The notes below the pieces were generated by a model, which searched no databases, was not told where the DNA came from, and saw nothing but the letters and a program-made list of their open reading frames with translations. Shown here piece after piece: positions 1 through 64,000 of a DNA stretch of 64,000 bases. Both the position numbers and the translations under genes were made by a program. Numbering within the stretch: position 1 is the stretch's first letter; each line of letters begins with the position of its first letter. Origin of the DNA: Halosimplex salinum (lineage in GTDB: Archaea; Halobacteriota; Halobacteria; Halobacteriales; Haloarculaceae); contig NZ_QWGG01000001.1 of NCBI RefSeq assembly GCF_003730195.1, positions 186,001 to 250,000 on the forward strand. Reading direction: 5' to 3'.

Positions 1-45
1 GAGGCCGTTGACGAGCAGGACGACGAGCTCTCCGACGAGGCTCAC
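1..45 (-). CDS. Branched-chain amino acid/amide ABC permease, N-terminal fragment (partial)
   Basis: Reading leftward from a GTG at 45 gives 15 codons before the window edge: V-S-L-V-G-E-L-V-V-L-L-V-N-G-L. This hydrophobic start is typical of LivH/UrtB-type permeases. A strong Shine-Dalgarno (GAGGTGA) lies about six bases before the GTG, which decides the start. It lies about 130 bp downstream of the matching substrate-binding lipoprotein in the same direction, the usual binding protein-permease order. The rest is outside the window, so the family call rests on the short N-terminus and context. Confidence 0.6.
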   Translation of the reverse strand, partial: MSLVGELVVLLVNGL

Positions 46-176
46 GCTCGTCTCACCTCGATCGGCCGGGGCTGGTCGGCGGTGCAGTCCATAGTCTGGG
101 TGTGAATGCCATTCATGATATTTTATCGTCGGGGAATCACGTATATAATTGTAAGGGGTGGAGAGAGTCGGCGTCG

Positions 177-1568
177 TTACTCGTCGCCGTACTCGCCGAG
201 TTCACACTCCGCAGCGGGGCCTTCGTCGCAGCCGTAGCCCACGTCGTCGCGCGAGGTGATGTCGACGATCTCGAAGAAGTTGCCGCCTTCCTGCTCCGAC
301 TCGGGGAGACCGCGGACGACGGGGATCGCACGCTGTGCCTGGTGGTCACAGGCGCGCATCGTCTCCTCGCCCATGCCGATGTTGTCGTAGTCGTAGTCCT
401 CGAGTTCGCGGATCACTTCGGGCGGGTAGAACGTGCCCGCTCGCTCGGCGGCGGCCGCGTACTGGAGCGTCTGCGCGTATGCGAGCTGGGCCGGGCCGGA
501 CGGACTGCGGCCGTCGTACTCCTCGCCGAACACCTCGGCGAACTGGTTCGACGGCTCGTTGTCGATCTGGGAGTCCCACGCGATGGTCCCGTAGATGCCG
601 TCGATGGCTCCGCTCGCGGCCTCGGCCATCGGGCGGTTGTACAGCGGCATCACGATCTCCATGTCCTCGTCGATGCCGGCGTCGACGGCGTCCGTGAGGG
701 AGTTCGCGCCGTCCAGGCCGTAGTGGTTGAGGAAGAGGACGTCCGCCCCGGAGCTCTGGGCCTCCGAGAGGTACGACGAGAAGTCGCTGGTGTCGAGCGG
801 CGTCGCGACGCTGTCGACCTCGTTCCAGCCCGCCTCCTCGAAGAACTGCTTCATCGACGCCTGCTGGGTCTGCCCCCACGAGTAGTCGGCGTACAGCTGG
901 TAGAAGTCCAGGTCGTCGCCGTACTCCTCGGTGACGACGGGCGTGAGCGCCTGCCCGGTCATGTAGGCGTTGAACATCTCCCGGAAGCTGTAGCGCACGC
1001 AGTCCTTCCCGGTGGTGTCGTTGGAGTGGGTCAGACAGCACATGAACAGGACCTTCTCGCGCTGTGCGACGCCCTGCTGTGCGATGGCGACTGCGCTCGA
1101 GGAGCCGCCGGAGAACATGATCACGTCGTCGCGCTGGACCATCCGCGAGGCCGACTCGTCCGCCGCGGAGGCGTCGGTCGCCGTGTCGCCCTCCACGAAG
1201 TCGATCTCGTAGTCGAGGACGCCCTCACCCGAGAGGTCCTCGAACTCGTCGACCCATCCGCCCCCGTTGTTGAGGTGCTCGACGGCGAGTTCGTAGGCTC
1301 GCAGCTCGTCCTCGCCCTCCGAGGAGTAGGGACCGGACTTCGGGACGTTGAAGCCGAACGTGGCAGTGTCTCCGTCGATCGGGTAGTTGCCCAGCGCGGG
1401 GTAGTCGTCCCCGCCGTCGCCGCCACCGCCGCCGCCGTCGCCGTCACCGTCACCGTCTCCGTCGCCACCTTCGCTACAGCCCGCCAGTCCGACCAGGCCG
1501 ACGGTTCCAGCCGCACCCGCGTTTTTCAGTAGCCCACGCCGCGAAACGGATTTGCCATCGTGTGACAT
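177..1568 (-). CDS. ABC transporter substrate-binding lipoprotein, branched-chain amino acid/amide type
   Basis: Extracellular ligand-binding protein of a LivJ/UrtA/AmiC-like (Peripla_BP_6) ABC importer, 463 aa. The chosen ATG begins MSHDGKSVSRRGLLK: twin arginines (Tat export) followed by a lipobox ending LAGC, then an Asp/Gly-rich linker of (DG)n repeats typical of haloarchaeal lipoproteins tethered to the membrane. The body has the periplasmic-binding fold pattern, with FGFNVPKSGPYSSEG near the start and FSGGSSSAVAIA in the middle. An in-frame start nine codons upstream is possible but would put extra residues before the Tat motif. AT-rich sequence at about 1590-1630 is the likely promoter region. 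A permease gene starts downstream at 45. Ligand (amino acid, urea or short amide) cannot be told. Confidence 0.85.
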   Translation of the reverse strand: MSHDGKSVSRRGLLKNAGAAGTVGLVGLAGCSEGGDGDGDGDGDGGGGGGDGGDDYPALGNYPIDGDTATFGFNVPKSGPYSSEGEDELRAYELAVEHLNNGGGWVDEFEDLSGEGVLDYEIDFVEGDTATDASAADESASRMVQRDDVIMFSGGSSSAVAIAQQGVAQREKVLFMCCLTHSNDTTGKDCVRYSFREMFNAYMTGQALTPVVTEEYGDDLDFYQLYADYSWGQTQQASMKQFFEEAGWNEVDSVATPLDTSDFSSYLSEAQSSGADVLFLNHYGLDGANSLTDAVDAGIDEDMEIVMPLYNRPMAEAASGAIDGIYGTIAWDSQIDNEPSNQFAEVFGEEYDGRSPSGPAQLAYAQTLQYAAAAERAGTFYPPEVIRELEDYDYDNIGMGEETMRACDHQAQRAIPVVRGLPESEQEGGNFFEIVDITSRDDVGYGCDEGPAAECELGEYGDE

Positions 1569-1782
1569 ACCCAGACACCTGACGACCACCATCATAATAG
1601 TTGTGCATAATTATGGAAAATGATAGTGACACACCCGTCGAATCGCCCGTCCGTGGCGAGTTAGTGCCTTCGTGGGAACCACTCGCCGGACGGGGAGAAG
1701 CCCGAGGGCCGGTGGTCCGGGTCGTCTCGCGGGGCGCACGTCGCGGAGACGGACGCGCCGAAGCGGGCGTCTCCGGCCGGAC

Positions 1783-3483
<1,701 letters not shown>

Positions 3484-3563
3484 GCGCGCAAATATTGCCG
3501 GAGCGCGCATAAGGGTTCGGGCGGACGCGAACCGGTGCCGGCCGACAGCGGCGGGCGTCGCGG

Positions 3564-4538
3564 TTACTTCAGGCCCTCGCTGGCGAGGTGGTACTCGAAG
3601 ACGGTCTCCATGCCGGTGAGGAGCGCGGAGAGGTCGACGCTTCCGGCGTCGGCGCGGCGGGACTTGACGTCGTCGTACGTGCGCTGCCAGCGGCGACGGA
3701 ACCGCTCTTCGAGGCCGCTGGCCCTGATGGCCTCGACGACGCCCTCGCAGTCGTCGGCCGCCGCGACCTCCGTGTGGGAGACGACGCCCTCCTCGATGGC
3801 GGCGACGACGACGCCGGCCGAGTAGTCGCCCTCGACGACCTCGCGCTCCCACGTCGTCAGCCAGTTACCGATCCGGGCCATCTCCTGGAGGTCCCAGAGG
3901 GTGTTCCGAACGGCGCCCAGGTCCGCCGGGTCGAACGCCGGCGAGTACATCAGGTCCACGTCGGCGTAGGGGAACATTACCATGTTGTGCGAGTCGTACT
4001 GGGTCGCGCCGGTCAGGTTCGCCATCTGGGGGTTGTCGCTGACGAGCGCGCTGTACTCCATCGCGTCGGCGGTCTGTCCGAAGTCGTAAGCGAACACGTC
4101 GGCGAACTCCTCGCGGCGCGGCGCGTCGTCGAGGCCGTCCTCGAACTCCGTCCAGAGCCGCTGGATGAACGCGAACGTCTCGGCGTCCACGGCGGCCCGC
4201 TCCGGGTCCGCGTCGACGTGGTCGGCGTGGAGTCGGCACGCCTCCCGGAACGTCCGGCGGTCGCCGTGGCACTCGATCAGGTCGTCGAGCACCGTGACGT
4301 ACATCGTGAGGACCGTCTTCTGCTCCCGAACGTGGGCCGCGTGCTCGTCGGCGACCGACGAGAGGGTAAAGGAGGGAAACAGCGAGTAGATCCACTGCCA
4401 GAGGAACCGGTCGCGCTCCTCGAAGTGACGGTCGTACGCGTCGGCCAGCTCCCGGACGCGCTCGGGGAGCGTGACGGCCTGCACCGACCGCAGGTGGTCG
4501 GCCCCGCTGTGCTCGCCGAGCTGTTCCGTCGTCGACAC
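3564..4538 (-). CDS. Class I terpene-synthase-like protein
   Basis: Likely metal-dependent class I terpenoid synthase fold, 324 aa, soluble and largely helical. Visible signs: an aspartate-rich motif VLDDLIE (D85, D86, E89) of the DDxxE type; a near-NSE motif N225-W-L-T-T229-W-E-R-E233, which fits (N/D)D(L/I/V)x(S/T)xxxE except Trp for the second Asp; and an R-T-Y cluster (R286-Y288) about 55 residues later, where family members keep an RY pair. The stretch after NSE (EGDYSAGVVVAAIEEG) also resembles bacterial terpene cyclases. The GTG at 4538 is chosen because GGAGGT lies eight bases before it; an ATG at 4649 would add an Arg/Gly-rich tail of 37 residues. Substrate and product unknown. Confidence 0.6.
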   Translation of the reverse strand: MSTTEQLGEHSGADHLRSVQAVTLPERVRELADAYDRHFEERDRFLWQWIYSLFPSFTLSSVADEHAAHVREQKTVLTMYVTVLDDLIECHGDRRTFREACRLHADHVDADPERAAVDAETFAFIQRLWTEFEDGLDDAPRREEFADVFAYDFGQTADAMEYSALVSDNPQMANLTGATQYDSHNMVMFPYADVDLMYSPAFDPADLGAVRNTLWDLQEMARIGNWLTTWEREVVEGDYSAGVVVAAIEEGVVSHTEVAAADDCEGVVEAIRASGLEERFRRRWQRTYDDVKSRRADAGSVDLSALLTGMETVFEYHLASEGLK

Positions 4539-4903
4539 GCTCACCGACCTCCGTCCGCCGCGCGGACCGGCGTCGAGCGAATCTGCCGAGCCTCTTCGGT
4601 AGTCGAACCGCCTGCCGCGGTCGTCGCCGTTCGCGGAGTAAGCCCACACAACCGAGGACTGCTCTGCGCGTAAATCAGTGCCATATCCCGGTAAGTCAGA
4701 GCTATGCTTATATACGTTCTTGCGGGGAGATACAGCGGAACGTGCGCTTCGCTACCGGTTACCGCCGAATCGAGGCCGGCTGGTGACGGGTTAACAGGTC
4801 CCGCGCGCCCACCCGCTCGGCGAAGTATCTCGTGACTACGCTCCCGTATGGTGTGATTACCGCTGGTTTCGGGCCATCTCCCGGTCGAAACCGGACTCCC
4901 CGT
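4539..4903. other. Intergenic region with a TATA-like box
   Basis: No convincing gene on either strand. A TATA-like sequence, cttatatac, lies at 4707-4715 and reads GTATATAAG on the minus strand, so it could start the transcript for the terpene-synthase-like gene with a leader of about 35 nt to the ATG at 4649 or about 145 nt to the preferred GTG at 4538. The rest, next to the stop of the ABC permease gene, holds nothing I recognise. Confidence 0.5.
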
Positions 4904-5719
4904 TCAGTAGTGGCCCATAAGCCCCTGTCGCCGGGCGCGCCGGCCCATCCACTGGAACGCGGCGTAACCCAGGCCGAAGTAGACGACGGCCGTGCCGAGC
5001 AGGAGGCCGAGTTCGTCCGGCGGGAGCTCCCACAGGCGGAGCCCCTCGCGCATCGAGCGGGTGAGGAGGTAGCTCCCCTGAGAGATCGGGAGCAGACGGA
5101 CCCAGAACACGCCGACGGAGGGGGAGGCGATCAGCCCGATGAAGACGAACTGGAGGATGTTGAAGACGTTCTCGACGCGCTTGTACAGGAGCGCGAGCCC
5201 GCCGAAGAAAAACCCCATGCCGACCGCGGGCGCGATGGCGAGGACGGTGAGGACGACGATAGTCCCGACGGGGAGGTGGAGCGACTCGCCGGTCAGCGCG
5301 AGCATGAACGCGAGCGTCGCCGCGCCCCAGCCGAAGCTCTCGACGATGCCGACCGTGATGCCGGCGAGCATCACCCGACCGTAGCCGAAGGGGGACATGT
5401 ACAGCTGTTCGAGCGTCCCCCACTGGGACTCGCGGGTGACGCTCCAGGCGAGGCCGGAGAACGCGGTCAGCGCCATGCTCCAGAGGAAGTAGCCGACGAG
5501 TATCCCCTCCAGACTGTCCGTCAGCGCCTGTCCCGAGATGGCCCGCCCGCCGAAGAAGACCATCGCGAAGAACACGAATGTCATCGCCAGGCCCGAGAGC
5601 GTGTTCAGCGGGTAGCGATACAGCAACAGCGCCCGCTTCTTCGCCTGCGCCCACAGCAGCGTCCGGACGGTCGCGGTCCCGCGCCCGCGTCGCTCACCGC
5701 TCGCGGTCCCGGTGCTCAT
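4904..5719 (-). CDS. ABC-2 type transporter permease
   Basis: Membrane subunit of a two-gene ABC exporter, 271 aa. A basic cytoplasmic start is followed by about six membrane segments (e.g. LAMTFVFFAMVFFGG, VGYFLWSMALTAFSGLAW, VVLTVLAIAPAVGMGFFFGGLALL, LLGTAVVYFGLGYAAFQW). The motif SVTRESQWGTLEQLYMSP is the coupling-helix pattern of ABC-2 permeases (ESQWGTLEQL). Its ATG overlaps the stop of the ATPase gene by four bases (ATGA), so the two are translationally coupled. The exported substrate is unknown; relatives handle drugs, polysaccharides or Na+. Confidence 0.85.
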   Translation of the reverse strand: MSTGTASGERRGRGTATVRTLLWAQAKKRALLLYRYPLNTLSGLAMTFVFFAMVFFGGRAISGQALTDSLEGILVGYFLWSMALTAFSGLAWSVTRESQWGTLEQLYMSPFGYGRVMLAGITVGIVESFGWGAATLAFMLALTGESLHLPVGTIVVLTVLAIAPAVGMGFFFGGLALLYKRVENVFNILQFVFIGLIASPSVGVFWVRLLPISQGSYLLTRSMREGLRLWELPPDELGLLLGTAVVYFGLGYAAFQWMGRRARRQGLMGHY

Positions 5720-6786
5720 CGGTCGTCACCTCCGAAGGCGTCCTCCCCCTCTCCCGCGTCGCCCGTCAGTTCGAGGAACACCTCCTCCAGGTCCGGGTCG
5801 ACCGACTCGACCTCGTGGACCGTGACCCCGCCGGCCCGCAGGTCGTCCATGAGGTCGTAGAACCGCTCCGGCTCGCCGAGGGTCACCTCGAAGGCCGTCC
5901 GATCGCCGTGCCGCTCGAACTCCTCGACCCCGTAGGCGTCGCGGAGGCGGTCACGCGTCGCCTCGTCGAGGACGGCGGCGCGGTCGTCGGCCCCGACGAC
6001 GACGCGGTACGCGAACGTGCGGAACACGTCTATCAGGTCGGAGACGGCGTCGTCGGCGACCACCTCGCCGTCGTTCATGATGACGACGCGGTCACACACC
6101 TCCTGCACCACGTCCATGTCGTGACTGGAGAGGATGATCGTCATCTCCTCCTGCTCGGCGAGCCGGCGGATCTCCCGCCGGAGGTCGACCGACGACTCGA
6201 CGTCCAGCCCGAGCGTCGGCTCGTCGAGGAAGGCCACCTCGACGTTGCGCGCCAGCGCACACGCCAGCGACACCTTTTGCTTTTGCCCCCGGGAGAGGTC
6301 GTTGACGGGGGCGTCTGCCTTCTCCGTCAGCGATAGCTGTTCGAGCAGGTCGTCGTGGCGCTCGCTGAGCGGCCCCGGCGACTCGCCGCCGATCGCCGCG
6401 AAGTACTCCAGGTTCTCCCGGACCGTGAGCTTCCAGTAGACGTTGCGCGCGCCCTCGAGCATCGCGCCGACGCGGCCGTAGGCCGCCCGCGGATCGGCGT
6501 ACACGTCCACGCCCGCCAGCCGTACGTCGCCCGCGTCGGCGATCACGAGCCCCAGGACCGACTTGATGAGCGTCGTCTTGCCGGCGCCGTTCGGCCCGAG
6601 CACCCCGACGACCGTCCCGGGCTCGACCTCGAGACTCACGTCGTCCACCGCTCGAACCACTTCGTCACCGTCGCCGAACGTCTTCGTGAGGTTCCGTACA
6701 GAGAGCGCCGTGTCCGTGTCGGCCACCGACCCGGTCCGCTCGTCACCCACCGCCTCGTCGGGGACCCGTTCGGGTGTCGTCGTCAT
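5716..6786 (-). CDS. ABC transporter ATP-binding protein (exporter type)
   Basis: Nucleotide-binding subunit powering the permease at 4904-5719, 356 aa. Walker A GPNGAGKT, signature LSRGQKQKVSLACAL, Walker B VAFLDEPTLGLD and the H-loop SSHDMD are all intact. About 100 residues beyond the ATPase core form a C-terminal accessory domain (DUF4162-like), common in ABC-2 exporters. The ATG at 6786 (MTTTPERV) is preferred over a GTG two codons earlier; a TATA-like ggttatggg on the minus strand near 6811-6819 would give an almost leaderless mRNA. The divergent zinc-ribbon regulator next door may control it. Confidence 0.88.
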   Translation of the reverse strand: MTTTPERVPDEAVGDERTGSVADTDTALSVRNLTKTFGDGDEVVRAVDDVSLEVEPGTVVGVLGPNGAGKTTLIKSVLGLVIADAGDVRLAGVDVYADPRAAYGRVGAMLEGARNVYWKLTVRENLEYFAAIGGESPGPLSERHDDLLEQLSLTEKADAPVNDLSRGQKQKVSLACALARNVEVAFLDEPTLGLDVESSVDLRREIRRLAEQEEMTIILSSHDMDVVQEVCDRVVIMNDGEVVADDAVSDLIDVFRTFAYRVVVGADDRAAVLDEATRDRLRDAYGVEEFERHGDRTAFEVTLGEPERFYDLMDDLRAGGVTVHEVESVDPDLEEVFLELTGDAGEGEDAFGGDDR

Positions 6787-6892
6787 ACACACGGATCAGT
6801 CGGTGTCAGCCCATAACCATTTCCTGCACGGCTGTTCAGTTTGGGGACTGACACGACACAACAGTTTTTCCGGCGGCCGGGGAACGGGGGGT

Positions 6893-7876
6893 ATGGCCGA
6901 GCGAAGCGGGTCCGCCGGGACGGATTCGAGCGGGGTGAGGAGTGACTCGGGGTCGGAAGATCTGACGGGTGACTCGAGGTCGACAGACGGGGCGGACCCG
7001 ACGGCGGTGTTCGACCTGCTCGCAGACGAGACGCGACTGGCCATCGTCAGGGAGCTGGCCGTCGAGCGCTACGCCAACTGGCAGTGGTCGGGGAAGACGT
7101 TCGCCGAGCTGCGCCGCGCGGTCGGCGTCGCGGACGCCGGGAACTTCAGCTACCACCTGGAGAAGCTGACGGGACGGCTGGTCGCCAAGGACGGCGACGA
7201 GTACTACCTGCTCAACCACGGCCTCCAGATCGTCGGCGCCGTCGAGTCGGGGCGCTACAGCGACACGGGCGAGGTGGTCCGCGGCGAAACGAGCTACGAC
7301 TGCCCGTACCCGGACTGTCAGCGCGCGCTCGAAGGCGTCTACGAGGACCAGTACTTCCGCCTGCGCTGTCCCGATCATCACCGGTTCGCCGCGACGATCC
7401 TCCCGCCGATCGTCGCCGCCGAGCACTCCCCCGACGAACTCGTCGAGATCACGACGCTCGACACGCGACAGGACATCCAGCGGGCGCGCGCGGGCGTCTG
7501 TCCGAACTGCTGGGGGCCGACGGACGCGACCCTCCCCGTGGAGGAGCCGACGATGCCCTCACAGATCGAGGCCGACCTCCCCGAGGACACCGTCCTCGCG
7601 GCGTTCGACTGCCGGCAGTGCGGGCTCTCGTTCGAGGTTCCACCGGGCGCGTGCGTCGTCGACCACCCGGCGGTCGTCGCCTTCTACGAGGATCACGGCG
7701 AACCGCTTCGCGGCCGTCCCCACATCGACCTGCCCTTCTGCGGGCTGGCAAGCGCCGCCCTCGAATCGACCGGCCCGGTTCGCGTCCGGATCGACGTGCC
7801 CCTCGACGACGACTGCCTGTCGCTGTGGCTCGATAGCGAGACGAACGTCGTCGAGTACGAGCGCGAGTGCGAGTGA
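6893..7876 (+). CDS. ArsR-like winged-helix regulator with two zinc ribbons
   Basis: Probable DNA-binding transcription regulator, 327 aa. After an Asp/Ser-rich tail, residues about 40-115 form an ArsR-type winged helix (AVFDLLADETRLAIVREL, then a recognition region NFSYHLEKLTGRLV). Two metal-binding ribbons follow: CPYPDC with CPDH, and CPNC with CRQC. The C-terminal 70 residues form a separate ligand- or partner-binding domain seen in other haloarchaeal proteins of this architecture. It is divergent from the ABC exporter with a 106-bp shared promoter region, so local regulation is likely. GTTTTTCC at about 6864-6871 is a weak TATA candidate. A longer frame upstream exists but overlaps the promoter. 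Confidence 0.75.
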   Translation: MAERSGSAGTDSSGVRSDSGSEDLTGDSRSTDGADPTAVFDLLADETRLAIVRELAVERYANWQWSGKTFAELRRAVGVADAGNFSYHLEKLTGRLVAKDGDEYYLLNHGLQIVGAVESGRYSDTGEVVRGETSYDCPYPDCQRALEGVYEDQYFRLRCPDHHRFAATILPPIVAAEHSPDELVEITTLDTRQDIQRARAGVCPNCWGPTDATLPVEEPTMPSQIEADLPEDTVLAAFDCRQCGLSFEVPPGACVVDHPAVVAFYEDHGEPLRGRPHIDLPFCGLASAALESTGPVRVRIDVPLDDDCLSLWLDSETNVVEYERECE

Positions 7877-7891
7877 GTCGGTCCGCGCCGG

Positions 7892-8683
7892 TCAGTCCTG
7901 TAGCCGCTTGGTCTTCTGGACCAGCGGGTGGTGGGCGTAGTCGACGACGGCGATGTCGGAGATGTCGTGGAGGTCCTCCTTCCGCGCCGTCTTGGCCATC
8001 CCGAGGTCGACGGGTTTCGAGAGGACGATGACGTAGGCGTCCATCCGGTCGATGCCGAGTCGGGCGGCCGCCTTGACGCGGTGGTGGCCGTCGGCCAGGA
8101 GGAGGTCGCTGTCGTTGTCGATGACGACCAGCGGCTCGGCGAGCCCGCGGTCGAGTTCGTACCGGCGCCCTTCCAGTTCGTCGGCGTACACCTTCGCCTG
8201 CGTCGGCGTCAGTTCGGCCAGCGGCACCTCGCGGCGTTCCTGCGAGACGGCGACGCCGTGGATGTTCTCCAGCGTCTGCATCAGGTTGTCCACCTTCCCC
8301 GGCGTGGCGCGTTCGATCTGCGAGCGGATCACGTCGGCGTTGCTGATGATGCCGACGAGGTTGCCGGCGTCGTCGACGACGGGGAGCTTCTGGATCCCCG
8401 ACCGCAGGATGACGCGCGCGGCGTCGTCGATGTTCATCTCCGGGTGGGCGACCAGCAGGTCGTCGCTCATCACCTTGAAGATGGGTTCGTGGTCGGCCTG
8501 CTGGAGGAGGTCGCGAGCGCTGACGAACCCCTCGACGTGGCGGCCGTCGGTCACGGGAAATCCGCTGTGCTCCGTGCTCTCCGCGATCCGTCGGGCCACG
8601 TCGCCGACCGTGTCGTCGGGCGAGACGGTGTCCACTTCGCGGGTCATGTAGTCTTTGACCGCCAGCGCGCCGTCCTCGACCAT
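7892..8683 (-). CDS. CBS-pair plus ParB/Srx-fold protein
   Basis: 263 aa. Residues 8-130 are two CBS domains (DYMTREVDTVSPDDTVGDVA and VMSDDLLVAHPEMNIDDAA, with GFVSARDLL and GIISNADVI), which usually bind adenosyl ligands. The C-terminal half is a ParB N-terminal/sulfiredoxin-like fold: EVPLAELTP near its start and the phosphate-binding LLLADGHHRVKAAARLG. Archaeal proteins of this fold include the ADP-dependent serine kinase SerK of Thermococcus, so a kinase role in serine/cysteine metabolism is possible; a DNA-partition role is less likely because the HTH part of ParB is missing. It runs away from the regulator at 6893-7876; the stops are 15 bp apart. Confidence 0.75.
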   Translation of the reverse strand: MVEDGALAVKDYMTREVDTVSPDDTVGDVARRIAESTEHSGFPVTDGRHVEGFVSARDLLQQADHEPIFKVMSDDLLVAHPEMNIDDAARVILRSGIQKLPVVDDAGNLVGIISNADVIRSQIERATPGKVDNLMQTLENIHGVAVSQERREVPLAELTPTQAKVYADELEGRRYELDRGLAEPLVVIDNDSDLLLADGHHRVKAAARLGIDRMDAYVIVLSKPVDLGMAKTARKEDLHDISDIAVVDYAHHPLVQKTKRLQD

Positions 8684-8752
8684 TACCTGTCCCGAGTCGT
8701 CGGGCGCTCAAAAACACACCGGCTCCGCCGCGATCCCCGACCGCAGGCCGCG

Positions 8753-10372
8753 TCAGTCGCTCTCCTCGTCCTCGTCCTCGTCCTCGTCGGCGCCGGTATC
8801 GTCCGCGTCGGAGTCGGCGGTCGTCCACTGCCCCGCGTCGGTCGCTCGGTCCGCCCCTCCCTCGGTGGACCGCTCGGTCGCGTCGGCGAGGTCGTCGAGC
8901 GAGAGCGACCCGTCGGTGGTCCCCGACCCGTGGTAGTCGTCGGCGTAGAGGCCGGTCAGGACCTTGTTCCCGTGGGATCCCATCGAGTCCATGAAGCGGT
9001 CGGTGACGATCGCCCTGACCACCTCGCTCAGCGACTCGTCGTCGGCGTCGATGGCGTCCAGCAGCCCCAGCGATATCTGCGCGCCGGCCATGTCGGCGTG
9101 GCCGCCGGCGCTCCCGATCTGGCCGAACGCGTCACGGAGCGTCTCGCCCAGGTCCAGGTCGGTCCCGCGCGCTCGCGCTGAGATGTATATCGTCCCGTCC
9201 TTGACGCCGTAGACGAGCGTCGTCGTCACGTCCTCGAGGTCGAGCAGGCGGTCGGCGGCCTGCGCGAGCGCGTCGCGGTCCGAGAGCTGGCCGACCCCGC
9301 TCAGCAGGGCCGACCCGCTGCGCTCGCGGTTGCGGATCGCCCGCGCGACGGTCTCCAGCGTCTCGGCGCTGATGCTCGGCGACTCGATCCGGTCCAGCGT
9401 CCCCGCGTCCGCGTGCGGGACGAGAAACGCCGTCGCTTCGAAATCGTCGGCGCTCACCTCGCGCGTGTACTCGTCCGTGTCGATGCGGATCCCGAACAGC
9501 AGCCCCGTCGCCACCTCGCGCGTGGGGGTGATGCCGAGCGTCCTGAGGTAGTCGACGAGCAGCGTGCTCGTCGCGCCGACGTCGCTGCGCAGGTCGACGA
9601 ACCGCGCGTCCACCGGGAACCGCGGCGGGTGGTGGTCGATGACGATGTCGACCGGCGTGTCCGCCGGGAGGCCGTCGTTGACTCCCGGCCTGGAGTGGTC
9701 GACGAGCGCCACCCCGTCCGAGTCGGGCAGGTCCGCTCCGGGGTCGAGTTCCACGAGGTCGAAATCCAGCAAGTTGACGAACGCCCTGTTCTCCTGGTGG
9801 GTGATGTCGCCGTAGTAGTAGATCATCGGCTCACACCCGGTCGCCCCGGCGATCCGACCGAGCGTGACGGCGCTCGCGATTGCGTCCGGGTCCGGGTTGT
9901 CGTGTGTGACGATCGCCAGTCGCCCGCCGATGTCCCGGAGGACGCTCGTCAGTTTGCGCGCCCGAAGTCCCGCGTCGCCGGCGCGGTCGATCAGTCGCTC
10001 GGTCGTCGCGGCCACCGGATCGACGACTTGGTCCGCGATCGACTCGAGGACGGTCGTCTGGTCGGCGGTCGCTTCGAACCCCGTGTACGCGAGGAGGAAC
10101 ACGTCCGAGAACACCCGTCTGACGGCACGCGCGGCCGCGACGTTCGTCTCCGGGTTCCGGCTCGCGACCGCGACGGTTTCCGGCGTTCCGCAGTCGGCCA
10201 GCGTCGCGTCGTCGGTCACGTCGCCGACCTCCGCCGCGACGCCCTCCTCGCGGTACGTCTCCACGGCGTTCTCGTCGTCCGAGAGAACCTGTAATCGGCC
10301 CTGCCGCTCGGAGAGCTCGTCTACGAGTACACCCGCCAGCTTTCCGCTCCCGAGCACCAGGCGGGACGTCAT
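8753..10372 (-). CDS. RCK (TrkA-N) plus DHH/DHHA1 phosphoesterase
   Basis: 539 aa with three parts. Residues 1-130 form a TrkA-N-like Rossmann domain (LVLGSGKLAGVL). Residues about 150-330 are the DHH domain: THDNPDPDAIAS, LVDHSRPG and the signature DHHPP. Residues about 330-450 are DHHA1, ending in GSAGGHADMAGAQIS. The last 60 residues are an acidic Ser/Thr/Asp tail. DHH/DHHA1 enzymes cleave small oligonucleotides (NrnA type) or cyclic dinucleotides (GdpP type); the RCK module suggests nucleotide or potassium-linked sensing. A link to c-di-AMP turnover is an inference. All metal-binding motifs look intact. Confidence 0.8.
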   Translation of the reverse strand: MTSRLVLGSGKLAGVLVDELSERQGRLQVLSDDENAVETYREEGVAAEVGDVTDDATLADCGTPETVAVASRNPETNVAAARAVRRVFSDVFLLAYTGFEATADQTTVLESIADQVVDPVAATTERLIDRAGDAGLRARKLTSVLRDIGGRLAIVTHDNPDPDAIASAVTLGRIAGATGCEPMIYYYGDITHQENRAFVNLLDFDLVELDPGADLPDSDGVALVDHSRPGVNDGLPADTPVDIVIDHHPPRFPVDARFVDLRSDVGATSTLLVDYLRTLGITPTREVATGLLFGIRIDTDEYTREVSADDFEATAFLVPHADAGTLDRIESPSISAETLETVARAIRNRERSGSALLSGVGQLSDRDALAQAADRLLDLEDVTTTLVYGVKDGTIYISARARGTDLDLGETLRDAFGQIGSAGGHADMAGAQISLGLLDAIDADDESLSEVVRAIVTDRFMDSMGSHGNKVLTGLYADDYHGSGTTDGSLSLDDLADATERSTEGGADRATDAGQWTTADSDADDTGADEDEDEDEESD

Positions 10373-10536
10373 ACACCCCGCTCGGGGAACTGGGCGTAAA
10401 AATCCTGCTACCGTCTTCTTCGTCGGAAGTCACGGAGTAACCTCTCCGGCCAAACCACGAGCGAAAACGGCCTCGGCGCGAGCGCTGCCGGTTACCCGCG
10501 CTCACACCGGTCGCGTGACTGTGCAGCGTCGGTCGA

Positions 10537-10599
10537 AGGCCGCTCGCTGCATCTCGCAGGCCGTTCGATGTATTTCGAAGACCGCTCGCTGCATCCGCT
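10537..10599. repeat. Three 21-bp imperfect tandem repeats
   Basis: Units at 10537-10557, 10558-10578 and 10579-10599 follow the pattern AGgCCGCTCGCTGCATCTCGC; the middle unit is the most diverged. They lie in the 231-bp gap between the start of the DHH gene and the end of a small membrane-protein gene, upstream of the DHH gene's start codon. No gene is evident in the gap. They could be a short minisatellite or regulator-binding repeats. Confidence 0.7.
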
Positions 10600-10604
10600 C
10601 GCCG

Positions 10605-10757
10605 TCACAGGAGGTAGAGGACACAGATACTTACGCCCAGGAACACCAGAATCGCCAGTATCACTCCGGGGCCAGCAGACGACGAGTCCGCGCCTTCCAT
10701 CGTCGAAGGTGGCGAAGCCGGGCCGCCGCCGCCACCGCCGCCGCCGAAATCGTCCAT
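10605..10757 (-). CDS. Small single-span membrane protein (50 aa)
   Basis: ATG at 10757 gives MDDFGGGGGGGGPASPP, a Gly/Pro/Ser-rich external or cytoplasmic tail, followed by one C-terminal membrane helix (GPGVILAILVFLGVSICVLYLL). Tail-anchored small proteins like this are common in haloarchaea. Function unknown. An upstream in-frame start would add a non-acidic extension and is not preferred. Confidence 0.6.
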   Translation of the reverse strand: MDDFGGGGGGGGPASPPSTMEGADSSSAGPGVILAILVFLGVSICVLYLL

Positions 10758-10905
10758 AGTCGTCCTACCCCGTTCGATAGTAAATGCTTTCTGACGCGTT
10801 CGCTCCGCTATCCCGGGGGCCTGGCAGTCGGTATCGAGTGAGGGGAACGCTCCGTAGCAGGTCACGGGCGCCGATCGGGACCGAGAGACCGCCTTCGAGT
10901 ACGAG

Positions 10906-11334
10906 TTACTTCAGCCGTTCCTGGAGGAAGGAGGGGTGGGCGGCGGTGACGCCCGCGACGCCCTTGATCCGCGACTCGATCACCTCGCCGACGGCGTCGC
11001 CGTCCTGTGCCCGCACTTCGGCCATCAGCATGTGGTCGCCGCTGGAGGTGTACAGCGACTCGATCTCCGGGACGTCCTTGAGTTCGCGGATCGCCTCGAC
11101 GTAGCGTTCGCTCTCGACGTCCATCCCGACGAGGGCGATCGACTGGCTGGGGAGTTTCTTGGGGTCCACGTCGGCGGAGTACCCGACGATCACCTCCTCC
11201 TCTTCGAGGCGCTGGATGTACTTGCGGACTGTCGGTTTCGAGACGTCCACCCGGTCGGCGATCTCGGCGTAGGAGGCCTGGGCGTCCTCCTCCAGCACGG
11301 AGAGGATTCGTTCCTCCGTGGATTCGGCGCTCAT
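10906..11334 (-). CDS. Lrp/AsnC family transcription regulator
   Basis: 142 aa. N-terminal winged helix-turn-helix (ERILSVLEEDAQASYAEIADRVDVSKPTVRKYIQRL split over residues 8-42) and C-terminal RAM/Lrp effector domain (IALVGMDVESERYVEAIREL, then SLYTSSGDHMLMAEVRA). Such proteins form octamers and sense amino acids or metabolites. It is 124 bp downstream of porB in the same direction, so it may respond to the state of pyruvate or amino-acid metabolism. ATG at 11334 begins MSAESTEERI; ATATTTTTCG-like sequence lies just upstream. Confidence 0.85.
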   Translation of the reverse strand: MSAESTEERILSVLEEDAQASYAEIADRVDVSKPTVRKYIQRLEEEEVIVGYSADVDPKKLPSQSIALVGMDVESERYVEAIRELKDVPEIESLYTSSGDHMLMAEVRAQDGDAVGEVIESRIKGVAGVTAAHPSFLQERLK

Positions 11335-11458
11335 ACATACAATATTACCGCGCCGCGAAAAATATCTTCCGAAACCACAAACAGACTGTGGCGCCCCGTT
11401 CGGGGCCGGCGGTTCGGCCCGTCGGGAGCGGAACCGTCGAGCCGTCGACGCGCTTCGT

Positions 11459-12397
11459 CTACGTGTGCTTCTGGATGAGCTGCTCGGCGCAGCGCTCCCA
11501 CTCGGCGTCCTCGTCGTAGTAGCGCTCTGCCAGCGGCTCCTCGGGCATCTCTCCGGTGGCGCGCTTCTCCTCGCCGTACGAGGGGCGGTCCTCGGCCTTG
11601 TAGAAGCGACCGGTCAGCACCTCGCCCTCGTAGAGCTTGGATTCGACCTCGTACATCATCTTCCCGGCTTCCTCCCGGTTCGTGACGTCGAAGTCGTAGT
11701 CGTCCGAGTCCTGGACGTCCGTGTAGGGGACGTACTGGCGTGCGTCCTTGTTCCAGGTCGGACACTGCGTGAGGAAGTCGATGTGCGCGAACCCGTCGTG
11801 TTCGACGGCCTCGGCGATGATCTCCGCGGCCTGGTTCGGGTTGACCGCCGCCGTGCGTGCGACGTAGGACGCCCCGGACGCCAGCGACAGCGACAGCGGC
11901 CGAACGGGCTGTTTGGCGCTCCCGCTGGGCTGGGTCTTGGACTTGTGACCTTTCGGGCTCGTCGGCGAGGTCTGGCCCTTCGTGAGGCCGAAGATCTCGT
12001 TGTTGAACACGATGTAGGTCATGTCGTGGTTCTCGCGGGCGGTGTGCATGAAGTGGTTCCCGCCGATCCCGTAGCCGTCGCCGTCGCCGCCGGCCGCGAC
12101 GACCTCGACGCCGGGGTTCGCGAGCTTCGCCGCACGCGCCACGGGCAGGGAGCGCCCGTGGATGGTGTGGAAGCCGTAGCTCTCGAAGTAGCTGTTCAGC
12201 TTACCCGAACAGCCGATGCCCGTACACAGGAGGACCTCGTCGGGGTTCTTCCCGAGCTTGGACATCGCTTTCTTGAGCGCGTTGTTCACCGCGAAGTCGC
12301 CACAGCCCGGACACCACGTCGGCTGCGGCTCGATCCCGGGTGTGAACTCGTCCTCGTCCGCCTCTCGCTGTTCGCCGATGGCGCTGAATGCACTCAT
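11459..12397 (-). CDS. porB: 2-oxoacid:ferredoxin oxidoreductase beta subunit, probably pyruvate type
   Basis: TPP-binding subunit that oxidatively decarboxylates a 2-oxoacid (probably pyruvate) to acyl-CoA, reducing ferredoxin. 312 aa. QPTWCPGCGDFAVNNAL holds the iron-sulfur/TPP-associated Cys pair; GIGCSGKL adds a third Cys; the TPP-Mg motif appears as GGDGDGYGIGGNHF with a later VFNNEIFGLTKGQTSPTS. The N-terminus MSAFSAIGEQR and the 312-aa length fit haloarchaeal PorB better than KorB (about 290 aa). The ATG follows the porA stop by three bases, so the two are co-translated. The alternative call is 2-oxoglutarate oxidoreductase KorB. Confidence 0.85.
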   Translation of the reverse strand: MSAFSAIGEQREADEDEFTPGIEPQPTWCPGCGDFAVNNALKKAMSKLGKNPDEVLLCTGIGCSGKLNSYFESYGFHTIHGRSLPVARAAKLANPGVEVVAAGGDGDGYGIGGNHFMHTARENHDMTYIVFNNEIFGLTKGQTSPTSPKGHKSKTQPSGSAKQPVRPLSLSLASGASYVARTAAVNPNQAAEIIAEAVEHDGFAHIDFLTQCPTWNKDARQYVPYTDVQDSDDYDFDVTNREEAGKMMYEVESKLYEGEVLTGRFYKAEDRPSYGEEKRATGEMPEEPLAERYYDEDAEWERCAEQLIQKHT

Positions 12398-12400
12398 TGG

Positions 12401-14302
12401 TTAGTCACCTGCCGCTGGTACGTACTTCATGTTGCTGACGGCCAGTTCCTCGCCCTCGATGCTGGACTCGAAGCCCTCGACGATCTCCGCCGGTTCGAAC
12501 GGGTTCCCGTTGTACTTGAGCAGACTGGAGAGCTTCGGCCCGAAGCGACCGAGCTCCTTCTGGGTGAGGCCGCGGAACTGGGCGGTGGCGTTCATCTCGA
12601 CGACGAGACACTCCTCGACGGACTCGAGGAACGCCGACACCTCCTCTTCGGGGTAGGGCATCAGGTCGCTGACGCCGATGGCCTTGACCGAGTGACCGTC
12701 GTCGTTGAGCCGGTCGACGGCCTCGAAGACCGTCCCCTGATGGCTGCCCCAGCACATGATACCGTACTCGGCCTCGTCGGGGCCGTGGTGGGTCTGGTTG
12801 CCCTTCTCGTCGAGCTCCTCTCGGATGGACTCGAGCTTGCCGAGCCGGCGGTTCATCTGCAGGACGCGGTTGTCCGGGTCCTCGCTGATGTGGCCGGCCT
12901 CGTTGTGCTCGTTGCCGGTCGCGAGGAAGCGACCGCCCTTCTGGCCCGGCACCGAGCGCGGGCTGACGCCCTCCTTGCCGCCCTCGGCGTCGTACTGGAA
13001 GCGCTTGAACTTCCCTGCGTGGTGCTCCGCGGCCTCCGCGATCTCCTCTTCGGTGATGACCGAACCCGGGTCGCCGTCGGGCTCCTGGTCGAAGAAGCTC
13101 GCGTCGACGTTGCGGAGTTCGCCCTGGAGCTTCTGGTCGTAGATCAGAAGCGCCGGGATCTGGTAGTCGTAGGCGAGTTCGAAGGCGGTCCGGATCTGCT
13201 CGTAACACTCCTGCTGGTCGCCCGGCGCGAGGACGACGCGCGTCGAGTCGCCCTGACTCGTGTAGAGGACGTGTTCGAGGTCGGCCTGCTCGGGCTTCGT
13301 CGGCATCCCCGTCGAGGGCCCCGCGCGCATGGCCTCGATGAGGACGACCGGCGTCTCGGACATCTCCGCGAGTCCGAGCGGTTCGCTCATCAGCGCGAAC
13401 CCGCCGCCCGAGGACCCGGACATGGATTTGACGCCGGTGTGGCTGGCGCCGAGCGCCAGCGCGGCCGCTGCGATCTCGTCTTCGACCTGCTCCGAGATCC
13501 CCCCGAACTGCGGGAGGTTCTGGGACATGATCGTGAACACGTCGGTCCACGGCGTCATGGGGTAGCCGGCGATGAACCGACAGCCGGCGTCGAGCGCGCC
13601 GTAGGCGATGGCGTCACTGCCCGACACCAGCGCCTGGGGCTCCTCCGGCTCCTCGTGGTCCGGCATGGAGATGTCGTGGTTCTGCTCGAACTCCTGGGCC
13701 TGCTCGTAGCCGTCCTGGATGACCGCGAGGTTGGCCTCGAGGATGTCGTCGCTCCACATCTCCTCCATGATGCCCTCGTACTCCGAGGTGTCCATGTCGA
13801 GGAGCGCGGCCGTGACGCCGATACCGGCGTTGTTGCGCATGATCTCGCGGCCGTGTTCCTTCGCGATGCCGCGCAGGTCGACCGGGTAGACGTGCCAGTC
13901 GTTCTCCTCGGCACGCTCCTCCAGGTTGAGCTCCGCGACCTGCTCCTCGTCGATGAGGCCGGAGTCGTACACGATGATGCCGCCTTCCCGGAGGTCGTCC
14001 AGATTCTCCGAGAGGGGTTTCAGTTCCTCGTTGCCGTAGTAGGCGTCTTCCGAGGGGTTCCGCGCGAAACTGTCACCGAGTGCGAGGAGGAAGTTGTAGC
14101 CGTCCCCGCGCGAGGCCGCCCCGTCCGGGGTTGCCCGTACTTCGACGTACGTGTGGCCGCCCCGGATCCGGGACGGATAGTGTCGGTGTGTGAAAACGTC
14201 GAGACCCGAGCGCATGAGGGCCTTGGCGAAGTACCGACTGTTGCTGTCGATACCGTCGCCGGAACCACCCGCGATCCGCCATATTAGTTCCTGATCTGTC
14301 AT
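12401..14302 (-). CDS. porA: 2-oxoacid:ferredoxin oxidoreductase alpha (gamma-alpha fused) subunit, probably pyruvate type
   Basis: 633 aa. Residues 1-190 are the gamma (CoA/transfer) domain: RIAGGSGDGIDSNSRYFAKAL and RIRGGHTYVEVR. Residues about 220-633 are the alpha domain with GSDAIAYGALDAGCRFIAGYPMTP-type TPP-fold sequence and the substrate loop VEDEIAAAALALGASHTGVKSMSGSSGGGFALMSEPLG. In halophilic archaea this gamma-alpha fusion pairs with a separate beta subunit, here porB just downstream. The 633-aa length fits PorA better than KorA (about 590). AT-rich TTATTAAG on the minus strand near 14385-14392 may be the promoter. Confidence 0.87.
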   Translation of the reverse strand: MTDQELIWRIAGGSGDGIDSNSRYFAKALMRSGLDVFTHRHYPSRIRGGHTYVEVRATPDGAASRGDGYNFLLALGDSFARNPSEDAYYGNEELKPLSENLDDLREGGIIVYDSGLIDEEQVAELNLEERAEENDWHVYPVDLRGIAKEHGREIMRNNAGIGVTAALLDMDTSEYEGIMEEMWSDDILEANLAVIQDGYEQAQEFEQNHDISMPDHEEPEEPQALVSGSDAIAYGALDAGCRFIAGYPMTPWTDVFTIMSQNLPQFGGISEQVEDEIAAAALALGASHTGVKSMSGSSGGGFALMSEPLGLAEMSETPVVLIEAMRAGPSTGMPTKPEQADLEHVLYTSQGDSTRVVLAPGDQQECYEQIRTAFELAYDYQIPALLIYDQKLQGELRNVDASFFDQEPDGDPGSVITEEEIAEAAEHHAGKFKRFQYDAEGGKEGVSPRSVPGQKGGRFLATGNEHNEAGHISEDPDNRVLQMNRRLGKLESIREELDEKGNQTHHGPDEAEYGIMCWGSHQGTVFEAVDRLNDDGHSVKAIGVSDLMPYPEEEVSAFLESVEECLVVEMNATAQFRGLTQKELGRFGPKLSSLLKYNGNPFEPAEIVEGFESSIEGEELAVSNMKYVPAAGD

Positions 14303-14573
14303 GGATACATCGATCGGCCCCGATTCGGGTGCCGTGAACGAAACGAGGACTGGCCCCGACTAAAGCGTTTTCACTCTGTCACCGCTTAATAATCGTGAAG
14401 GATGGGTACGAGCGCTCTCGCGCCGGAACTGGCGATGGGGTGACAACCGCACGCACAGGACAGATACCGCTCGCATACTCACCGGTGTTCGGCACAACAG
14501 AATCGGATTCTGTATCTCTCGATACGGTCCACCTATCACGGAGTAAGCAGTTCGAACCCCGGTCAGAACGGGG

Positions 14574-15728
14574 TCACTTCGGGGTCTGGTTGTAGATCAG
14601 GTTGCGCTGGATGTCGTTCGCTCCCTCGTAGATGACGGGGACTCGCACGTCGCGGTAGACGCGGGCGATCCGTCGGTCGTGGAGCACCGAGCGGCCGCCG
14701 TGGAGCTGCATGGCCTTCTGTGCGCAGTCGTTGGCCGTCTCCGTCGACTTGAGCTTCGCCATCGCCGCCCAGAAGCCGGCGTCGTCGCTGTCGGCGACGT
14801 GGTCGGCGGCCCGCCAGTTCAGCGCGCGGGCGGCCTCGAACTCCGTCCGCATGTCCGCGAGCTTGTGCTGGACGGCCTGGAACTCGTCGACCGACCGGCC
14901 GAACGCCTCGCGGTCGTGGACGAAGTCCCAGGCCTCTTCGATGGCCGCCGCGGCCATCCCGATGCCGTGGCCGCCGACGACGACGCGGCCGTGGTTGAAG
15001 AACTCCGCGAGCATGTAGAAGCCCGCGCCCTCCACGCCGATCATGTGGTCTTCGGGCACGCGGCAGTCTTCGAGGGTAAGGTGAGCCTGCTTCGACGCGC
15101 GGAAGGCCATCTTCTCGGGGATGTGCTCCGCGTCGTACCCGTCCGTGTCCGTCGGCACGACGAACAGCGAGTAGTTGCCGTACCGGTTGTTCGGGTCGTC
15201 GCCGGTCTTGGCGTACACCGTCACCCAGTCGGCCTCGACCCCGTTGCCGATCCAGTACTTCTCGCCGTTCAGGACGTACTCGTCGCCGTCCTCCTCCGCG
15301 GTAGTGCTCATCCCGGCGAGGTCGCTCCCGGTGTCGGGTTCGGAGACAGCGAGCCCCGTGATCTGTTCGTTCTCCGCGACCGGCGGGAGGTACTCCGATT
15401 TGAGCGCCTCGTCGCCGTGTTCTTCGAGGATCTCCGCGCCGAAACTCGCCAACTGGAGGGTGAGCGCGATGCCGGCGTCGGCCCGGTAGAACTCCTCGGC
15501 GATCGCGAGGACCTGATGGAGGTCGAACCCTTTGCCGCCGTACTCCTCGCCGATGTCCTGTGCGACCAGTCCGGCGTCCATCCCGGCTTCGAGGACCTCG
15601 TGGGGGTACTCGCCGGACTCGAAGTACGCCTCGGCGTTCGGCGCGATGTGTTCGGCCGCGAACTCGCGGGCCTGCTGTTTGACGTCGCGGGCTCCCTCGG
15701 GGACCAGTCGCTCGTCTAGAAGTTCCAT
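14574..15728 (-). CDS. Acyl-CoA dehydrogenase
   Basis: FAD enzyme that introduces the alpha-beta double bond into acyl-CoA in fatty-acid or branched-chain amino-acid breakdown. 384 aa, full length. FAD/substrate motifs ITGLAVSEPDTGSDLAGM and YWIGNGVEADWVTVYAKT; R-x-AFGRSVDEFQAVQHKLADM; C-terminal VPVIYEGANDIQRNLI contains the catalytic Glu position of the short/medium-chain class. Gly-rich MQLHGGRSVL is also present. It lies 120 bp downstream of an acyl-CoA ligase in the same direction, suggesting activation and oxidation of the same acids. A stem-loop (ACCCCGG/CCGGGGT-like, 14556-14574) overlaps the stop and may help end transcription. Confidence 0.92.
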   Translation of the reverse strand: MELLDERLVPEGARDVKQQAREFAAEHIAPNAEAYFESGEYPHEVLEAGMDAGLVAQDIGEEYGGKGFDLHQVLAIAEEFYRADAGIALTLQLASFGAEILEEHGDEALKSEYLPPVAENEQITGLAVSEPDTGSDLAGMSTTAEEDGDEYVLNGEKYWIGNGVEADWVTVYAKTGDDPNNRYGNYSLFVVPTDTDGYDAEHIPEKMAFRASKQAHLTLEDCRVPEDHMIGVEGAGFYMLAEFFNHGRVVVGGHGIGMAAAAIEEAWDFVHDREAFGRSVDEFQAVQHKLADMRTEFEAARALNWRAADHVADSDDAGFWAAMAKLKSTETANDCAQKAMQLHGGRSVLHDRRIARVYRDVRVPVIYEGANDIQRNLIYNQTPK

Positions 15729-15848
15729 GTCCCGTCCCAGGGGCGCGAACAGGAAATAACCGCTGGCACGCCGAGAAACGGACGGAGAGTTGTTCGTTTC
15801 CCCGTGCGGTCGAGCGAATCGGAGACGAGACCCGGTGTCAGCTCCCAG

Positions 15849-17504
15849 TTAGGTCCCGGGCGCCGCGTCCTCGGGGACGCGGCCCTCGACGAGCGACTCG
15901 TCGCCGTACTCCTCGCGGAGGGCCTGTTTGTTGAACTTTCCAGTCGCGGTCTTGGGGACCTCGTCGATGAAGACGACGTTGTCCGGCACCCACCACTTGG
16001 GGTAGGATTCGAGGACGTGGTCGCTGAGGCTGGACTCGAGCGCGTCGTGATCCACGCCCTCGTTCGGGACGACCAGCGCGAGCGGCCGTTCCTGCCAGCG
16101 TTCGTGGGGCACGCCGATGACGGCGGCCTCGGCCACGTCGTCGTGGGCCATCAGTTCGTTCTCCAGTTCCTGCGAGGAGATCCACTCGCCGCCGCTCTTG
16201 ATCACGTCTTTCGCCCGGTCGACGATCTTGATGTAGCCGTCCTCGTCGACGGAGACCACGTCGCCCGTCTTCAGGTAGCCGTCTTCGAACTCGAGTTCGT
16301 TCGCCTCCGGCCGCTCGAAGTACTCCGTCGTCACCCACGGCCCTTTGACCCACAGTTCGCCGAAGTCCTCGCCGTTTGCGGGTACCTCGTTGCCGTCGTC
16401 GTCGATGACCCTGTACTGGAGTCCCGGCGTGATGAGGCCCTGCTTGGAGCGTTTCTCCAGTTGCGTCTCGTAGTCGGCGTCCGCAAGGTCGCTCTTCAGG
16501 TGGGCGGCCGACCCGACCGGCGAGGTCTCGGTCATACCCCACGCGTGGAGCAGTTCCACGCCGTGGTCGTCGAAGAACCGGATCATCGCCTCGGGCGCAG
16601 CGCTCCCGCCGACGACGAGCGTGTTGAGCGCCGAGAGGTCGACGTCGTTCTCCTTCACGTACTCCATCAGCCCCAGCCACACCGTGGGCACCCCCGCCGT
16701 GATCGTCACCCCCTCCTCTTCGATGAGGGTCGCGAGGTCCTCGGGTCCGGGCTGGGGTCCCGGGTAGACGTGTTTCGCGCCGCCGGCCGTCGTCGAGAAC
16801 GGCAGGCCCCACGCGTTGACGTGGAACATCGGGACGACCGGCATCACGACGTCGTCGTCGTCGATGGGGATCCCCTGTGGCTGCTGGAGCGCCATCGTGT
16901 GACTCCAGAGCATCTGCTGGGTGTACTCGACGCCCTTCGGGCGACCCGTCGTCCCGGAGGTGTAGCAGAGCCCGGCGCGCTGGTCCCCGTCGTTGTCCGG
17001 CCAGTCGTAGCTCGTCGGCTTGTCCTCGATGAACGACTCGTAGGCGACGGCCTCGAGGTCGGTATCTGGCACCGTCTCGCCCATCACGACGAACCGCTCG
17101 ACGGACTCGAACGACGATGGGTCGTCCGCGTACGCGCCCTCGAGCTTCGGGAGGAGGGAGTGGTCGACGAATATCGTCTCGTCCTGGGCGTTCTCGACGA
17201 TGTACTGGACGTGCTCGTCGGGGAGCAGCGGGTTGATCGTGTGTAGCTGGGCACCGATACCGGGGACGCCGAAGTACGTCTCGTAGTGGCGGTGGTGGTT
17301 CCAGCAGAAGGTACCGAGGCGCTCGCCGTCGCCGTACCCCGCGTCGTCCAGGGCGTTGGCGAGCTGTGCCGTCCGGTCGGCGTACTCGTCGTAGTCGTAC
17401 CTGACGACGCCGTCGTGTGTCCGAGAGACGATCTCCGTCTCCGGGTACAGTCGCTCGGCTCTCCACAGGAACGGCCGCAGGGTCTGGTCGGTTCCGCCTG
17501 GCAT
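15849..17504 (-). CDS. Acyl-CoA ligase (AMP-forming), fatty-acid type
   Basis: Activates a carboxylic acid with ATP and CoA. 551 aa. P-loop-like core GLCYTSGTTGRPKGVEYT (A3), AMP-binding LHAWGMTETSPVGS (A5), YLKTGDVVSVDEDGYIKIVDRAKDVIKSGGEWISS split as A7/A8, and C-terminal KTATGKFNKQALRE with the catalytic Lys (A10). All core motifs are present. The sequence resembles medium/long-chain fatty-acyl ligases rather than acetyl-CoA synthetase, since it lacks the longer acetate-enzyme N-terminus. ATG at 17504 (MPGGTDQTLRP). Located upstream of an acyl-CoA dehydrogenase, same direction. Confidence 0.9.
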   Translation of the reverse strand: MPGGTDQTLRPFLWRAERLYPETEIVSRTHDGVVRYDYDEYADRTAQLANALDDAGYGDGERLGTFCWNHHRHYETYFGVPGIGAQLHTINPLLPDEHVQYIVENAQDETIFVDHSLLPKLEGAYADDPSSFESVERFVVMGETVPDTDLEAVAYESFIEDKPTSYDWPDNDGDQRAGLCYTSGTTGRPKGVEYTQQMLWSHTMALQQPQGIPIDDDDVVMPVVPMFHVNAWGLPFSTTAGGAKHVYPGPQPGPEDLATLIEEEGVTITAGVPTVWLGLMEYVKENDVDLSALNTLVVGGSAAPEAMIRFFDDHGVELLHAWGMTETSPVGSAAHLKSDLADADYETQLEKRSKQGLITPGLQYRVIDDDGNEVPANGEDFGELWVKGPWVTTEYFERPEANELEFEDGYLKTGDVVSVDEDGYIKIVDRAKDVIKSGGEWISSQELENELMAHDDVAEAAVIGVPHERWQERPLALVVPNEGVDHDALESSLSDHVLESYPKWWVPDNVVFIDEVPKTATGKFNKQALREEYGDESLVEGRVPEDAAPGT

Positions 17505-17550
17505 GTGCTAACACAAGGGTCGGAGGTACAAGAAGCCCGCTTGACCTCCT

Positions 17551-17570
17551 CCCACGGCTGAAGCCATGGG
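17551..17570 (-). repeat. Right-end hairpin of the tnpB element
   Basis: CCCACGGCT and AGCCATGGG pair around a 2-nt loop with one mismatch. It matches the left-end hairpin at 18959-18978 in sequence and orientation. It lies 20 bp beyond the tnpB stop, where the guide-RNA scaffold (omega RNA) of such elements is expected. Confidence 0.8.
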
Positions 17571-17589
17571 ATTCCCGAGCGGTGGGATA

Positions 17590-18846
17590 TTAGGGTTTGC
17601 AGTCTGCCTGCTCTCTCGGTGTGAACCGTCCGGTCTCGCGGTCGAACAGGTAGACTCCGGGCTGGGCCAAACAGCCGTTACTCATATCCCCAGTTGGGGG
17701 ACTCTGAGTTATCTTTCTGCGGATGTTCACTGCTCCATTCACGTCCGCGTTCATCGTTGTTTCGCACGACGAACAGACGTACAACCCCCGCTCCAGGCGA
17801 TTTGCGTCTCGAATCTGCCCGCAACACGAACACGTCTTCGAGGTGTTTTCCTCGTCCACGCGGTCGACGAGGATACCGTGTTCTTCGGCCTTGTACTCGA
17901 GCTGGCGGATGAAGCGGTCGAACTCCCATCCGTGGAGTTTCTTGTTCCCCGACGCACCCCAGTTCTGAGAATCGCCGGTCTCGTCCTCTCGGATGTCGCT
18001 GAGGTCGCCGACCGCTATCGTCTCCACACTTTCTTCGACACACCGTTGTACGATGTGTTTCGAGAGGGCATGGAGGAAGTGGTTTTTACGTCGGGAGAGT
18101 GTCTGCCGTGCCGTTAGCGCACGCTTCGACGGGCCGTTCTCACCCTCGGATCGATATTCTTCGCGGGTGAAGTAGTGTTTGTTCTCTTTCAGCGTATTCC
18201 CCGGATACAGCTCCGAGAGGACGCCCTCGTAGTCGATTGCGAGGTAGTTGCTGATGCCGAGATCGATCCCAGCCGTGTTGTTGCCGGGTGCGTCTTCGAC
18301 TGGAATCTCTTTCTTGCAGACGAAGTGGAGTTCCCACTCGTCACCGTTCCAGACGGCGCGCACCTGCTGGATGTTCTCGACTTCTACGTCGGGCCGCGTT
18401 TTGTACTCCGCGAGGATGAAGTCATACCGACTCTCTTTCAGGTTCCAGCCCTTCGAGAGACGGATGTGATTGTGTTTGCCGTCGTGCTTGATGCCGTTCT
18501 GCTTCCACGTCACGGTAGAACGCGGGTGATCGTCGCCGCGTTTTCGGTAGCCCGGTGGGTTGTCGCCGTCGTCAGAGTTGTACCAGCCAGTGAACGCCTC
18601 AGCAAGTTCTTCGAGAACTCGCTGACTCGACTGCGAATGCAGGTCACTGTAGCGTTCGTGGTCTTTCAGCTCCGATTTCAACTCGGTGTCGTCGGGTATC
18701 TCACCAGTTTCGTCCCACCGTTGTTGGATGTAGTATCGGCCAACGTTCCACAGTTTAGATGCGGAGAACCCACACCGGTCGAGGTCGTCACGAACCTGAC
18801 TGAGGTTCGTGATGCGTACGACGTGGGTGCGGGTCGTCTCCAGCAT
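17590..18846 (-). CDS. tnpB: RNA-guided endonuclease TnpB family protein with altered RuvC-II motif
   Basis: Ancestor-type relative of Cas12, 418 aa, intact. N-terminal wedge/REC region, then RuvC-I GIDLGISN (D195), RuvC-II region ETIAVGDLSDIRED in which the usual catalytic Glu of the xEDL motif is Gly (G280), zinc finger (C339, C342, C358, C361) and RuvC-III NADVNGAVNI (D368). A nearby Glu (E287) could replace the missing one. The C-terminal SNGCLAQP and FTPREQ tail is typical of haloarchaeal IS1341 proteins. Codon use and base composition are less GC-rich than the neighbours, fitting a mobile gene. TATA-like TTTTAATATATTTC lies upstream at about 18877-18890. Could be an active guide-RNA nuclease or a domesticated DNA-binder. 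Confidence 0.88.
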   Translation of the reverse strand: MLETTRTHVVRITNLSQVRDDLDRCGFSASKLWNVGRYYIQQRWDETGEIPDDTELKSELKDHERYSDLHSQSSQRVLEELAEAFTGWYNSDDGDNPPGYRKRGDDHPRSTVTWKQNGIKHDGKHNHIRLSKGWNLKESRYDFILAEYKTRPDVEVENIQQVRAVWNGDEWELHFVCKKEIPVEDAPGNNTAGIDLGISNYLAIDYEGVLSELYPGNTLKENKHYFTREEYRSEGENGPSKRALTARQTLSRRKNHFLHALSKHIVQRCVEESVETIAVGDLSDIREDETGDSQNWGASGNKKLHGWEFDRFIRQLEYKAEEHGILVDRVDEENTSKTCSCCGQIRDANRLERGLYVCSSCETTMNADVNGAVNIRRKITQSPPTGDMSNGCLAQPGVYLFDRETGRFTPREQADCKP

Positions 18847-18958
18847 CCGTTCTGTGATAATAATTAATCATGAATAGAAATATATTAAAACCTGTGACTG
18901 GCGTAGAATATCCGGCCGAGCATTCGAGCGTGGCTTATTGCCCTGTTGTCGGCTTCAT

Positions 18959-18978
18959 CCCACGGCTAAAGCCGTGGG
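18959..18978 (-). repeat. Left-end hairpin of the tnpB element
   Basis: CCCACGGCT-AA-AGCCGTGGG is a perfect palindrome. It is a near copy of the right-end hairpin and marks the 5' side of the element relative to tnpB. A TTTATAG sequence at about 18996-19002 (minus strand) lies just outside and might hold the target-adjacent motif. Confidence 0.75.
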
Positions 18979-19098
18979 TTTTCGCCTCGCACTATCTATA
19001 AACTCCCAGTCTTCCGAGTCGCGTTTCCTCGTCGCGTCCCGCGGGGCCAGCGGATCGGTCGCCCCACCCCGCTGTCGCCGACGGGCCGTCGGTTCCGT

Positions 19099-19701
19099 CT
19101 AGACCTCGATCTGCTGCATCAGCGAGACGAGCTCCTCCAGTTCGGGGAAGGTGTACACCTTCACGTCGACGTTGGAGTCGGGCGCCTGGACGTGGGAGTC
19201 GAACATCAGGGCCATGTCGCTCTCGCGGTCGCCGACGAGGTCGTCGACCATTCCGCTCCCCGGACCGAATATAAAGGAGGGCGGGCCGATGTCGATGGTC
19301 GTGTCGAGGACGTTCGCCCACCCGTCGATGAACCCGCTCGTCATGATGTTCCCGATCTCCTGGATCGCCGACCGCTCCATGTCGGTGAACCCCTTCGAGG
19401 CCGGGTCGGTCTCGCCCATGTCGCCGATCATCCCGTGGGAGAGTTCCTTGGCGCTTCGCGCCTCGATCAGAAAGAGGATGTGCCCGTGAGGGGGTTCGAG
19501 CATCTCGATACTGATACCGATCTGCTCGGCGTCGCCCACGTGAGTTTTTATGTCGGGGATGTCGATGAAGTTGATCTTGGTGATCTCCATCTCGGTCTCC
19601 ATCCCCGTCATCTGGCTGAGGTGGTCCGCGACGGTGCTCCCGCCCTCCTTTGCCATCTTGTTGAACAACCCGAGTTTCCGTATATCTATCTTCAGACTCA
19701 T
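19099..19701 (-). CDS. cheC: CheC-family chemotaxis phosphatase
   Basis: Dephosphorylates CheY-P and, in archaea, helps link signalling to the archaellum. 200 aa. One complete active-site motif is seen: MERSAIQEIGNIMTSGF (Glu and Asn three residues apart). The N-terminal repeat (KMAKEGGSTVADHLSQMTG) lacks the E-x-x-x-N pair, so probably only one active site works. The ATG at 19701 gives MSLKIDIRKLG; a longer open frame upstream is Arg-rich and rejected. No other che or archaellum gene is near; it lies between the mobile element and an unrelated ABC lipoprotein. Confidence 0.85.
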   Translation of the reverse strand: MSLKIDIRKLGLFNKMAKEGGSTVADHLSQMTGMETEMEITKINFIDIPDIKTHVGDAEQIGISIEMLEPPHGHILFLIEARSAKELSHGMIGDMGETDPASKGFTDMERSAIQEIGNIMTSGFIDGWANVLDTTIDIGPPSFIFGPGSGMVDDLVGDRESDMALMFDSHVQAPDSNVDVKVYTFPELEELVSLMQQIEV

Positions 19702-19816
19702 AGGCGACCCTGAGGGGTGGAGTCCGGTTTCGACGGGACACACATAAGCGGTCCCCCCCGATTTTCGCAATCGAGACTGGTGACGCGTCCGAGGGTCTGA
19801 GCCGGCGACAGACCGG

Positions 19817-21685
19817 TCAGGTCGGATCCGCCCGGAGCTGTCCCGTCCGAACCAGCCACGAGGGCGGCCAGCGGACCCCGTAGGCATCGGCCCCCGACTC
19901 GGGCGCCGTCCACTCGTCGGTCGAGACGAACGACTGGTCGAACTTCTCGGTGACACCGAGCATCGGCAGGTCGTGAGCGTTGTGCCAGGCCAGGTCCCGG
20001 ACGAGTTCCGTCGCCTCGTCGGCGTCGCCGGTCGTCCGCAGGTCGTCGAGTTTCGCTCGCGGGTCGATCGTCGTCTCACCGGGCCCGTCGCGGGCGGGGA
20101 CGGTCCGTTCTCCCTCGGGGAAGTTGTGACCGCCGTCGATGGGCGATGCTTCGATCTGGTACCGGGCGGTGAAGTAGGGGAACGCGGCCTCGCTTCCCTG
20201 GGCCGTCCAGAAGAACGCGCCCATCGAGAACTCCCCGTTCATCAACCGGTGGAACCAGTCGCCCGCCGAGACGGTCTCGAGGGAGGCGTCGAAGCCGAAC
20301 GAGTTCAACTGGTCGACGACGGTCTGGCTCGACGGCGTCCAGTCGCTCCACCCGTTGGGCGACAGGAAGTCCACCGACACCGGTTCGCCCGACGCGTCCC
20401 GCCACGTCCCGCCAGACTTGCTGTATCCGGCGGATTCGAGTACGTCCGCGGCCGCGTCGGTCCGGGACGCGTCGGCGCCGTAGTCCGGGTACGAGGACTG
20501 CTCCTCGCCCAGCCAGCGCTCCTGGTCTCCGGCGGTGATCCCGCAGGGAACCGCGGGGGCGGTCTTGATGCGCGGACCGGCGTTCTCGGCGACCTGCTCG
20601 CGGTCGACCACGTGCGCGACGGCCTGTCTGACCTCGCGCGTCCCGAAGTGGTCGTCGGTGTGGTCGAAGAGGACACCGTATCCCCACTTCGAGGGCACCC
20701 GCGCTTCGCGAAAGTGACCCGGGAGGTCCGCGACGATCCGCGCCGGCGTGAACACCGAGTTCACGACGTCCACCGAGTCGTTCAGCAGTGCCCGGTGGAT
20801 CGACGAGTTGGTGTCGACGTACCTGAGTTCGTACCACCTGAACGTCACTCGGTCCGCGAGCGGGTGGTCCGCGAACCGCTCCAGTCGGAACTCGTGTGAG
20901 TCCGCCGACACCAGGCGGAAGGGGCCGTTGCCGATCGGCTTCCTTTCCTGATAGTCGGTGAGCGCCTCATCGTCGCGCTCGCGAAACGGCTCGTATCTGC
21001 CGGGGTGGGCGTGCAAGCGGTCCGTCAACAGCGCGTGTTCGAGGATCTTCGGGTGTGTCTCCTCCGCCAGCGTCAGCACGACCGTTCGCTCGTCGCGAGC
21101 GGTCACGGCGGTCACGTAGTCCCAGATGTCGTGGCCGGTCTTGCGCGACAGTTCGATCTGCAGCGCGAGGTCAGACGCGGTCACCGCTTGCCCGTCGTGC
21201 CACGACAGATCCTCCCGGAGCGTCACCGTCATCGTCGAGGGAGTCACTTCCCAGTCGGTCGCAGCGTAGGGGACGAACTTCCCGCGCCCGTAGTGATACT
21301 TCGCCAGCGGCTCGTAGATCAGGTTCGTGGCCGTATCGGCCAGCCGGGTCACCCGGAAGCGGTTGAACTGCAGGTCCGAGGGCGGTCCGTCGGTCGTTAC
21401 TCCGACCAGCGTCGTGTCGTACACCTCGTCCGTCGGCGCCTCCGTGTCCGTCGGCGTCTCGGTGTCGGTCGGCGTGTCCGTGGGCGTGTCCGTCGGCGTG
21501 TCGGTCGACCACGGCGTCGGCGTCGGTGCCGCCGTCGGCGTCTCGGTCGGGGACGCCGTCGGTGGTCGCGTCCCGGTGGGCGTCTCTCCCTCCCTCAGGA
21601 GTCCGCTACACCCACCGAGTAGCGTCGCGAGTCCGGTTCCACCCCACGCAAGCACCCGTCGTCTGGATGGCTCGTCGTCGGCCAT
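19817..21685 (-). CDS. Orphan ABC substrate-binding lipoprotein, peptide/nickel (SBP_bac_5) type
   Basis: Binds oligopeptides or similar ligands outside the cell, 622 aa. Start MADDEPSRRRVLAWGG has the Tat arginines; lipobox LLGGC; then a long linker of Thr/Pro/Asp repeats (TDTP units), typical of surface-anchored haloarchaeal lipoproteins. The body is family-5 binding protein: LVGVTTDGPPSDLQFNRF, NLIYEPLAKY, VTLREDLSWHDGQAVTASDLA. The DNA behind the repeat linker is low-complexity (about 21430-21550). ATG at 21685 is preferred over an upstream in-frame GTG. No permease or ATPase gene is adjacent, so its transporter partners are elsewhere or it acts as a sensor. Confidence 0.87.
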   Translation of the reverse strand: MADDEPSRRRVLAWGGTGLATLLGGCSGLLREGETPTGTRPPTASPTETPTAAPTPTPWSTDTPTDTPTDTPTDTETPTDTEAPTDEVYDTTLVGVTTDGPPSDLQFNRFRVTRLADTATNLIYEPLAKYHYGRGKFVPYAATDWEVTPSTMTVTLREDLSWHDGQAVTASDLALQIELSRKTGHDIWDYVTAVTARDERTVVLTLAEETHPKILEHALLTDRLHAHPGRYEPFRERDDEALTDYQERKPIGNGPFRLVSADSHEFRLERFADHPLADRVTFRWYELRYVDTNSSIHRALLNDSVDVVNSVFTPARIVADLPGHFREARVPSKWGYGVLFDHTDDHFGTREVRQAVAHVVDREQVAENAGPRIKTAPAVPCGITAGDQERWLGEEQSSYPDYGADASRTDAAADVLESAGYSKSGGTWRDASGEPVSVDFLSPNGWSDWTPSSQTVVDQLNSFGFDASLETVSAGDWFHRLMNGEFSMGAFFWTAQGSEAAFPYFTARYQIEASPIDGGHNFPEGERTVPARDGPGETTIDPRAKLDDLRTTGDADEATELVRDLAWHNAHDLPMLGVTEKFDQSFVSTDEWTAPESGADAYGVRWPPSWLVRTGQLRADPT

Positions 21686-21731
21686 TGCCCGACGTGACAC
21701 GCAGGAGATAATAAAACCCGGCTGTCTCGAC

Positions 21732-22433
21732 TCACCACTCGCGCTGGCTGACCGCGACGCCCTCGCCCAGGGGGAGGAGCGTCGTCTCGAAGGCCTCGTC
21801 CCCGCGGACCGCTTCGAGGTAGTCGGCGATGCCGCGAGTCATCGCGTCCATCTCCGGGCCGTCGGTCGCTTCCCCCGACCCAGCATCGGCGCCGCCGTCC
21901 TCGAAGTGTGCTCTGAGATCGCCGGCGTCGATCGACCCGCCGGCGACGGCGTTGTCGGCGGCGACGATCCCACCGGGGGCGACCTTGTCGCGGACGGCCT
22001 CGAACGCCTCGGCGTAGCGCTCCTTCTGGCAGTCGATCAGCACCACGTCGAAGGGGCCGTCGTAGGACTCGATCGTCTCGATGGCGTCGCCGTGTTCGAA
22101 CGCCGCGCGGTCGGCGAGGCCGCCGCGGGCGAGGTACTCGCGGGCCTGGTCGAGTTCGTCGGCGTCGATCTCCGTGAGGACGACTTCACCGTCAGCCGGG
22201 AGTTCGCGGGCGAACCAGTACGCCGAGTAGCCGAAGCCGGACCCGAACTCGAAGACCCGGTCGGCGTCGGCGAAGCGCGCACACATCGCCAGCCACCCGC
22301 CCACCGCGGGCCCGACGTACGGGAACCCTTCCCTGCGCGCCTGCGCGCCCATCTCCTCGATCACTTCGTCGGATTCGGGACCCAGCGCGGTCGCGAACGA
22401 TTCCAGGAACTCCGATATCTCGTAATCCGCCAT
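21732..22433 (-). CDS. SAM-dependent O-methyltransferase (family 3, CCoAOMT/COMT-like)
   Basis: 233 aa Rossmann methyltransferase. SAM motif I RVFEFGSGFGYSAYWFA, acidic ribose-binding LTEIDADELDQA, motif DVVLIDCQKERYAEAFEAV and metal/substrate motif GGIVAADNAVAGG, where the DN pair is the divalent-cation site of the caffeoyl-CoA/catechol class. An acidic insert (about residues 178-194, DGGADAGSGEATDGP) is typical of halophiles. Substrate unknown, probably a catechol-like or polyphenolic compound. It lies 46 bp from the end of the binding-protein gene's start side, same direction. Confidence 0.85.
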   Translation of the reverse strand: MADYEISEFLESFATALGPESDEVIEEMGAQARREGFPYVGPAVGGWLAMCARFADADRVFEFGSGFGYSAYWFARELPADGEVVLTEIDADELDQAREYLARGGLADRAAFEHGDAIETIESYDGPFDVVLIDCQKERYAEAFEAVRDKVAPGGIVAADNAVAGGSIDAGDLRAHFEDGGADAGSGEATDGPEMDAMTRGIADYLEAVRGDEAFETTLLPLGEGVAVSQREW

Positions 22434-22830
22434 ATCCGGGCTTCGACGCCCGCACTGAAAAAGCGACCCCGCCGCGGTAGTCCGTGCCGGGAATGGGTGT
22501 TCAGACTGGAGTCGATGGCCGGGGCCCTGAACCGCGTTCTGGCGACCGCTGACAGTGTGAGCGCCTCGGTTCGCTCGCCTCTAGCGTCGGCCGCCGAACA
22601 GGGAAATCGGGTGGGAATGAAAGGGGCGACCGCCTTCGGGAAGCACGGCGACGTAAGCACGCGAGCGAAGCGAGCGCGCGCAGCGAGCCGCACGACCGAA
22701 GGCGGTCGGGGCTTTCACGCTGTGTTCGATAGCTCGATTGGCGGTCGCTGTTGCCGTGAATACTGGTTTCCCGACGACGACAACCCCTGACCGTCGAGAC
22801 ATTCTTACTGGTACGGCCGTAACCCCGGAC
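22434..22830. other. Intergenic region with a REP-like palindrome
   Basis: This 397-bp gap holds the divergent starts of the methyltransferase and the P450 gene. No gene is supported. Its main feature is the palindromic element at 22618-22717, described separately, followed by AT-richer sequence (about 22720-22815) that probably carries the P450 promoter. Confidence 0.6.
22618..22717. repeat. REP-like palindromic intergenic element (copy A)
   Basis: Left arm 22618-22639 starts TGAAAGGGGCGACC; right arm 22696-22717 ends GGTCGGGGCTTTCA. The arms pair at 19 of 22 positions, the mismatches being the GGG/CCC block next to TGAAAG. The 56-nt loop contains GCGAGCGAAGCGAGC. Arms and loop resemble the element at 50368-50493, so this is a family and not a chance hairpin. 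Confidence 0.7.
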
Positions 22831-24219
22831 ATGTCAGAGACGCCGCCGGGGCCGAAAGGGGAACCGCTGTTCGGGAGCAGTCGGCGGTACGCCCGCGACC
22901 CGTTCTCGTTCATCTCGGCGCTCGAGGAGGCCTACGACGACGTGGCCAACTTCGACATGGGGCCGATGAACACCTACATGGTGACCGACCCAACCGACAT
23001 CGAGCGCGTGCTCGTCTCGGAGTCCGACAGCTTCCGCAAGCCCGACTTCCAGAACGACGCGCTGGGCGACCTGCTGGGCGACGGCCTCCTCCTGAGCGAG
23101 GGCGACACCTGGCAGGCACAGCGGAAACTCGCCACCCCGGCCTTCCAGATGTCTCGTCTCTCGGGCATGGCCGACCGGATCACCGGCCACGCCGAGTCGA
23201 TGGTCGCGGGGTGGTCGGCGGGCGACACCGTCGACGTCGAGAGCGAGATGGCCCGCGTGACGCTGAACGTCATCCTCGACCTGATGATGGGCGTCGAGCT
23301 CTCGCCGGAGCGCGTCCGGACGGTCCAGGACCAGCTCGAACCGCTGGGTCGGCGGTTCGAACCCGACCCGCTCCGGTTCGCGATGCCCGAGTGGGTGCCG
23401 ATGCCGGGCGACGACGAGTTCGAAGCGGCCGTGAACACGCTCGACGCCGTGCTCGACGAGGTCATCGAGACGCGCCGTGGGACCGAGGGAGTCGACGGTG
23501 TCTCTGTCGTCGGGCGGGGCGACGACGGCGCCGACGCCGCCAGCGACGGCGACCCGCCGATGGACTTCCTCTCGGTCCTCCTGCGCGCGCAGAACCGCGG
23601 GGAGCAGTCGGCGGAGCAACTCCGCGACGAGATGATGACGATGCTGCTGGCGGGCCACGACACCACCGCGCTGACGCTCACCTACACGTGGTTCCTTCTC
23701 TCCGAGCATCCCGACGCGGAGCGTCGCGTCCAGGCGGAGGTCGACGAGGTGCTGGGCGGCGACAGGCCGGGCATGGAACACGTCCGGGAGTTCGAGTACC
23801 TCGGCTGGGTGATCGACGAGGCGATGCGGCTCTATCCGCCGGTGTTCACCATCTTCCGGGAGCCGACCGAGCCCGTCGAACTCGGCGGGTACCGTGTACC
23901 CAGCGGGGCGACGATCATGCTGCCCCAGTGGGGCGTCCACCGCTCCGAGCGCTACTGGGACGACCCCGAGTCGTTCGACCCCGAGCGGTTCAGCCCGGAC
24001 CGACGTGCCGACCGGCCGCGCTTCGCGTACTTCCCCTTCGGCGGCGGGCCGCGCCACTGCATCGGGAAACATCTCTCGCTGCTGGAGGCGAAGCTCATCG
24101 TCGCCACCGTCGTCTCCGAGTACGAACTCGACTTTTCCGGAGAGACGCCACTGGAACTCATGCCGTCGCTGACGATGCATCCCCGGCAGACGATGGAGAT
24201 GGAACTGGTCGAGCGGTAG
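22831..24219 (+). CDS. Cytochrome P450
   Basis: Heme-thiolate monooxygenase, 462 aa, soluble (no membrane anchor). I-helix oxygen-binding AGHDTT (residues 274-279), K-helix ExxR as E330-A-M-R333, PERF region FDPERF (383-388) and heme loop FGGGPRHCIGK with Cys410 as ligand. An acidic/Gly insert near 217-243 is a halophilic surface loop. It resembles CYP102/CYP4-like fatty-acid hydroxylases in general style. ATG at 22831 (MSETPPGPKG) follows family N-termini; upstream in-frame codons are non-conserved. Redox partners are probably ferredoxin-type proteins elsewhere. Possible substrates include fatty acids, carotenoids or terpenes. Confidence 0.92.
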   Translation: MSETPPGPKGEPLFGSSRRYARDPFSFISALEEAYDDVANFDMGPMNTYMVTDPTDIERVLVSESDSFRKPDFQNDALGDLLGDGLLLSEGDTWQAQRKLATPAFQMSRLSGMADRITGHAESMVAGWSAGDTVDVESEMARVTLNVILDLMMGVELSPERVRTVQDQLEPLGRRFEPDPLRFAMPEWVPMPGDDEFEAAVNTLDAVLDEVIETRRGTEGVDGVSVVGRGDDGADAASDGDPPMDFLSVLLRAQNRGEQSAEQLRDEMMTMLLAGHDTTALTLTYTWFLLSEHPDAERRVQAEVDEVLGGDRPGMEHVREFEYLGWVIDEAMRLYPPVFTIFREPTEPVELGGYRVPSGATIMLPQWGVHRSERYWDDPESFDPERFSPDRRADRPRFAYFPFGGGPRHCIGKHLSLLEAKLIVATVVSEYELDFSGETPLELMPSLTMHPRQTMEMELVER

Positions 24220-24241
24220 TCTCCAGCGCCGCACTCTCGCG

Positions 24242-24832
24242 TCACCGGTCTCTCTCGAGCGCCGCCCGTCCCTCGTCGACCCACCATTGCAGGTCCTTGT
24301 ACGCCTCGGGCCAGCTGGTCAGCAGTCGGTCCTCGGCGGCGGCGAGTTCGTCGGGCGTCCAGAACCGCGCGTCGGCCACCTCGTCGTCGGCCTCGGGCGT
24401 CCCGGACACGTCCGCCGCGTCGACGGCGTAGCAGAGGCAGGTCTTGTGCGTGGCCTCGAACTTGACGAACGTCCGCGCGTCGAACAGCACCAGATCGGCG
24501 GGGTCGACGGTCAGCGTCGTCTCCTCCTCGAGCTCGCGGGCGCCCGCTACGTCGGGGTCCTCGCCGGCCTCGACCATCCCGCCCGGTGTCCCCCAGAGGT
24601 CCCGGTCCGGCACGTCGACTTTCACGAGGAGCACGCCGTCGCCGTCGTGCGGCGTCGCCGCACTGCCCGGGAGACTCCGTCCCCCGCTGTCGAGGACGGC
24701 GATCCGTGCCGTGGGGATAGGATTGAAGAACTCGTACTCGCCGCAGTCAGCGCAGCGCTGGACGGCCGGCGGGTCGACCGGTTCCAGCCGCCCACCACAC
24801 GACGGGCAGTAGTCGGGTGGCGTGTTGGGCAT
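24242..24832 (-). CDS. Nudix hydrolase with N-terminal zinc ribbon
   Basis: Hydrolyses a nucleoside diphosphate linked to another moiety. 196 aa. Zinc ribbon CPSCG...CADCG at residues about 9-32, then the Nudix box G-x5-E-x7-RE-x2-EE in GGMVEAGEDPDVAGARELEEE. This zinc ribbon-Nudix layout recalls NADH pyrophosphatase (NudC) and archaeal ADP-ribose pyrophosphatases, but the NudC-specific SQPWPFPxS motif is absent. ATG at 24832 gives MPNTPPDYCPSCG. Converges with the P450 gene (22 bp between stops). It is read away from surE, which starts 145 bp away on the other strand. Confidence 0.85.
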   Translation of the reverse strand: MPNTPPDYCPSCGGRLEPVDPPAVQRCADCGEYEFFNPIPTARIAVLDSGGRSLPGSAATPHDGDGVLLVKVDVPDRDLWGTPGGMVEAGEDPDVAGARELEEETTLTVDPADLVLFDARTFVKFEATHKTCLCYAVDAADVSGTPEADDEVADARFWTPDELAAAEDRLLTSWPEAYKDLQWWVDEGRAALERDR

Positions 24833-24976
24833 TGACACATCGTCGACGGTGCGTGATAATAAACGTGTCTGACACGATCGACGGTTCGGGTTCGCGCCGC
24901 TCTCGGGCCTGCCGGTGTGTCCCGTCAGTGAGGAGTACCTTTTTCGGGGGACCCGACTGAACCGTCGTGAGTACGA

Positions 24977-25852
24977 ATGGACGGGACCGACGGGAGCGAC
25001 GCTGGACTCGGTGACGAGATAGAACACGTCCTCGTGACGAACGACGACGGTATCGACGGCCACGGTCTCCGGGCAGTCGCGGACAGGCTCTCGGAGGAGG
25101 CAGACGTGACGGTCGTCGCGCCGGAGGGAGACGTCAGCGGGGTCGGGCGCACGCGCCAGCGCCGGATCTCCTACGAGGAGACGGACGCCGGGTACGCCGT
25201 CGACGGCATGCCCGCTGACTGCGCAGCCTTCGGCCTCCGGGGACTGGACAGTACCCCCGACGCGGTCGTCTCGGGCTGTAACCACGGTCCGAACGTGGGG
25301 TCGTACGTTCTCGGCCAGTCGGGCACCGTCGGCGCCGCCGTCGAGGCCGCGTGGCTCGACGTCCCCGCCGTCGCCCTCTCGTCGTACGACCCCGGATCGC
25401 TGCTGCCGCGACCGGAAGCCGAGTTCAACTACGCGGCCGCGGCCGACGTCGCCACCTCGCTGCTCCCGGCCCTCGTCGAGAGTCACCGCCGCGACGGGTG
25501 CGCGGACCTTCTGAACGTGAACGTCCCGGTGGGACGAGACGGACTGGTGACCGACGACGCGCCGATGCGCGTGACCGAACCGCGCGAGTTCTACGACGCC
25601 ACGGTCAGGGACGACGACGGGTCGGTCCTGTTCGAGCACTACTACGGCCCCCAGAATCGCCTCGCCGAGGACTCGCCCGCGCCGGGCGAACTCCCGCCTT
25701 CCTCGCTCCCAGCGGACTCGGAGCAGGGCGCCCTTCGCGACGGTGCGATCGCGGTCTCGCCGCTCTCGGTCCCGGTCGCACCGGTCGACTGTCCGGTGAT
25801 CGAAAGGGCGGTCGCAGCTCGCAACGAGCGGTGCGAACGATCCTCGGCGTAA
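24977..25852 (+). CDS. surE: 5'/3'-nucleotidase SurE
   Basis: Metal-dependent nucleoside-monophosphate phosphatase, 291 aa. The SurE signature LVTNDDGIDGHGLRAVADRL with the metal-binding DD pair begins at residue 19, followed by VVAPEGDVSGVGRT (Ser/Asn loop) and VVSGCNHGPNVGSYVLGQSGTVGAA. The family is usually about 250 aa; extra length is an acidic N-terminus and an internal loop around residues 225-250 (ENRLAEDSPAPGELPPSSLP region). TTTTTCGGG upstream at about 24940 may be the promoter zone. Confidence 0.92.
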   Translation: MDGTDGSDAGLGDEIEHVLVTNDDGIDGHGLRAVADRLSEEADVTVVAPEGDVSGVGRTRQRRISYEETDAGYAVDGMPADCAAFGLRGLDSTPDAVVSGCNHGPNVGSYVLGQSGTVGAAVEAAWLDVPAVALSSYDPGSLLPRPEAEFNYAAAADVATSLLPALVESHRRDGCADLLNVNVPVGRDGLVTDDAPMRVTEPREFYDATVRDDDGSVLFEHYYGPQNRLAEDSPAPGELPPSSLPADSEQGALRDGAIAVSPLSVPVAPVDCPVIERAVAARNERCERSSA

Positions 25853-25873
25853 GCGGCGGACCGCGAACGGGGC

Positions 25874-26821
25874 TCACCGGTTGCGGCTCACCGGGAACTT
25901 CACGCGGTCGGGGTGCTCGTTGAACGCAGCGAGGATCCGCTCGTAGAGTTCGTTCTTCGTCCGCTGGCCGCGTCGCGGGTGGACGATGTACCGAACTTTC
26001 AGCTTCACCCACGACGTCTCCTGTTCGACGTTGACCGTCGGGCGCGAGTTCACCTCGAGTTCGACCGGCGTCTCGGCCAGGCGCTTCCGGTAGCGCTCGA
26101 CGTTGCGCTCCATCTCCTCGCCGACGACGTCGTCCGCGATGCGGACCATCGTCTCGCGCGCGAACGCGAGGTCCGTCTCGTAGGCCACTTCCACGCTGAT
26201 CTCGTTCCAGACGTACGGGAACGCCTCTTGCGTGAAGTTCTTGACGTGCGAGGAGAGCACGACGGAGTTCGGGAGCGTGATCGTCCGCCCCGAGGGCTGG
26301 TTCGAGGAGACGAGTTCGCCGTTTATCTCCCACAGCGTCGTCACGAGGAAGTTCACCTCGACCACGTCGCCCTTGGAGTCCTCGATAGCCACCCGGTCGC
26401 CCACCTGGTACGGTCGGTTGACCATGATGTACACCCAGCCGATGAGCGAGAACAGCGGCTGCTGGAGCGCGAACGTGATCCCGAAGCCGACGATCCCCAG
26501 CGAGAAGAGGACGCCGAGCCACTGCTCGGTGACGACGCCAAGCAGTCCGACGGTCCCGGCGAGCCCGAACGTCAATCGGAGGACGTTCCTGAGGTCGTGC
26601 TGGCGACGTTTCGAGGCCGACCGTTCCAGCAGCCACCCGCTGACGACGCGGTATGACCCGAACGTCGCGAGGACGACGGCGACGCCGATCAGCGCGGTGA
26701 CTGCGACCTGTTCCGCGGACAGCCCCCAGACGCTCCGCGGTTCGATCGCCTCGGCGACGAACCGGCTCGCGACAGCGGCTGTGCCCGCGGCGACCAACGA
26801 GAGGTACCCGACGCGTCGCAT
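25874..26821 (-). CDS. MscS-family mechanosensitive channel
   Basis: Opens under membrane tension to release solutes during osmotic downshock. 315 aa. Three N-terminal membrane spans (AGTAAVASRF.., VAVTALIGVAVVLATFG.., LTFGLAGTVGLLGVV..), the pore helix VLFSLGIVGFGITFALQQPLFSLIG, then the beta-domain (PYQVGDRVAIEDSKGDVVEVNFLVTTLW) and C-terminal alpha/beta part. The ATG at 26821 is preferred because a TATA-like CTTAGTAT lies about 25 bases before it, giving a leaderless mRNA; an ATG at 26911 would add 30 residues and overlap the promoter of the divergent peroxiredoxin gene. Confidence 0.88.
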   Translation of the reverse strand: MRRVGYLSLVAAGTAAVASRFVAEAIEPRSVWGLSAEQVAVTALIGVAVVLATFGSYRVVSGWLLERSASKRRQHDLRNVLRLTFGLAGTVGLLGVVTEQWLGVLFSLGIVGFGITFALQQPLFSLIGWVYIMVNRPYQVGDRVAIEDSKGDVVEVNFLVTTLWEINGELVSSNQPSGRTITLPNSVVLSSHVKNFTQEAFPYVWNEISVEVAYETDLAFARETMVRIADDVVGEEMERNVERYRKRLAETPVELEVNSRPTVNVEQETSWVKLKVRYIVHPRRGQRTKNELYERILAAFNEHPDRVKFPVSRNR

Positions 26822-26910
26822 CTGCCAGTCTGCTGGGGACGACGATACTAAGGCCTCCCGACTGACGACCCGACGCGGCCGATATCGGGGGCAACCGGTT
26901 CGGTACGACA

Positions 26911-26918
26911 TTTATCTG
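26911..26918 (+). promoter_or_regulatory. TATA-like box of the peroxiredoxin gene
   Basis: Sequence atttatct is centred about 27 bases before the ATG at 26942, the usual haloarchaeal TATA distance for a leaderless transcript. Position is inferred from spacing only. Confidence 0.5.
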
Positions 26919-26941
26919 ACAGAGAGACGTACGATGGGACG

Positions 26942-27415
26942 ATGGTATCCACAGGCGACTCCGCACCCACGTTCACCGCGACGCTCGGCACGAGTGACCA
27001 CGAGGACTTCGACCTGGCCGACCACGTCGGCGACGGTCCGGTCGTCCTCGCCTTCTTCCCCGGCGCGTTCACACCGCCCTGCACCAGCGAGATGGTCGCC
27101 TTCCAGGAGCGACTCGACGACTTCGAGGACGCGGGCGCCACCATCCTCGGTGTCAGCGCGGACTCGCCGTTCTCGCAGGGCGCCTTCCGCGAGAAACACG
27201 GCATCGAGTTCAACCTCGTCAGCGACATGAACGGCGACGCCATCCGCGCCTACGACCTCGAGACGGACATCCCCGACCTCGGTCTGTACGGCAACGCCAA
27301 CCGCGCGGTGTTCGTCCTCGACGACGAGGGTACCGTCGTCTACGCCTGGGTCGCCGACGACCCGACCAACGAACCCGACTACGACGAACTGCTCGACGCC
27401 GTCCGGTCGGCCTGA
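26942..27415 (+). CDS. bcp: Peroxiredoxin (AhpC/TSA, BCP-like)
   Basis: Reduces hydrogen peroxide and organic peroxides. 157 aa. The peroxidatic motif FFPGAFTPPCTSEM (Cys47, with Pro and Thr of PxxxTxxC and downstream Arg138-region) is intact. No clear resolving Cys remains, so a 1-Cys or thioredoxin-linked mechanism is likely. The downstream stretch AYDLETDIPDLGLYGNANRAVFVLDDEG matches the BCP/PrxQ pattern. Leaderless start with TATA at 26911-26918. Divergent from the mechanosensitive channel gene. Confidence 0.9.
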   Translation: MVSTGDSAPTFTATLGTSDHEDFDLADHVGDGPVVLAFFPGAFTPPCTSEMVAFQERLDDFEDAGATILGVSADSPFSQGAFREKHGIEFNLVSDMNGDAIRAYDLETDIPDLGLYGNANRAVFVLDDEGTVVYAWVADDPTNEPDYDELLDAVRSA

Positions 27416-27603
27416 CGCAGTCGAACGGTCACCCTTCCACTGCGGCCTCTTTCCGGGAACCGGGCTCCGAGAGCTACGGCCGCGTGCGCTCGGCTTCGCT
27501 GGCGGGGCTCGCACCGCCCGGTCACGTCGGCGGTCGCCGTCGATGTCACTCTTGGCGGAGAGAACGACCGGAAACGCGAAGAACGCGAAAAATCGGCGGT
27601 CGG

Positions 27604-29136
27604 TCAGCCGAAGAGGACCGACGCGGCGTCGAAGGCGCTCGGCGAGAGGAGGCCGAACGCGGGCAGCAGCGCGAACGTCACGAACGCCGCGATGACGACG
27701 GCGGCGTACAGCGAACTCGGGTACGAGTCCACCTCGAGGTCGGCGCTGGGGTCCTCGATCCACATCGCCTTGACGACCCTGCTGTAGTAGAACAGCGAGA
27801 GGGCGCTGTTGACGATGAGCGCCGCGCCGAGCAGCCACGACCCGGCCTGGGCCGTCGCCGCCAGCAGGTAGAGCTTCGAGATGAACCCGCCGCCGATGGG
27901 CAGGCCGGCCAGACTGAACAGGAAGACGGTCATCGCGGCGCAGGCCAGCGGCGCCTGCGTCGAGAGGCCGTTGAAGTCCTGGAAGGTGCGGCCGATGCCC
28001 CAGTGCTCGGTGAGCGCGATGAACAGGAACGCGCCGGTGTTCATGAACCCGTAGACGAGCAGGTGCATCATGCTCGCGCCGAGGACGAAGCCCTGGTCGG
28101 GGGCGTTCAGCGCCGCCAGCCCGATGAGGGCGTAGCCGGCGTGGCCCACCGACGAGTAGGCGAGCATCCGCTTGACCTTCTCCTGGGTCGCGGCCGCGAA
28201 GTTGCCGACCGTCATCGTGACGACCGCCAGCACCGTCACGGCGGTGACCCAGTCGACCATCGGGTCGCCGCCCGCGAGGCCGCCGACCTCGGGGAAGGCC
28301 GTCAGGAACACGCGGAAGGCGACGACGAACCCGGCGGCCTTCGAGGCCGACGAGAGGAACGCCGAGACGGGCGCGGGCGCGCCCTCGTATGCCTCGGGCG
28401 CCCAGAAGTGGAACGGGACGCTCGCCGTCTTGAACGCGAACCCGAGCAGGACCATGATGATCCCGACGCCGAGGATGCCGACCGGGACGGACGACCCGCC
28501 GGCCAGCGCATCGGCCACCGCGTTCAGCTGGAGGCTCCCGCTCGCGGCGTAGACGAGGCTGATCCCGTAGACCAGCACGGACGAGGACAGCGCGCCGACG
28601 AGGAGGTACTTCAGCCCGCCCTCGACGCTGCCGCGGTTCTTCTTCAGGAACGCGACCAGCGCGTAGGAGGGCAGACTGGAGAGTTCGAGGCTGACGAAGA
28701 TCGTCGCGAGGCTGTTGGCTGATGCCATCAGCGACATGCCCGTCGCCGCCATGATGACCAGCCCGTAGTACTCCGCCTGGTACTCCTGCCCCTCGAGGTA
28801 GTCGTAGCTCGCCAGCGTGACGAGCGCCGTCACGCTGCCGACGATGACCACGAAGAACAGGCTCATCCCGTCGACGACCAGCTGGCCGTTGAACAGGTCG
28901 ACCGCGCCCGTGCCCCGCGGTTGCCCGACGCCGAGCACGAGGAAGTAGCCGGCGACGAGGAACGCGCCGAGCGCGCCGAGCGTCGACAGCCCGGCCAGCA
29001 CGGTGTTGGAACTCGTGCCCGGTCGAGGCTCGATGCTGTCGACGATGAACAGCAGCATCGCCGTCACGCCGAGTATCAGCGACGGCACCAGCGCGACCCA
29101 GTCGGCCACCTGGAAGCCGGCGATGTCGACTACCAT
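27604..29136 (-). CDS. nuoN: NADH dehydrogenase-like complex, proton-pumping subunit N
   Basis: Antiporter-like membrane subunit of the complex I-type respiratory enzyme. 510 aa, about 14 membrane helices. Key helix-5 Glu in IFVSLELSSLPSYALVAFLKK; discontinuous-helix and Lys region near MLAYSSVGHAGYALIGLAALNAP. Last of the six-gene block nuoJ1-J2-K-L-M-N; the start overlaps the nuoM stop by seven bases. In haloarchaea the complex lacks NuoEFG, so the electron donor is not NADH in the bacterial way. Confidence 0.93.
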   Translation of the reverse strand: MVVDIAGFQVADWVALVPSLILGVTAMLLFIVDSIEPRPGTSSNTVLAGLSTLGALGAFLVAGYFLVLGVGQPRGTGAVDLFNGQLVVDGMSLFFVVIVGSVTALVTLASYDYLEGQEYQAEYYGLVIMAATGMSLMASANSLATIFVSLELSSLPSYALVAFLKKNRGSVEGGLKYLLVGALSSSVLVYGISLVYAASGSLQLNAVADALAGGSSVPVGILGVGIIMVLLGFAFKTASVPFHFWAPEAYEGAPAPVSAFLSSASKAAGFVVAFRVFLTAFPEVGGLAGGDPMVDWVTAVTVLAVVTMTVGNFAAATQEKVKRMLAYSSVGHAGYALIGLAALNAPDQGFVLGASMMHLLVYGFMNTGAFLFIALTEHWGIGRTFQDFNGLSTQAPLACAAMTVFLFSLAGLPIGGGFISKLYLLAATAQAGSWLLGAALIVNSALSLFYYSRVVKAMWIEDPSADLEVDSYPSSLYAAVVIAAFVTFALLPAFGLLSPSAFDAASVLFG

Positions 29137-30689
29137 AGCGCGACACCTCCCTGAAGCGCAGTGTCGAGAAGTGGGTTAACAGCGTCCTGAATCATCTGGT
29201 ACACCAGTCCCGGGCGCACGCCGAGCACGATGACCAGCGCCAGGAGCACCACCAGCGGCGCCACGTCGTGGACGGGTGCGCGCGACACGTCGTAGTCGGT
29301 CGCGAGGCTGTACTCGCCGAACAGCGTCCGCTGCATCGCCCAGAGCAGGTAGCCCGCGACGATGACGATACCGAACATCGCGACGCCGGTCACCAGCGGC
29401 GCGGCCGGGATGACCGACGACGCGAACGCGCCCTGGAAGATGAGGTACTCGGCGGCGAAGCCGGCCATGAACGGCAGGCCCATGTAGCCGAACGCGGCGG
29501 CGACGAAGATGCCGACCGCCCAGGGCATCCGGTCCGCGATTCCGGAGATGTCGCCGACCATCCGGGTGTGGGTCTCGTTGTAGATGACGCCGACCGTCAT
29601 GAACATCAGCCCCGAGATGAGGCCGTGGGAGATCATCTGGAAGGTCGCGCCGCCGAAGCCGTGGGGCGTGAACGCGACCAGTCCGACGATGACGTAGCCC
29701 ATCGACGAGATGGAGGAGTAGGCGACGATGCGTTTCAGATCCTGCTGAGCCAGCGCGAGCATCGCGCCGTAGATGATGCTCAGGACGCCGAAGGCGACGA
29801 TGATCGCCGCGTTGGCCTCGGCGACCTCTCGGAGCATCGTGAAGTTGAACCGCAGCAGGGCGTAGGTCCCCATCTTCAGGAGGACGCCCGCCAGCATGAC
29901 CGACACCGGCGTGGGCGCCTCGACGTGTGCGTCCGGCAGCCACGTGTGGACGGGGAAGACGGGCACCTTCACCGCGAACCCGGCGAACATGAGCGTGAAC
30001 GCGATCAGCGACAGGTTCGCGGGCTGGATGCCGGCGACCGCCGAGAGGTTCCCACCCGCCCGGAGCGCCTGGGCGATCTCGGGCATGTCGAACGTCGAGA
30101 TGGAGTCGCCGAGCCCGAAGACGAGCGCCATGAAGCCCACGAACATGATCAGCGTCGCCACGTTCGTGTAGACGAAGAACTTGATGGCGGCGTACTTCCG
30201 GCGGGGGCCGCCCCAGACGCCGATGAGGAAGTACATCGGGATGAGCACGGCCTCCCAGAACACCAGCCACATGAAGAAGTCGAGCGCGGAGAACACGCCG
30301 ATCAGGCTGGCCTCCATCAGGAGCATCAGCCCGTAGAACTGGGACTGGCGCTCGTCGATGGGCGTCCAGGAACTCACCAGCGCGAGCGTCGTCAGCACGG
30401 TCGTCAGCAGGAGCAGCGGCATGCTGATCCCGTCGAGACCGACGTGGTAGGCGAGTTCGTACCGGCCGAGTTGGACCCAGCCGATCGTCGACTCGAAGGC
30501 CAGGTCGCCGCCCAGCAGGGCGTTTCCGGCGCCGTCGAACGCCGTGTACATCCACGCACTCACCGCGACGGGGACCAGACTGATCGCCGTCGCGAGTTTG
30601 CCCGCCCACTCGTCGGGGGCGAGGAAGACCGCCAGCGCGCCGACGAGCGTCACTGCCAGCAGCGCTTCGATGGGACCTGCGACGGGCAT
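29130..30689 (-). CDS. nuoM: NADH dehydrogenase-like complex, proton-pumping subunit M
   Basis: 519 aa antiporter-like subunit. Helix-5 Glu in FMWLVFWEAVLIPMYFLIGVWGG, a conserved HTWLPDAHVEAPTPVSVMLAGVLLKMG loop (cut here to its ends: HTWLPDAHVEAPT and SVMLAGVLLKMG) and IVAYSSISSMGYVIVGLVAF. Its ATG shares one base with the nuoL stop (TGATG). All charged residues expected in the pump half-channels appear present. Same operon as nuoJKLN. Confidence 0.94.
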   Translation of the reverse strand: MPVAGPIEALLAVTLVGALAVFLAPDEWAGKLATAISLVPVAVSAWMYTAFDGAGNALLGGDLAFESTIGWVQLGRYELAYHVGLDGISMPLLLLTTVLTTLALVSSWTPIDERQSQFYGLMLLMEASLIGVFSALDFFMWLVFWEAVLIPMYFLIGVWGGPRRKYAAIKFFVYTNVATLIMFVGFMALVFGLGDSISTFDMPEIAQALRAGGNLSAVAGIQPANLSLIAFTLMFAGFAVKVPVFPVHTWLPDAHVEAPTPVSVMLAGVLLKMGTYALLRFNFTMLREVAEANAAIIVAFGVLSIIYGAMLALAQQDLKRIVAYSSISSMGYVIVGLVAFTPHGFGGATFQMISHGLISGLMFMTVGVIYNETHTRMVGDISGIADRMPWAVGIFVAAAFGYMGLPFMAGFAAEYLIFQGAFASSVIPAAPLVTGVAMFGIVIVAGYLLWAMQRTLFGEYSLATDYDVSRAPVHDVAPLVVLLALVIVLGVRPGLVYQMIQDAVNPLLDTALQGGVALW

Positions 30690-32782
30690 CAGACACCACC
30701 TCCGAGGACGACGAAGACGACAAGCAGGAGCACGAGCGAGAGCGTCATCAGCGCCGCGTAGTTCGTGACGACGCCCGACTGGATGCGTCGGAAGCGCGAG
30801 CCGGTGAAGAGGCTCACGCTACTGATCCCGTTGACCACGCCGTCGACGACGCCCTGGTCGAACTTGTCCGCCGCTCGCGCGAGCGGCACCGTCACGCCCT
30901 GTGCCAGCCACACCTGATACTCGTCCTGATAGTAGTTGTGCATGAGCAGCGTCTTCGCACCTCCCAGCTTGTCCGTGTGCTCGACGGGTTCGGGCTCGTT
31001 GTACAGGCTCCGCGCGACGAGCACGCCGGCGAGCGCGAGACTCAGCGAGACGAGCGCCGAGACGAGCAGCGTCGTCGTCTCGCCGAGCGGATACGCCGGG
31101 TCGATCCCGGCGACGTTGTGCATCAGCTCTTCGTAGTGGTGCAGCCCCGTCGAGGTGAGGGCCGGCCAGCCGCCCTCCTCCGGGCCCAGCAGCCACTTGT
31201 GCAGGAAGTCGATGTGGAGCCCCGTCAGGTCGGCGATGGGCTTCATGTTGATGAGGCCCACCGTCGCGGCGCCGATACCGAGCACGGACAGCGGCCCCTT
31301 CACGTTCCAGCCGACCGGCTCGGGGTCACGCGCGACGTCGGTGCGAGCGTCACCGTGGAAGGTGAGGTACACCATCCGGAAGGTGTAGAAGCCGGTGAAG
31401 AAGACGGCCAGGAGCCCCATCGCGTACGCGACGAGGAACATGGTCCCGAGCGTCCCCGTGCTCCCGAACCCGTGGATGAGCGCCTCGAACAGCACCTCGT
31501 CCTTGGACCAGAAGCCCGCGAACGGGACGATGCCCGCGAGCGCGAGCGACCCGGAGAGGAACGTCCAGTAGGTGACGGGCATCCGATCCTTGAGTCCGCC
31601 CATGTCCCACATGTTCTCGTTGTGGTGCATTGCGATGATGACCGACCCGGCGCCCAAGAACAGGAGCGCCTTGAAGATCGCGTGGGTGGTCAGGTGAAAG
31701 ACGGCGGCGACGTAGCCCCCGCTCCCCAGTGCGAGCATCATGTATCCGTACTGCGAGATGGTGGAGTACGCGAGCACCTGCTTGAGTTCCTGCTTGACGA
31801 CGCCCATCGTCGCCGCGAACAGGGCGGTGAACCCACCGATCAGCGCGATGACCGCGAGCGCCGTCGGCGAGAGCAGGTAGAAGCCGTACATCCGGGCGAC
31901 CAGGTAGACCCCGGCCGCGACCATCGTCGCCGCGTGGATGAGCGCAGAGACCGGCGTCGGACCCTCCATCGCGTCGGGCAGCCACGTGTGCAGCGGGAAC
32001 TGCGCCGACTTGCCGACGACGCCGCCCAGCACGAGCATCCCGAGGATCGTGATCCACGTCTGTGCGCTGTAGCCGAAGAAGCTCTCGCCGTCTTCGAGCG
32101 CGTGTTCGGCCATCTGCGGGAAGCTCTCGGCGACTACCGTGCCGCCCTCGGTGATGGGGGCGAACAGGCCGGTGCCGAAGGTGGCGAAGACGCCGACCAC
32201 GCCGATGAGGAAGAAGTAGTCACCGAAGCGGGTGACGAGGAACGCCTTCTTCGCGGCCGACGGCGGGCCGTCCTCGCGGAACCAGAAGCCGATCAGGAGA
32301 TACGAGCAGAGCCCGACCAGCTCGAAGAACATGAACGCCATCAGGAGGTTGTTCGAGAAGACGAACGCGAGCATGCTCGCGGTGAACAGCCCGAGTCCGG
32401 CGTAGTAGCGCGGCAGGCCCGTCTCGCCCTCGTCGTTCATGTAGCCCAGCGAGAAGACGTGGACGAGCAGGGCGATGAGCGACACGATGACGAGCATGAG
32501 CGCCGTCAGCGGGTCGACGAGCACGCCGAGTCGGAGCGTCACCGCGCCGTCGGCGACGCCGGCGACCCACGTGTACAGGTTCTCGTTGTACGACGTGGCC
32601 GAGCCGGTGATCCCGGCGACGGTCAGCGCGGTCCAGATCGACAGGACCAGCGAGCCGGCGGTCGCGAGGATGCCGGCCTCGGCGCCGCGTTTCGGCATGT
32701 ACTGCCCGGCGAACAGGGAGACGACGAACGCCAGGAGTGGAAGCGCCGCGATCGCGGGAACGAAGTCAAATGCACCTGCCAT
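30689..32782 (-). CDS. nuoL: NADH dehydrogenase-like complex, proton-pumping subunit L
   Basis: Most distal pump subunit, 697 aa with about 16 helices and the long C-terminal lateral helix region. Helix-5 Glu in MFFELVGLCSYLLIGFWF; KSAQFPLHTWLPDAMEGPTPVSALIHAATMV contains the Lys and His pump residues (KSAQFPLHTWLPDAMEG and SALIHAATMVAAG); MLALGSGGYVAAVFHLTTHAIFKALLFLGAG completes the channel. Starts one base after the nuoK region and is coupled to nuoM. Confidence 0.94.
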   Translation of the reverse strand: MAGAFDFVPAIAALPLLAFVVSLFAGQYMPKRGAEAGILATAGSLVLSIWTALTVAGITGSATSYNENLYTWVAGVADGAVTLRLGVLVDPLTALMLVIVSLIALLVHVFSLGYMNDEGETGLPRYYAGLGLFTASMLAFVFSNNLLMAFMFFELVGLCSYLLIGFWFREDGPPSAAKKAFLVTRFGDYFFLIGVVGVFATFGTGLFAPITEGGTVVAESFPQMAEHALEDGESFFGYSAQTWITILGMLVLGGVVGKSAQFPLHTWLPDAMEGPTPVSALIHAATMVAAGVYLVARMYGFYLLSPTALAVIALIGGFTALFAATMGVVKQELKQVLAYSTISQYGYMMLALGSGGYVAAVFHLTTHAIFKALLFLGAGSVIIAMHHNENMWDMGGLKDRMPVTYWTFLSGSLALAGIVPFAGFWSKDEVLFEALIHGFGSTGTLGTMFLVAYAMGLLAVFFTGFYTFRMVYLTFHGDARTDVARDPEPVGWNVKGPLSVLGIGAATVGLINMKPIADLTGLHIDFLHKWLLGPEEGGWPALTSTGLHHYEELMHNVAGIDPAYPLGETTTLLVSALVSLSLALAGVLVARSLYNEPEPVEHTDKLGGAKTLLMHNYYQDEYQVWLAQGVTVPLARAADKFDQGVVDGVVNGISSVSLFTGSRFRRIQSGVVTNYAALMTLSLVLLLVVFVVLGGGV

Positions 32783-32783
32783 C

Positions 32784-33089
32784 TTACCACCTCATCGTAG
32801 CTGCTTTGGTCACGTCGATGTCCTCGAAGTTGCGATACAGCACCAGGACGATACCGATGCCGATAGCGACCTCCGCGGCGGCGAGCGCCATCGTGAACAG
32901 CGAGAAGACCTGTCCCGTGAGGTTCCCGTGGTGGAAGGAGAAGGCCACGAGGTTGATGTTCGCCGCGTTGAGCATCAACTCCACGGACATCAGGAACACC
33001 AGCGCGTTCCGCCGCGTGAGGATGCCGTAGACGCCGATGCAGAACACCGCCGCCGACAGCAGGAGGAAGTACTGGGTCTGGATAGCCAT
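32784..33089 (-). CDS. nuoK: NADH dehydrogenase-like complex, subunit K
   Basis: 101 aa, three membrane helices. The two E. coli-type buried Glu residues are present: MSVELMLNAANI (helix 2) and AAAEVAIGIGIVLVLYR (helix 3). Conserved NAANINLVAFS also visible. The ATG at 33089 overlaps the nuoJ2 stop by one base. Full length for the family. Confidence 0.92.
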   Translation of the reverse strand: MAIQTQYFLLLSAAVFCIGVYGILTRRNALVFLMSVELMLNAANINLVAFSFHHGNLTGQVFSLFTMALAAAEVAIGIGIVLVLYRNFEDIDVTKAATMRW

Positions 33090-33484
33090 CAGTCGTCCCC
33101 TCCAGTGACGTCGTCGGTCGCGGTCTCGGCGTCGGCCCCGTCGGACTCCCGCCCGGACAGCGGGCGGCCGCCGTCGGTGATCGCCGCGACGACGCTCTCG
33201 TCGTCCTCGCGGCGGGCGAGCATGACCGCGCCGTCGAGCGCCGCGTCGAGGACGAGCGCGATGACGATGAACGCGACCAGGAACCCTTCGGCCTCGATCG
33301 CGGCCTGGTCGAGCATGTCGAACATCGCGTAGCCGATGCTGGCCGTGATAGAGCCGTCGGCGAAGCCGGCCGGCATGCCGAGTTCGCTCGTCATGAACAC
33401 GTAGCCCATGACGGCGAACAGTGCCAGCGCGGCCAGCCCGTTGACGTAGTTGACGTCGGTCGCCAGTCGCGGGCGGGTGGTCAT
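33089..33484 (-). CDS. nuoJ2: NADH dehydrogenase-like complex, subunit J, C-terminal half
   Basis: 131 aa. Two to three membrane helices (NGLAALALFAVMGYVFMTS, GFLVAFIVIALVLDAALDGAVMLA) corresponding to the C-terminal part of bacterial NuoJ; acidic C-terminal tail of about 40 residues. It overlaps nuoJ1 by ATGA. Splitting of nuoJ into two genes is a known haloarchaeal feature and is not a frameshift: both halves have clean starts and stops. Confidence 0.85.
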   Translation of the reverse strand: MTTRPRLATDVNYVNGLAALALFAVMGYVFMTSELGMPAGFADGSITASIGYAMFDMLDQAAIEAEGFLVAFIVIALVLDAALDGAVMLARREDDESVVAAITDGGRPLSGRESDGADAETATDDVTGGDD

Positions 33485-33750
33485 GTCGCCACCTCGTCGG
33501 ACTGGGATTCGTTCTCCGTGAGCATGATGGCGAACGTGATGAGGATGAGGACCCCACCGACGTACACCAGTACTTGCATCGCGGCGATGAACTCGGCGCG
33601 CAGCATGACGTAGTACACTGCGACTGACAGCAACGCGACGCCCAGCATCAGTGCCGAATGCCAGACGTCGCGCACCATCACGACGCCGAGGCTGCTCCCC
33701 AGTGTGACTATGGCGAACAGCGCAAACGCGATTGACTCGAGCAATGCCAT
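33481..33750 (-). CDS. nuoJ1: NADH dehydrogenase-like complex, subunit J, N-terminal half
   Basis: 89 aa, three membrane helices. The conserved NuoJ stretch AALLSVAVYYVMLRAEFIAAMQVLVYVGGVLILITFAIML (parts: YYVMLRAEFIAAMQVLVYVG) is easily seen. First gene of the local nuo block. In most haloarchaea nuoI lies directly upstream, but here the next 265 bp hold no gene and the next gene (34016-34300) is unrelated. Confidence 0.88.
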   Translation of the reverse strand: MALLESIAFALFAIVTLGSSLGVVMVRDVWHSALMLGVALLSVAVYYVMLRAEFIAAMQVLVYVGGVLILITFAIMLTENESQSDEVAT

Positions 33751-34015
33751 CGTTGTCTGGAACCTCCTACCGGACGCCCTTTGAAGATTTCTGTATCGTC
33801 CCGCGCGTGGCCGCTCACACGGCCAAAACCGTTAGAGATTCGAAGCGTCCCCCCCGTCCGGGGCCCCTCGCCCCCCTGAGAGACACCTGACGTGTTCGGT
33901 TCGGCCCCCTCGCGGCGCCCGAACGACGGTTCGACGCCTCCACGCGCGTCTCGCGCGCGGTGGCCGCCCTATCCGTCTGCGACCTGCCGACCCTGCCAGT
34001 CTAACCCTGTCGCCG

Positions 34016-34300
34016 CTACTCGATCCGGTCTTCGTCGAACCGCGAGACGTACCGGACGGCGAGCAGGAGCACCCCGAGCCCGACGCCGACGGTCACGACG
34101 CCGAACGTCGCCATCCCGAGCGGCGTGGCCGGGAGGTCGATCAGGAAGAACAGTTCGGGGTCCATCCCCTCCGGGTTGACGTACCCGAGCAACGCGCCCA
34201 TCGTCCCGGCGACACCGAGCACCGCCAGGTACACTGCGACCACTACGCGCGGTCCCGAGACGCGCTCGGTCAGCGGCGCCCGGTTCGTGTTCTCTGTCAC
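34016..34300 (-). CDS. Small two-span membrane protein next to the oxidase genes
   Basis: 94 aa. Two hydrophobic spans (VVVAVYLAVLGVAGTMGALLGYV and LGMATFGVVTVGVGLGVLLLAVRYV) joined by a loop NPEGMDPELFFLIDL, with a short acidic C-terminus. Proteins of this shape are found in haloarchaeal cox neighbourhoods (DUF7520-like); an assembly or accessory role is an inference. Divergent from the 38-aa protein at 34360. Confidence 0.6.
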   Translation of the reverse strand: MTENTNRAPLTERVSGPRVVVAVYLAVLGVAGTMGALLGYVNPEGMDPELFFLIDLPATPLGMATFGVVTVGVGLGVLLLAVRYVSRFDEDRIE

Positions 34301-34359
34301 GTCGGAGAGTTCGGCTCGCAGGTGGTTAGCCTTTTCACATTCCGCCCGTAACCCCCGGT

Positions 34360-34476
34360 ATGAGCGACTTCGAAGACGACTCCGGCTTCTCCGAGAAAGA
34401 ACTCCTCCTGTTCGTCCTCACCGCGATCGCGGTGCTCATGGCCGTCTCCGCGTTCGTACTCGTCATCGGCTCCTGA
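34360..34476 (+). CDS. Very small single-span membrane protein (38 aa)
   Basis: ATG at 34360 gives MSDFEDDSGFSEKELLLF, an acidic cytoplasmic start, then one membrane helix of about 22 residues ending VIGS before TGA. Start is preceded by a purine-poor stretch and is probably leaderless or short-leadered (CTTTTCACA at 34331-34339 as weak TATA). Charge pattern and good haloarchaeal codon use support coding. Likely an accessory subunit near the terminal oxidase; not recognised further. Confidence 0.6.
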   Translation: MSDFEDDSGFSEKELLLFVLTAIAVLMAVSAFVLVIGS

Positions 34477-34611
34477 CGGAGGCCGTCGTACTCGTCGCCC
34501 GAACACTACTGTCCACAGCCGCGGCCGAACCGATCGAGTCGCGCACCGCTCCGCGGTGTCGGCGCGGTCGAGCGTGAAAGCGCGTCGGAAAACAGCTACG
34601 GCGTCGTCAGC

Positions 34612-34720
34612 CGTCGTTCGGGTCGTCGGCGTCGTCAGTCGTCGCTCGTGTCGTCAGCGTCGTCAGTCGTCGTTCGGGTCGTCGGCGTCGTCAGTCGTCG
34701 CTCGTGTCGTCAGCGTCGTC
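34612..34720. repeat. 28-bp tandem repeats at the 3' end of coxA
   Basis: About 3.9 copies: 34612-34639, 34640-34667, 34668-34695 and 34696-34720. Units alternate between two versions (CGTCGTTCGGG... and CGTCGCTCGTG...), so a 56-bp pair is duplicated. The coxA stop codon lies in the third unit (34691-34693); two more units continue past it. A unit length of 28 is not divisible by three. Confidence 0.85.
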
Positions 34721-36490
34721 GTCGACGACTTCGCCGCCGTCGGTCACGGCCTCTTCCTCTTCACCGCCGTCCGCGAGGGCGGTCGCGGTGCGGCGCTCGT
34801 GCCACTGGAACTCGCGGCCGTGCTGGTCGGTCTCCTTGAGGTCCCACGGGTCGGCGTCCTCGAGCTTCGGGGCTTCGAGCCAGGACTGGAGGATGTTCCA
34901 GACGAAGATGAGCTGGCCGATCAGCAGGAGGATCGCTCCCGCGGACGCCGCCTGGTGCATCAGCGTCACCATGTCCAGCGGCGCGATGGCCGAGTTGAAG
35001 TCGTAGGTGGCGTACCGGCGCGGCATGCCCAGGTAGCCCAGGAACAGCATGGCGAAGAACGTCACGTTGGTCCCGATCATCGAGAGCCAGAAGTGCCACT
35101 TGCCGAGCGTGCGCTGGTACATCCGGCCCGTGAAGATGGGGAACCAGAAGTAGACGCCGGCGAAGATGGCAAACCCGATGGCGCCCATCACGATGTAGTG
35201 GAAGTGCCCGACGACGTAGTAGGTGTCGTGGAGCACCTGGTCGACGGGGACGGACGCGAGGAACACGCCCGTCACCCCGCCGAGGATGAAGTTCGAGATG
35301 AAGCCGATACAGAACAGCATCGGCGTCGTCAGGCGCACCTTCCCGTTCCACATCGTCGTGATCCAGTTGAACGTCTTGACCGCGGACGGTATCGCGATCG
35401 CGAGCGAGACGGCCATGAACGAGGCGCGCAGGCGCGGGTCGATACCCGTCGTGAACATGTGGTGGGCCCAGACGCCGAAGCTCAGGACCCCGATGGCCAG
35501 CGTCGAATAGACGACGAACTTGAACCCGAACAGCTTCCGGCCGGAGAAGCGCGGCAGGATGTAGCTCACGAGCCCCATCGGCGGGAGCACGAGGATGTAC
35601 ACCTCGGGGTGGCCGAAGAACCAGAACAGATGCTGCCAGAGCATCGGTCCGCCACCTTCACCGACCGCGTAGAACGTCGTCGCGAGGTTGCGGTCGAGCA
35701 GGAGCATGACGATGGCGCTCCCCAGCAGCGGGAACGCGAAGAGGATGAGCGCCGACTGGGTGAGGATGGTCCACGAGAAGATGTCGAGGTTCGCCCAGGT
35801 CACGTCGTCGTCGCGCTCGGTGAAGATGGTCGCGATGAAGTTGATCGCACCCATCGTCGCCGAGACGCCGGTGAGGTGCAGGCCCAGCAGCATGAGGTCG
35901 ACGCCGACGTTGGTCTGCTCGACGGACAGCGGCGTGTACATCGTCCACGCCGTCTGGGCACCGCTCATCCCCGGCAGGAAGAAGCCCGCCCAGATGAGCA
36001 GCGCGCCCGGCGGCAGGAGCCAGAACGCGATGGCGTTGATCCGCGGGAACGCCATGTCGTCGGCGCCGATCAGCAGCGGGATGAAGTAGTTCGAGAACGC
36101 CGCGATGATCGGCGTCCCGAACAGGAACAGCATCGTGATGCCGTGACTCGTCAGGATGGCGTTGTAGAACTCGTTCCCGACGACCGCGCCCGTCGGGGCG
36201 ACGAGTTGCAGTCGGATGAGAAACGCCATGAGGCCGCCCACGGCGAACGCGATGACGCCGTACGTGCCGTAGAGGATCCCGATGTCCTTGTGGTCGACCG
36301 TCGTCAGCCAGCGCGTGATACCGGCCGGCTTCTCGCGGTGGACGTGGGCACCGGCTTCACCGTAGCCGCCGCCGCCACCGCTCGCCAGCGGAGTGTACGA
36401 ACGCCAGTCCTCGACTCGTGACAGGAAAGCGGCGACACCGACGAGGAAAACCCCCATCAGTACCGTCAGCACGAGCTGCCCTGATGCCAT
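34691..36490 (-). CDS. coxA: Cytochrome c oxidase subunit I (heme-copper oxidase, A1 type)
   Basis: Catalytic subunit of the aerobic terminal oxidase; reduces O2 and pumps protons. 599 aa, about 12 core helices after an N-terminal span. Motifs: SHGITMLFLFGTP (heme a His), FFGHPEVYILVLPPMG (CuB His crosslinked to Tyr, and the type A1 Glu position), WAHHMFTTG (CuB His pair) and YVVGHFHYIVMGAIG (heme a3 and heme a His). All ligands are intact. The last residues (DDDADDTSDD) are encoded in the tandem repeat. coxB and coxC are not adjacent here. Short membrane proteins flank it on both sides. Confidence 0.95.
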   Translation of the reverse strand: MASGQLVLTVLMGVFLVGVAAFLSRVEDWRSYTPLASGGGGGYGEAGAHVHREKPAGITRWLTTVDHKDIGILYGTYGVIAFAVGGLMAFLIRLQLVAPTGAVVGNEFYNAILTSHGITMLFLFGTPIIAAFSNYFIPLLIGADDMAFPRINAIAFWLLPPGALLIWAGFFLPGMSGAQTAWTMYTPLSVEQTNVGVDLMLLGLHLTGVSATMGAINFIATIFTERDDDVTWANLDIFSWTILTQSALILFAFPLLGSAIVMLLLDRNLATTFYAVGEGGGPMLWQHLFWFFGHPEVYILVLPPMGLVSYILPRFSGRKLFGFKFVVYSTLAIGVLSFGVWAHHMFTTGIDPRLRASFMAVSLAIAIPSAVKTFNWITTMWNGKVRLTTPMLFCIGFISNFILGGVTGVFLASVPVDQVLHDTYYVVGHFHYIVMGAIGFAIFAGVYFWFPIFTGRMYQRTLGKWHFWLSMIGTNVTFFAMLFLGYLGMPRRYATYDFNSAIAPLDMVTLMHQAASAGAILLLIGQLIFVWNILQSWLEAPKLEDADPWDLKETDQHGREFQWHERRTATALADGGEEEEAVTDGGEVVDDDADDTSDD

Positions 36491-36678
36491 GCTCGCACCT
36501 CGGGACTGGTACCATATGAATGGTTAGGAATCTCTTCTGCCGAATACGTTCGCCCTGTAGCGTCTCGGATGGAAAATAGTGAGAGACAGCGCTCTCCGCT
36601 GGCGGGCGCTCTCGGCGTGAGACGGCCGTTCAGAACGAGCAGTGGCGTCGCGGGCGCTCCGACGGTCGCGCGTGACCT

Positions 36679-36927
36679 TCACTCGCCGTGTTCGGCTTCC
36701 ATCTCCGATTCCGCGGTGGAGATGGCCTTGCCGGCGTAGTACGTCAGGATGACGAGGAGGACGGCCGTGACGCCGACGATCGCGAACTGGAGCCCCGAGA
36801 TGAGCGGGTCGACGCCCCACGTCGGGAACAGGGCGAACGCGCCGATGAAGAAGATCAGGATGCCGAGCGGGATGAAGTTGACCGTCAGGTCGAGGAGCGT
36901 CTCGCGGTCGAAGACCTTCTCTGACAT
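36679..36927 (-). CDS. Two-span membrane protein of the cox region (DUF6684-like)
   Basis: 82 aa. MSEKVFDRETLLDLTVNFIP start, span 1 LGILIFFIGAFALFP, span 2 LQFAIVGVTAVLLVILTYYAGKAI, acidic tail. The NFIPLGILIFFIGAF pattern is recognisable from DUF6684-type proteins seen next to haloarchaeal oxidase genes. Same direction as coxA, 188 bp upstream; probably co-transcribed or a separate short unit. Function unknown; likely oxidase assembly. Confidence 0.7.
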   Translation of the reverse strand: MSEKVFDRETLLDLTVNFIPLGILIFFIGAFALFPTWGVDPLISGLQFAIVGVTAVLLVILTYYAGKAISTAESEMEAEHGE

Positions 36928-37067
36928 ACGCCCGTCTTCGGAGACGCGGATAAATAGAGTGTCGGTTCGCGCCGGCGAGCGCCGACCTCGACGGCGGATT
37001 CTCGAACTCGGTCGGACGGCACTGCGAGACGCTGACGGAAGCGACCGGCTCGCGCTGCTCGCGGCGA

Positions 37068-37472
37068 TCAGACGCCCTGCGTCCGGCCGACCGCCTGGCT
37101 GACCGCGCCGGCGACGACGAGCATCGTGCCCCCGACGACGACGGCGAGCCCACGACCGACGATGCCGTTGGGGTCACCGACGATCTCGAGCAGTCCGACG
37201 GAGGAGCCGGGCAGCTGGGTCGCGACGAGCGCGCCGCCGAGGACGGCGAAACCGACCCCGAGGAACGCCAGTGTCCGCCAGGGGCGGCGCGTGTACCCCG
37301 ACTCGCCCAGGATGCCGGCGACGCTCCCGCCGAGCAGGAGGATTCCACCGACTGCGATGGGGAAGATGTCGAGGAAGACGCCGACTTCCGAGAGGGCGAA
37401 GCCCACAGCCACGAGGAGCGGCCACGGACTGGCCGTCCGATACTGGTCCGAGAGTCCCGGTTGCTCTTCCAT
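37068..37472 (-). CDS. Four-span membrane protein (DUF7541-like)
   Basis: 134 aa. ATG at 37472 (MEEQPGLSDQYRTASPWPLL) followed by four hydrophobic stretches: LVAVGFALSEVGVFLDIFPIAVG, GGILLLGGSVAGILGE, TLAFLGVGFAVLGGALVAT and LAVVVGGTMLVVAGAVSQAVG. Upstream in-frame extension is not used, since it lacks family character. Probably part of the cox gene group with 36679-36927, same direction. No catalytic motif visible. Confidence 0.65.
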   Translation of the reverse strand: MEEQPGLSDQYRTASPWPLLVAVGFALSEVGVFLDIFPIAVGGILLLGGSVAGILGESGYTRRPWRTLAFLGVGFAVLGGALVATQLPGSSVGLLEIVGDPNGIVGRGLAVVVGGTMLVVAGAVSQAVGRTQGV

Positions 37473-37614
37473 ACCCCCGGGTTGGGACCGGTGGGTGATA
37501 TGTACACCGGACTTCGGAGCGGGGGTCGCTCGGGGAGCGGGGGTCGCTCGGGGGCCGGTCGAACGTCGGTCGTGGGCGCAAAGTATTTGGTCCGCATGGG
37601 GCTTGTGCAAGACA

Positions 37615-40452
37615 ATGACCACGCGCGCTGTGGAGCAGTTCGACGAGTGGGAGTCGTCGCCGTTCCGGGACGGCTATCGCGGCCTGCACGACCTCGCCGA
37701 CGAGGAGTTCTCCGGCATCGTGACGGCCGGTGGCGCGAAACTCTGTATGCTCAACGGGACGGCCGTCGGGATCCTCGGCGGCACCATCGACGACTTCGAG
37801 GACGCCTCGGGCACCGCCTACCGGGCGCCGTCGCCCGCGCTCCCGTTGCTCGCGCTCATGCAGGAGCGCAACGACGAGGTGCGCGCGAAGTACTACTCCG
37901 AGGACACGCCGCTCTCGGAGGTAGACGGCACGCTCTCCGACGGGGGGTTCACCGGCTTCATCGAGCTCTCGGAGAACGTACTCAGCGGGGACTACTACGT
38001 CGTCTACCACCGCGGCCGCTCGATGGCCGTCGCGTGGGTCGGCAACAGCGGACAGCTCCTCACCGACGACGAGGCGTTCGACCAGGCCGACGACGAGGTC
38101 GGCATCTTCCAGGTCCGCCCCGCGGAGCTCGAACCCGTCGAGATCCCCGACGCGGACTCGGGCGAAGACGAGAGCGCCGCCGGCGCGTCGGCCGCGGGCA
38201 CCGGAGCCGACGCCGCCGATGCGAGCGACGACCCCTCGCCCGACGCTGGCGAACCTGACGACGACCCCGCTCCGACGACCGACGAAGACGACGGCGAACC
38301 GGCGACGGGGCGGTCGGACTCGACGCCCGCGGCTGACGCCACCGGAGCCGAGCCGGCCGAGGACACGACACCCGGGCCCGACGCGGTGTCCGACGAGACT
38401 GCGGCGGGCGCGGGCACGGACACGACGGGCACGGACACGGAGACGACAGCGGACCGGTCGACCGCGGCGGACCGGTCGGCGGACGCGTCGGACCGGTCGG
38501 CGAACGCGTCGACGACAGGGGCGAACCGGACCGGCGATCGCACGGCCGAGAGCGGACGGAGTGACCGCGATGGGGCCGGGACGGCGACCGGCGACCGCGC
38601 CACCGGCGCCCGGAACGACACTGCGGAACGGCGCGAGCCCGCGACGGACCGTTCGGGCGCCGACGACCGGGGGTCCGACACCGACGTCGACCGGTCGGCC
38701 GGGGCGACGGGATCCACCGGGTCGGACCGGTCGGAGCGAACGGAACGCCGGACCGGAGCCGACGAGACCGACGACGCACGTGCGTCGCGGGAGCGGACCA
38801 CCGAACGACGCGACCGGGACCGAACCGAGGGGCGACGCGACGGGGCGGCCAGGCGGTCGGAAGCGGACACTGCACAGGACGACGGGCGTGTGCGCGAGCG
38901 TGACTCCAACTCCACTTCGACGGACGCCCCGGCGGAGCCGTCGACGGACGCGCGGACGGACAGCGCCTCCGAGCCGGACCGCGGCAGAACTGACCGACGC
39001 GAGAGCACCGATCAGGCGGGGGCGGCGGACCGCGCGCCCGACTCCGGCGGTCGAACCGAGGAGACGACCTCGTCCGGCGGGAGCGCGGGCGGCGCGGGGG
39101 CCACGGGCAGTCCGGCCCAGCTAGAGACGTACTCGATCCCGTCGCTCGACCCCGGGCGGACGAGTTCGCCCCGGGCGGACGAGGCGTCGGAGACGGCGGA
39201 CGACTCGGGTGGTCGAGAGTCGGTGGATTCGGCAGTCTCGGCGGCGACCGAGGGGCCGGCGGAAGCGACTCCCGACCGGTCGAGCGAGTCGAGCGGTCAC
39301 CGGCAGGACGAGCGGTCGGCCGGTCGCGACGAACCCGCGGGGAACGGGGCGGCGGACGCGCGGACGGAGCGGTCGACGACCGAACCGCGCAGCGAGCCCG
39401 CGGGGTCGGACAAGTCCGACGCGCGCGTCGCCGACCTGGAAGCCGAACTCGCGGACCGCGAGACGGAGATCCGGGACCTCGAAGCGGAGCTCGCGGCGGC
39501 GGAGTCCGAACGCGACGACCTGCGGGCGCAACTGGATGACGTGCGCGCGGAGCGCGACGACCTGCAGGCTCGCATCGAGCGCGTGGAGTCCGACCGCGAC
39601 CAGTTGCGCACGGAGCGCGACGCGATGGAGGAGGAAGTGGCCGACCTCCAGGAGGAGGTGAACCGCCTCGAGACCCAGATCGACGACATCGAGGCCGAAT
39701 TCGGCGCCGCGGTGGACGCCGACCAGCGGCTGAGTCCCGGGGAGGCTCTCGACCAGACGAACCTCTTCGTCCGATACGAGTCGAAGGGACAGGCGACGCT
39801 GGAGACGGCCCACGCGGGCGAGGCCGGCCGGCAGGACGTCGGCGAGAACCTCGGGCTGGAGTACCACACGCAGTTCGACAGCGAGAACGCCTCCGTCGGC
39901 GGCCGCCCGTTCGACGAGTTCCTCCGCGAGACCATCCAGTTCCAGTTCGTCACCTGGGTGATCAACGACCTGCTGTACGAGATCCGAGACACCGGGAAGG
40001 TCGCGGAACTGCAGGACCTCTACGACGCGATCCCGAAGATCGACCGTGCGGAGCTCAACGGCGTCGTCGCGACCGAGTACACGGAGGACGGACAGGAGCG
40101 ACGCAGTCAGGAGTCGTTCGACGTGGTGATGCGCGACCGAATGGGGAACGCGCTGTTGACCGCGAACATGAACGACTCGCGGCAGGCCGCGAGCGAGAGC
40201 ATGATGTCCTCGCTGGTCACGGCCTCCTCGCACGTCGGCGAGTCGACCGAGACGCTCGGGGCTTCGTTCCTCGTCACGTCGAGTTTCTTCGAGCCCGAGG
40301 CGCTGGAGACGGCCGCCGAAGCGACGAGCGGCGGGCTACTGAGTCGCGACAAGCGAGCGAGCTTCGTGAAACTGACGCGCAAACAGGGGTACCACCTCTG
40401 TCTGGTCGAGGCGCGAGAAGAGAAGTTCCATCTGGCCGTGCCCGAGTTGTAG
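37615..40452 (+). CDS. Large coiled-coil protein with a 420-residue low-complexity linker (DUF7527-like)
   Basis: 945 aa, soluble. Residues 1-180: folded N-terminal domain (SGIVTAGGAKLCMLNGTAVGILGG and YYVVYHRGRSMAVAWVGNSGQLL). Residues about 181-600: low-complexity linker of Thr/Ser/Asp/Arg/Glu/Ala/Gly, probably disordered. About 600-697: heptad coiled coil (ADLEAELADRETEIRDLEAEL-type). About 698-945: C-terminal domain (DQTNLFVRYESKGQATLE; FLRETIQFQFVTWVINDLLYEI). Similar proteins exist across haloarchaea without assigned function. The N domain resembles small-molecule or GTPase-regulating folds only loosely. AAGTATTTGG at 37581-37590 may be the TATA box. Confidence 0.72.
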   Translation: MTTRAVEQFDEWESSPFRDGYRGLHDLADEEFSGIVTAGGAKLCMLNGTAVGILGGTIDDFEDASGTAYRAPSPALPLLALMQERNDEVRAKYYSEDTPLSEVDGTLSDGGFTGFIELSENVLSGDYYVVYHRGRSMAVAWVGNSGQLLTDDEAFDQADDEVGIFQVRPAELEPVEIPDADSGEDESAAGASAAGTGADAADASDDPSPDAGEPDDDPAPTTDEDDGEPATGRSDSTPAADATGAEPAEDTTPGPDAVSDETAAGAGTDTTGTDTETTADRSTAADRSADASDRSANASTTGANRTGDRTAESGRSDRDGAGTATGDRATGARNDTAERREPATDRSGADDRGSDTDVDRSAGATGSTGSDRSERTERRTGADETDDARASRERTTERRDRDRTEGRRDGAARRSEADTAQDDGRVRERDSNSTSTDAPAEPSTDARTDSASEPDRGRTDRRESTDQAGAADRAPDSGGRTEETTSSGGSAGGAGATGSPAQLETYSIPSLDPGRTSSPRADEASETADDSGGRESVDSAVSAATEGPAEATPDRSSESSGHRQDERSAGRDEPAGNGAADARTERSTTEPRSEPAGSDKSDARVADLEAELADRETEIRDLEAELAAAESERDDLRAQLDDVRAERDDLQARIERVESDRDQLRTERDAMEEEVADLQEEVNRLETQIDDIEAEFGAAVDADQRLSPGEALDQTNLFVRYESKGQATLETAHAGEAGRQDVGENLGLEYHTQFDSENASVGGRPFDEFLRETIQFQFVTWVINDLLYEIRDTGKVAELQDLYDAIPKIDRAELNGVVATEYTEDGQERRSQESFDVVMRDRMGNALLTANMNDSRQAASESMMSSLVTASSHVGESTETLGASFLVTSSFFEPEALETAAEATSGGLLSRDKRASFVKLTRKQGYHLCLVEAREEKFHLAVPEL

Positions 40453-40478
40453 ACGAACGGTCGACTCGGGCGGCAGAA

Positions 40479-40784
40479 TCAGTTCTCGACTTCGGCCGCT
40501 TCTTCGATCTTCATTCCCTCGAGCTTCTCGATGATGTGGTCGATCTTGCCGTCGAGGTCCTCGACGAACTCCCCCGTCTGTTCCGTCGTGATCGCGCCCT
40601 GACTGGACGGCTCGATCAGGTTCTCTTCCTCGAGAACGCGCAGCGAGTACCGGACCTTGTGGTGTGGGTAGCCTGTCTCGTTGGACATCTTCACGATGCC
40701 GATAGGCTCGTTCTGGATGACCATCCGCAGGACCTGCAGATGTCGCTCCAGCATGTCTACTTCCTTCTCAAGTCTGTCTATCAT
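40479..40784 (-). CDS. Winged-helix transcription regulator (101 aa)
   Basis: MIDRLEKEVDMLERHLQVLRMV forms an N-terminal helix, then a wHTH (QNEPIGIVKMSNETGYPHHKVRYSLRVLEEENLI) and a C-terminal helix with acidic tail. The TGYPHHKVRYSLRVLEE stretch is highly conserved among haloarchaeal proteins of this kind. TATA-like TTTTAAAGG (forward 40810-40818, minus-strand CCTTTAAAA) is 27 bp before the ATG, giving a leaderless mRNA. Overlapping palindromes CAATTG and GTTAAC at 40787-40797 may be its own operator. Confidence 0.8.
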   Translation of the reverse strand: MIDRLEKEVDMLERHLQVLRMVIQNEPIGIVKMSNETGYPHHKVRYSLRVLEEENLIEPSSQGAITTEQTGEFVEDLDGKIDHIIEKLEGMKIEEAAEVEN

Positions 40785-40809
40785 GGCAATTGTTAACTTG
40801 TGTTTGAGG

Positions 40810-40818
40810 GTTTTAAAG
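40810..40818 (-). promoter_or_regulatory. TATA box of the winged-helix regulator
   Basis: Minus-strand CCTTTAAAA is 27 bp upstream of the ATG at 40784. CAATTG/GTTAAC palindromes lie between it and the start codon. Confidence 0.55.
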
Positions 40819-41065
40819 GTTGCTGTCGGACTGAGAATCGGGCGACGGCGGACCCGTCGACCGGGGTCCGTTTACTGTCGGCGACGTGCGAACGGCTGAC
40901 ACTTCTCGAGTTCTCTGTGGTAGCAGTTAACGATTCCGGTCACGGGAGCGCGAAAGAAACCGGCGCAGACGGGCGATCCGCGGCGTGACGTGGCAGTCGG
41001 TGAGGACGAGCGGGCGGCGCGGTGGACCGTAATCTGTTTACCCCGGTGGGAGGAATCTCGGGTGT

Positions 41066-42451
41066 ATGACCGTCACCATCGTCGGTTCGCAGCTCGGCGA
41101 CGAGGGGAAGGGTGGCATCGTCGACGTCTACGGCGAGGAAGCCGACGTCGTCGTTCGCTACCAGGGCGGCGACAACGCCGGCCACACCGTCGTCCACGAG
41201 GGCACGGAGTACAAGCTCTCGCTCGTACCGAGCGGTGCGATCCGCGGCAAGGTCAACGTGCTCGGTAACGGCTGTGTCGTCAACCCGCGAACGCTCTTCG
41301 ACGAGCTCGACACGCTCCGCGAGCGGGGCCTCGACCCCGACGTCCGCGTGGCCGAACGCGCCCACGTCATCCTCCCGTATCACCGCCTCCTCGACGGCAT
41401 CGAGGAGGACGTAAAGAGCGAAGACGACGACGAGATCGGCACGACCGGCCGCGGCATCGGTCCGACTTACGAGGACAAGGCCGGCCGACGGGGCGTCCGC
41501 GTCGGCGACCTGCTCGACGCCGACGTCCTGCGCGAGCGCCTCGAGTACGCCGTCCCGCAGAAGCGGGCGCTCGTCGAGGACGTGTACGGGCTCGACATCG
41601 ACGACCTCGAGGACCCCGACGCGCTCGACCTCGAAGCCCTCTACGACGAGTTCGCCGGCTACGGCGAGCGCCTCGCGGAGGAGGACATGACCGTCAACGC
41701 CGGCGACTACCTCGCCAGCGCGATGGACGACGGCGCGAACGTCATGTTCGAGGGCGCGCAGGGCACCGTCCTCGACATCGACCACGGCAACTACCCCTTC
41801 GTCACCTCGTCAAACCCGACCGCGGGCGGCGCCTGCACCGGGAGCGGACTCTCTCCGGCAGTCGTCGGCGACGGCGAGGTCGTCGGGATCGTCAAGGCGT
41901 ACCTCTCGCGGGTCGGGAGCGGCCCGATGCCGACGGAACTCGGCGGCGTCCCCGGCGACACGCCGGACTACGACGGCGACCCCGAGAATCCGCGGACCGA
42001 GCGCGAGGAACTGGCCGTCCACATCCGCGAAGCGGGCGGCGAGTACGGGACCGTCACCGGACGCCCGCGCCGCGTCGGGTGGCTCGACGTGCCGATGCTC
42101 CGCCACGCTGCGCGCGTGAACGGGTTCACCGGGCTCGCAGTCAACCACGTCGACACGCTCGCCGGCCTCGACGAGGTGAAGGTCGGCCACACGTACACGC
42201 TCGACGGCGAGGAACTCGAAACCATGCCCGCGACGACCGAGCAGTGGGCCGACTGCGAGGCGGAGTTCCGCACGTTCGAGGGCTGGGCCGAGCGCGACTG
42301 GGCCGAGGTCGCCGAGCAGGGCTACGAGGCGCTCCCGGAGAACGCCCGCACCTACCTCGAGTACCTCGAAGACGAACTCGACGCGGCGGTGTACGCCGTC
42401 GGCGTCGGCCCCGGCCGCTCGGAGACCATCGTCCGCGAGAACCCCTTCTGA
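41066..42451 (+). CDS. purA: Adenylosuccinate synthetase
   Basis: Couples GTP hydrolysis to condense IMP and aspartate in AMP synthesis. 461 aa. N-terminal GTP-binding IVGSQLGDEGKGGIVDVYGEEAD (P-loop form GDEGKG), QGGDNAGHTVV with catalytic His, GTTGRGIGPTYEDKAGRRG with substrate-binding residues, and aspartate-binding TAGGACTGSGL. Some insertions relative to bacterial enzymes are acidic loops (SEDDDEIG). TATA-like CTGTTTA at 41034-41040 gives a nearly leaderless start. Isolated from other purine genes. Confidence 0.95.
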   Translation: MTVTIVGSQLGDEGKGGIVDVYGEEADVVVRYQGGDNAGHTVVHEGTEYKLSLVPSGAIRGKVNVLGNGCVVNPRTLFDELDTLRERGLDPDVRVAERAHVILPYHRLLDGIEEDVKSEDDDEIGTTGRGIGPTYEDKAGRRGVRVGDLLDADVLRERLEYAVPQKRALVEDVYGLDIDDLEDPDALDLEALYDEFAGYGERLAEEDMTVNAGDYLASAMDDGANVMFEGAQGTVLDIDHGNYPFVTSSNPTAGGACTGSGLSPAVVGDGEVVGIVKAYLSRVGSGPMPTELGGVPGDTPDYDGDPENPRTEREELAVHIREAGGEYGTVTGRPRRVGWLDVPMLRHAARVNGFTGLAVNHVDTLAGLDEVKVGHTYTLDGEELETMPATTEQWADCEAEFRTFEGWAERDWAEVAEQGYEALPENARTYLEYLEDELDAAVYAVGVGPGRSETIVRENPF

Positions 42452-42557
42452 TCGCTCCGTCCGGCCACGACCGACTCGAGGCCCGCGGTCCGGGCGGATC
42501 CCTCTGGGGGCCGCCACGTTCTGTCGCGGTGTGTGACACGGCCGTCGAGCGTCGCGA

Positions 42558-42737
42558 CTACTCGTGGAAGTGAACCCAGTCGCCGAGTTCGACGAAGTCC
42601 GACTCGCCACACCCGCCACAGACGTCGGGCGCTTCGAACGCGTGGCTGCCACCGGACTCGTGGACCGGCGTGCCAGCGTGGGTGATCTGGCAGTTCCGAC
42701 AGACGTATCGCACCGGCAGTTCGGGACTGTGTGCCAT
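42558..42737 (-). CDS. Zinc-ribbon protein (59 aa)
   Basis: MAHSPELPVRYVCRNCQITHAG with CRNC, and CGGCGESDFVELGDW with CGGC make a four-Cys rubredoxin-like ribbon. Strongly acidic rest. Likely a small nucleic-acid or protein-binding ribbon of unknown role. ATG at 42737; 103 bp from the divergent trm112-like gene. Confidence 0.72.
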   Translation of the reverse strand: MAHSPELPVRYVCRNCQITHAGTPVHESGGSHAFEAPDVCGGCGESDFVELGDWVHFHE

Positions 42738-42839
42738 ACAGTATCGTACAGCGAATAGACAGATAGGGCTGTCGGCGGTCCGGCGCACGGGGAGCGTCCG
42801 TCCGGCACGCTTTTTTGCCACCGTTCCGGAGGTTCGGAC

Positions 42840-43034
42840 ATGAAGGAGAACCTGATGGACATCATCTGCTGTCCGCTCGACAAGCACGACCTGGAACTCG
42901 ACGTGACCGAGCGCGACGACGAAGAGATCCTGGCGGGGACGCTCACCTGTACGGAGTGCGGCGAGACCTACCCCATCGAGGACGGCATCCCGAACCTGCT
43001 CCCGCCGGACATGCGCGACGAGGCGCCGGCCTGA
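42840..43034 (+). CDS. trm112: Trm112-family methyltransferase activator
   Basis: 64 aa. MKENLMDIICCPLDKHDLELDV (first Cys pair) and TCTECGETYPIEDGIPNLLPPDMR (second Cys pair) match the Trm112 fold, which stabilises SAM methyltransferases acting on tRNA, rRNA or release factor. Haloarchaeal Trm112 is known to partner several methyltransferases. CTTTTTTGCC at 42810 is AT/T-rich and near the start; short leader likely. Confidence 0.85.
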   Translation: MKENLMDIICCPLDKHDLELDVTERDDEEILAGTLTCTECGETYPIEDGIPNLLPPDMRDEAPA

Positions 43035-43133
43035 GCGGACGCGGCCCTGCCGACCGCTGAATCGCCGGCGAGCGACGGCCCACCCGGTGAACCGGCCTGA
43101 ACCTTTTTCTACCGTCCACGCCCACAGGAGGAC

Positions 43134-43712
43134 GTGTCTGAGGATACGTTGCCCGTCCACGTCAACCGGGAGCGCCTCCACGCGATCGAGGTCCCCGACG
43201 CCTTCGAGACCGACGGGTCGTTCGACATCGCGATGGTCAACCACGGCCAGTCGGTGCACGTCCACCTACACCTCGACGACGACCTCTCCGAGATAGCGAC
43301 CATCGAGGCCAGCAACCACTTCGTGGACGGCGAGAGCCAGCGGGCGGTCCACGTCCGCGTGAACGGCTCCGGCGAGGCGACGGGCACGCTGAAGATCGCC
43401 TCCGCCTACGGCGCCGAGACCCGCTACGTCACCGTCAGGATCACCGAACCCGAGGAGACCCAACAGACCGTCGAAGTGGACGAGTCGCTCTCCGAACCAC
43501 AGCCCAGAGCGCCGGACTCGGGGAGCGGCGGTTCGCCCCTCGCTTCGGTCGCCGACAGCCCGGAGTTCGCCGTGCTCGTCCTGGGCGTCGTCGCGCTGGT
43601 CGTCGCCGCGACCGTCGCGCTGCTCGTCGACAACGTGGTGGTCGTCGCCGGCGCCATCGCCGTCCTCGTCGGCGTCCTCGTCGCCGTCTACATCGTCCTC
43701 ACCGGCGACTGA
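43134..43712 (+). CDS. Membrane-anchored beta-rich protein (DUF7524-like)
   Basis: 192 aa. GTG start at 43134 is set by an SD GGAGGA five bases before it. Residues 1-110 are a beta-rich domain (VEVPDAF.., HVHLHLDDDLSEIATIEA, VHVRVNGSGEATGTLKIASAYG), then a Pro/Ser/Gly linker and two C-terminal membrane helices (FAVLVLGVVALVVAATVALLVD, VVAGAIAVLVGVLVAVYIVL). No signal peptide, so the domain is probably cytoplasmic or the orientation is unusual. Downstream of trm112 by 99 bp. Confidence 0.65.
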   Translation: MSEDTLPVHVNRERLHAIEVPDAFETDGSFDIAMVNHGQSVHVHLHLDDDLSEIATIEASNHFVDGESQRAVHVRVNGSGEATGTLKIASAYGAETRYVTVRITEPEETQQTVEVDESLSEPQPRAPDSGSGGSPLASVADSPEFAVLVLGVVALVVAATVALLVDNVVVVAGAIAVLVGVLVAVYIVLTGD

Positions 43713-43736
43713 CCGGTTCGCCCGCGGCGCTCGCAG

Positions 43737-44912
43737 TCAGTCGTCGCTCGCTTCCTCGGCGGCTTCGTCCTCGTCGGCGCTCGACCCGTCGGCGTCTGCA
43801 CCGCCCTCCGCTTCCTCGGGATCGGTCGAGACGCCCGAGAGGTTCCCGTCGTCGTCGAAGCGCTTCGCCCGGAGGAAGCGGGCCCGATACCGGTTCGCCC
43901 CCTCGTACACGTCGGCCTCGCGGATCTCCTCCGTGCGGCCGTCGGCGACGGCGTCGACGATGTCCTCGATCTGCTCTTTCTCGCTCGGCGTCAGCTCGAA
44001 CTCGTAGGTGCGCGACTGCTCGCCCTCGAGTTTCGTCCAGCGGCGCGCGGCGGCGATGACGACCGAACAGGGCTCCCGGCACGGGAACTCCCCGTCGCCG
44101 CCGTCGACATCGAGGTCGGTCTCCTCGTCGTACTGCCACTCCCGCCGTTTGACGCACTGGGAGTCGACACAGCAGGCCTCGGCCACCCAGTCGACGTGTT
44201 CGTGCCCCTCGCCGCGGTCCCACGTCCTCACGACGCCGTAGATGCCGCTCTGTCGACCGATCGTCTCGCGCCAGTGGGAGATGTCGAGTTCCCCCTCGCG
44301 TTCGCGGTGCCAGTTGGCGACCGTCGCGGGGTAGAAACTCTCGACGGCCCGCACGAGTTCCCCGGGTCCGAGGTCGGCGAAGCGCCACCCGGTCTGGAGA
44401 GTAGGTGCGGTCTTGAGCGGGCGATACCGGTCCCGGTCGTCGTGTTTCGCGAGCTGGCGCGCGTCCAGCGGGTCGTCGTGGTCGGTCAGGTCCGCGGGCG
44501 CGGCGTCGGCGTCGTCGACGTGGCGGAGTTCGTAGCGGCGCGTCCCCGCCTCGTCGACGGTGACGGTCACGCGGAGCTGTCCCCACTCGCGAGTGGTTCC
44601 CGCTTCCAGCGCGTCGTAACGGTCGGGGACCCGTTCGTCGTCGGCGCGTTCGAGCCAGCGGAGGTACGCCCAGCGGTCCTCCGCCTGCGGCGCTTCCGCG
44701 TGCCAGAAGTACCAGTTCGTGACGTAGGGGGCGTACTCGGCGGCGGCGTCGTCGAGGGCGTCGCCGTGGACGACCCGCTTCGAGCCCGCCTCCGTGGCGA
44801 GGACGTACCCGTCGCCCTCGGCCTCGGCCGCGAACCCGTCGAACTCGATGCCGTCCGCGGCGGCCTCCGCGAGCGCCTCCACCTGCGCCGAGTCCACCTG
44901 CGCGGCGTTCAT
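43737..44912 (-). CDS. DR2241-like Fe-S protein next to CbiX
   Basis: 391 aa. A Cys cluster CCVDSQCVKRREWQYDE followed by CREPC is visible at about residues 238-280, typical of the 4Fe-4S part of DR2241 proteins, in which this region is fused to a CbiX chelatase in Deinococcus. The N-terminal 200 residues form the DR2241 stabilising part (RWAYLRWLERADDERVPDRY, GWRFADLGPGELVRAVESFYPATV). The C-terminus is a Ser/Asp/Glu-rich tail. 76 bp downstream of cbiX, same direction. Role in siroheme/cobalamin or heme d1-like metal handling is an inference. Confidence 0.75.
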   Translation of the reverse strand: MNAAQVDSAQVEALAEAAADGIEFDGFAAEAEGDGYVLATEAGSKRVVHGDALDDAAAEYAPYVTNWYFWHAEAPQAEDRWAYLRWLERADDERVPDRYDALEAGTTREWGQLRVTVTVDEAGTRRYELRHVDDADAAPADLTDHDDPLDARQLAKHDDRDRYRPLKTAPTLQTGWRFADLGPGELVRAVESFYPATVANWHREREGELDISHWRETIGRQSGIYGVVRTWDRGEGHEHVDWVAEACCVDSQCVKRREWQYDEETDLDVDGGDGEFPCREPCSVVIAAARRWTKLEGEQSRTYEFELTPSEKEQIEDIVDAVADGRTEEIREADVYEGANRYRARFLRAKRFDDDGNLSGVSTDPEEAEGGADADGSSADEDEAAEEASDD

Positions 44913-44988
44913 ACCCGGAGCGACGGACTGAACCCGAATAAAGCCGTCCGTCCGCGGGCGACCGTCCCCGGTTCGCGGCCCGGCATCG

Positions 44989-45864
44989 TCAGTCGCCGGT
45001 CGCGCCCGCACCGCCCGTCTCCTCGCGCACGCGCTCGACCGCCGCCGCCACGTCCGCACCGGCGTCGGCCGCCCGCTCCAGCACCACGTCGGCCATCAGC
45101 GGTTCGGTGCCGACCGCGCCGGAGTACCAGATCCGGTGGCCGTCGACCTCGGTCGGGGTGTCCCAGCCGGTCCGGTAGTCGTCGGTCAGCCCCATGTCCT
45201 CCGGGATGTCCTCCTGGGTGTGGTAGCCGTCGGCGACGAAGAGGGGGACGACCACGATGTCGTCGCTCTCGAAGAAGTCCGTCACGTCGTCGACCTCGGG
45301 GTCCTCGTCCATGAACAGCGCCTTCACCTCGTCGAAGCGGTCCATCTCGCCGATGCGGTCGGCGTGGTACTCGATGGCCTTCGCGGAGTTCTCGTTGCGC
45401 TCGGTGCCGTGGCCGACGACGGCGAGGCCGAACCCCTCGCCCACGTCGGGGTCGCCGGTCACCGACTCGGCGCGCTGGACGATCACGTCGCTCATCGCCT
45501 CGTGGGTCCCCACGGGGCCGCAGTAGTGGACCGTCTTGTCCACGTCCGTCGCTTCCAGCGTCGCGTGGGTCGCGCTGGTGCCGTCGGAGTCCCACGTCTC
45601 GGGGTCCCAGTCGTCGAGGCGGAGCTCCCGGGGGATGACCTCCTCGGTGAAGTACCCCTCCGAGATGAACAGCGGGACGACGTACACCTCGTCGCTCTCG
45701 ACGGTGCGCAGGACCTCGCGGAAGGAGGGCTCTTCCTTCCAGAACCCTTCCCGAACTTCGTCGAAGGCGCCGGTCGCGCGAATGGTGTCGGCGTGGTCGA
45801 ACGTCGGCGTGCTCGACCCGGCGTTGAGATGCGAACCGTGGGCGACGATGACGAGCGCTTCCAT
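44989..45864 (-). CDS. cbiX: Sirohydrochlorin cobaltochelatase/ferrochelatase CbiX
   Basis: Inserts metal into sirohydrochlorin for cobalamin or siroheme. 291 aa, long form made of two half-domains. ALVIVAHGSHLNAG carries the first metal His (HGSH), and VVGHGTERNENSAKAIEYHADR the second half-site (VGHGTERN). VVPLFISEGYFTEEVIPREL and VVPLFVADGYHTQEDIPEDM are the repeated core strands, showing internal duplication. Short CbiX homodimers are about 120 aa; this fused form is usual in haloarchaea. Neighbour at 43737 is DR2241-like. Confidence 0.9.
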   Translation of the reverse strand: MEALVIVAHGSHLNAGSSTPTFDHADTIRATGAFDEVREGFWKEEPSFREVLRTVESDEVYVVPLFISEGYFTEEVIPRELRLDDWDPETWDSDGTSATHATLEATDVDKTVHYCGPVGTHEAMSDVIVQRAESVTGDPDVGEGFGLAVVGHGTERNENSAKAIEYHADRIGEMDRFDEVKALFMDEDPEVDDVTDFFESDDIVVVPLFVADGYHTQEDIPEDMGLTDDYRTGWDTPTEVDGHRIWYSGAVGTEPLMADVVLERAADAGADVAAAVERVREETGGAGATGD

Positions 45865-45989
45865 ACCCCTCGATAGGGAAAACCATCCCTTAGGGGCTTC
45901 GTTGGTCGCCTCCAACGGAGTAGTCCTCGTCCGTTCGCCGACCGCGGCGGCCCGAGGGATTTTTCGCGTCCGCCGTCCATCCGGCGGAT

Positions 45990-46514
45990 ATGACTCTCGC
46001 CGCGGACACCCGCGAGGCCGTGCGCCGACACCCGTTCCTCCACGACGCGCTCCGCGCGGGCGTGGTCAACTACAGCGCCGCCGCCCGCTTCCTCGACGTG
46101 GACGGCGAGACCGACGCCGGAAGAGCGAGCGCTTCCGAGCCCTCGGTCGCTGACGCTCCCGAGGACGCGGTCGTCGCCGCGCTCCGTCGCTACGCCGAGG
46201 ACCTCCCCGACTACGAACGCCCGGGCTCCGACCCGCCGGTGAGCATGCAGAGCGGCCTCGGCGAGGGCGACCCCGCCGACGCGCTGCTCGTCGTCGGCGA
46301 CCTCGCCTTGGTCCCAGACTCCGGGTCGCTGACGGCTATCACGGCGGGCGGTGACGCGGACGCGGCCGCGCTCCGGCAGGTGCTCGGGCGTCTCGAAACC
46401 GCCGAGGTGTCGGTGGAGGCGGCGGCGGTCGGCGGTGACTCGCTCGTGGTCGTCGTCGAGCGACGGGCGGGACCGGACGCGCTCAGGGCGGTCGAGGACG
46501 CGTTGGCGGCGTGA
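45990..46514 (+). CDS. ACT-like regulatory protein (DUF7523-like)
   Basis: 174 aa. Starts with a helical ARREAVRRHPFLHDALRAGVVNYSAAARFL unit (here TREAVRRHPFLHDALRAG), which resembles a DNA-binding helix-turn-helix of the type seen in related haloarchaeal proteins. The C-terminal half ALRQVLGRLETAEVSVEAA and VEDALAA is beta-alpha-beta, compatible with an ACT fold. Function unknown. GATTTTTCG at 45959 may be the TATA. Confidence 0.6.
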   Translation: MTLAADTREAVRRHPFLHDALRAGVVNYSAAARFLDVDGETDAGRASASEPSVADAPEDAVVAALRRYAEDLPDYERPGSDPPVSMQSGLGEGDPADALLVVGDLALVPDSGSLTAITAGGDADAAALRQVLGRLETAEVSVEAAAVGGDSLVVVVERRAGPDALRAVEDALAA

Positions 46515-46575
46515 CCGTACCACGGCGCGATAGCCATCCGACGCATTGAAACGCGCCGCCGAACAGACTCAGACA

Positions 46576-48060
46576 ATGACGCTTCAGGTGACGAACACGC
46601 TCACGGGCGAGCGCGAGGCGTTCGAGCCGGTGACCGACGACGAAGTCCTGCTCTATCTCTGTGGCCTCACCACCTCGGACCCCGCCCACGTCGGCCACGC
46701 CCGCACGTGGACGCACACCGACGTGATCCACCGGTGGCTCGACTACCTGGGCTACGACGTCCGCCACGTCGAGAACTTCACCGACGTGAACGAGAAGATC
46801 GTCGCTCGCGTCGGCGAGGTCGGCGACGACGAAGCCGACGTCGCTCGCCACTACACCCAGTCGTTCATCGAGGACATGCGCGCGCTCAACCTCAAGCGCG
46901 CCGACGTGTACCCCCGCGTCTCGGAGCATATCGACGAGATAATCGCGATGGTCGAGACGCTCGTCGATGCGGGCTACGCCTACGAGTCCAACGGCTCGGT
47001 GTACTTCGACGTGTCCGCCGACGACGACTACGGCAAGCTCTCGAACCAGGATATCGAGGACTCCGAGGCCCAGGGCGACGAGGACGAGCGCGCGGAGAAG
47101 CGCAACCCCGCGGACTTCGCGCTCTGGAAGGCCGGCGGCGTCGCGCCCGAGGACATCGAGGAACACCGCCACGACGACGCCGCACCCGCCGAGGAAGCCG
47201 CCGAGACGGCCCAGACGTGGGACTCGCCGTGGGGCGAGGGCCGACCGGGCTGGCACATCGAGTGCTCGGCGATGTCGACGACGCACCTCGGCGATACCTT
47301 CGACATCCACGTCGCGGGATCAGATCTCGTCTTCCCACACAACGAGAACGAGATCGCCCAGAGCGAGTGCGCGACCGGCCAGGAGTTCGCCAACTACTGG
47401 CTCCACACGGGGATGGTGCAGGTCGAGGACGAGAAGATGTCCTCGAGCCTCCAGAACTTCACGAGCGCCCGGGCCGCCATCGACGAGTTCGGCGTCGACG
47501 TGCTCAGGACGTTCTTCGTCTCGACGGTGTACTCGGCCGACCCGACCTTCTCCGAGGAGACGCTCGCAGAGGCCGAGGAGCGCTGGGAGCGACTGGAGCG
47601 GGGCTACGAACGGGCGGTCGAAGCGGCGGACGGCGTCGACGCCTACGCCACCGAGCCCGACTCCGCGCTCCGCGAGGCCGTCGACGTGACCCGGACCGAC
47701 TTCGAGGCGGCGATGAACGACGACCTCAACACGCGGGAGGCGATGGCCGCCCTCCTCGACCTCGCGTCGGCGGTCAACGCCCACGTCGACGAGCGCGACC
47801 GCTACGACTTCCCGGCGCTCAAGCGGGCGGTCGACGCGTTCGAGGAGCTCGGCGGCGACGTGTTCGGACTCTCCTTCGGCGGCCCCGACGGCGGCGAGGT
47901 CCGGGTCGCGGAGGACCTGGTCGAACTCGTCCTCGACCTGCGCGCGGAGGAGCGGGAGGCTGGCAACTACGAGCGCGCCGACGAGTTGCGCGACGCGCTC
48001 GACGACCTCGGGATCGAGGTCGAGGACAGCGACGACGGGCCGACCTACCGCTTCGAGTAG
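46576..48060 (+). CDS. cysS: Cysteinyl-tRNA synthetase
   Basis: Charges tRNA-Cys. 494 aa class Ia synthetase. HVGHART is the HIGH signature; the zinc site uses Cys in LYLCGLTT and HIECSAMS; HNENEIAQ and the class motif KMSSS (KMSKS variant) are present, followed by the anticodon-binding helical bundle. Acidic inserts (DEDERAEKRNP and EEHRHDDAAPAEEAAE regions) suit haloadaptation. Unusual only in being far from other translation genes. ATG at 46576. Confidence 0.94.
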   Translation: MTLQVTNTLTGEREAFEPVTDDEVLLYLCGLTTSDPAHVGHARTWTHTDVIHRWLDYLGYDVRHVENFTDVNEKIVARVGEVGDDEADVARHYTQSFIEDMRALNLKRADVYPRVSEHIDEIIAMVETLVDAGYAYESNGSVYFDVSADDDYGKLSNQDIEDSEAQGDEDERAEKRNPADFALWKAGGVAPEDIEEHRHDDAAPAEEAAETAQTWDSPWGEGRPGWHIECSAMSTTHLGDTFDIHVAGSDLVFPHNENEIAQSECATGQEFANYWLHTGMVQVEDEKMSSSLQNFTSARAAIDEFGVDVLRTFFVSTVYSADPTFSEETLAEAEERWERLERGYERAVEAADGVDAYATEPDSALREAVDVTRTDFEAAMNDDLNTREAMAALLDLASAVNAHVDERDRYDFPALKRAVDAFEELGGDVFGLSFGGPDGGEVRVAEDLVELVLDLRAEEREAGNYERADELRDALDDLGIEVEDSDDGPTYRFE

Positions 48061-48098
48061 GCCGGCGGGTTTATCCCGCGTCGCGGTCAGGTCCGGGT

Positions 48099-48746
48099 AT
48101 GACGACTGTTCGAAAGTTCGGTATCGCGGTCGGCCTCGTCACCCTGCTGGCGAGCGCCGGCTGTCTCGGCTTCCTCACCGGGGACCAGCCGCTGGAGTTC
48201 GCCGCGGACGCGATGGAGGTCGACGAGCAGACGCTCGACGAGACGGAGTATCGACTCGCGGCCAGCACGTCGCCCAACCGGACGCTGAACGTCACCGCCG
48301 GCGGTCAGACCCGCGAGGTCACGCTCTCGAGCGAGGTCAGGCGGTACAATCGGACCGTGTCGGTCGCTCCGGGCGTCGAGGGCGACTTCGCCCGCATGAC
48401 CGTGTACACCACGCCGGCCGCGACCATCGCCGGCCAGTCCGTCAACCCCGTCGACGAGTGGTCCGCCGACCACCTCGTCCGCCGACTCGTGAGTTCCGCC
48501 GGCGGCCTCTCGAACACGCAGTTCGAGTCCAACCGATCGGTACAGTTCCTCGACGGCGAACGCACGGTCTCCGAGTACAGCGCCCGACAGTCGATGAACG
48601 GGATGGAGACGAACGTCACCATCCACCTCGCGACGGTCGAACACGACGGGGACCACGTCGTTGCCGTCGCCGTCCACCCGGAACGGGTCGACGAGCGCTC
48701 CCGCGTCGACGCGCTTCTCGAAGGCCTGCGTCACCCGGCGCCCTGA
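48099..48746 (+). CDS. Haloarchaeal lipoprotein (DUF6517-like)
   Basis: 215 aa. MTTVRKFGIAVGLVTLLASAGC is a signal peptide with lipobox ASAGC (Sec type, no twin Arg). The mature domain of about 190 residues has many Asn-x-Ser/Thr sequons (NRTL, NVTA, NRTV, NRSV, NVTI) and ends in a short alpha-beta pattern. TATA-like GGTTTATCC at 48068-48076 places transcription start near 48099, so leaderless. Follows cysS by 38 bp. Function unknown. Confidence 0.75.
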   Translation: MTTVRKFGIAVGLVTLLASAGCLGFLTGDQPLEFAADAMEVDEQTLDETEYRLAASTSPNRTLNVTAGGQTREVTLSSEVRRYNRTVSVAPGVEGDFARMTVYTTPAATIAGQSVNPVDEWSADHLVRRLVSSAGGLSNTQFESNRSVQFLDGERTVSEYSARQSMNGMETNVTIHLATVEHDGDHVVAVAVHPERVDERSRVDALLEGLRHPAP

Positions 48747-48774
48747 CGCCCCGTCTCGGTCGCCCCGGTCCGGA

Positions 48775-48948
48775 TCAGCCGCCACCGCCGGCGACGCCGC
48801 TCCCGATCGCGGCGCCGCAGTCGGCGCAGGCCGCCACGTAGAAGCGCTTCGAGGACCGGAAGATACCGGCCATCTTCGCGTCCATGTCGACGAACTCCAC
48901 GTCCTCGCTGTCGGCTATCTCTGCCTCACATTCCGGACAGTGTACCAT
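48775..48948 (-). CDS. Small zinc-ribbon protein (57 aa)
   Basis: MVHCPECEAEIADSEDVEFVDM and AACADCGAAIGSGVAGGGG give two CxxC pairs. A basic patch FRSSKRFYVAA separates them. This is a widespread haloarchaeal small protein of unknown role. ATG at 48948. Confidence 0.75.
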   Translation of the reverse strand: MVHCPECEAEIADSEDVEFVDMDAKMAGIFRSSKRFYVAACADCGAAIGSGVAGGGG

Positions 48949-49066
48949 GACCGACGTGTCCGGCGGGTCGGACAAGTGCTTTCTGCCGGCGCGGGGCCCC
49001 GGTCGTGAGCGGTATCGGCCTTGCTGGCCGTGTACGCTTTTGGCCTTCGGGGCCATCGGGCGGGAC

Positions 49067-49237
49067 ATGAACGCGACGTTCGTCACCGGCATCGGCCTGA
49101 CGGTCCTGGGCCTGCTGGGGTACGTGGTCGGCGTCGGTACGGAGTATCCGGGGCGTGCCTTCTCGGTGACCGCAGTGATGGTCGGGGTCACGCTCGCGGC
49201 CATCGGTCGCTCGGCCAACTCGGAGGGTGTGGCGTGA
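49067..49237 (+). CDS. Two-span small membrane protein (56 aa)
   Basis: MNATFVTGIGLTVLGLLGYVVG and VTAVMVGVTLAAIGRSA are two hydrophobic segments (DUF7525-like). Its stop overlaps the GTG start of corA (GTGA at 49234-49237), so both are coupled. Possible accessory of the magnesium transporter. Confidence 0.65.
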   Translation: MNATFVTGIGLTVLGLLGYVVGVGTEYPGRAFSVTAVMVGVTLAAIGRSANSEGVA

Positions 49238-50211
49238 CGACCGCGCTGGTCTACCGCGCCGAGGAAGTGACCGAGTACGACGACCTCGCAGAGGCGAAGG
49301 CCGCACGGGGGACGACGTGGGTCCACGCCGCCGAGGCCGACCGCGCGGAGATGGACCGGGTCGCCGACTGTTTCGACCTGCATCCGCTCGCCATCGAGGA
49401 CGTGCGGAACAACGTCCGCGCCAAGACCGAGGAGTACGACGACTACACCTTCGTCGTCGTGAAACTCGCGACGCTCCGCGGCGGCGAGACCACCTTCGAC
49501 GAGGAGATCGGCGACGAACCCATCGGTATCTTCATCGGCGAGGACTGGGTCGTCTCGCTCACACCCGTCTCCGCCGACTCGATCGAGCGCGTCCGCCGCG
49601 CCGTGACCTCGGGCGACGAGCGGTTCCTCCACCGCGGCCCCGACTTCACCGCCTACCGCATCATCGACACCGTCGTCGACCAGTACTTCACGCTTCTCGA
49701 CCAGATCGAGGACGACATCGAGGCCGTCGAGGACGCGGTGACCACCTCCACCGACATCGACACCCTCGAAGAGATAAACAGCGTCCGCCGGGAACTGCTC
49801 TCCTTCCGAAAACTCGCCTGGCCGGCCCGCGAGGCCGTCGGCGTCCTCGCCCGCGGCGACCCCAAGCAGATCCAGGAGGACACGGAGAAGTACTACCGCG
49901 ACGTGTACGACCACCTCGTCCAGCTCGTCGACCTCACCGAGACCTACCGCGACCTCGCCTCCGGCGCGCGCGACATCTACCTCAACACCGTCTCCCAGTC
50001 GACCAACGAGGTGATGAAAGTGCTCACCGTCGTCGCGACCATCTTCATCCCGCTCACCTTCGTCGTCGGCGTCTACGGCATGAACTTCGCCGACAGTCCC
50101 TACAACATGCCAGAACTCAGCTGGACCCACGGCTACCCCGCCGTCATGATCGGGATGCTCGTCGTCGGTCTCGTCATGCTCGGCTACTTCCGCCGCGAGG
50201 ACTACATCTGA
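49234..50211 (+). CDS. corA: CorA-type magnesium/divalent-cation transporter
   Basis: 325 aa. GTG start overlaps the upstream stop. The N-terminal alpha/beta cytoplasmic domain (LHPLAIEDVRNNVRAKTEEYDDYTF and GDEPIGIFIGEDWVVS) is followed by a long helix and two C-terminal spans with the GMN pore motif in VVGVYGMNFADSP. Complete. Downstream is a repeat-rich gap. Confidence 0.93.
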   Translation: MTTALVYRAEEVTEYDDLAEAKAARGTTWVHAAEADRAEMDRVADCFDLHPLAIEDVRNNVRAKTEEYDDYTFVVVKLATLRGGETTFDEEIGDEPIGIFIGEDWVVSLTPVSADSIERVRRAVTSGDERFLHRGPDFTAYRIIDTVVDQYFTLLDQIEDDIEAVEDAVTTSTDIDTLEEINSVRRELLSFRKLAWPAREAVGVLARGDPKQIQEDTEKYYRDVYDHLVQLVDLTETYRDLASGARDIYLNTVSQSTNEVMKVLTVVATIFIPLTFVVGVYGMNFADSPYNMPELSWTHGYPAVMIGMLVVGLVMLGYFRREDYI

Positions 50212-50367
50212 AACTCCCGAACTCCCACTCTGGCGCGCGCTGTCGCGGGGTTCATCCCGCGACAGCATCGTGCGAGGGATGAGCGAGGGAACGGAGTGAC
50301 CGAGCGAATCGGTTGGGGAGGTGTGAGGCTGATTGCGGTGCTGTGCGGGTGCTGTTCTCCTGGTGGA

Positions 50368-50493
50368 CTGAAAGGGCGAGACGCGCTCGCGGTGAGCGGA
50401 GCGAACAGAGTCGTCTGAGCGGGTACCATTCGAGGGAGCGAAGCGACCGAGAATATCCCGGTCAGCGACCGCGAGCGGGTCGAGGGCTTTCAG
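50368..50493. repeat. REP-like palindromic intergenic element (copy B)
   Basis: Left arm 50368-50393 (CTGAAAGGGCGAGACGCGCT..) pairs with right arm 50468-50493 (..GGGTCGAGGGCTTTCAG) at 21 of 26 positions. Ends and GGG/CCC mismatch block match copy A at 22618-22717. The loop holds GAGCGAAGCGACCG and similar sequence. Confidence 0.7.
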
Positions 50494-50660
50494 CACTCGT
50501 TGTTCTCAGCAGCCATTCCAACTCAGAGCGAGCGGGTCGAGGGCTTTCAGCGCTTGCCGTCGCCCGCGGTCGGTTCATTTCGTAGCGAGCGGGTCGAGGG
50601 CTTTCACCGGTTGCTGCTTCCTGCGGTGGAGACGACTGCTAGCGAGCGGGTCGAATCCGT
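50471..50660. repeat. 57-bp tandem repeat
   Basis: Core GCGAGCGGGTCGAGGGCTTTCA starts at 50471, 50528, 50585 and (truncated, ending in GAATCC) 50642, always 57 bp apart. The 34-bp sequences between cores are partly alike (TTGCCGTCGCCCGCGGT vs TTGCTGCTTCCTGCGGT), so the whole 57 bp is the unit. The core is the right arm of copy B, repeated. Confidence 0.85.
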
Positions 50661-50682
50661 TTCGACCACCCCAGAAACCCAA

Positions 50683-51921
50683 TCACACGCCCAGAATCAA
50701 CGGAACCAGCAGGACACCCATCAACGACGCTCGACGCGAACCGAACTTCACGGGCACCAGCCCCACGAGCGTCGACACGCCGAACACGCCGATGCCGAGC
50801 GGGCCGGTCAACACGCCCACGACCAGAACGATCAGGCACAGCACCCCGATAGACAGCCGCGTGTAGTCCATCCGCCCGACTCGCCGCAGATAGCCGTCAC
50901 CGAGGGTCACCACCAGCACGAACCCGGCAGCGGCCGCCGCGAGCACGCTCCCGAGCAGTACCGGAAGATCCAGCGGGACACCGGCCTCCTCCACGGCGAC
51001 CATCACGCCGGTCCGGGGCGTCCCGAGCGCGACCAGCGCCAGCAGGGCGAAGATCGTGTTCGCGGTGTTCACGCCGCTCGTGGTCACGACGAACGCGCGC
51101 GGGCCGTCACCGGAGACAGCCAACAGCGCGACCGTCGCCGCGATGGCACTGGACACGCCGGGCACGTACCCCACGACAGCCCCGGAGAGCGTCCCGACGA
51201 ACGCGAACCCCGCGACCCCTCGCCGGGAGACGGTCACCCGGGGTTCCTCCTGCTCGGGGACGCCCTTGCCGGTCAAGGCGTCGAGCAGGACCGGCGCGCC
51301 GAACAGACCGGTGAACAGCGGTGCGAGCATCCCCCCGGAACCGACCAGCCCGCCCGCCGGGAGGTCGAGCGCGACTGCGCCGAGCGCGCCGCTCGTCGCC
51401 ACGGAGAGGGCCGCACCCAGTCGACCGAGATTGGACGCCTCGGTCACGACGAGGACGACCACCACCGCGCCCAGCACGAGCGGTAGGTTCGCCCGAAGGG
51501 TCGGGTAGACGGTGGTCATCGCGTGGGTCATCGGGAGCGCCAGCGGCACGGCCAGCACCACCGCGCCGGCGCTACCCAGCGCCGACAGCCGCAACGCCTC
51601 TCGCCCCCGGCCGGCCAGCACGAGTCGATGGCCCGGGAGCGCGGAACTGGCCATCGCGGGGTCGGGGACGCCGAGCGCCAGTGCGGGCACCACGTCGAGG
51701 AAGGTGTGGACCGTTCCGGCGGCGAGCATCGCCGCGCCGACGAACCGCACGGGGCCGGGGACCGACGGCGCGACCCCGGCGAGCAAGAGCGCGAACGTGT
51801 TGGCGTGGATGCCCGGCGTCAGTCCGCTGACGGTCCCCAGCGCCACGCCGCCGGCGAGAAAGCCGCAGAACAGGAGCGTCTCACCGGGGTCGACGACGAC
51901 GCGAACGCCGAGGGGGTCCAT
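50683..51921 (-). CDS. TctA-like/DUF112 membrane permease
   Basis: 412 aa with about 11 membrane helices. GFLAGGVALGTVSGLTPGIHANTFAL near the start and GYVPGVSSAIAATVALLAVSGDG are the paired G-x-PG motifs of the TctA family (internal duplication). No tctB or solute receptor gene is next to it; haloarchaeal solo TctA-like proteins are common (substrate uncertain, citrate or other carboxylates). ATG at 51921 (MDPLGVRVVVDPG). TATA-like GTATAAATAGG lies about 90 bp upstream on the minus strand near 52008-52018. Confidence 0.8.
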   Translation of the reverse strand: MDPLGVRVVVDPGETLLFCGFLAGGVALGTVSGLTPGIHANTFALLLAGVAPSVPGPVRFVGAAMLAAGTVHTFLDVVPALALGVPDPAMASSALPGHRLVLAGRGREALRLSALGSAGAVVLAVPLALPMTHAMTTVYPTLRANLPLVLGAVVVVLVVTEASNLGRLGAALSVATSGALGAVALDLPAGGLVGSGGMLAPLFTGLFGAPVLLDALTGKGVPEQEEPRVTVSRRGVAGFAFVGTLSGAVVGYVPGVSSAIAATVALLAVSGDGPRAFVVTTSGVNTANTIFALLALVALGTPRTGVMVAVEEAGVPLDLPVLLGSVLAAAAAGFVLVVTLGDGYLRRVGRMDYTRLSIGVLCLIVLVVGVLTGPLGIGVFGVSTLVGLVPVKFGSRRASLMGVLLVPLILGV

Positions 51922-52090
51922 CGCGACGGAGTGGTCCCGGAATCGCGGATAAACCCTCGGCCCGACTCCCCGTCCAACTCCGTCGAGTCCGCCGGCTCGT
52001 AATTTCCTATTTATACTTTGTGACGAGTTTCCGGGGGGGCACCCCTGGATCCGGTGCCTTTTGGGAGGGGGTCGTCCGTCCGGGTGAGAG

Positions 52091-52516
52091 ATGACCGACG
52101 CTACGGGAGACGACTCGGCGCCCGACGAATCGGTGTCGGGCGAATCGGCAGCGGACGGGTCGACCACGGACGACACGAGACGGATCGGGACGGCGATCTT
52201 CCGATCCGACCTCGGCCGGGCGGGTTCGGACGGAACCGGGTCGACCGACCGCGACGGGACCGACAACGAGACAGAGCCCAGAGACGTCGTGGTGTCGGCC
52301 GTCGAGCGCCTCGGCCGCGTCGACCTGTGGCCATCGCGGGGCCTCGACTCGCGGGTCCTCCTCGCCGGTCTGGCGGCCGCATCGGCGTTCGCGCTCGCGG
52401 CCGGTACGTGGCTCGGGAGCGCCCGCGCGTTCGATACCCCCGAGCGAACCGCGGCCTACGCCCTCCTCGCGGCCGCTTGCATCGCGGTTGCGGTCGTCGG
52501 CCGACGGCGGTCGTGA
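52091..52516 (+). CDS. Small membrane protein with acidic N-terminal tail
   Basis: 141 aa. About 75 residues rich in Asp/Ser/Gly/Thr (MTDATGDDSAPDESVSGESA..) precede two hydrophobic stretches: VLLAGLAAASAFALAAGTWLGS and TAAYALLAAACIAVAVVG. Function unknown. TTTATAC at 52011-52017 could be its TATA with a leader of about 50 bases; the same sequence may serve the divergent permease. Confidence 0.55.
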   Translation: MTDATGDDSAPDESVSGESAADGSTTDDTRRIGTAIFRSDLGRAGSDGTGSTDRDGTDNETEPRDVVVSAVERLGRVDLWPSRGLDSRVLLAGLAAASAFALAAGTWLGSARAFDTPERTAAYALLAAACIAVAVVGRRRS

Positions 52517-52544
52517 GCCGACCGCCGGTGATTCAGCCGCTCGA

Positions 52545-54146
52545 CTACCCCTGTCCGACCCGCGTCTCCTCGCCTTCCCAGTACCGTTCGCGCAGTTCGT
52601 ACTTCTGGACCTTGCCCGTGGCCGTCTCGGGCAGGTCGTCGACGAAGTCGATGCTTCTGGGCTTCTTGTAGCTCGCGAGGTGGTCGGCGGCGAAGTCGAT
52701 CACCTCCTCCTCGGACAGGTCGGCGTCGTCCTGCTCGACGACGACGCCGTGGACGCGCTCGCCCCACTCGTCGTCGGGTGCCGCGACGACGGCCGCCTTC
52801 AGCACGTCCGGGTGGTCGTAGAGGACGTCCTCGACCTCGATCGAGGAGACGTTCTCGCCCCCGGTGATGATGATGTCCTTCTTCCGGTCCTGGATCTGGA
52901 TCATCCCGTTCTCGTCGACCGTCGCGATGTCGCCCGTGTGGAACCACCCGTCCACGCGTCCGCTGAACGCATCCTCGGTCTGCTCGGGCTTGTTGAGATA
53001 CCGGTCCATCACCTGGTTGCCTTTCACGACGACCTCGCCCTTCGTCGTGCCGTCCGGGGGAACGTCCTCGCCGTCGTCGTCGACGACGCGAATTCGCGTG
53101 GCGAGGACGCCGAACCCCTGTTTCTGCTTGAGACCGAACCGGTCGTCCGTCTCGCCGAGTCGGCGCGCCGAGTTGCTGGTCGTGATGAGCGGCGCCGTCT
53201 CCGTCAGCCCGTAGAGCTGGATCATCTCCCAGCCGAACTCCTCCTCGACCGTCTGGAGGGTGGCCTTCGGTGGCGCGCTCCCGGCGGTCGTCAGTCGCAC
53301 GTCGCTCTCGCCCGTGGTCTCCGGTTCGTGTTCTTCGTAGTACGTGATGAGCCTGTTCAGCACCGTCGGCGCGCCACAGAGGTGCGACACGTCGCGCTCG
53401 ACCATCCGCTCGAAGGTCCGACCGGGGTCGAACCCTCGCTGGCAGACGTGTGTCGCACCGACGCCGGTCAGGGCGTAGGTGTACCCCCAGCCGTTACAGT
53501 GGAACATCGGGAGCGTCCACAGGTAGGTGTCGTCGTCCGAGATGTCCATGTGGTGGGTCAACAGGAGCGCGTGGTAGTGCTCGGTCCGGTGGGTTCGGAC
53601 TACTCCCTTCGGGTCGCCGGTCGTCCCCGACGTGTAGTTGATCGTGGCGTCGTCGTCCTCGGCGATGACGGGCCGTTCCGGCCCGTCGGTCGGGTAGTCG
53701 CTCACCCAGGTCTCGTAGTCCTCCCAGTCGCCGTCGATCCGGTCGGACTCGTACCCGACGAAGCGACTCGCGGGCACGTCGTCTCTGACCGCCTCGACCT
53801 TCTCCGCGAACTCGTGGTCGGCGATCACGACTCGCGCCTCGCAGTCGTTCAGGATGTACTCGTAGTCGCCGGGCGTCAACCGGTAGTTGATCGGCACGAA
53901 CACCATCCCCAGTTGCTGGGTAGCGAACTCCGTCTCCAGGAAGTAGTGCGTGTTTCCGGCGACGAGCGCCACTCTGTCGCCCCGTTCGAGTCCGGCGTCC
54001 AGCAACGCGTTCGACACCTGGTTCACCCGCTCGGCGAACTCGTCGTAGGTGAACTCCCGCCCCTCGTCTGTGACGACCGCCGTCACGTCGTCGTACAGGT
54101 CGACGCCCCGGTCGAGGAAGTCCGTCGTCCGCAGTGGTACGTTCAT
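52545..54146 (-). CDS. AMP-forming acyl-CoA synthetase
   Basis: 533 aa. A3 motif INYTSGTTGDPKGVVRTHR, A5 IQLYGLTETAPLI, A7 GWFHTGDIATVDENGMIQI and A8 RKKDIIITGGENVSS, A10 LPETATGKVQKYELRE with catalytic Lys. Full length. Resembles medium/branched-chain fatty-acyl-CoA synthetases. It is a paralogue of 15849-17504, with a different N-terminal domain. Next gene is the L12 stop, 140 bp away, same direction. Substrate not determined. Confidence 0.92.
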   Translation of the reverse strand: MNVPLRTTDFLDRGVDLYDDVTAVVTDEGREFTYDEFAERVNQVSNALLDAGLERGDRVALVAGNTHYFLETEFATQQLGMVFVPINYRLTPGDYEYILNDCEARVVIADHEFAEKVEAVRDDVPASRFVGYESDRIDGDWEDYETWVSDYPTDGPERPVIAEDDDATINYTSGTTGDPKGVVRTHRTEHYHALLLTHHMDISDDDTYLWTLPMFHCNGWGYTYALTGVGATHVCQRGFDPGRTFERMVERDVSHLCGAPTVLNRLITYYEEHEPETTGESDVRLTTAGSAPPKATLQTVEEEFGWEMIQLYGLTETAPLITTSNSARRLGETDDRFGLKQKQGFGVLATRIRVVDDDGEDVPPDGTTKGEVVVKGNQVMDRYLNKPEQTEDAFSGRVDGWFHTGDIATVDENGMIQIQDRKKDIIITGGENVSSIEVEDVLYDHPDVLKAAVVAAPDDEWGERVHGVVVEQDDADLSEEEVIDFAADHLASYKKPRSIDFVDDLPETATGKVQKYELRERYWEGEETRVGQG

Positions 54147-54286
54147 CGTACTGACTCCACTACGGCATATTCATCTCGTATTTTTATGAAGGTTTCCGCG
54201 GCGACCCGTGAGTTCGCAGAACTGGGAGTGCCCGCACGAGTGCCGCGGCTCGGCGGCGGAATAAATCGGAGAAGGTGTGACCGGCG

Positions 54287-54637
54287 TTAGCCGAACAGCT
54301 CGCCGAGGCCCTCGCCGCTCGCGTCCTCGTCTTCGTCGTCGTCGTCGTCGCCGCCTTCGTCGGCGTCGGCTTCCTCGGCCTCGTCGTCGTCGCCGCCCTC
54401 GTCCGCGGACTCGTCCGCGCTGGCGGCGCCGCCCGCGGCCCCACCGGTCGCGGCGGGGACTGCGGCGGCCTGCTCGACTGCCTCGTTGATGTCGACGTCT
54501 TCGAGCGCCGCGACGAGCGCCTTGACGCGGGACTCCTCCACGTCGACGCCGGCGGCCTCGAGCACGTCCGTCAGGTTTTCTTCGTTGATCTCTGCGTCGG
54601 TCTCGTTCAGGATGAGTGCTGCGTAAACGTATTCCAT
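54287..54637 (-). CDS. rpl12: Ribosomal protein L12 (P1-type)
   Basis: 116 aa stalk protein. [46 protein letters not shown] core, an Ala/Gly hinge, a long acidic run and the C-terminal GEGLGELFG, which binds translation factors. Last gene of L1-L10-L12, five bases after L10. Confidence 0.96.
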
Positions 54638-54642
54638 TGTTG

Positions 54643-55683
54643 TTAGAACATCGCTCCGAGTGCGTCGCCGGCGTCCTCGTCGTCGTCGTCATCCTCGTCC
54701 GCGGCCTCGTCGGCCTCGGCTTCGGACTCGTCGCTCTCGTCGGCGCCGTCCTCGGTGTCGGGTTGGTCGTCGGTCGATTCGGTCGCGGGCTCCTCGACGT
54801 CCTGCAGGTCCTCCGGGAGGGCCTCGGGGTCGTCGACCTGCGCCGCCAGCGCGCGTACCTGCGCGTCGGCTTTCGAGACGAGGTCGTCGGCCAGGTCCGG
54901 GCTCTCGATGGACGCCTGCAGGCCGAGGCTCTTCGCGTCGCCCCGAGCCTTCTGGAGCAGCGTCGGAGCGGTCTGGTCGGTCGGGAAGACCGCGTTGACG
55001 GCGAGGTTGCGGGCGCGTGCGGCCGCCGCCTCGATGTCCGCCTGGTACTCCTCGACGTCCAGTTCGAGCTCTTCGGGTTCGAACAGCACGCCCTCCGCGT
55101 AGACGGCGCGCAGGTCCAGCCCGACTTCCTTGGGCTCGATACCGAGCTCGCTCAGGACGTTCGACAGGTCCGTCGAGACTTCCTCGCCAGCCGAGAGGAC
55201 CGTCGAGTCCTCGAGGACCTGGATCGACCCTTCCTGGATGCGCGCGTTCGCGCCGACCTGCTGGAGGTCGCCGACGAACGGGCCGGGGTCGATCCCCGTG
55301 TCACCCTCCGGGATGACGATGTCGTTCGAGGCGACCTCGCCGGCGTTGATCGGTGCCGGGGTCTTCGAGGCTTCCAGCTGCTGGAAGAGCCCGAACGGGT
55401 TCTCGTTGGTGCCGACGAGGCCGACCTGGCCCGACACGTAGTCGGTCAGGACTTCGAGGCCGTCGTCGACCTCCTGGAGTGCACGCACGACGAGCGTGTT
55501 GCGCGAGACGCGCAGCTCGGCGGTGCCGTACAGGTCTCGGCGCATGTCCTGCAGCTGTCGGGAGGGGATGCCAGTGATGTCGACGATGCCCACGCTGTCG
55601 TAGGACTCGATCATCTCGACGATGTCGGCGACCTCCTCCTGCTTCCACTGCGGGATGGTCTCTGTCTTGCGTTCTGCGCTCAT
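54643..55683 (-). CDS. rpl10: Ribosomal protein L10 (P0, uL10)
   Basis: 346 aa. rRNA-binding N-terminus ([17 protein letters not shown].., [23 protein letters not shown]), archaeal insert domain, helical spine binding L12 dimers ([17 protein letters not shown].. and [15 protein letters not shown]) and acidic C-terminal tail ending DALGAMF. One base after the L1 stop. Typical archaeal length. Confidence 0.96.
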
Positions 55684-55684
55684 G

Positions 55685-56323
55685 TTAGGCGACCTCCACT
55701 GCCGGCCCCATCGTCGTCTTCACGTAGATGGTGTCGATGTTGAGGGGACCTTTCTCCAGGTCGGCGTGCAGGCGCCGGAGGATCACGTCGATGTTGTCGC
55801 CGATCTCCTCGGCGGACATCTCCTCGGCACCGACGCGGGTGTGGAACGTGCGTCGGTCGCCACTGCGGATCGTGACGGAGTTTTTCAGTCGCTCGACCAT
55901 CTCGACCACGTCGTCGTCCGGCGCGATCGGGTCGGGCATCTTCCCTCGGGGACCGAGCACGGTCCCGAGGTAGCGACCGATGTCCTGCATGAGCGACTCC
56001 TCCGCGAGGAAGAAGTCGGTCTCGTCGGCCAGGTCCTTGGCCTCGTTCTCGTTGTCTCCCAGGTCTGCGAGATCGTCGCCGTCGAGGACTTCCTCGGCGG
56101 CTTCTTCGGCGCGCAGGGCGGTCTCGCCCTCCGCGAACACGACGATCTGGGTCTCCTGTCCGGTCCCGGACGGGAGGACCACGTCCTGGTCGACGCGGTT
56201 CGACGGGTCGTCTAAGTCGATGTCGCGCAGATTTATCGCGAGGTCGACCGTCTCCCGGAAATTCCGGGGCGGTGCGTCCTCGAGTGCACGAGTTACTGCG
56301 TTCTCTATTTCCTGATCTGCCAT
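55685..56323 (-). CDS. rpl1: Ribosomal protein L1 (uL1)
   Basis: 212 aa. [65 protein letters not shown] and [23 protein letters not shown] are standard L1 stretches. SD GGAGGTGA is three bases before the ATG. Its mRNA leader holds hairpins at 56363-56387 and 56335-56358, likely for autoregulation. Confidence 0.96.
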
Positions 56324-56362
56324 TGTTCACCTCCGTAGTACGCCAACGGCTCCTACGGGTCA

Positions 56363-56387
56363 GTGAAACAGGCAAAGCCTGTCTCAC
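56363..56387 (-). promoter_or_regulatory. Putative L1 autoregulatory hairpin in the L1-L10-L12 leader
   Basis: Minus-strand GTGAGACAGGC-TTT-GCCTGTTTCAC folds with 10 of 11 pairs. A second short hairpin GTAG..AGCC/GGC..CTAC lies between it and the SD (about 56335-56358). L1 proteins repress their own operon in haloarchaea by binding mRNA sequences that mimic the rRNA site; I infer that role here. TATA-like GGTTTAAGT at 56409-56417 (minus strand) would start the transcript near 56390. Confidence 0.5.
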
Positions 56388-56408
56388 CTGTGGGGACGCC
56401 GATGCGAA

Positions 56409-56417
56409 ACTTAAACC
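56409..56417 (-). promoter_or_regulatory. TATA-like box for rpl1-rpl10-rpl12
   Basis: Minus-strand GGTTTAAGTTTC lies about 90 bp upstream of the L1 ATG; a start near 56390 gives the leader with two hairpins. Confidence 0.45.
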
Positions 56418-56565
56418 CGTCGAACCGCCGTTCAGAGGCCACTTCGTGACCGACTGTCACGGCCACCGGCCCCTCTCGCAGCGACCCACCCGCAGCTCTA
56501 TCACCGGAGACCGCCGAGAAATACCGCACTGCGTTCGTTTTGCGAGTCTGACGAGCGTTTGCGGA

Positions 56566-57054
56566 CTACGCTGCCGCTTCGTCCGCAAAGACGTCGTCGT
56601 ACTCGCCCTCGTCGATCCGCTCTTTGAACTCGCGCGGGTTGTTCCCCTCGATGGTCACACCGAGCGAGGTGCAGGTGCCGACGACTTCCTTCGCGGCGTT
56701 CTTCAGGTCGTAGGCGAGCAGGTCGGGGTGTTTCTGCTCGGCGATCTGCTTGACCTGCTCCGCGGTGAGGTCGGCGACGAAGGTCTCCTGGGGTTCGCCG
56801 CTGCCCGTGTCGAAGCCGGCCTCGTCCTTGATGAGTTCGGCCGTCGGCGGGACGCCGACCTCGATCGAGAACGACCCGTCGTCCTCGTACTCGATGGTAA
56901 CGGGGACTTCGGTGCCGTCGAACGCTTCGGTCTGGTCGTTGATCTCCTGGACGACAGCCTGCACGTCCACGGGTGTCGGACCGAGCTCCGGTCCGAGGGG
57001 CGGGCCCGGATTGGCCTGCCCGCCCGGGACGAGCACTTCGATAGTTCCAGCCAT
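56566..57054 (-). CDS. rpl11: Ribosomal protein L11 (uL11)
   Basis: 162 aa. MAGTIEVLVPGGQANPGPPLGPELGPT contains the thiostrepton/EF-G-binding PPLGP loop, followed by VDVQAVVQEINDQTEAFDGTEVPV and the RNA-binding domain (KHPDLLAYDLKNAAKEVVGTCTSLG). ATG at 57054. Separated from L1 by 242 bp, so L11 has its own promoter: TTCTTAAAC at 57078-57086 gives a near-leaderless mRNA. Confidence 0.95.
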   Translation of the reverse strand: MAGTIEVLVPGGQANPGPPLGPELGPTPVDVQAVVQEINDQTEAFDGTEVPVTIEYEDDGSFSIEVGVPPTAELIKDEAGFDTGSGEPQETFVADLTAEQVKQIAEQKHPDLLAYDLKNAAKEVVGTCTSLGVTIEGNNPREFKERIDEGEYDDVFADEAAA

Positions 57055-57077
57055 ACACGTGGAAACCGGCGGGGCCG

Positions 57078-57086
57078 GTTTAAGAA
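57078..57086 (-). promoter_or_regulatory. TATA box of rpl11
   Basis: Minus-strand TTCTTAAAC, 27 bp before the ATG at 57054. Confidence 0.5.
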
Positions 57087-57353
57087 TTGCTTTTCCCGGA
57101 CGCTCCGTGCCACGACGACACATGTTGGGTACAACGAACAATACCCACCCCGGTGTAGCTCCGACCGTCGCTCCGTCAGATTGCCGTCCCCAGGGCTCCC
57201 CCTCTCCTGAGCCCCCGAAACCCGTCGATCCGCCACGACTGAATTCTGTAACTACTGCTGTAACAACCGTGCGATACCTATTTCCGTACTCAGTCCTGAC
57301 GATCGGATGCGAACAACGGACCGGTGGCGACACGCCGCCGGTCCGGCACCACC

Positions 57354-58343
57354 ATGACAAGCACGAACCAGCGAGTCACGGGCCGTCACGTTCAGCCCTT
57401 CGAACGCGAGGACGACGAGTCCGAGGCAGCGACCGAGTCCGAACGCGAGCGAGACGAGTGCCCCGAGTGCGGTGCCGCGGGGATCACCGACGAGAAGCGC
57501 GGTGAGATGGTGTGTCAGGAGTGCGGCGTCGTTCTCGAGGAGGACGTCGTCGACCGCGGGCCGGAGTGGCGGTCGTTCGACGCCCGCGACAAGGCCGAGA
57601 AGAGCCGCGTCGGATCGCCGACGACGGAGATGCTCCACGACAAGGGACTCTCCTCGGTGATCGACTGGCAGAACAAGGACGCCAACGGGCAGACGCTCTC
57701 CCCGAAGAAGCGCGAGCAGATGTCCCGCCTGCGAACCTGGGACGAACGCTTCCGCTCCCAGAGCGCCCAGGACCGGAACCTCAAGCAGGCGCTCGGCGAA
57801 TTCGACCGGATGGCCTCCGCGCTCGGCATCCCGAAGGACGCCCGCGAGACGGCCAGCGTCATCTATCGCCGCGCGCTCGACGAGGAACTCATCCCCGGCC
57901 GCTCCATCGAAGCGATGGCGACAGGCTCCCTTTACGCGGGCGCGCGTCAAGCGGGCGTCCCGCGCACGCTCGACGAACTCGAAGTGGTCAGCCGTGTCGA
58001 GCGCAAGGAGTTCGCGCGCGCCTACCGCTACATCGCCCGGGAGCTCGAACTCGCGATGAAGCCGACCGACCCGGCACAGTTCGTCCCGCGTCTGACCTCC
58101 GACCTCGACCTCCCCGAGGAGACCAAACAGCGGGCGATGGAGCTGCTCGAAGCCGGCAAGCGCGAGGGGGTCCACTCGGGCAAGAACCCCGTCGGACTCG
58201 CTGCGGCGGCCATCTACGCCGCCGGTCGGCTGACGAACGTCGACGTGACCCAGCACGAGGTCGCCGACGTGGCCGACGTCTCCGCGGTGACGATCCGCGA
58301 CCGGTACACCGAACTGCTCGACGCCGACGACCAGGTCGCCTGA
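57354..58343 (+). CDS. tfb: Transcription initiation factor B (TFB)
   Basis: 329 aa. N-terminal zinc ribbon CPECGAAG..CQECGVVLEEDVV, B-reader/linker PEWRSFDARDKAEKSRVGSPTTE (parts EWRSFDARD and KSRVGSPTTE) and two cyclin repeats (GEFDRMASALGIPKDARETASVIYRRA.. and LELLEAGKREGVHSGKNPVGLAAAAIYAA..). Haloarchaea encode many TFBs, so this is one paralogue. ATG at 57354 (MTSTNQRVTGRH). Divergent from L11, 299 bp away. Confidence 0.95.
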   Translation: MTSTNQRVTGRHVQPFEREDDESEAATESERERDECPECGAAGITDEKRGEMVCQECGVVLEEDVVDRGPEWRSFDARDKAEKSRVGSPTTEMLHDKGLSSVIDWQNKDANGQTLSPKKREQMSRLRTWDERFRSQSAQDRNLKQALGEFDRMASALGIPKDARETASVIYRRALDEELIPGRSIEAMATGSLYAGARQAGVPRTLDELEVVSRVERKEFARAYRYIARELELAMKPTDPAQFVPRLTSDLDLPEETKQRAMELLEAGKREGVHSGKNPVGLAAAAIYAAGRLTNVDVTQHEVADVADVSAVTIRDRYTELLDADDQVA

Positions 58344-58485
58344 GCTCCGATGTCGACAGCAGACGGAGACCGCGCTACAGACGGTCGGTCCGGCCCGCCG
58401 AGGCCCGGGACCGGACGCGACCGTCTCGAACGACCACCGTTATCCCGTCGACCGTGCAATGTCCTCTGAGAGACCACCAGTATCC

Positions 58486-59322
58486 ATGTCGAACGACGAG
58501 TCCCCCGTCGGACCCGACGAGGACGACCTCGTCTCCGAGACGACCTCGCTCCTCGAGACGTTCGGACTGACGGCCTACGAAGCGAAGTGTTTCGTCGCCC
58601 TGACGCGCATCGGCCACGGCACCGCCCGCGAACTCGCGGAGGTCGCCGACGTGCCCCGCCCGCGCGTCTACGACAGCGTCGAGTCCCTCCAGGAGCGCGG
58701 ACTCGCCGACGTCCAGGACTCCCAGCCGCGCCGGTTTCGCGCGTCGGACCCCCGCGACGCCGTCGAGACTATCCGCCGCGAGTACGGCGAGCGCCTCGAC
58801 CGCCTCGAAGGCCTCCTCCCGCGACTCAAGTCGCCCGAACCCCGCGAGGAACGAGCCGGCGTCTGGGTCGTCGAGGGCGACGACGCCGTCAGCGACCGCC
58901 TCGCGGGCCTCGCCGCGGACGCGACCGGAGAACTGCTCGTCGTCGTCGCCGTCGAGAGCCTGCTGACCGACGACCTGCTCGAGGCGCTGTCGGCCGCCGA
59001 CGAACGCGGCGTCGCGGTCACCGCCGGATCGCCGAGCCCGGCGATCCGCGACGCTATCGCGGACGCCGCACCCGGTGCGACCGTCCTCGAGACCTGGACG
59101 TGGTGGACGGACCATCCCATCGAAGCCGGCGAGATCAGCGCGATCCTCATGGCCGACGGCAGCGAACTGCTCGTCAGTTCGGACCTGGAGACGGATCTCC
59201 CCGGAGTCGACCGCCACAGCGCCGTCTGGACCGACGACGAACGCGCGCCGCTGGTCGGGATGATGCGACCGCTCCTCGCGAACGCAATTCGGTTCGGCCC
59301 CGAAGCGTCTGGACCGGCCTGA
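58486..59322 (+). CDS. TrmB-family transcription regulator
   Basis: 278 aa. wHTH LLETFGLTAYEAKCFVALTRIGHGTARELAEVADVPRPRVYDSVESL (parts: LLETFGLTAYEAKCFVALTR and ELAEVADVPRPRVYDSVESL), then a PLD-like C-terminal domain (VVEGDDAVSDRLAGLAADATGELLVVVAVES and ISAILMADGSELLVSSD). TrmB proteins often sense sugars, but shorter ones act on other metabolites. ATG at 58486 (MSNDESPVG) is preferred to one at 58459. No sugar transporter nearby. Confidence 0.8.
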   Translation: MSNDESPVGPDEDDLVSETTSLLETFGLTAYEAKCFVALTRIGHGTARELAEVADVPRPRVYDSVESLQERGLADVQDSQPRRFRASDPRDAVETIRREYGERLDRLEGLLPRLKSPEPREERAGVWVVEGDDAVSDRLAGLAADATGELLVVVAVESLLTDDLLEALSAADERGVAVTAGSPSPAIRDAIADAAPGATVLETWTWWTDHPIEAGEISAILMADGSELLVSSDLETDLPGVDRHSAVWTDDERAPLVGMMRPLLANAIRFGPEASGPA

Positions 59323-59385
59323 CCTGCAGAAGCCGCTCCGACTCGACGCCGACCGCGGGCATCGAGTCGACCGAGTGACACCGAT

Positions 59386-59586
59386 TCAGGCGACCGAGAT
59401 CCCGTTGCGCGCGAGGAAGTCGCTCGCGCTCTTTATCTCGACCGGGCTCCCGATGATCCGAACCTGGCACTCCTCCTGACGGATCGTGAGTGTAAACCGC
59501 TCTTCGAGGTCCGCTTTCAGCCCATCGATCGCGCTGGCTGGCAGGAGGATCTCCGTGCTGTCACGGAGTCGGTCCGGATCCGACAT
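59386..59586 (-). CDS. Small conserved haloarchaeal protein (66 aa, VNG_1110C-like)
   Basis: MSDPDRLRDSTEILLPASAIDGL.. begins an alpha-beta protein with FTLTIRQEECQVRIIGSPVEIKSASDFLARNGISVA (central beta hairpin and terminal helix). No catalytic motif. ATG at 59586 is chosen; longer frame upstream is Arg/Glu-rich and less family-like. Confidence 0.6.
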   Translation of the reverse strand: MSDPDRLRDSTEILLPASAIDGLKADLEERFTLTIRQEECQVRIIGSPVEIKSASDFLARNGISVA

Positions 59587-59730
59587 GATCGATCCTGTCG
59601 GCTCTCGTCGTATTAGTGTATCGAAACGCCGCTCGTTCTCTTCTGTCAACATGTGTCGATGGGGCGCGCCGCGGGCCCCACCCGGTCGGGAAGAACACCT
59701 TTTTCGGTACCGCTTGCCGACTCACTGATA

Positions 59731-60840
59731 ATGGGGCTCGAAGAGGAGATCCGCGAGATCGAAGAGGAGATCGCGACCACGCCCTACAACAAGTCGACCG
59801 AGAGCCACATCGGTCGGCTGAAAGCGAAGCTCGCGGAGAAAAAGGAGAAGCTGGAGAACCAGTCCTCCGCCGGCGGCGGGTCGGGATACGCCGTCGAGAA
59901 GACCGGCGACGCGACCGTCGCGCTGGTCGGCTTCCCGAGCGTCGGCAAGTCCACGCTCCTGAACGCCCTCACGAACGCCGAGAGCGAGGTCGGTTCCTAC
60001 GAGTTCACGACGCTCGACGTCAACCCCGGCATGCTGCAGTACAACGGCGCGAACATCCAGATGCTCGACGTGCCCGGGCTCATCGAGGGGGCCGCGGAGG
60101 GGCGCGGCGACGGACAGGCCGTCCTCTCGGTCGTCCGCACCGCCGACCTCGTCGTCTTCGTCCTTTCCGTCTTCGAGATCGACCAGTACGCGCGTCTCTC
60201 CGAGGAACTGTACAACAACAAGGTTCGCATCGACACCGAACCCCCCCGCGTTACCGTGCGGAAGAAACACAAGGACGGGATCAACGTCACCGCGAGCACC
60301 GACCTCGAACTGGACGAGGAGACGATCAAGAGCGTCCTGCGCGAGCGCGGATACGTGAACGCCGACGTCAACATCGGGGAACAGGTCGACATCGACCGCC
60401 TGCTCGACGGCGTGCTCGACAACCGCGAGTACCTCCCGTCGCTCGTGACGGTCAACAAGGCCGACCTCATCGAACCCGACTACCTCGACACCGTCCACGA
60501 CCAGCTCCGCGAGCACGACATCGACCCGGAGGATGCCATCTTCATCAGCGCCGAGGAACAGAAGGGGCTCGACGCGCTCAAGGAGGCGATCTGGGAGGAG
60601 CTCGGGCTCATCCGGATCTACATGGACAAACCGGGCCGCGGTGTCGACTACGACGAACCGCTCGTCCTGCGCGAAGGGGATACGATCGAGGACGCGTGCG
60701 AGAAACTCGGCGGGGAGTTCGAGGACCGCTTCCGGTTCGCGCGCGTCTCCGGTCCGAGCGCCAAACACGACGAACAGCAGGTCGGGATGGACCACGAACT
60801 CGCCGACGAGGACGTGCTCCGCATCCTGACGACGCGATGA
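59731..60840 (+). CDS. DRG-family GTP-binding protein
   Basis: 369 aa, Obg/DRG superfamily. Helical N-terminus (EEEIREIEEEIATTPYNKSTESHIGRLKAKLAEKK), then G1 VGFPSVGKSTLLNAL, G2-like TTLDVNPG, G3 DVPGLIEGAAEGRGDG, G4 NKAD and a C-terminal TGS-like domain (GLIRIYMDKPGRGVDYDEPLVLREGDTIEDACEKLG). DRG proteins work in translation-linked processes. Next gene overlaps by ATGA. Confidence 0.93.
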   Translation: MGLEEEIREIEEEIATTPYNKSTESHIGRLKAKLAEKKEKLENQSSAGGGSGYAVEKTGDATVALVGFPSVGKSTLLNALTNAESEVGSYEFTTLDVNPGMLQYNGANIQMLDVPGLIEGAAEGRGDGQAVLSVVRTADLVVFVLSVFEIDQYARLSEELYNNKVRIDTEPPRVTVRKKHKDGINVTASTDLELDEETIKSVLRERGYVNADVNIGEQVDIDRLLDGVLDNREYLPSLVTVNKADLIEPDYLDTVHDQLREHDIDPEDAIFISAEEQKGLDALKEAIWEELGLIRIYMDKPGRGVDYDEPLVLREGDTIEDACEKLGGEFEDRFRFARVSGPSAKHDEQQVGMDHELADEDVLRILTTR

Positions 60841-61274
60841 GCCGCCGGGAAGCCGAGGACTCGCCCGTCCCTCCCGCCAGACGGGCGCTCGTCGTCGCCG
60901 CTGCCGGGGTCGTCCCCTGGCTAGTCATTCCGTACGGTGACGGGTACAGCCTCGTCCTCTCGGTCGCGCTCGCGAACCCGGAGACGCTCACGCTGACCTC
61001 GGTCTACCACTACGTCTTCGTGTACACGCGCGACATTCCGACCGCGCTGTTAGCCTGGCCTGTCGCGTCGCTCCTCTACGTCTCGGGGGTCGCCAGCGCG
61101 GCGCTCTCCCGGGTCGGACGTGAGGACCGTCGCGTCACCGCCGGGCTGTTCGCCCTTGCGGGACTGGACGTGCTCTACGCGGCCGTCGGATTCTCCTCGT
61201 ATCGGGCCGGTGTCGTGGCGATCCCGCTGGGGGTCGTCGGGCTCTGGCTCGCGGCGTGGACGAGCAGACCCTGA
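60837..61274 (+). CDS. Integral membrane protein (TIGR04206-like)
   Basis: 145 aa. Starts with an ATGA overlap of the DRG stop. Four hydrophobic segments: RALVVAAAGVVPWLVIP, LALTLTSVYHYVFVY-type region, TALLAWPVASLLYVSGVASAAL and VAIPLGVVGLWLAAW. Function unknown; coupled to the GTPase gene. Confidence 0.65.
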   Translation: MSRREAEDSPVPPARRALVVAAAGVVPWLVIPYGDGYSLVLSVALANPETLTLTSVYHYVFVYTRDIPTALLAWPVASLLYVSGVASAALSRVGREDRRVTAGLFALAGLDVLYAAVGFSSYRAGVVAIPLGVVGLWLAAWTSRP

Positions 61275-61322
61275 TCTTCCGCGTTCGGTATCCTCTTCTA
61301 GCTGGCTACCCAGTTTTCGGAT

Positions 61323-62075
61323 ATGGACGGTACGCTCGACCACGTGATGATGCGCGTCGAAGACCTGGACGAATCGCTCGACTGGTACACGACACACCTC
61401 GACTACGAGGAGAAGGGCCGCTGGGAGGCTGACACCTTCACGAACGTCTTCCTCGGCCCCGAAGACGTTCACGACGAGGGCGCACTGCTCGAACTGACCT
61501 ACAACCACGACGGCCGGTCGTACACCATGGGCGACGGCTGGGGCCACATCGCGGTCCGCGTCGAAGACGTCAACGACGCCTACTACGAACTGATGGACGA
61601 GGGCGTCGAGGACTACCGACGGCCGGAGGACAACCCGGGGTACGCGTTCGTGAAAGACCCGGACGGCCACGAGATCGAGATCGTCGAGCGCGACCACGGC
61701 GCACGCTGGAGCATCGACCACACGATGATCCGCGTCGAGGACGCCGACGAGGCGCTGGGCTGGTGGACCCGCAAGTTCGAGTACGAGCACACCGGCCGCT
61801 GGGAAGCGGACACCTTCGCGAACTACTTCCTGAAGCCCGAGGACGCCGCCGAGGAGGCGATGGCCGTCGAACTCACCTACAATTACGACGGGCGCACGTA
61901 CGAACTGGGTGACGCCTGGGGCCACCTCGCCGTCCGCGTCGGCGACCTGCACGACGGCTGGGACTCGCTGATGACGCGGGAGGCCGAGGACTACCGCGAC
62001 CCCGAGAGCTGTGACAACAACTACGCGTTCACCAAGGACCCGGATGGGCACGAAGTAGAAGTCGTCACGTCGTAG
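61323..62075 (+). CDS. Two-domain VOC/glyoxalase-family metalloprotein
   Basis: 250 aa, two glyoxalase I-like modules in one chain. Module 1: LDHVMMRVEDLDESLDWY, LLELTYNHD, WGHIAVRVEDVNDAYY and DPDGHEIEIVE. Module 2: IDHTMIRVEDADEALGWW, AVELTYNYD, WGHLAVRVGDLHDGWD and DPDGHEVEVVT. Both keep His/Glu metal ligands. Lactoylglutathione lyase or extradiol-like activity is possible; haloarchaea use other thiols, so substrate unclear. TCGGATATG precedes the start. Downstream lies a fragment of its own 3' end. Confidence 0.8.
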   Translation: MDGTLDHVMMRVEDLDESLDWYTTHLDYEEKGRWEADTFTNVFLGPEDVHDEGALLELTYNHDGRSYTMGDGWGHIAVRVEDVNDAYYELMDEGVEDYRRPEDNPGYAFVKDPDGHEIEIVERDHGARWSIDHTMIRVEDADEALGWWTRKFEYEHTGRWEADTFANYFLKPEDAAEEAMAVELTYNYDGRTYELGDAWGHLAVRVGDLHDGWDSLMTREAEDYRDPESCDNNYAFTKDPDGHEVEVVTS

Positions 62076-62089
62076 AAGGGACTGAACGG

Positions 62090-62131
62090 GCGCGAGCGAA
62101 GCGAGCGGCCGCTTTTTTGCCCCATCTTTTT
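62090..62131 (+). terminator. T-rich terminator after the VOC gene
   Basis: A GC-rich hairpin-like stretch (GCGAGCGAAGCGAGCGGCCGC) is followed by T6 at 62113-62118 and another T5 near 62127, matching the T-run type of archaeal intrinsic terminators. Confidence 0.55.
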
Positions 62132-62180
62132 GCCGCGAGCGGTGTGCGAAGCACTCCCGAGCGGGAAAAAGGTGGTCGGG

Positions 62181-62222
62181 AAGGATCCGGACGGCCACGA
62201 AGTGGAAGTCCTCACGTCGTAG
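62181..62222 (+). pseudogene. Duplicated 3' fragment of the VOC gene
   Basis: Codes for K-D-P-D-G-H-E-V-E-V-L-T-S-stop, matching the last 14 codons at 62034-62075 with 37 of 42 bases. No upstream coding frame is attached. Probably a relic of a tandem duplication or recombination. Confidence 0.75.
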
Positions 62223-62386
62223 TCAGGTGTCGTGCGTCCGCGGACGGTAGAAGGATGCGGAGCGACCTGAAGATCGAGCGGCGAGAATCACACTACTCGC
62301 GGTCGACTGTGCTCGGCGCAGTGACAGTCGACCCGGTCGAACCCATCTACACGGTCGGTAGGCTGTGCTTACGGCCCCGGTTTCGG

Positions 62387-62396
62387 TATTTAATAT
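62387..62396 (+). promoter_or_regulatory. Upstream TATA-like box
   Basis: tatttaatat, with the palindrome AGACAGGTGTCT (62418-62429) at about the expected start point. A distal promoter for the S-layer transcript or an antisense start is possible. Confidence 0.45.
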
Positions 62397-62528
62397 CCCG
62401 CCAGTCAGCCGCCCGTAAGACAGGTGTCTGACACGTGGTCGAGGGTGCGGTAACCAGTCACAAACGGGTTCTACGTGGGGTTCTGTGCCACGAACGGACC
62501 GTTCATCCCGCGGACGTGACCACAAAGC

Positions 62529-62537
62529 ATTTATTAC
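62529..62537 (+). promoter_or_regulatory. TATA box of the S-layer gene
   Basis: atttattac at 62529-62537 would give a start near 62557 and a leader of about 120 nt. The S-layer gene of Halobacterium also has a leader of about 110 nt, which supports the assignment. Confidence 0.6.
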
Positions 62538-62569
62538 ATCCGATGGTGGTTCGTACCGTACCCCTACCC

Positions 62570-62683
62570 ATGGCTGCAGTATTGAGTATCCCGCTGTCGG
62601 TTCGGCGCGGCCGACTATCGGTCGCGTGTCCGCGCGGTTTGAAAGCTACTGTGGCCGCTGATAGAAGATCCAACAAACTATGA
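62570..62683 (+). CDS. Putative leader peptide overlapping the S-layer start
   Basis: ATG at 62570 (13 nt after the predicted start) opens a 37-codon frame MAAVLSIPLSVRRGRLS.. whose TGA (62681-62683) overlaps the S-layer ATG (62680-62682) as ATGA. Product is Arg-rich and not halophile-like, so regulation of translation is more likely than a stable protein. It may be accidental. Confidence 0.4.
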   Translation: MAAVLSIPLSVRRGRLSVACPRGLKATVAADRRSNKL

Positions 62684-64000
62684 CAGGAACTAACGACAAA
62701 CTTCGCAGTTTGTTCCTGACGGTGCTGATGGTCGTCTCCGTGTTCGGAGGCACCGTCGCATTCGCAGGAACAGCCGCTGCGGCTAACACGGACCCTGGCG
62801 TAACGAGCGCTACAGAGTCCAACAACGCCATCACGGTTGAGTTCAACCGTAGTGGTGTCGAATCGCTCAACTCAGAAGCGGGCGACGTCGCCGCTGAAGA
62901 CGTCGAAGTCTACATCCGGAGCGCCGGTAGTGGTGAGTTCGTCAACTACAGTACGGACTCGGCCGCTGACTTCGACCTGACCGACGTCACTACTGACGAA
63001 ACCGCTGGCGAAAACGCCGAGGTCGTTCTCGGTACCGGCAACGGTTGGGGCAACCTGAGCCCGGCCGACGAGGTGAAGGTGCAGTTCAACAACCTCGTCA
63101 GTACGGGTTCGAGTGACGGGCTGTACAACACGGGGAACGTCTCGGTTGACCTCTCCGCAGCAACGCTCGCTTACTCGAATAACGACTACAACACCGAAGG
63201 TAGCGCCCAGCGCGTCTACCAGGGTACCCCGATAACCATCGACGCATCGGGGTCCAACACCGAAGACGGATCCGCTGACAACACGCCGTTCCTCTTCCAG
63301 AACGCGGACACCAACTCCACGATCCTGGAAGGGTCGACCGGCGAGGACGCTCAGCGATTCGTCTTCAACACCGACCGTCTGTCCTCGGGCGACACCTACC
63401 GACTGGTGTTCAACCCGACCAGCGGTGCGCAGGACATCGACAACACGGGCGACCGTAAGGTCAAGTACATCACGATCGACTCGCTGCAGCTGTCCGCGTC
63501 CCTCGACCAGGACGGTTCCCTGTTCGAGCACAACGAGGACGTCGAGCTCGACGTGAGCGGGGACGCCATCCGTGGCAACTCCCGACTCGCCGTGACCATC
63601 GACGGTCCGTCCACCAAGTACGAGGAAGCACGTCTCGACAACGGCGGTAACATTGTCGACGCGAGCTACTCGTACTCCCCGAGTGACGTCGACGCTGGTG
63701 ACTACACGGTCACCGTGACCGACGTCAAGACCGGCGTCGACGTGACCGCCGGCGAATTCTCGGTCGACGAATTCCCGTCCGCTAGCTCCGCCTCCTTCGG
63801 TGGCGGTGTCTTCGAAGAGGAACGCGGTGACGTCGTCGAGATCCCGATCAACCTTCAGAACAGCGAAGAAGGCGCTCAGGCTACCGTGCAGGTCGGTAGC
63901 AAGAGCGAGACCAACTACGTGACGAACGTGACGGTTGCTGACGAGGACGGCGACGGGCAGGTCGTCCTCGAATGGAACACGTACATGACCGGTACGAACA
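62680..64000 (+). CDS. csg: S-layer surface glycoprotein, 5' part (truncated by window)
   Basis: At least 440 codons are open to the window end. MTGTNDKLRSLFLTVLMVVSVFGG is the haloarchaeal surface-glycoprotein signal peptide (TIGR04207 style); mature start near AAANTDPG. The body is beta-rich (Ig-like or BGTF surface domains) with several N-glycosylation sequons (NYST, NVSV, NSTI, NVTV). Base composition is less GC-rich in third positions than the genes before it, as usual for highly expressed S-layer genes. The C-terminal PGF-CTERM anchor would lie outside the window. Confidence 0.87.
   Translation, partial: MTGTNDKLRSLFLTVLMVVSVFGGTVAFAGTAAAANTDPGVTSATESNNAITVEFNRSGVESLNSEAGDVAAEDVEVYIRSAGSGEFVNYSTDSAADFDLTDVTTDETAGENAEVVLGTGNGWGNLSPADEVKVQFNNLVSTGSSDGLYNTGNVSVDLSAATLAYSNNDYNTEGSAQRVYQGTPITIDASGSNTEDGSADNTPFLFQNADTNSTILEGSTGEDAQRFVFNTDRLSSGDTYRLVFNPTSGAQDIDNTGDRKVKYITIDSLQLSASLDQDGSLFEHNEDVELDVSGDAIRGNSRLAVTIDGPSTKYEEARLDNGGNIVDASYSYSPSDVDAGDYTVTVTDVKTGVDVTAGEFSVDEFPSASSASFGGGVFEEERGDVVEIPINLQNSEEGAQATVQVGSKSETNYVTNVTVADEDGDGQVVLEWNTYMTGTN

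Follow-up and report, generated by a model that had tools for sequence, protein, structure and literature searches.

The locus examined here raises the question of whether an open reading frame in the haloarchaeon Halosimplex salinum, flagged by the initial annotation as a terpene-synthase-like gene, encodes an archaeal class I terpene synthase. The membranes of archaea are themselves made from isoprenoids. According to a 2023 study, no archaeal gene cluster other than those for halocin and bacterioruberin has been confidently tied to a secondary metabolite (PMC10105419), while the haloarchaeal "terpene clusters" of another paper centre on phytoene synthase (PMC10093198). In the open-licence PMC literature on archaeal and haloarchaeal terpene synthases we found neither a description of the present family nor one of any archaeal class I terpene synthase, though earlier work may exist elsewhere. 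The frame is present on the minus strand at positions 3564..4538 of the window (the whole 64,000-nucleotide stretch that was analysed) and specifies 324 residues followed by a stop codon. Its GTG start at 4538 is plausible, as it pairs in alignment with the ATG of the homologue from Halosimplex aquaticum (locus L001), and its GC3 of 0.95 reflects the codon pattern of a genuine GC-rich gene. When searched alone against Pfam, NCBIfam and the PDB sequences, the protein returned no significant match; hence, its relationships become visible only through its family, by way of alignments, a structural model with its fold matches, and the Pfam matches of its relatives.

A first scan of contigs recovered 22 loci of this family, mostly from Halobacteria (the genera Halosimplex, Haloarcula, Halomicroarcula, Halorientalis, Haladaptatus and Halobaculum), along with one from a bacterial bin. 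The family profile matches 87 of the 292 sampled genomes of the class and 27 of the 295 sampled from the phylum, with families outside the class among the latter. The distribution is patchy, with the gene being absent from two other genomes of the window's own genus. Plasmid records label members of the family as "hypothetical protein". The copy from Haladaptatus halobius (L022:5001-5978) has two in-frame stops and is probably a pseudogene, while one genome carries a tandem pair of family members (L044:5001-5972 and 6370-7293).

An AlphaFold2 model built from 19 family sequences is all-helical (pLDDT 84.2, pTM 0.85), with low confidence at a putative break in the G-helix spanning residues 176-181. 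The top 50 Foldseek matches are terpene or prenyl diphosphate synthases, albeit with modest TM-scores of about 0.45-0.6. Comparisons with VIA-align gave Z-scores of 18-20 over about 255-290 residues against class I terpene synthases, including the taxadiene, Sat1646, epi-isozizaene, selinadiene and muurolol synthases, the first three of which reach a Z of about 20 over about 260-280 residues; these values exceed the Z of about 13 that the method itself gives as its caution level for helical bundles. Thus, the all-alpha bundle of the class I terpene synthase type, which the initial annotation had named as the structural support to be sought, was recovered by all three approaches. By homology to Sat1646, both metal-binding motifs are predicted to line a single cavity. 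At the sequence level, the Pfam profile Terpene_syn_C_2 (PF19086) matches 40 of 54 members with a best E-value of 2.2e-8. The profile search proposed for this gene was borne out for its relatives, several of which score above the curated cut-off of 23.7 bits, including some about 60-65% identical to the window protein (34.5 bits for L012 and 23.8 bits for L005), but not for the window protein itself, which has no match. Matches above this cut-off occur in 37 of the 292 genomes of the class, in two of them via canonical synthases. Against PDB sequences, the family profile matched Sat1646 best, at an E-value of 0.026 that is weak by itself, and a library of viral folds yielded nothing at E <= 0.001.

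We then consider the active site, for which conservation was counted in 54 relatives with 28-85% identity to the window protein. The two motifs on which the annotation was based, VLDDLIE (D85-E89) and N225-W-L-T-T229-W-E-R-E233, were both found with exact numbering. The first, the DDxxE motif D85-D86-L-I-E89, is encoded at 4272..4286 on the minus strand and conforms to the DDxx(D/E) pattern. The second lies on a helix encoded at 3840..3875 on the same strand that bears R222, the N225-T229-E233 triad, W226 and R232, as delineated by the 54-sequence conservation and the register of Sat1646. D86, R222, N225, W226, R232 and E233 are invariant; position 85 is D in 51 relatives and N in three, whereas only E or D occupies position 89 and only T or S position 229. 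Given that the mean column identity of the family alignment is 46%, such near-complete conservation down to 28% identity indicates that these motifs are not a chance occurrence. The metal ligands of the NSE triad are N, S/T and E. In this family the (N/D)xxx(S/T)xxxE pattern is preserved, with the consensus Asp at its second position replaced by Trp226 in 54/54 relatives. Because the three ligands are all retained, the tryptophan would be expected to be tolerated and need not alter metal binding in the way that had been suspected; it is a hallmark of the family and not damage. R222, likewise present in all 54, aligns in the profile comparison with R220 of Sat1646 and corresponds to the diphosphate-sensor arginine. 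A C-terminal Arg-Tyr pair occurs in many bacterial terpene synthases. The later R-T-Y cluster noted in the window protein is indeed there (RRRWQRTYDD, at about 281-290), yet across the 54 relatives Y288 is found in only 33 and the arginines vary; hence, no such pair is conserved and the cluster carries no weight. A subclade comprising L045, L047 and L048 shows NDxxD in place of DDxxD along with a strongly diverged middle region. Very diverged members from outside the class (L094:5971-6948) lack the sensor arginine, although their second motif still has N, T, R and E.

Sat1646, the closest solved relative by profile, and Stt4548 are actinomycete class I pimarane-type diterpene synthases (PDB 7e4n, 7e4o, 7e4m; PMC9814573). 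The archaeal family resembles them in its fold (Z 19.8), the Asp-rich first motif, the NSE-type second motif with the Arg that follows, and a helix-H diphosphate-sensor Arg three residues ahead of the NSE Asn. It differs in its low identity (about 14%), its archaeal provenance, the Trp in lieu of the NSE Asp and in that no SQHop_cyclase_N partner was found in the genome. In Sat1646, the diphosphate is sensed by R220 on helix H, while the residues listed for the Mg2+-B site include N223, S227 and D231 along with D224 and R230 (PMC9814573). The alignment of the family profile to the PDB sequence sets LSNDLASYERD against IGNWLTTWERE, such that R220, N223, S227 and D231 correspond to R222, N225, T229 and E233, respectively, D224 to Trp226 and R230 to R232. 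Y181 aligns with the effector residue Y183 of Sat1646; it is retained in 42/54 and falls within the region 176-181 modelled at low confidence. With respect to the bacterial and fungal class I synthases unified by PF19086, many archaeal members are recognised by that profile, several above its curated cut-off; however, the window protein lies below detection, Trp226 is invariant and the C-terminal Arg-Tyr is not conserved.

Taken together, the fold, the PF19086 matches in relatives and the motif conservation support the class I terpene synthase reading well, and we put at about 0.85 the probability that the predicted enzyme is catalytically competent and belongs to an uncharacterised archaeal family. 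By analogy to solved class I synthases, D85, D86 and E89 together with N225, T229 and E233 would coordinate three Mg2+ ions, and through these the diphosphate group of a linear prenyl diphosphate would be bound, with R222 and R232 also contacting it. Departure of the diphosphate would then generate an allylic cation inside the hydrophobic helical barrel, whose quenching would yield a terpene, either cyclic or linear. The substrate is likely to be GGPP or FPP, given that the genome codes for two E-prenyl diphosphate synthases (polyprenyl synthetases) and two squalene/phytoene synthases, while no SQHop_cyclase_N class II cyclase domain was detected in it by a search that did recover the Bacillus subtilis positive control. 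A family so widespread, combining the fold with the complete metal-binding active site of terpene enzymes, points to the production of as yet unidentified terpenoids, cyclic or linear, by many haloarchaea. With apparently intact class I synthases in about 30% of the sampled genomes of the class, archaeal terpenoid chemistry would become open to direct test; the invariant Trp of the NSE motif and the recurrent sensor pairing described below are features immediately accessible to terpene enzymology.

In the window, an ABC-2 transporter pair, the synthase-like gene and a methylmalonyl-CoA mutase gene follow each other in that order on a single strand. The mutase large subunit (1783..3510, minus strand; PF01642, E 7e-214) probably starts at an ATG at 3510, 53 bp past the stop of the synthase-like gene. 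While this neighbour, which the initial annotation had highlighted, is confirmed, its occurrence beside the gene is restricted to the Halosimplex clade and its nearest kin; it thus represents local synteny of a small clade that has no weight for function, and we reject a functional link to the mutase, whose presence here is probably incidental. On the upstream side lie a permease of the ABC-2 type (4904..5719, minus; PF12698, slightly under its cut-off), a possible exporter, and an ABC transporter ATPase with a DrrA-type C-terminus (5716..6792, minus; PF00005 and a weak PF13732 match), and both also adjoin the gene at L001, L002 and L004. In the family tree, the window falls in a clade where the gene is typically accompanied by a HalOD1 protein and a Bat-type regulator (PAS-GAF-BAT-HTH_10), an arrangement absent in Halosimplex. 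The probably ancestral Bat-type neighbour would have been replaced in the window's own clade by the putative ABC-2 exporter, which might move the terpenoid product.

Across the family, models for regulators were found within 3.5 kb of the gene at 44 of 79 loci, as against 16.8% of background positions drawn from 40 stretches. For instance, Bat neighbours occur at 26 of these loci versus 6% of the background, HalOD1 neighbours at 29 versus 4%, and FilR1-type neighbours at 10 versus none. Since the loci are related by descent and hence not independent, these enrichments are indicative and the pairing of gene and regulator is suggestive. The placement of the Bat gene differs by genus, being upstream or downstream on the same strand, or divergent. 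Other clades instead feature PAS histidine kinases, which also adjoin the gene at loci outside the class (L089, L090, L094 and L095), or have an HTH regulator of the FilR1-like type 2-132 bp downstream of it. At L054:4428-5945 a single open frame combines a response-regulator receiver (REC), HalX and terpene synthase domains; at L067, its sister locus, a REC-PAS-histidine kinase is encoded separately and a flavin oxidoreductase lies upstream. Potential tailoring-type neighbours include a P450 at L058 and L051, a FAD/flavin oxidoreductase at L054 and L058 (as well as L067, by reading of the sequence) and an alpha/beta hydrolase at L054. A candidate class II cyclase neighbour, L079:8102-9262, was rejected as its Pfam match is GH127, in light of which its annotation as "prenyltransferase/squalene oxidase repeat-containing" looks misleading. 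The patchy distribution and the frequent pairing with sensory regulators together suggest that the product may be a conditionally made specialised terpenoid. A more specific and rather speculative proposal, which we deem unlikely as it stands, is that the product serves archaea as a terpenoid signal or stress metabolite. Its synthesis would then be switched by dedicated sensors in the form of Bat-type PAS-GAF-HTH_10 and HalOD1 proteins, PAS histidine kinases (in haloarchaea and elsewhere in the phylum) and FilR1-like HTH regulators, and the fused enzyme of L054 would possibly be controlled by phosphorylation.

The same neighbours could be accounted for if the synthase fold were non-catalytic, acting as a prenyl diphosphate sensor or cooperating in regulation with the signal-transduction proteins encoded next to it, a notion to which the frequent Bat-type, PAS histidine kinase and HTH neighbours and the one REC-HalX fusion lend some appeal. 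We consider this improbable: binding alone would hardly require conservation of the full set of metal ligands and the sensor Arg, all of which are retained in 54 diverged members; moreover, such neighbours are absent in the window's clade and many others, and some loci carry P450 or flavin enzymes. Catalysis, in turn, need not entail cyclisation. A class I synthase could release a linear alcohol or hydrocarbon of the nerolidol or geranyllinalool type, or pass the prenyl cation to a different acceptor, as DabA with its terpene-cyclase fold does; the fold matches include a linalool/nerolidol synthase (5nx5) and the N-prenyltransferase DabA (6vkz, Z 18.3), and the conserved residues fix the diphosphate chemistry alone. 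Set against this, the fold matches are mostly cyclases and no acceptor-modifying partner gene recurs beside the family, leaving a non-cyclising reaction as a minor though real possibility that, being a sub-case of the main reading, is not mutually exclusive with it in probability. The labels "cyclase" and "undescribed isoprenoid" given to the gene earlier are interpretive, with linear products also being possible.

The kinship with Sat1646, the nearest solved relative by profile with which the helix-H sensor Arg is held in common, raises the prospect of a second enzyme in a two-step labdane-type pathway, acting on copalyl diphosphate from a class II cyclase; as no SQHop_cyclase_N domain, the class II type covered by the search, was found in the genome, this is very improbable. 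Less probable still is that the family represents a relative of the prenyl diphosphate or squalene/phytoene synthases. These share the superfamily fold and some prenyl diphosphate synthases do score in Foldseek, but the second motif is NxxxTxxxE and not DDxxD, so that the two DDxxD motifs of trans-prenyl diphosphate synthases are not seen in the 54 members; PF00348 and PF00494, the respective profiles for prenyl diphosphate and squalene/phytoene synthases, match 0/54 as opposed to 40/54 for PF19086; and separate genes for both enzymes exist in the genome.

Like the non-canonical class IB-IF terpene synthases, the family consists of "hypothetical proteins" recognised by their fold and not by sequence and often situated away from terpene genes, though those enzymes lack the DDxxD and NSE motifs, both of which are present here (PMC11234867). 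Two haloarchaeal genomes additionally code for canonical PF19086 synthases (L141:6848-8284 and 9008-10399; L142:1959-3392; L143:492-1889), for which assembly contamination is possible. They share the superfamily and the general order of motifs with the window family but differ in scoring 133-167 bits to PF19086, in having an N-terminal SRPBCC-like domain and in the canonical ND of the NSE motif. A profile comparison with these four sequences was not significant (probability 0.70, E 0.081), probably because their alignment has only four related sequences; it nevertheless pairs LDD with YDD and TWERE with SLPKE. The canonical synthases at L141 adjoin a prenyl diphosphate synthase (polyprenyl synthetase), and one of the three canonical loci has a P450 nearby.
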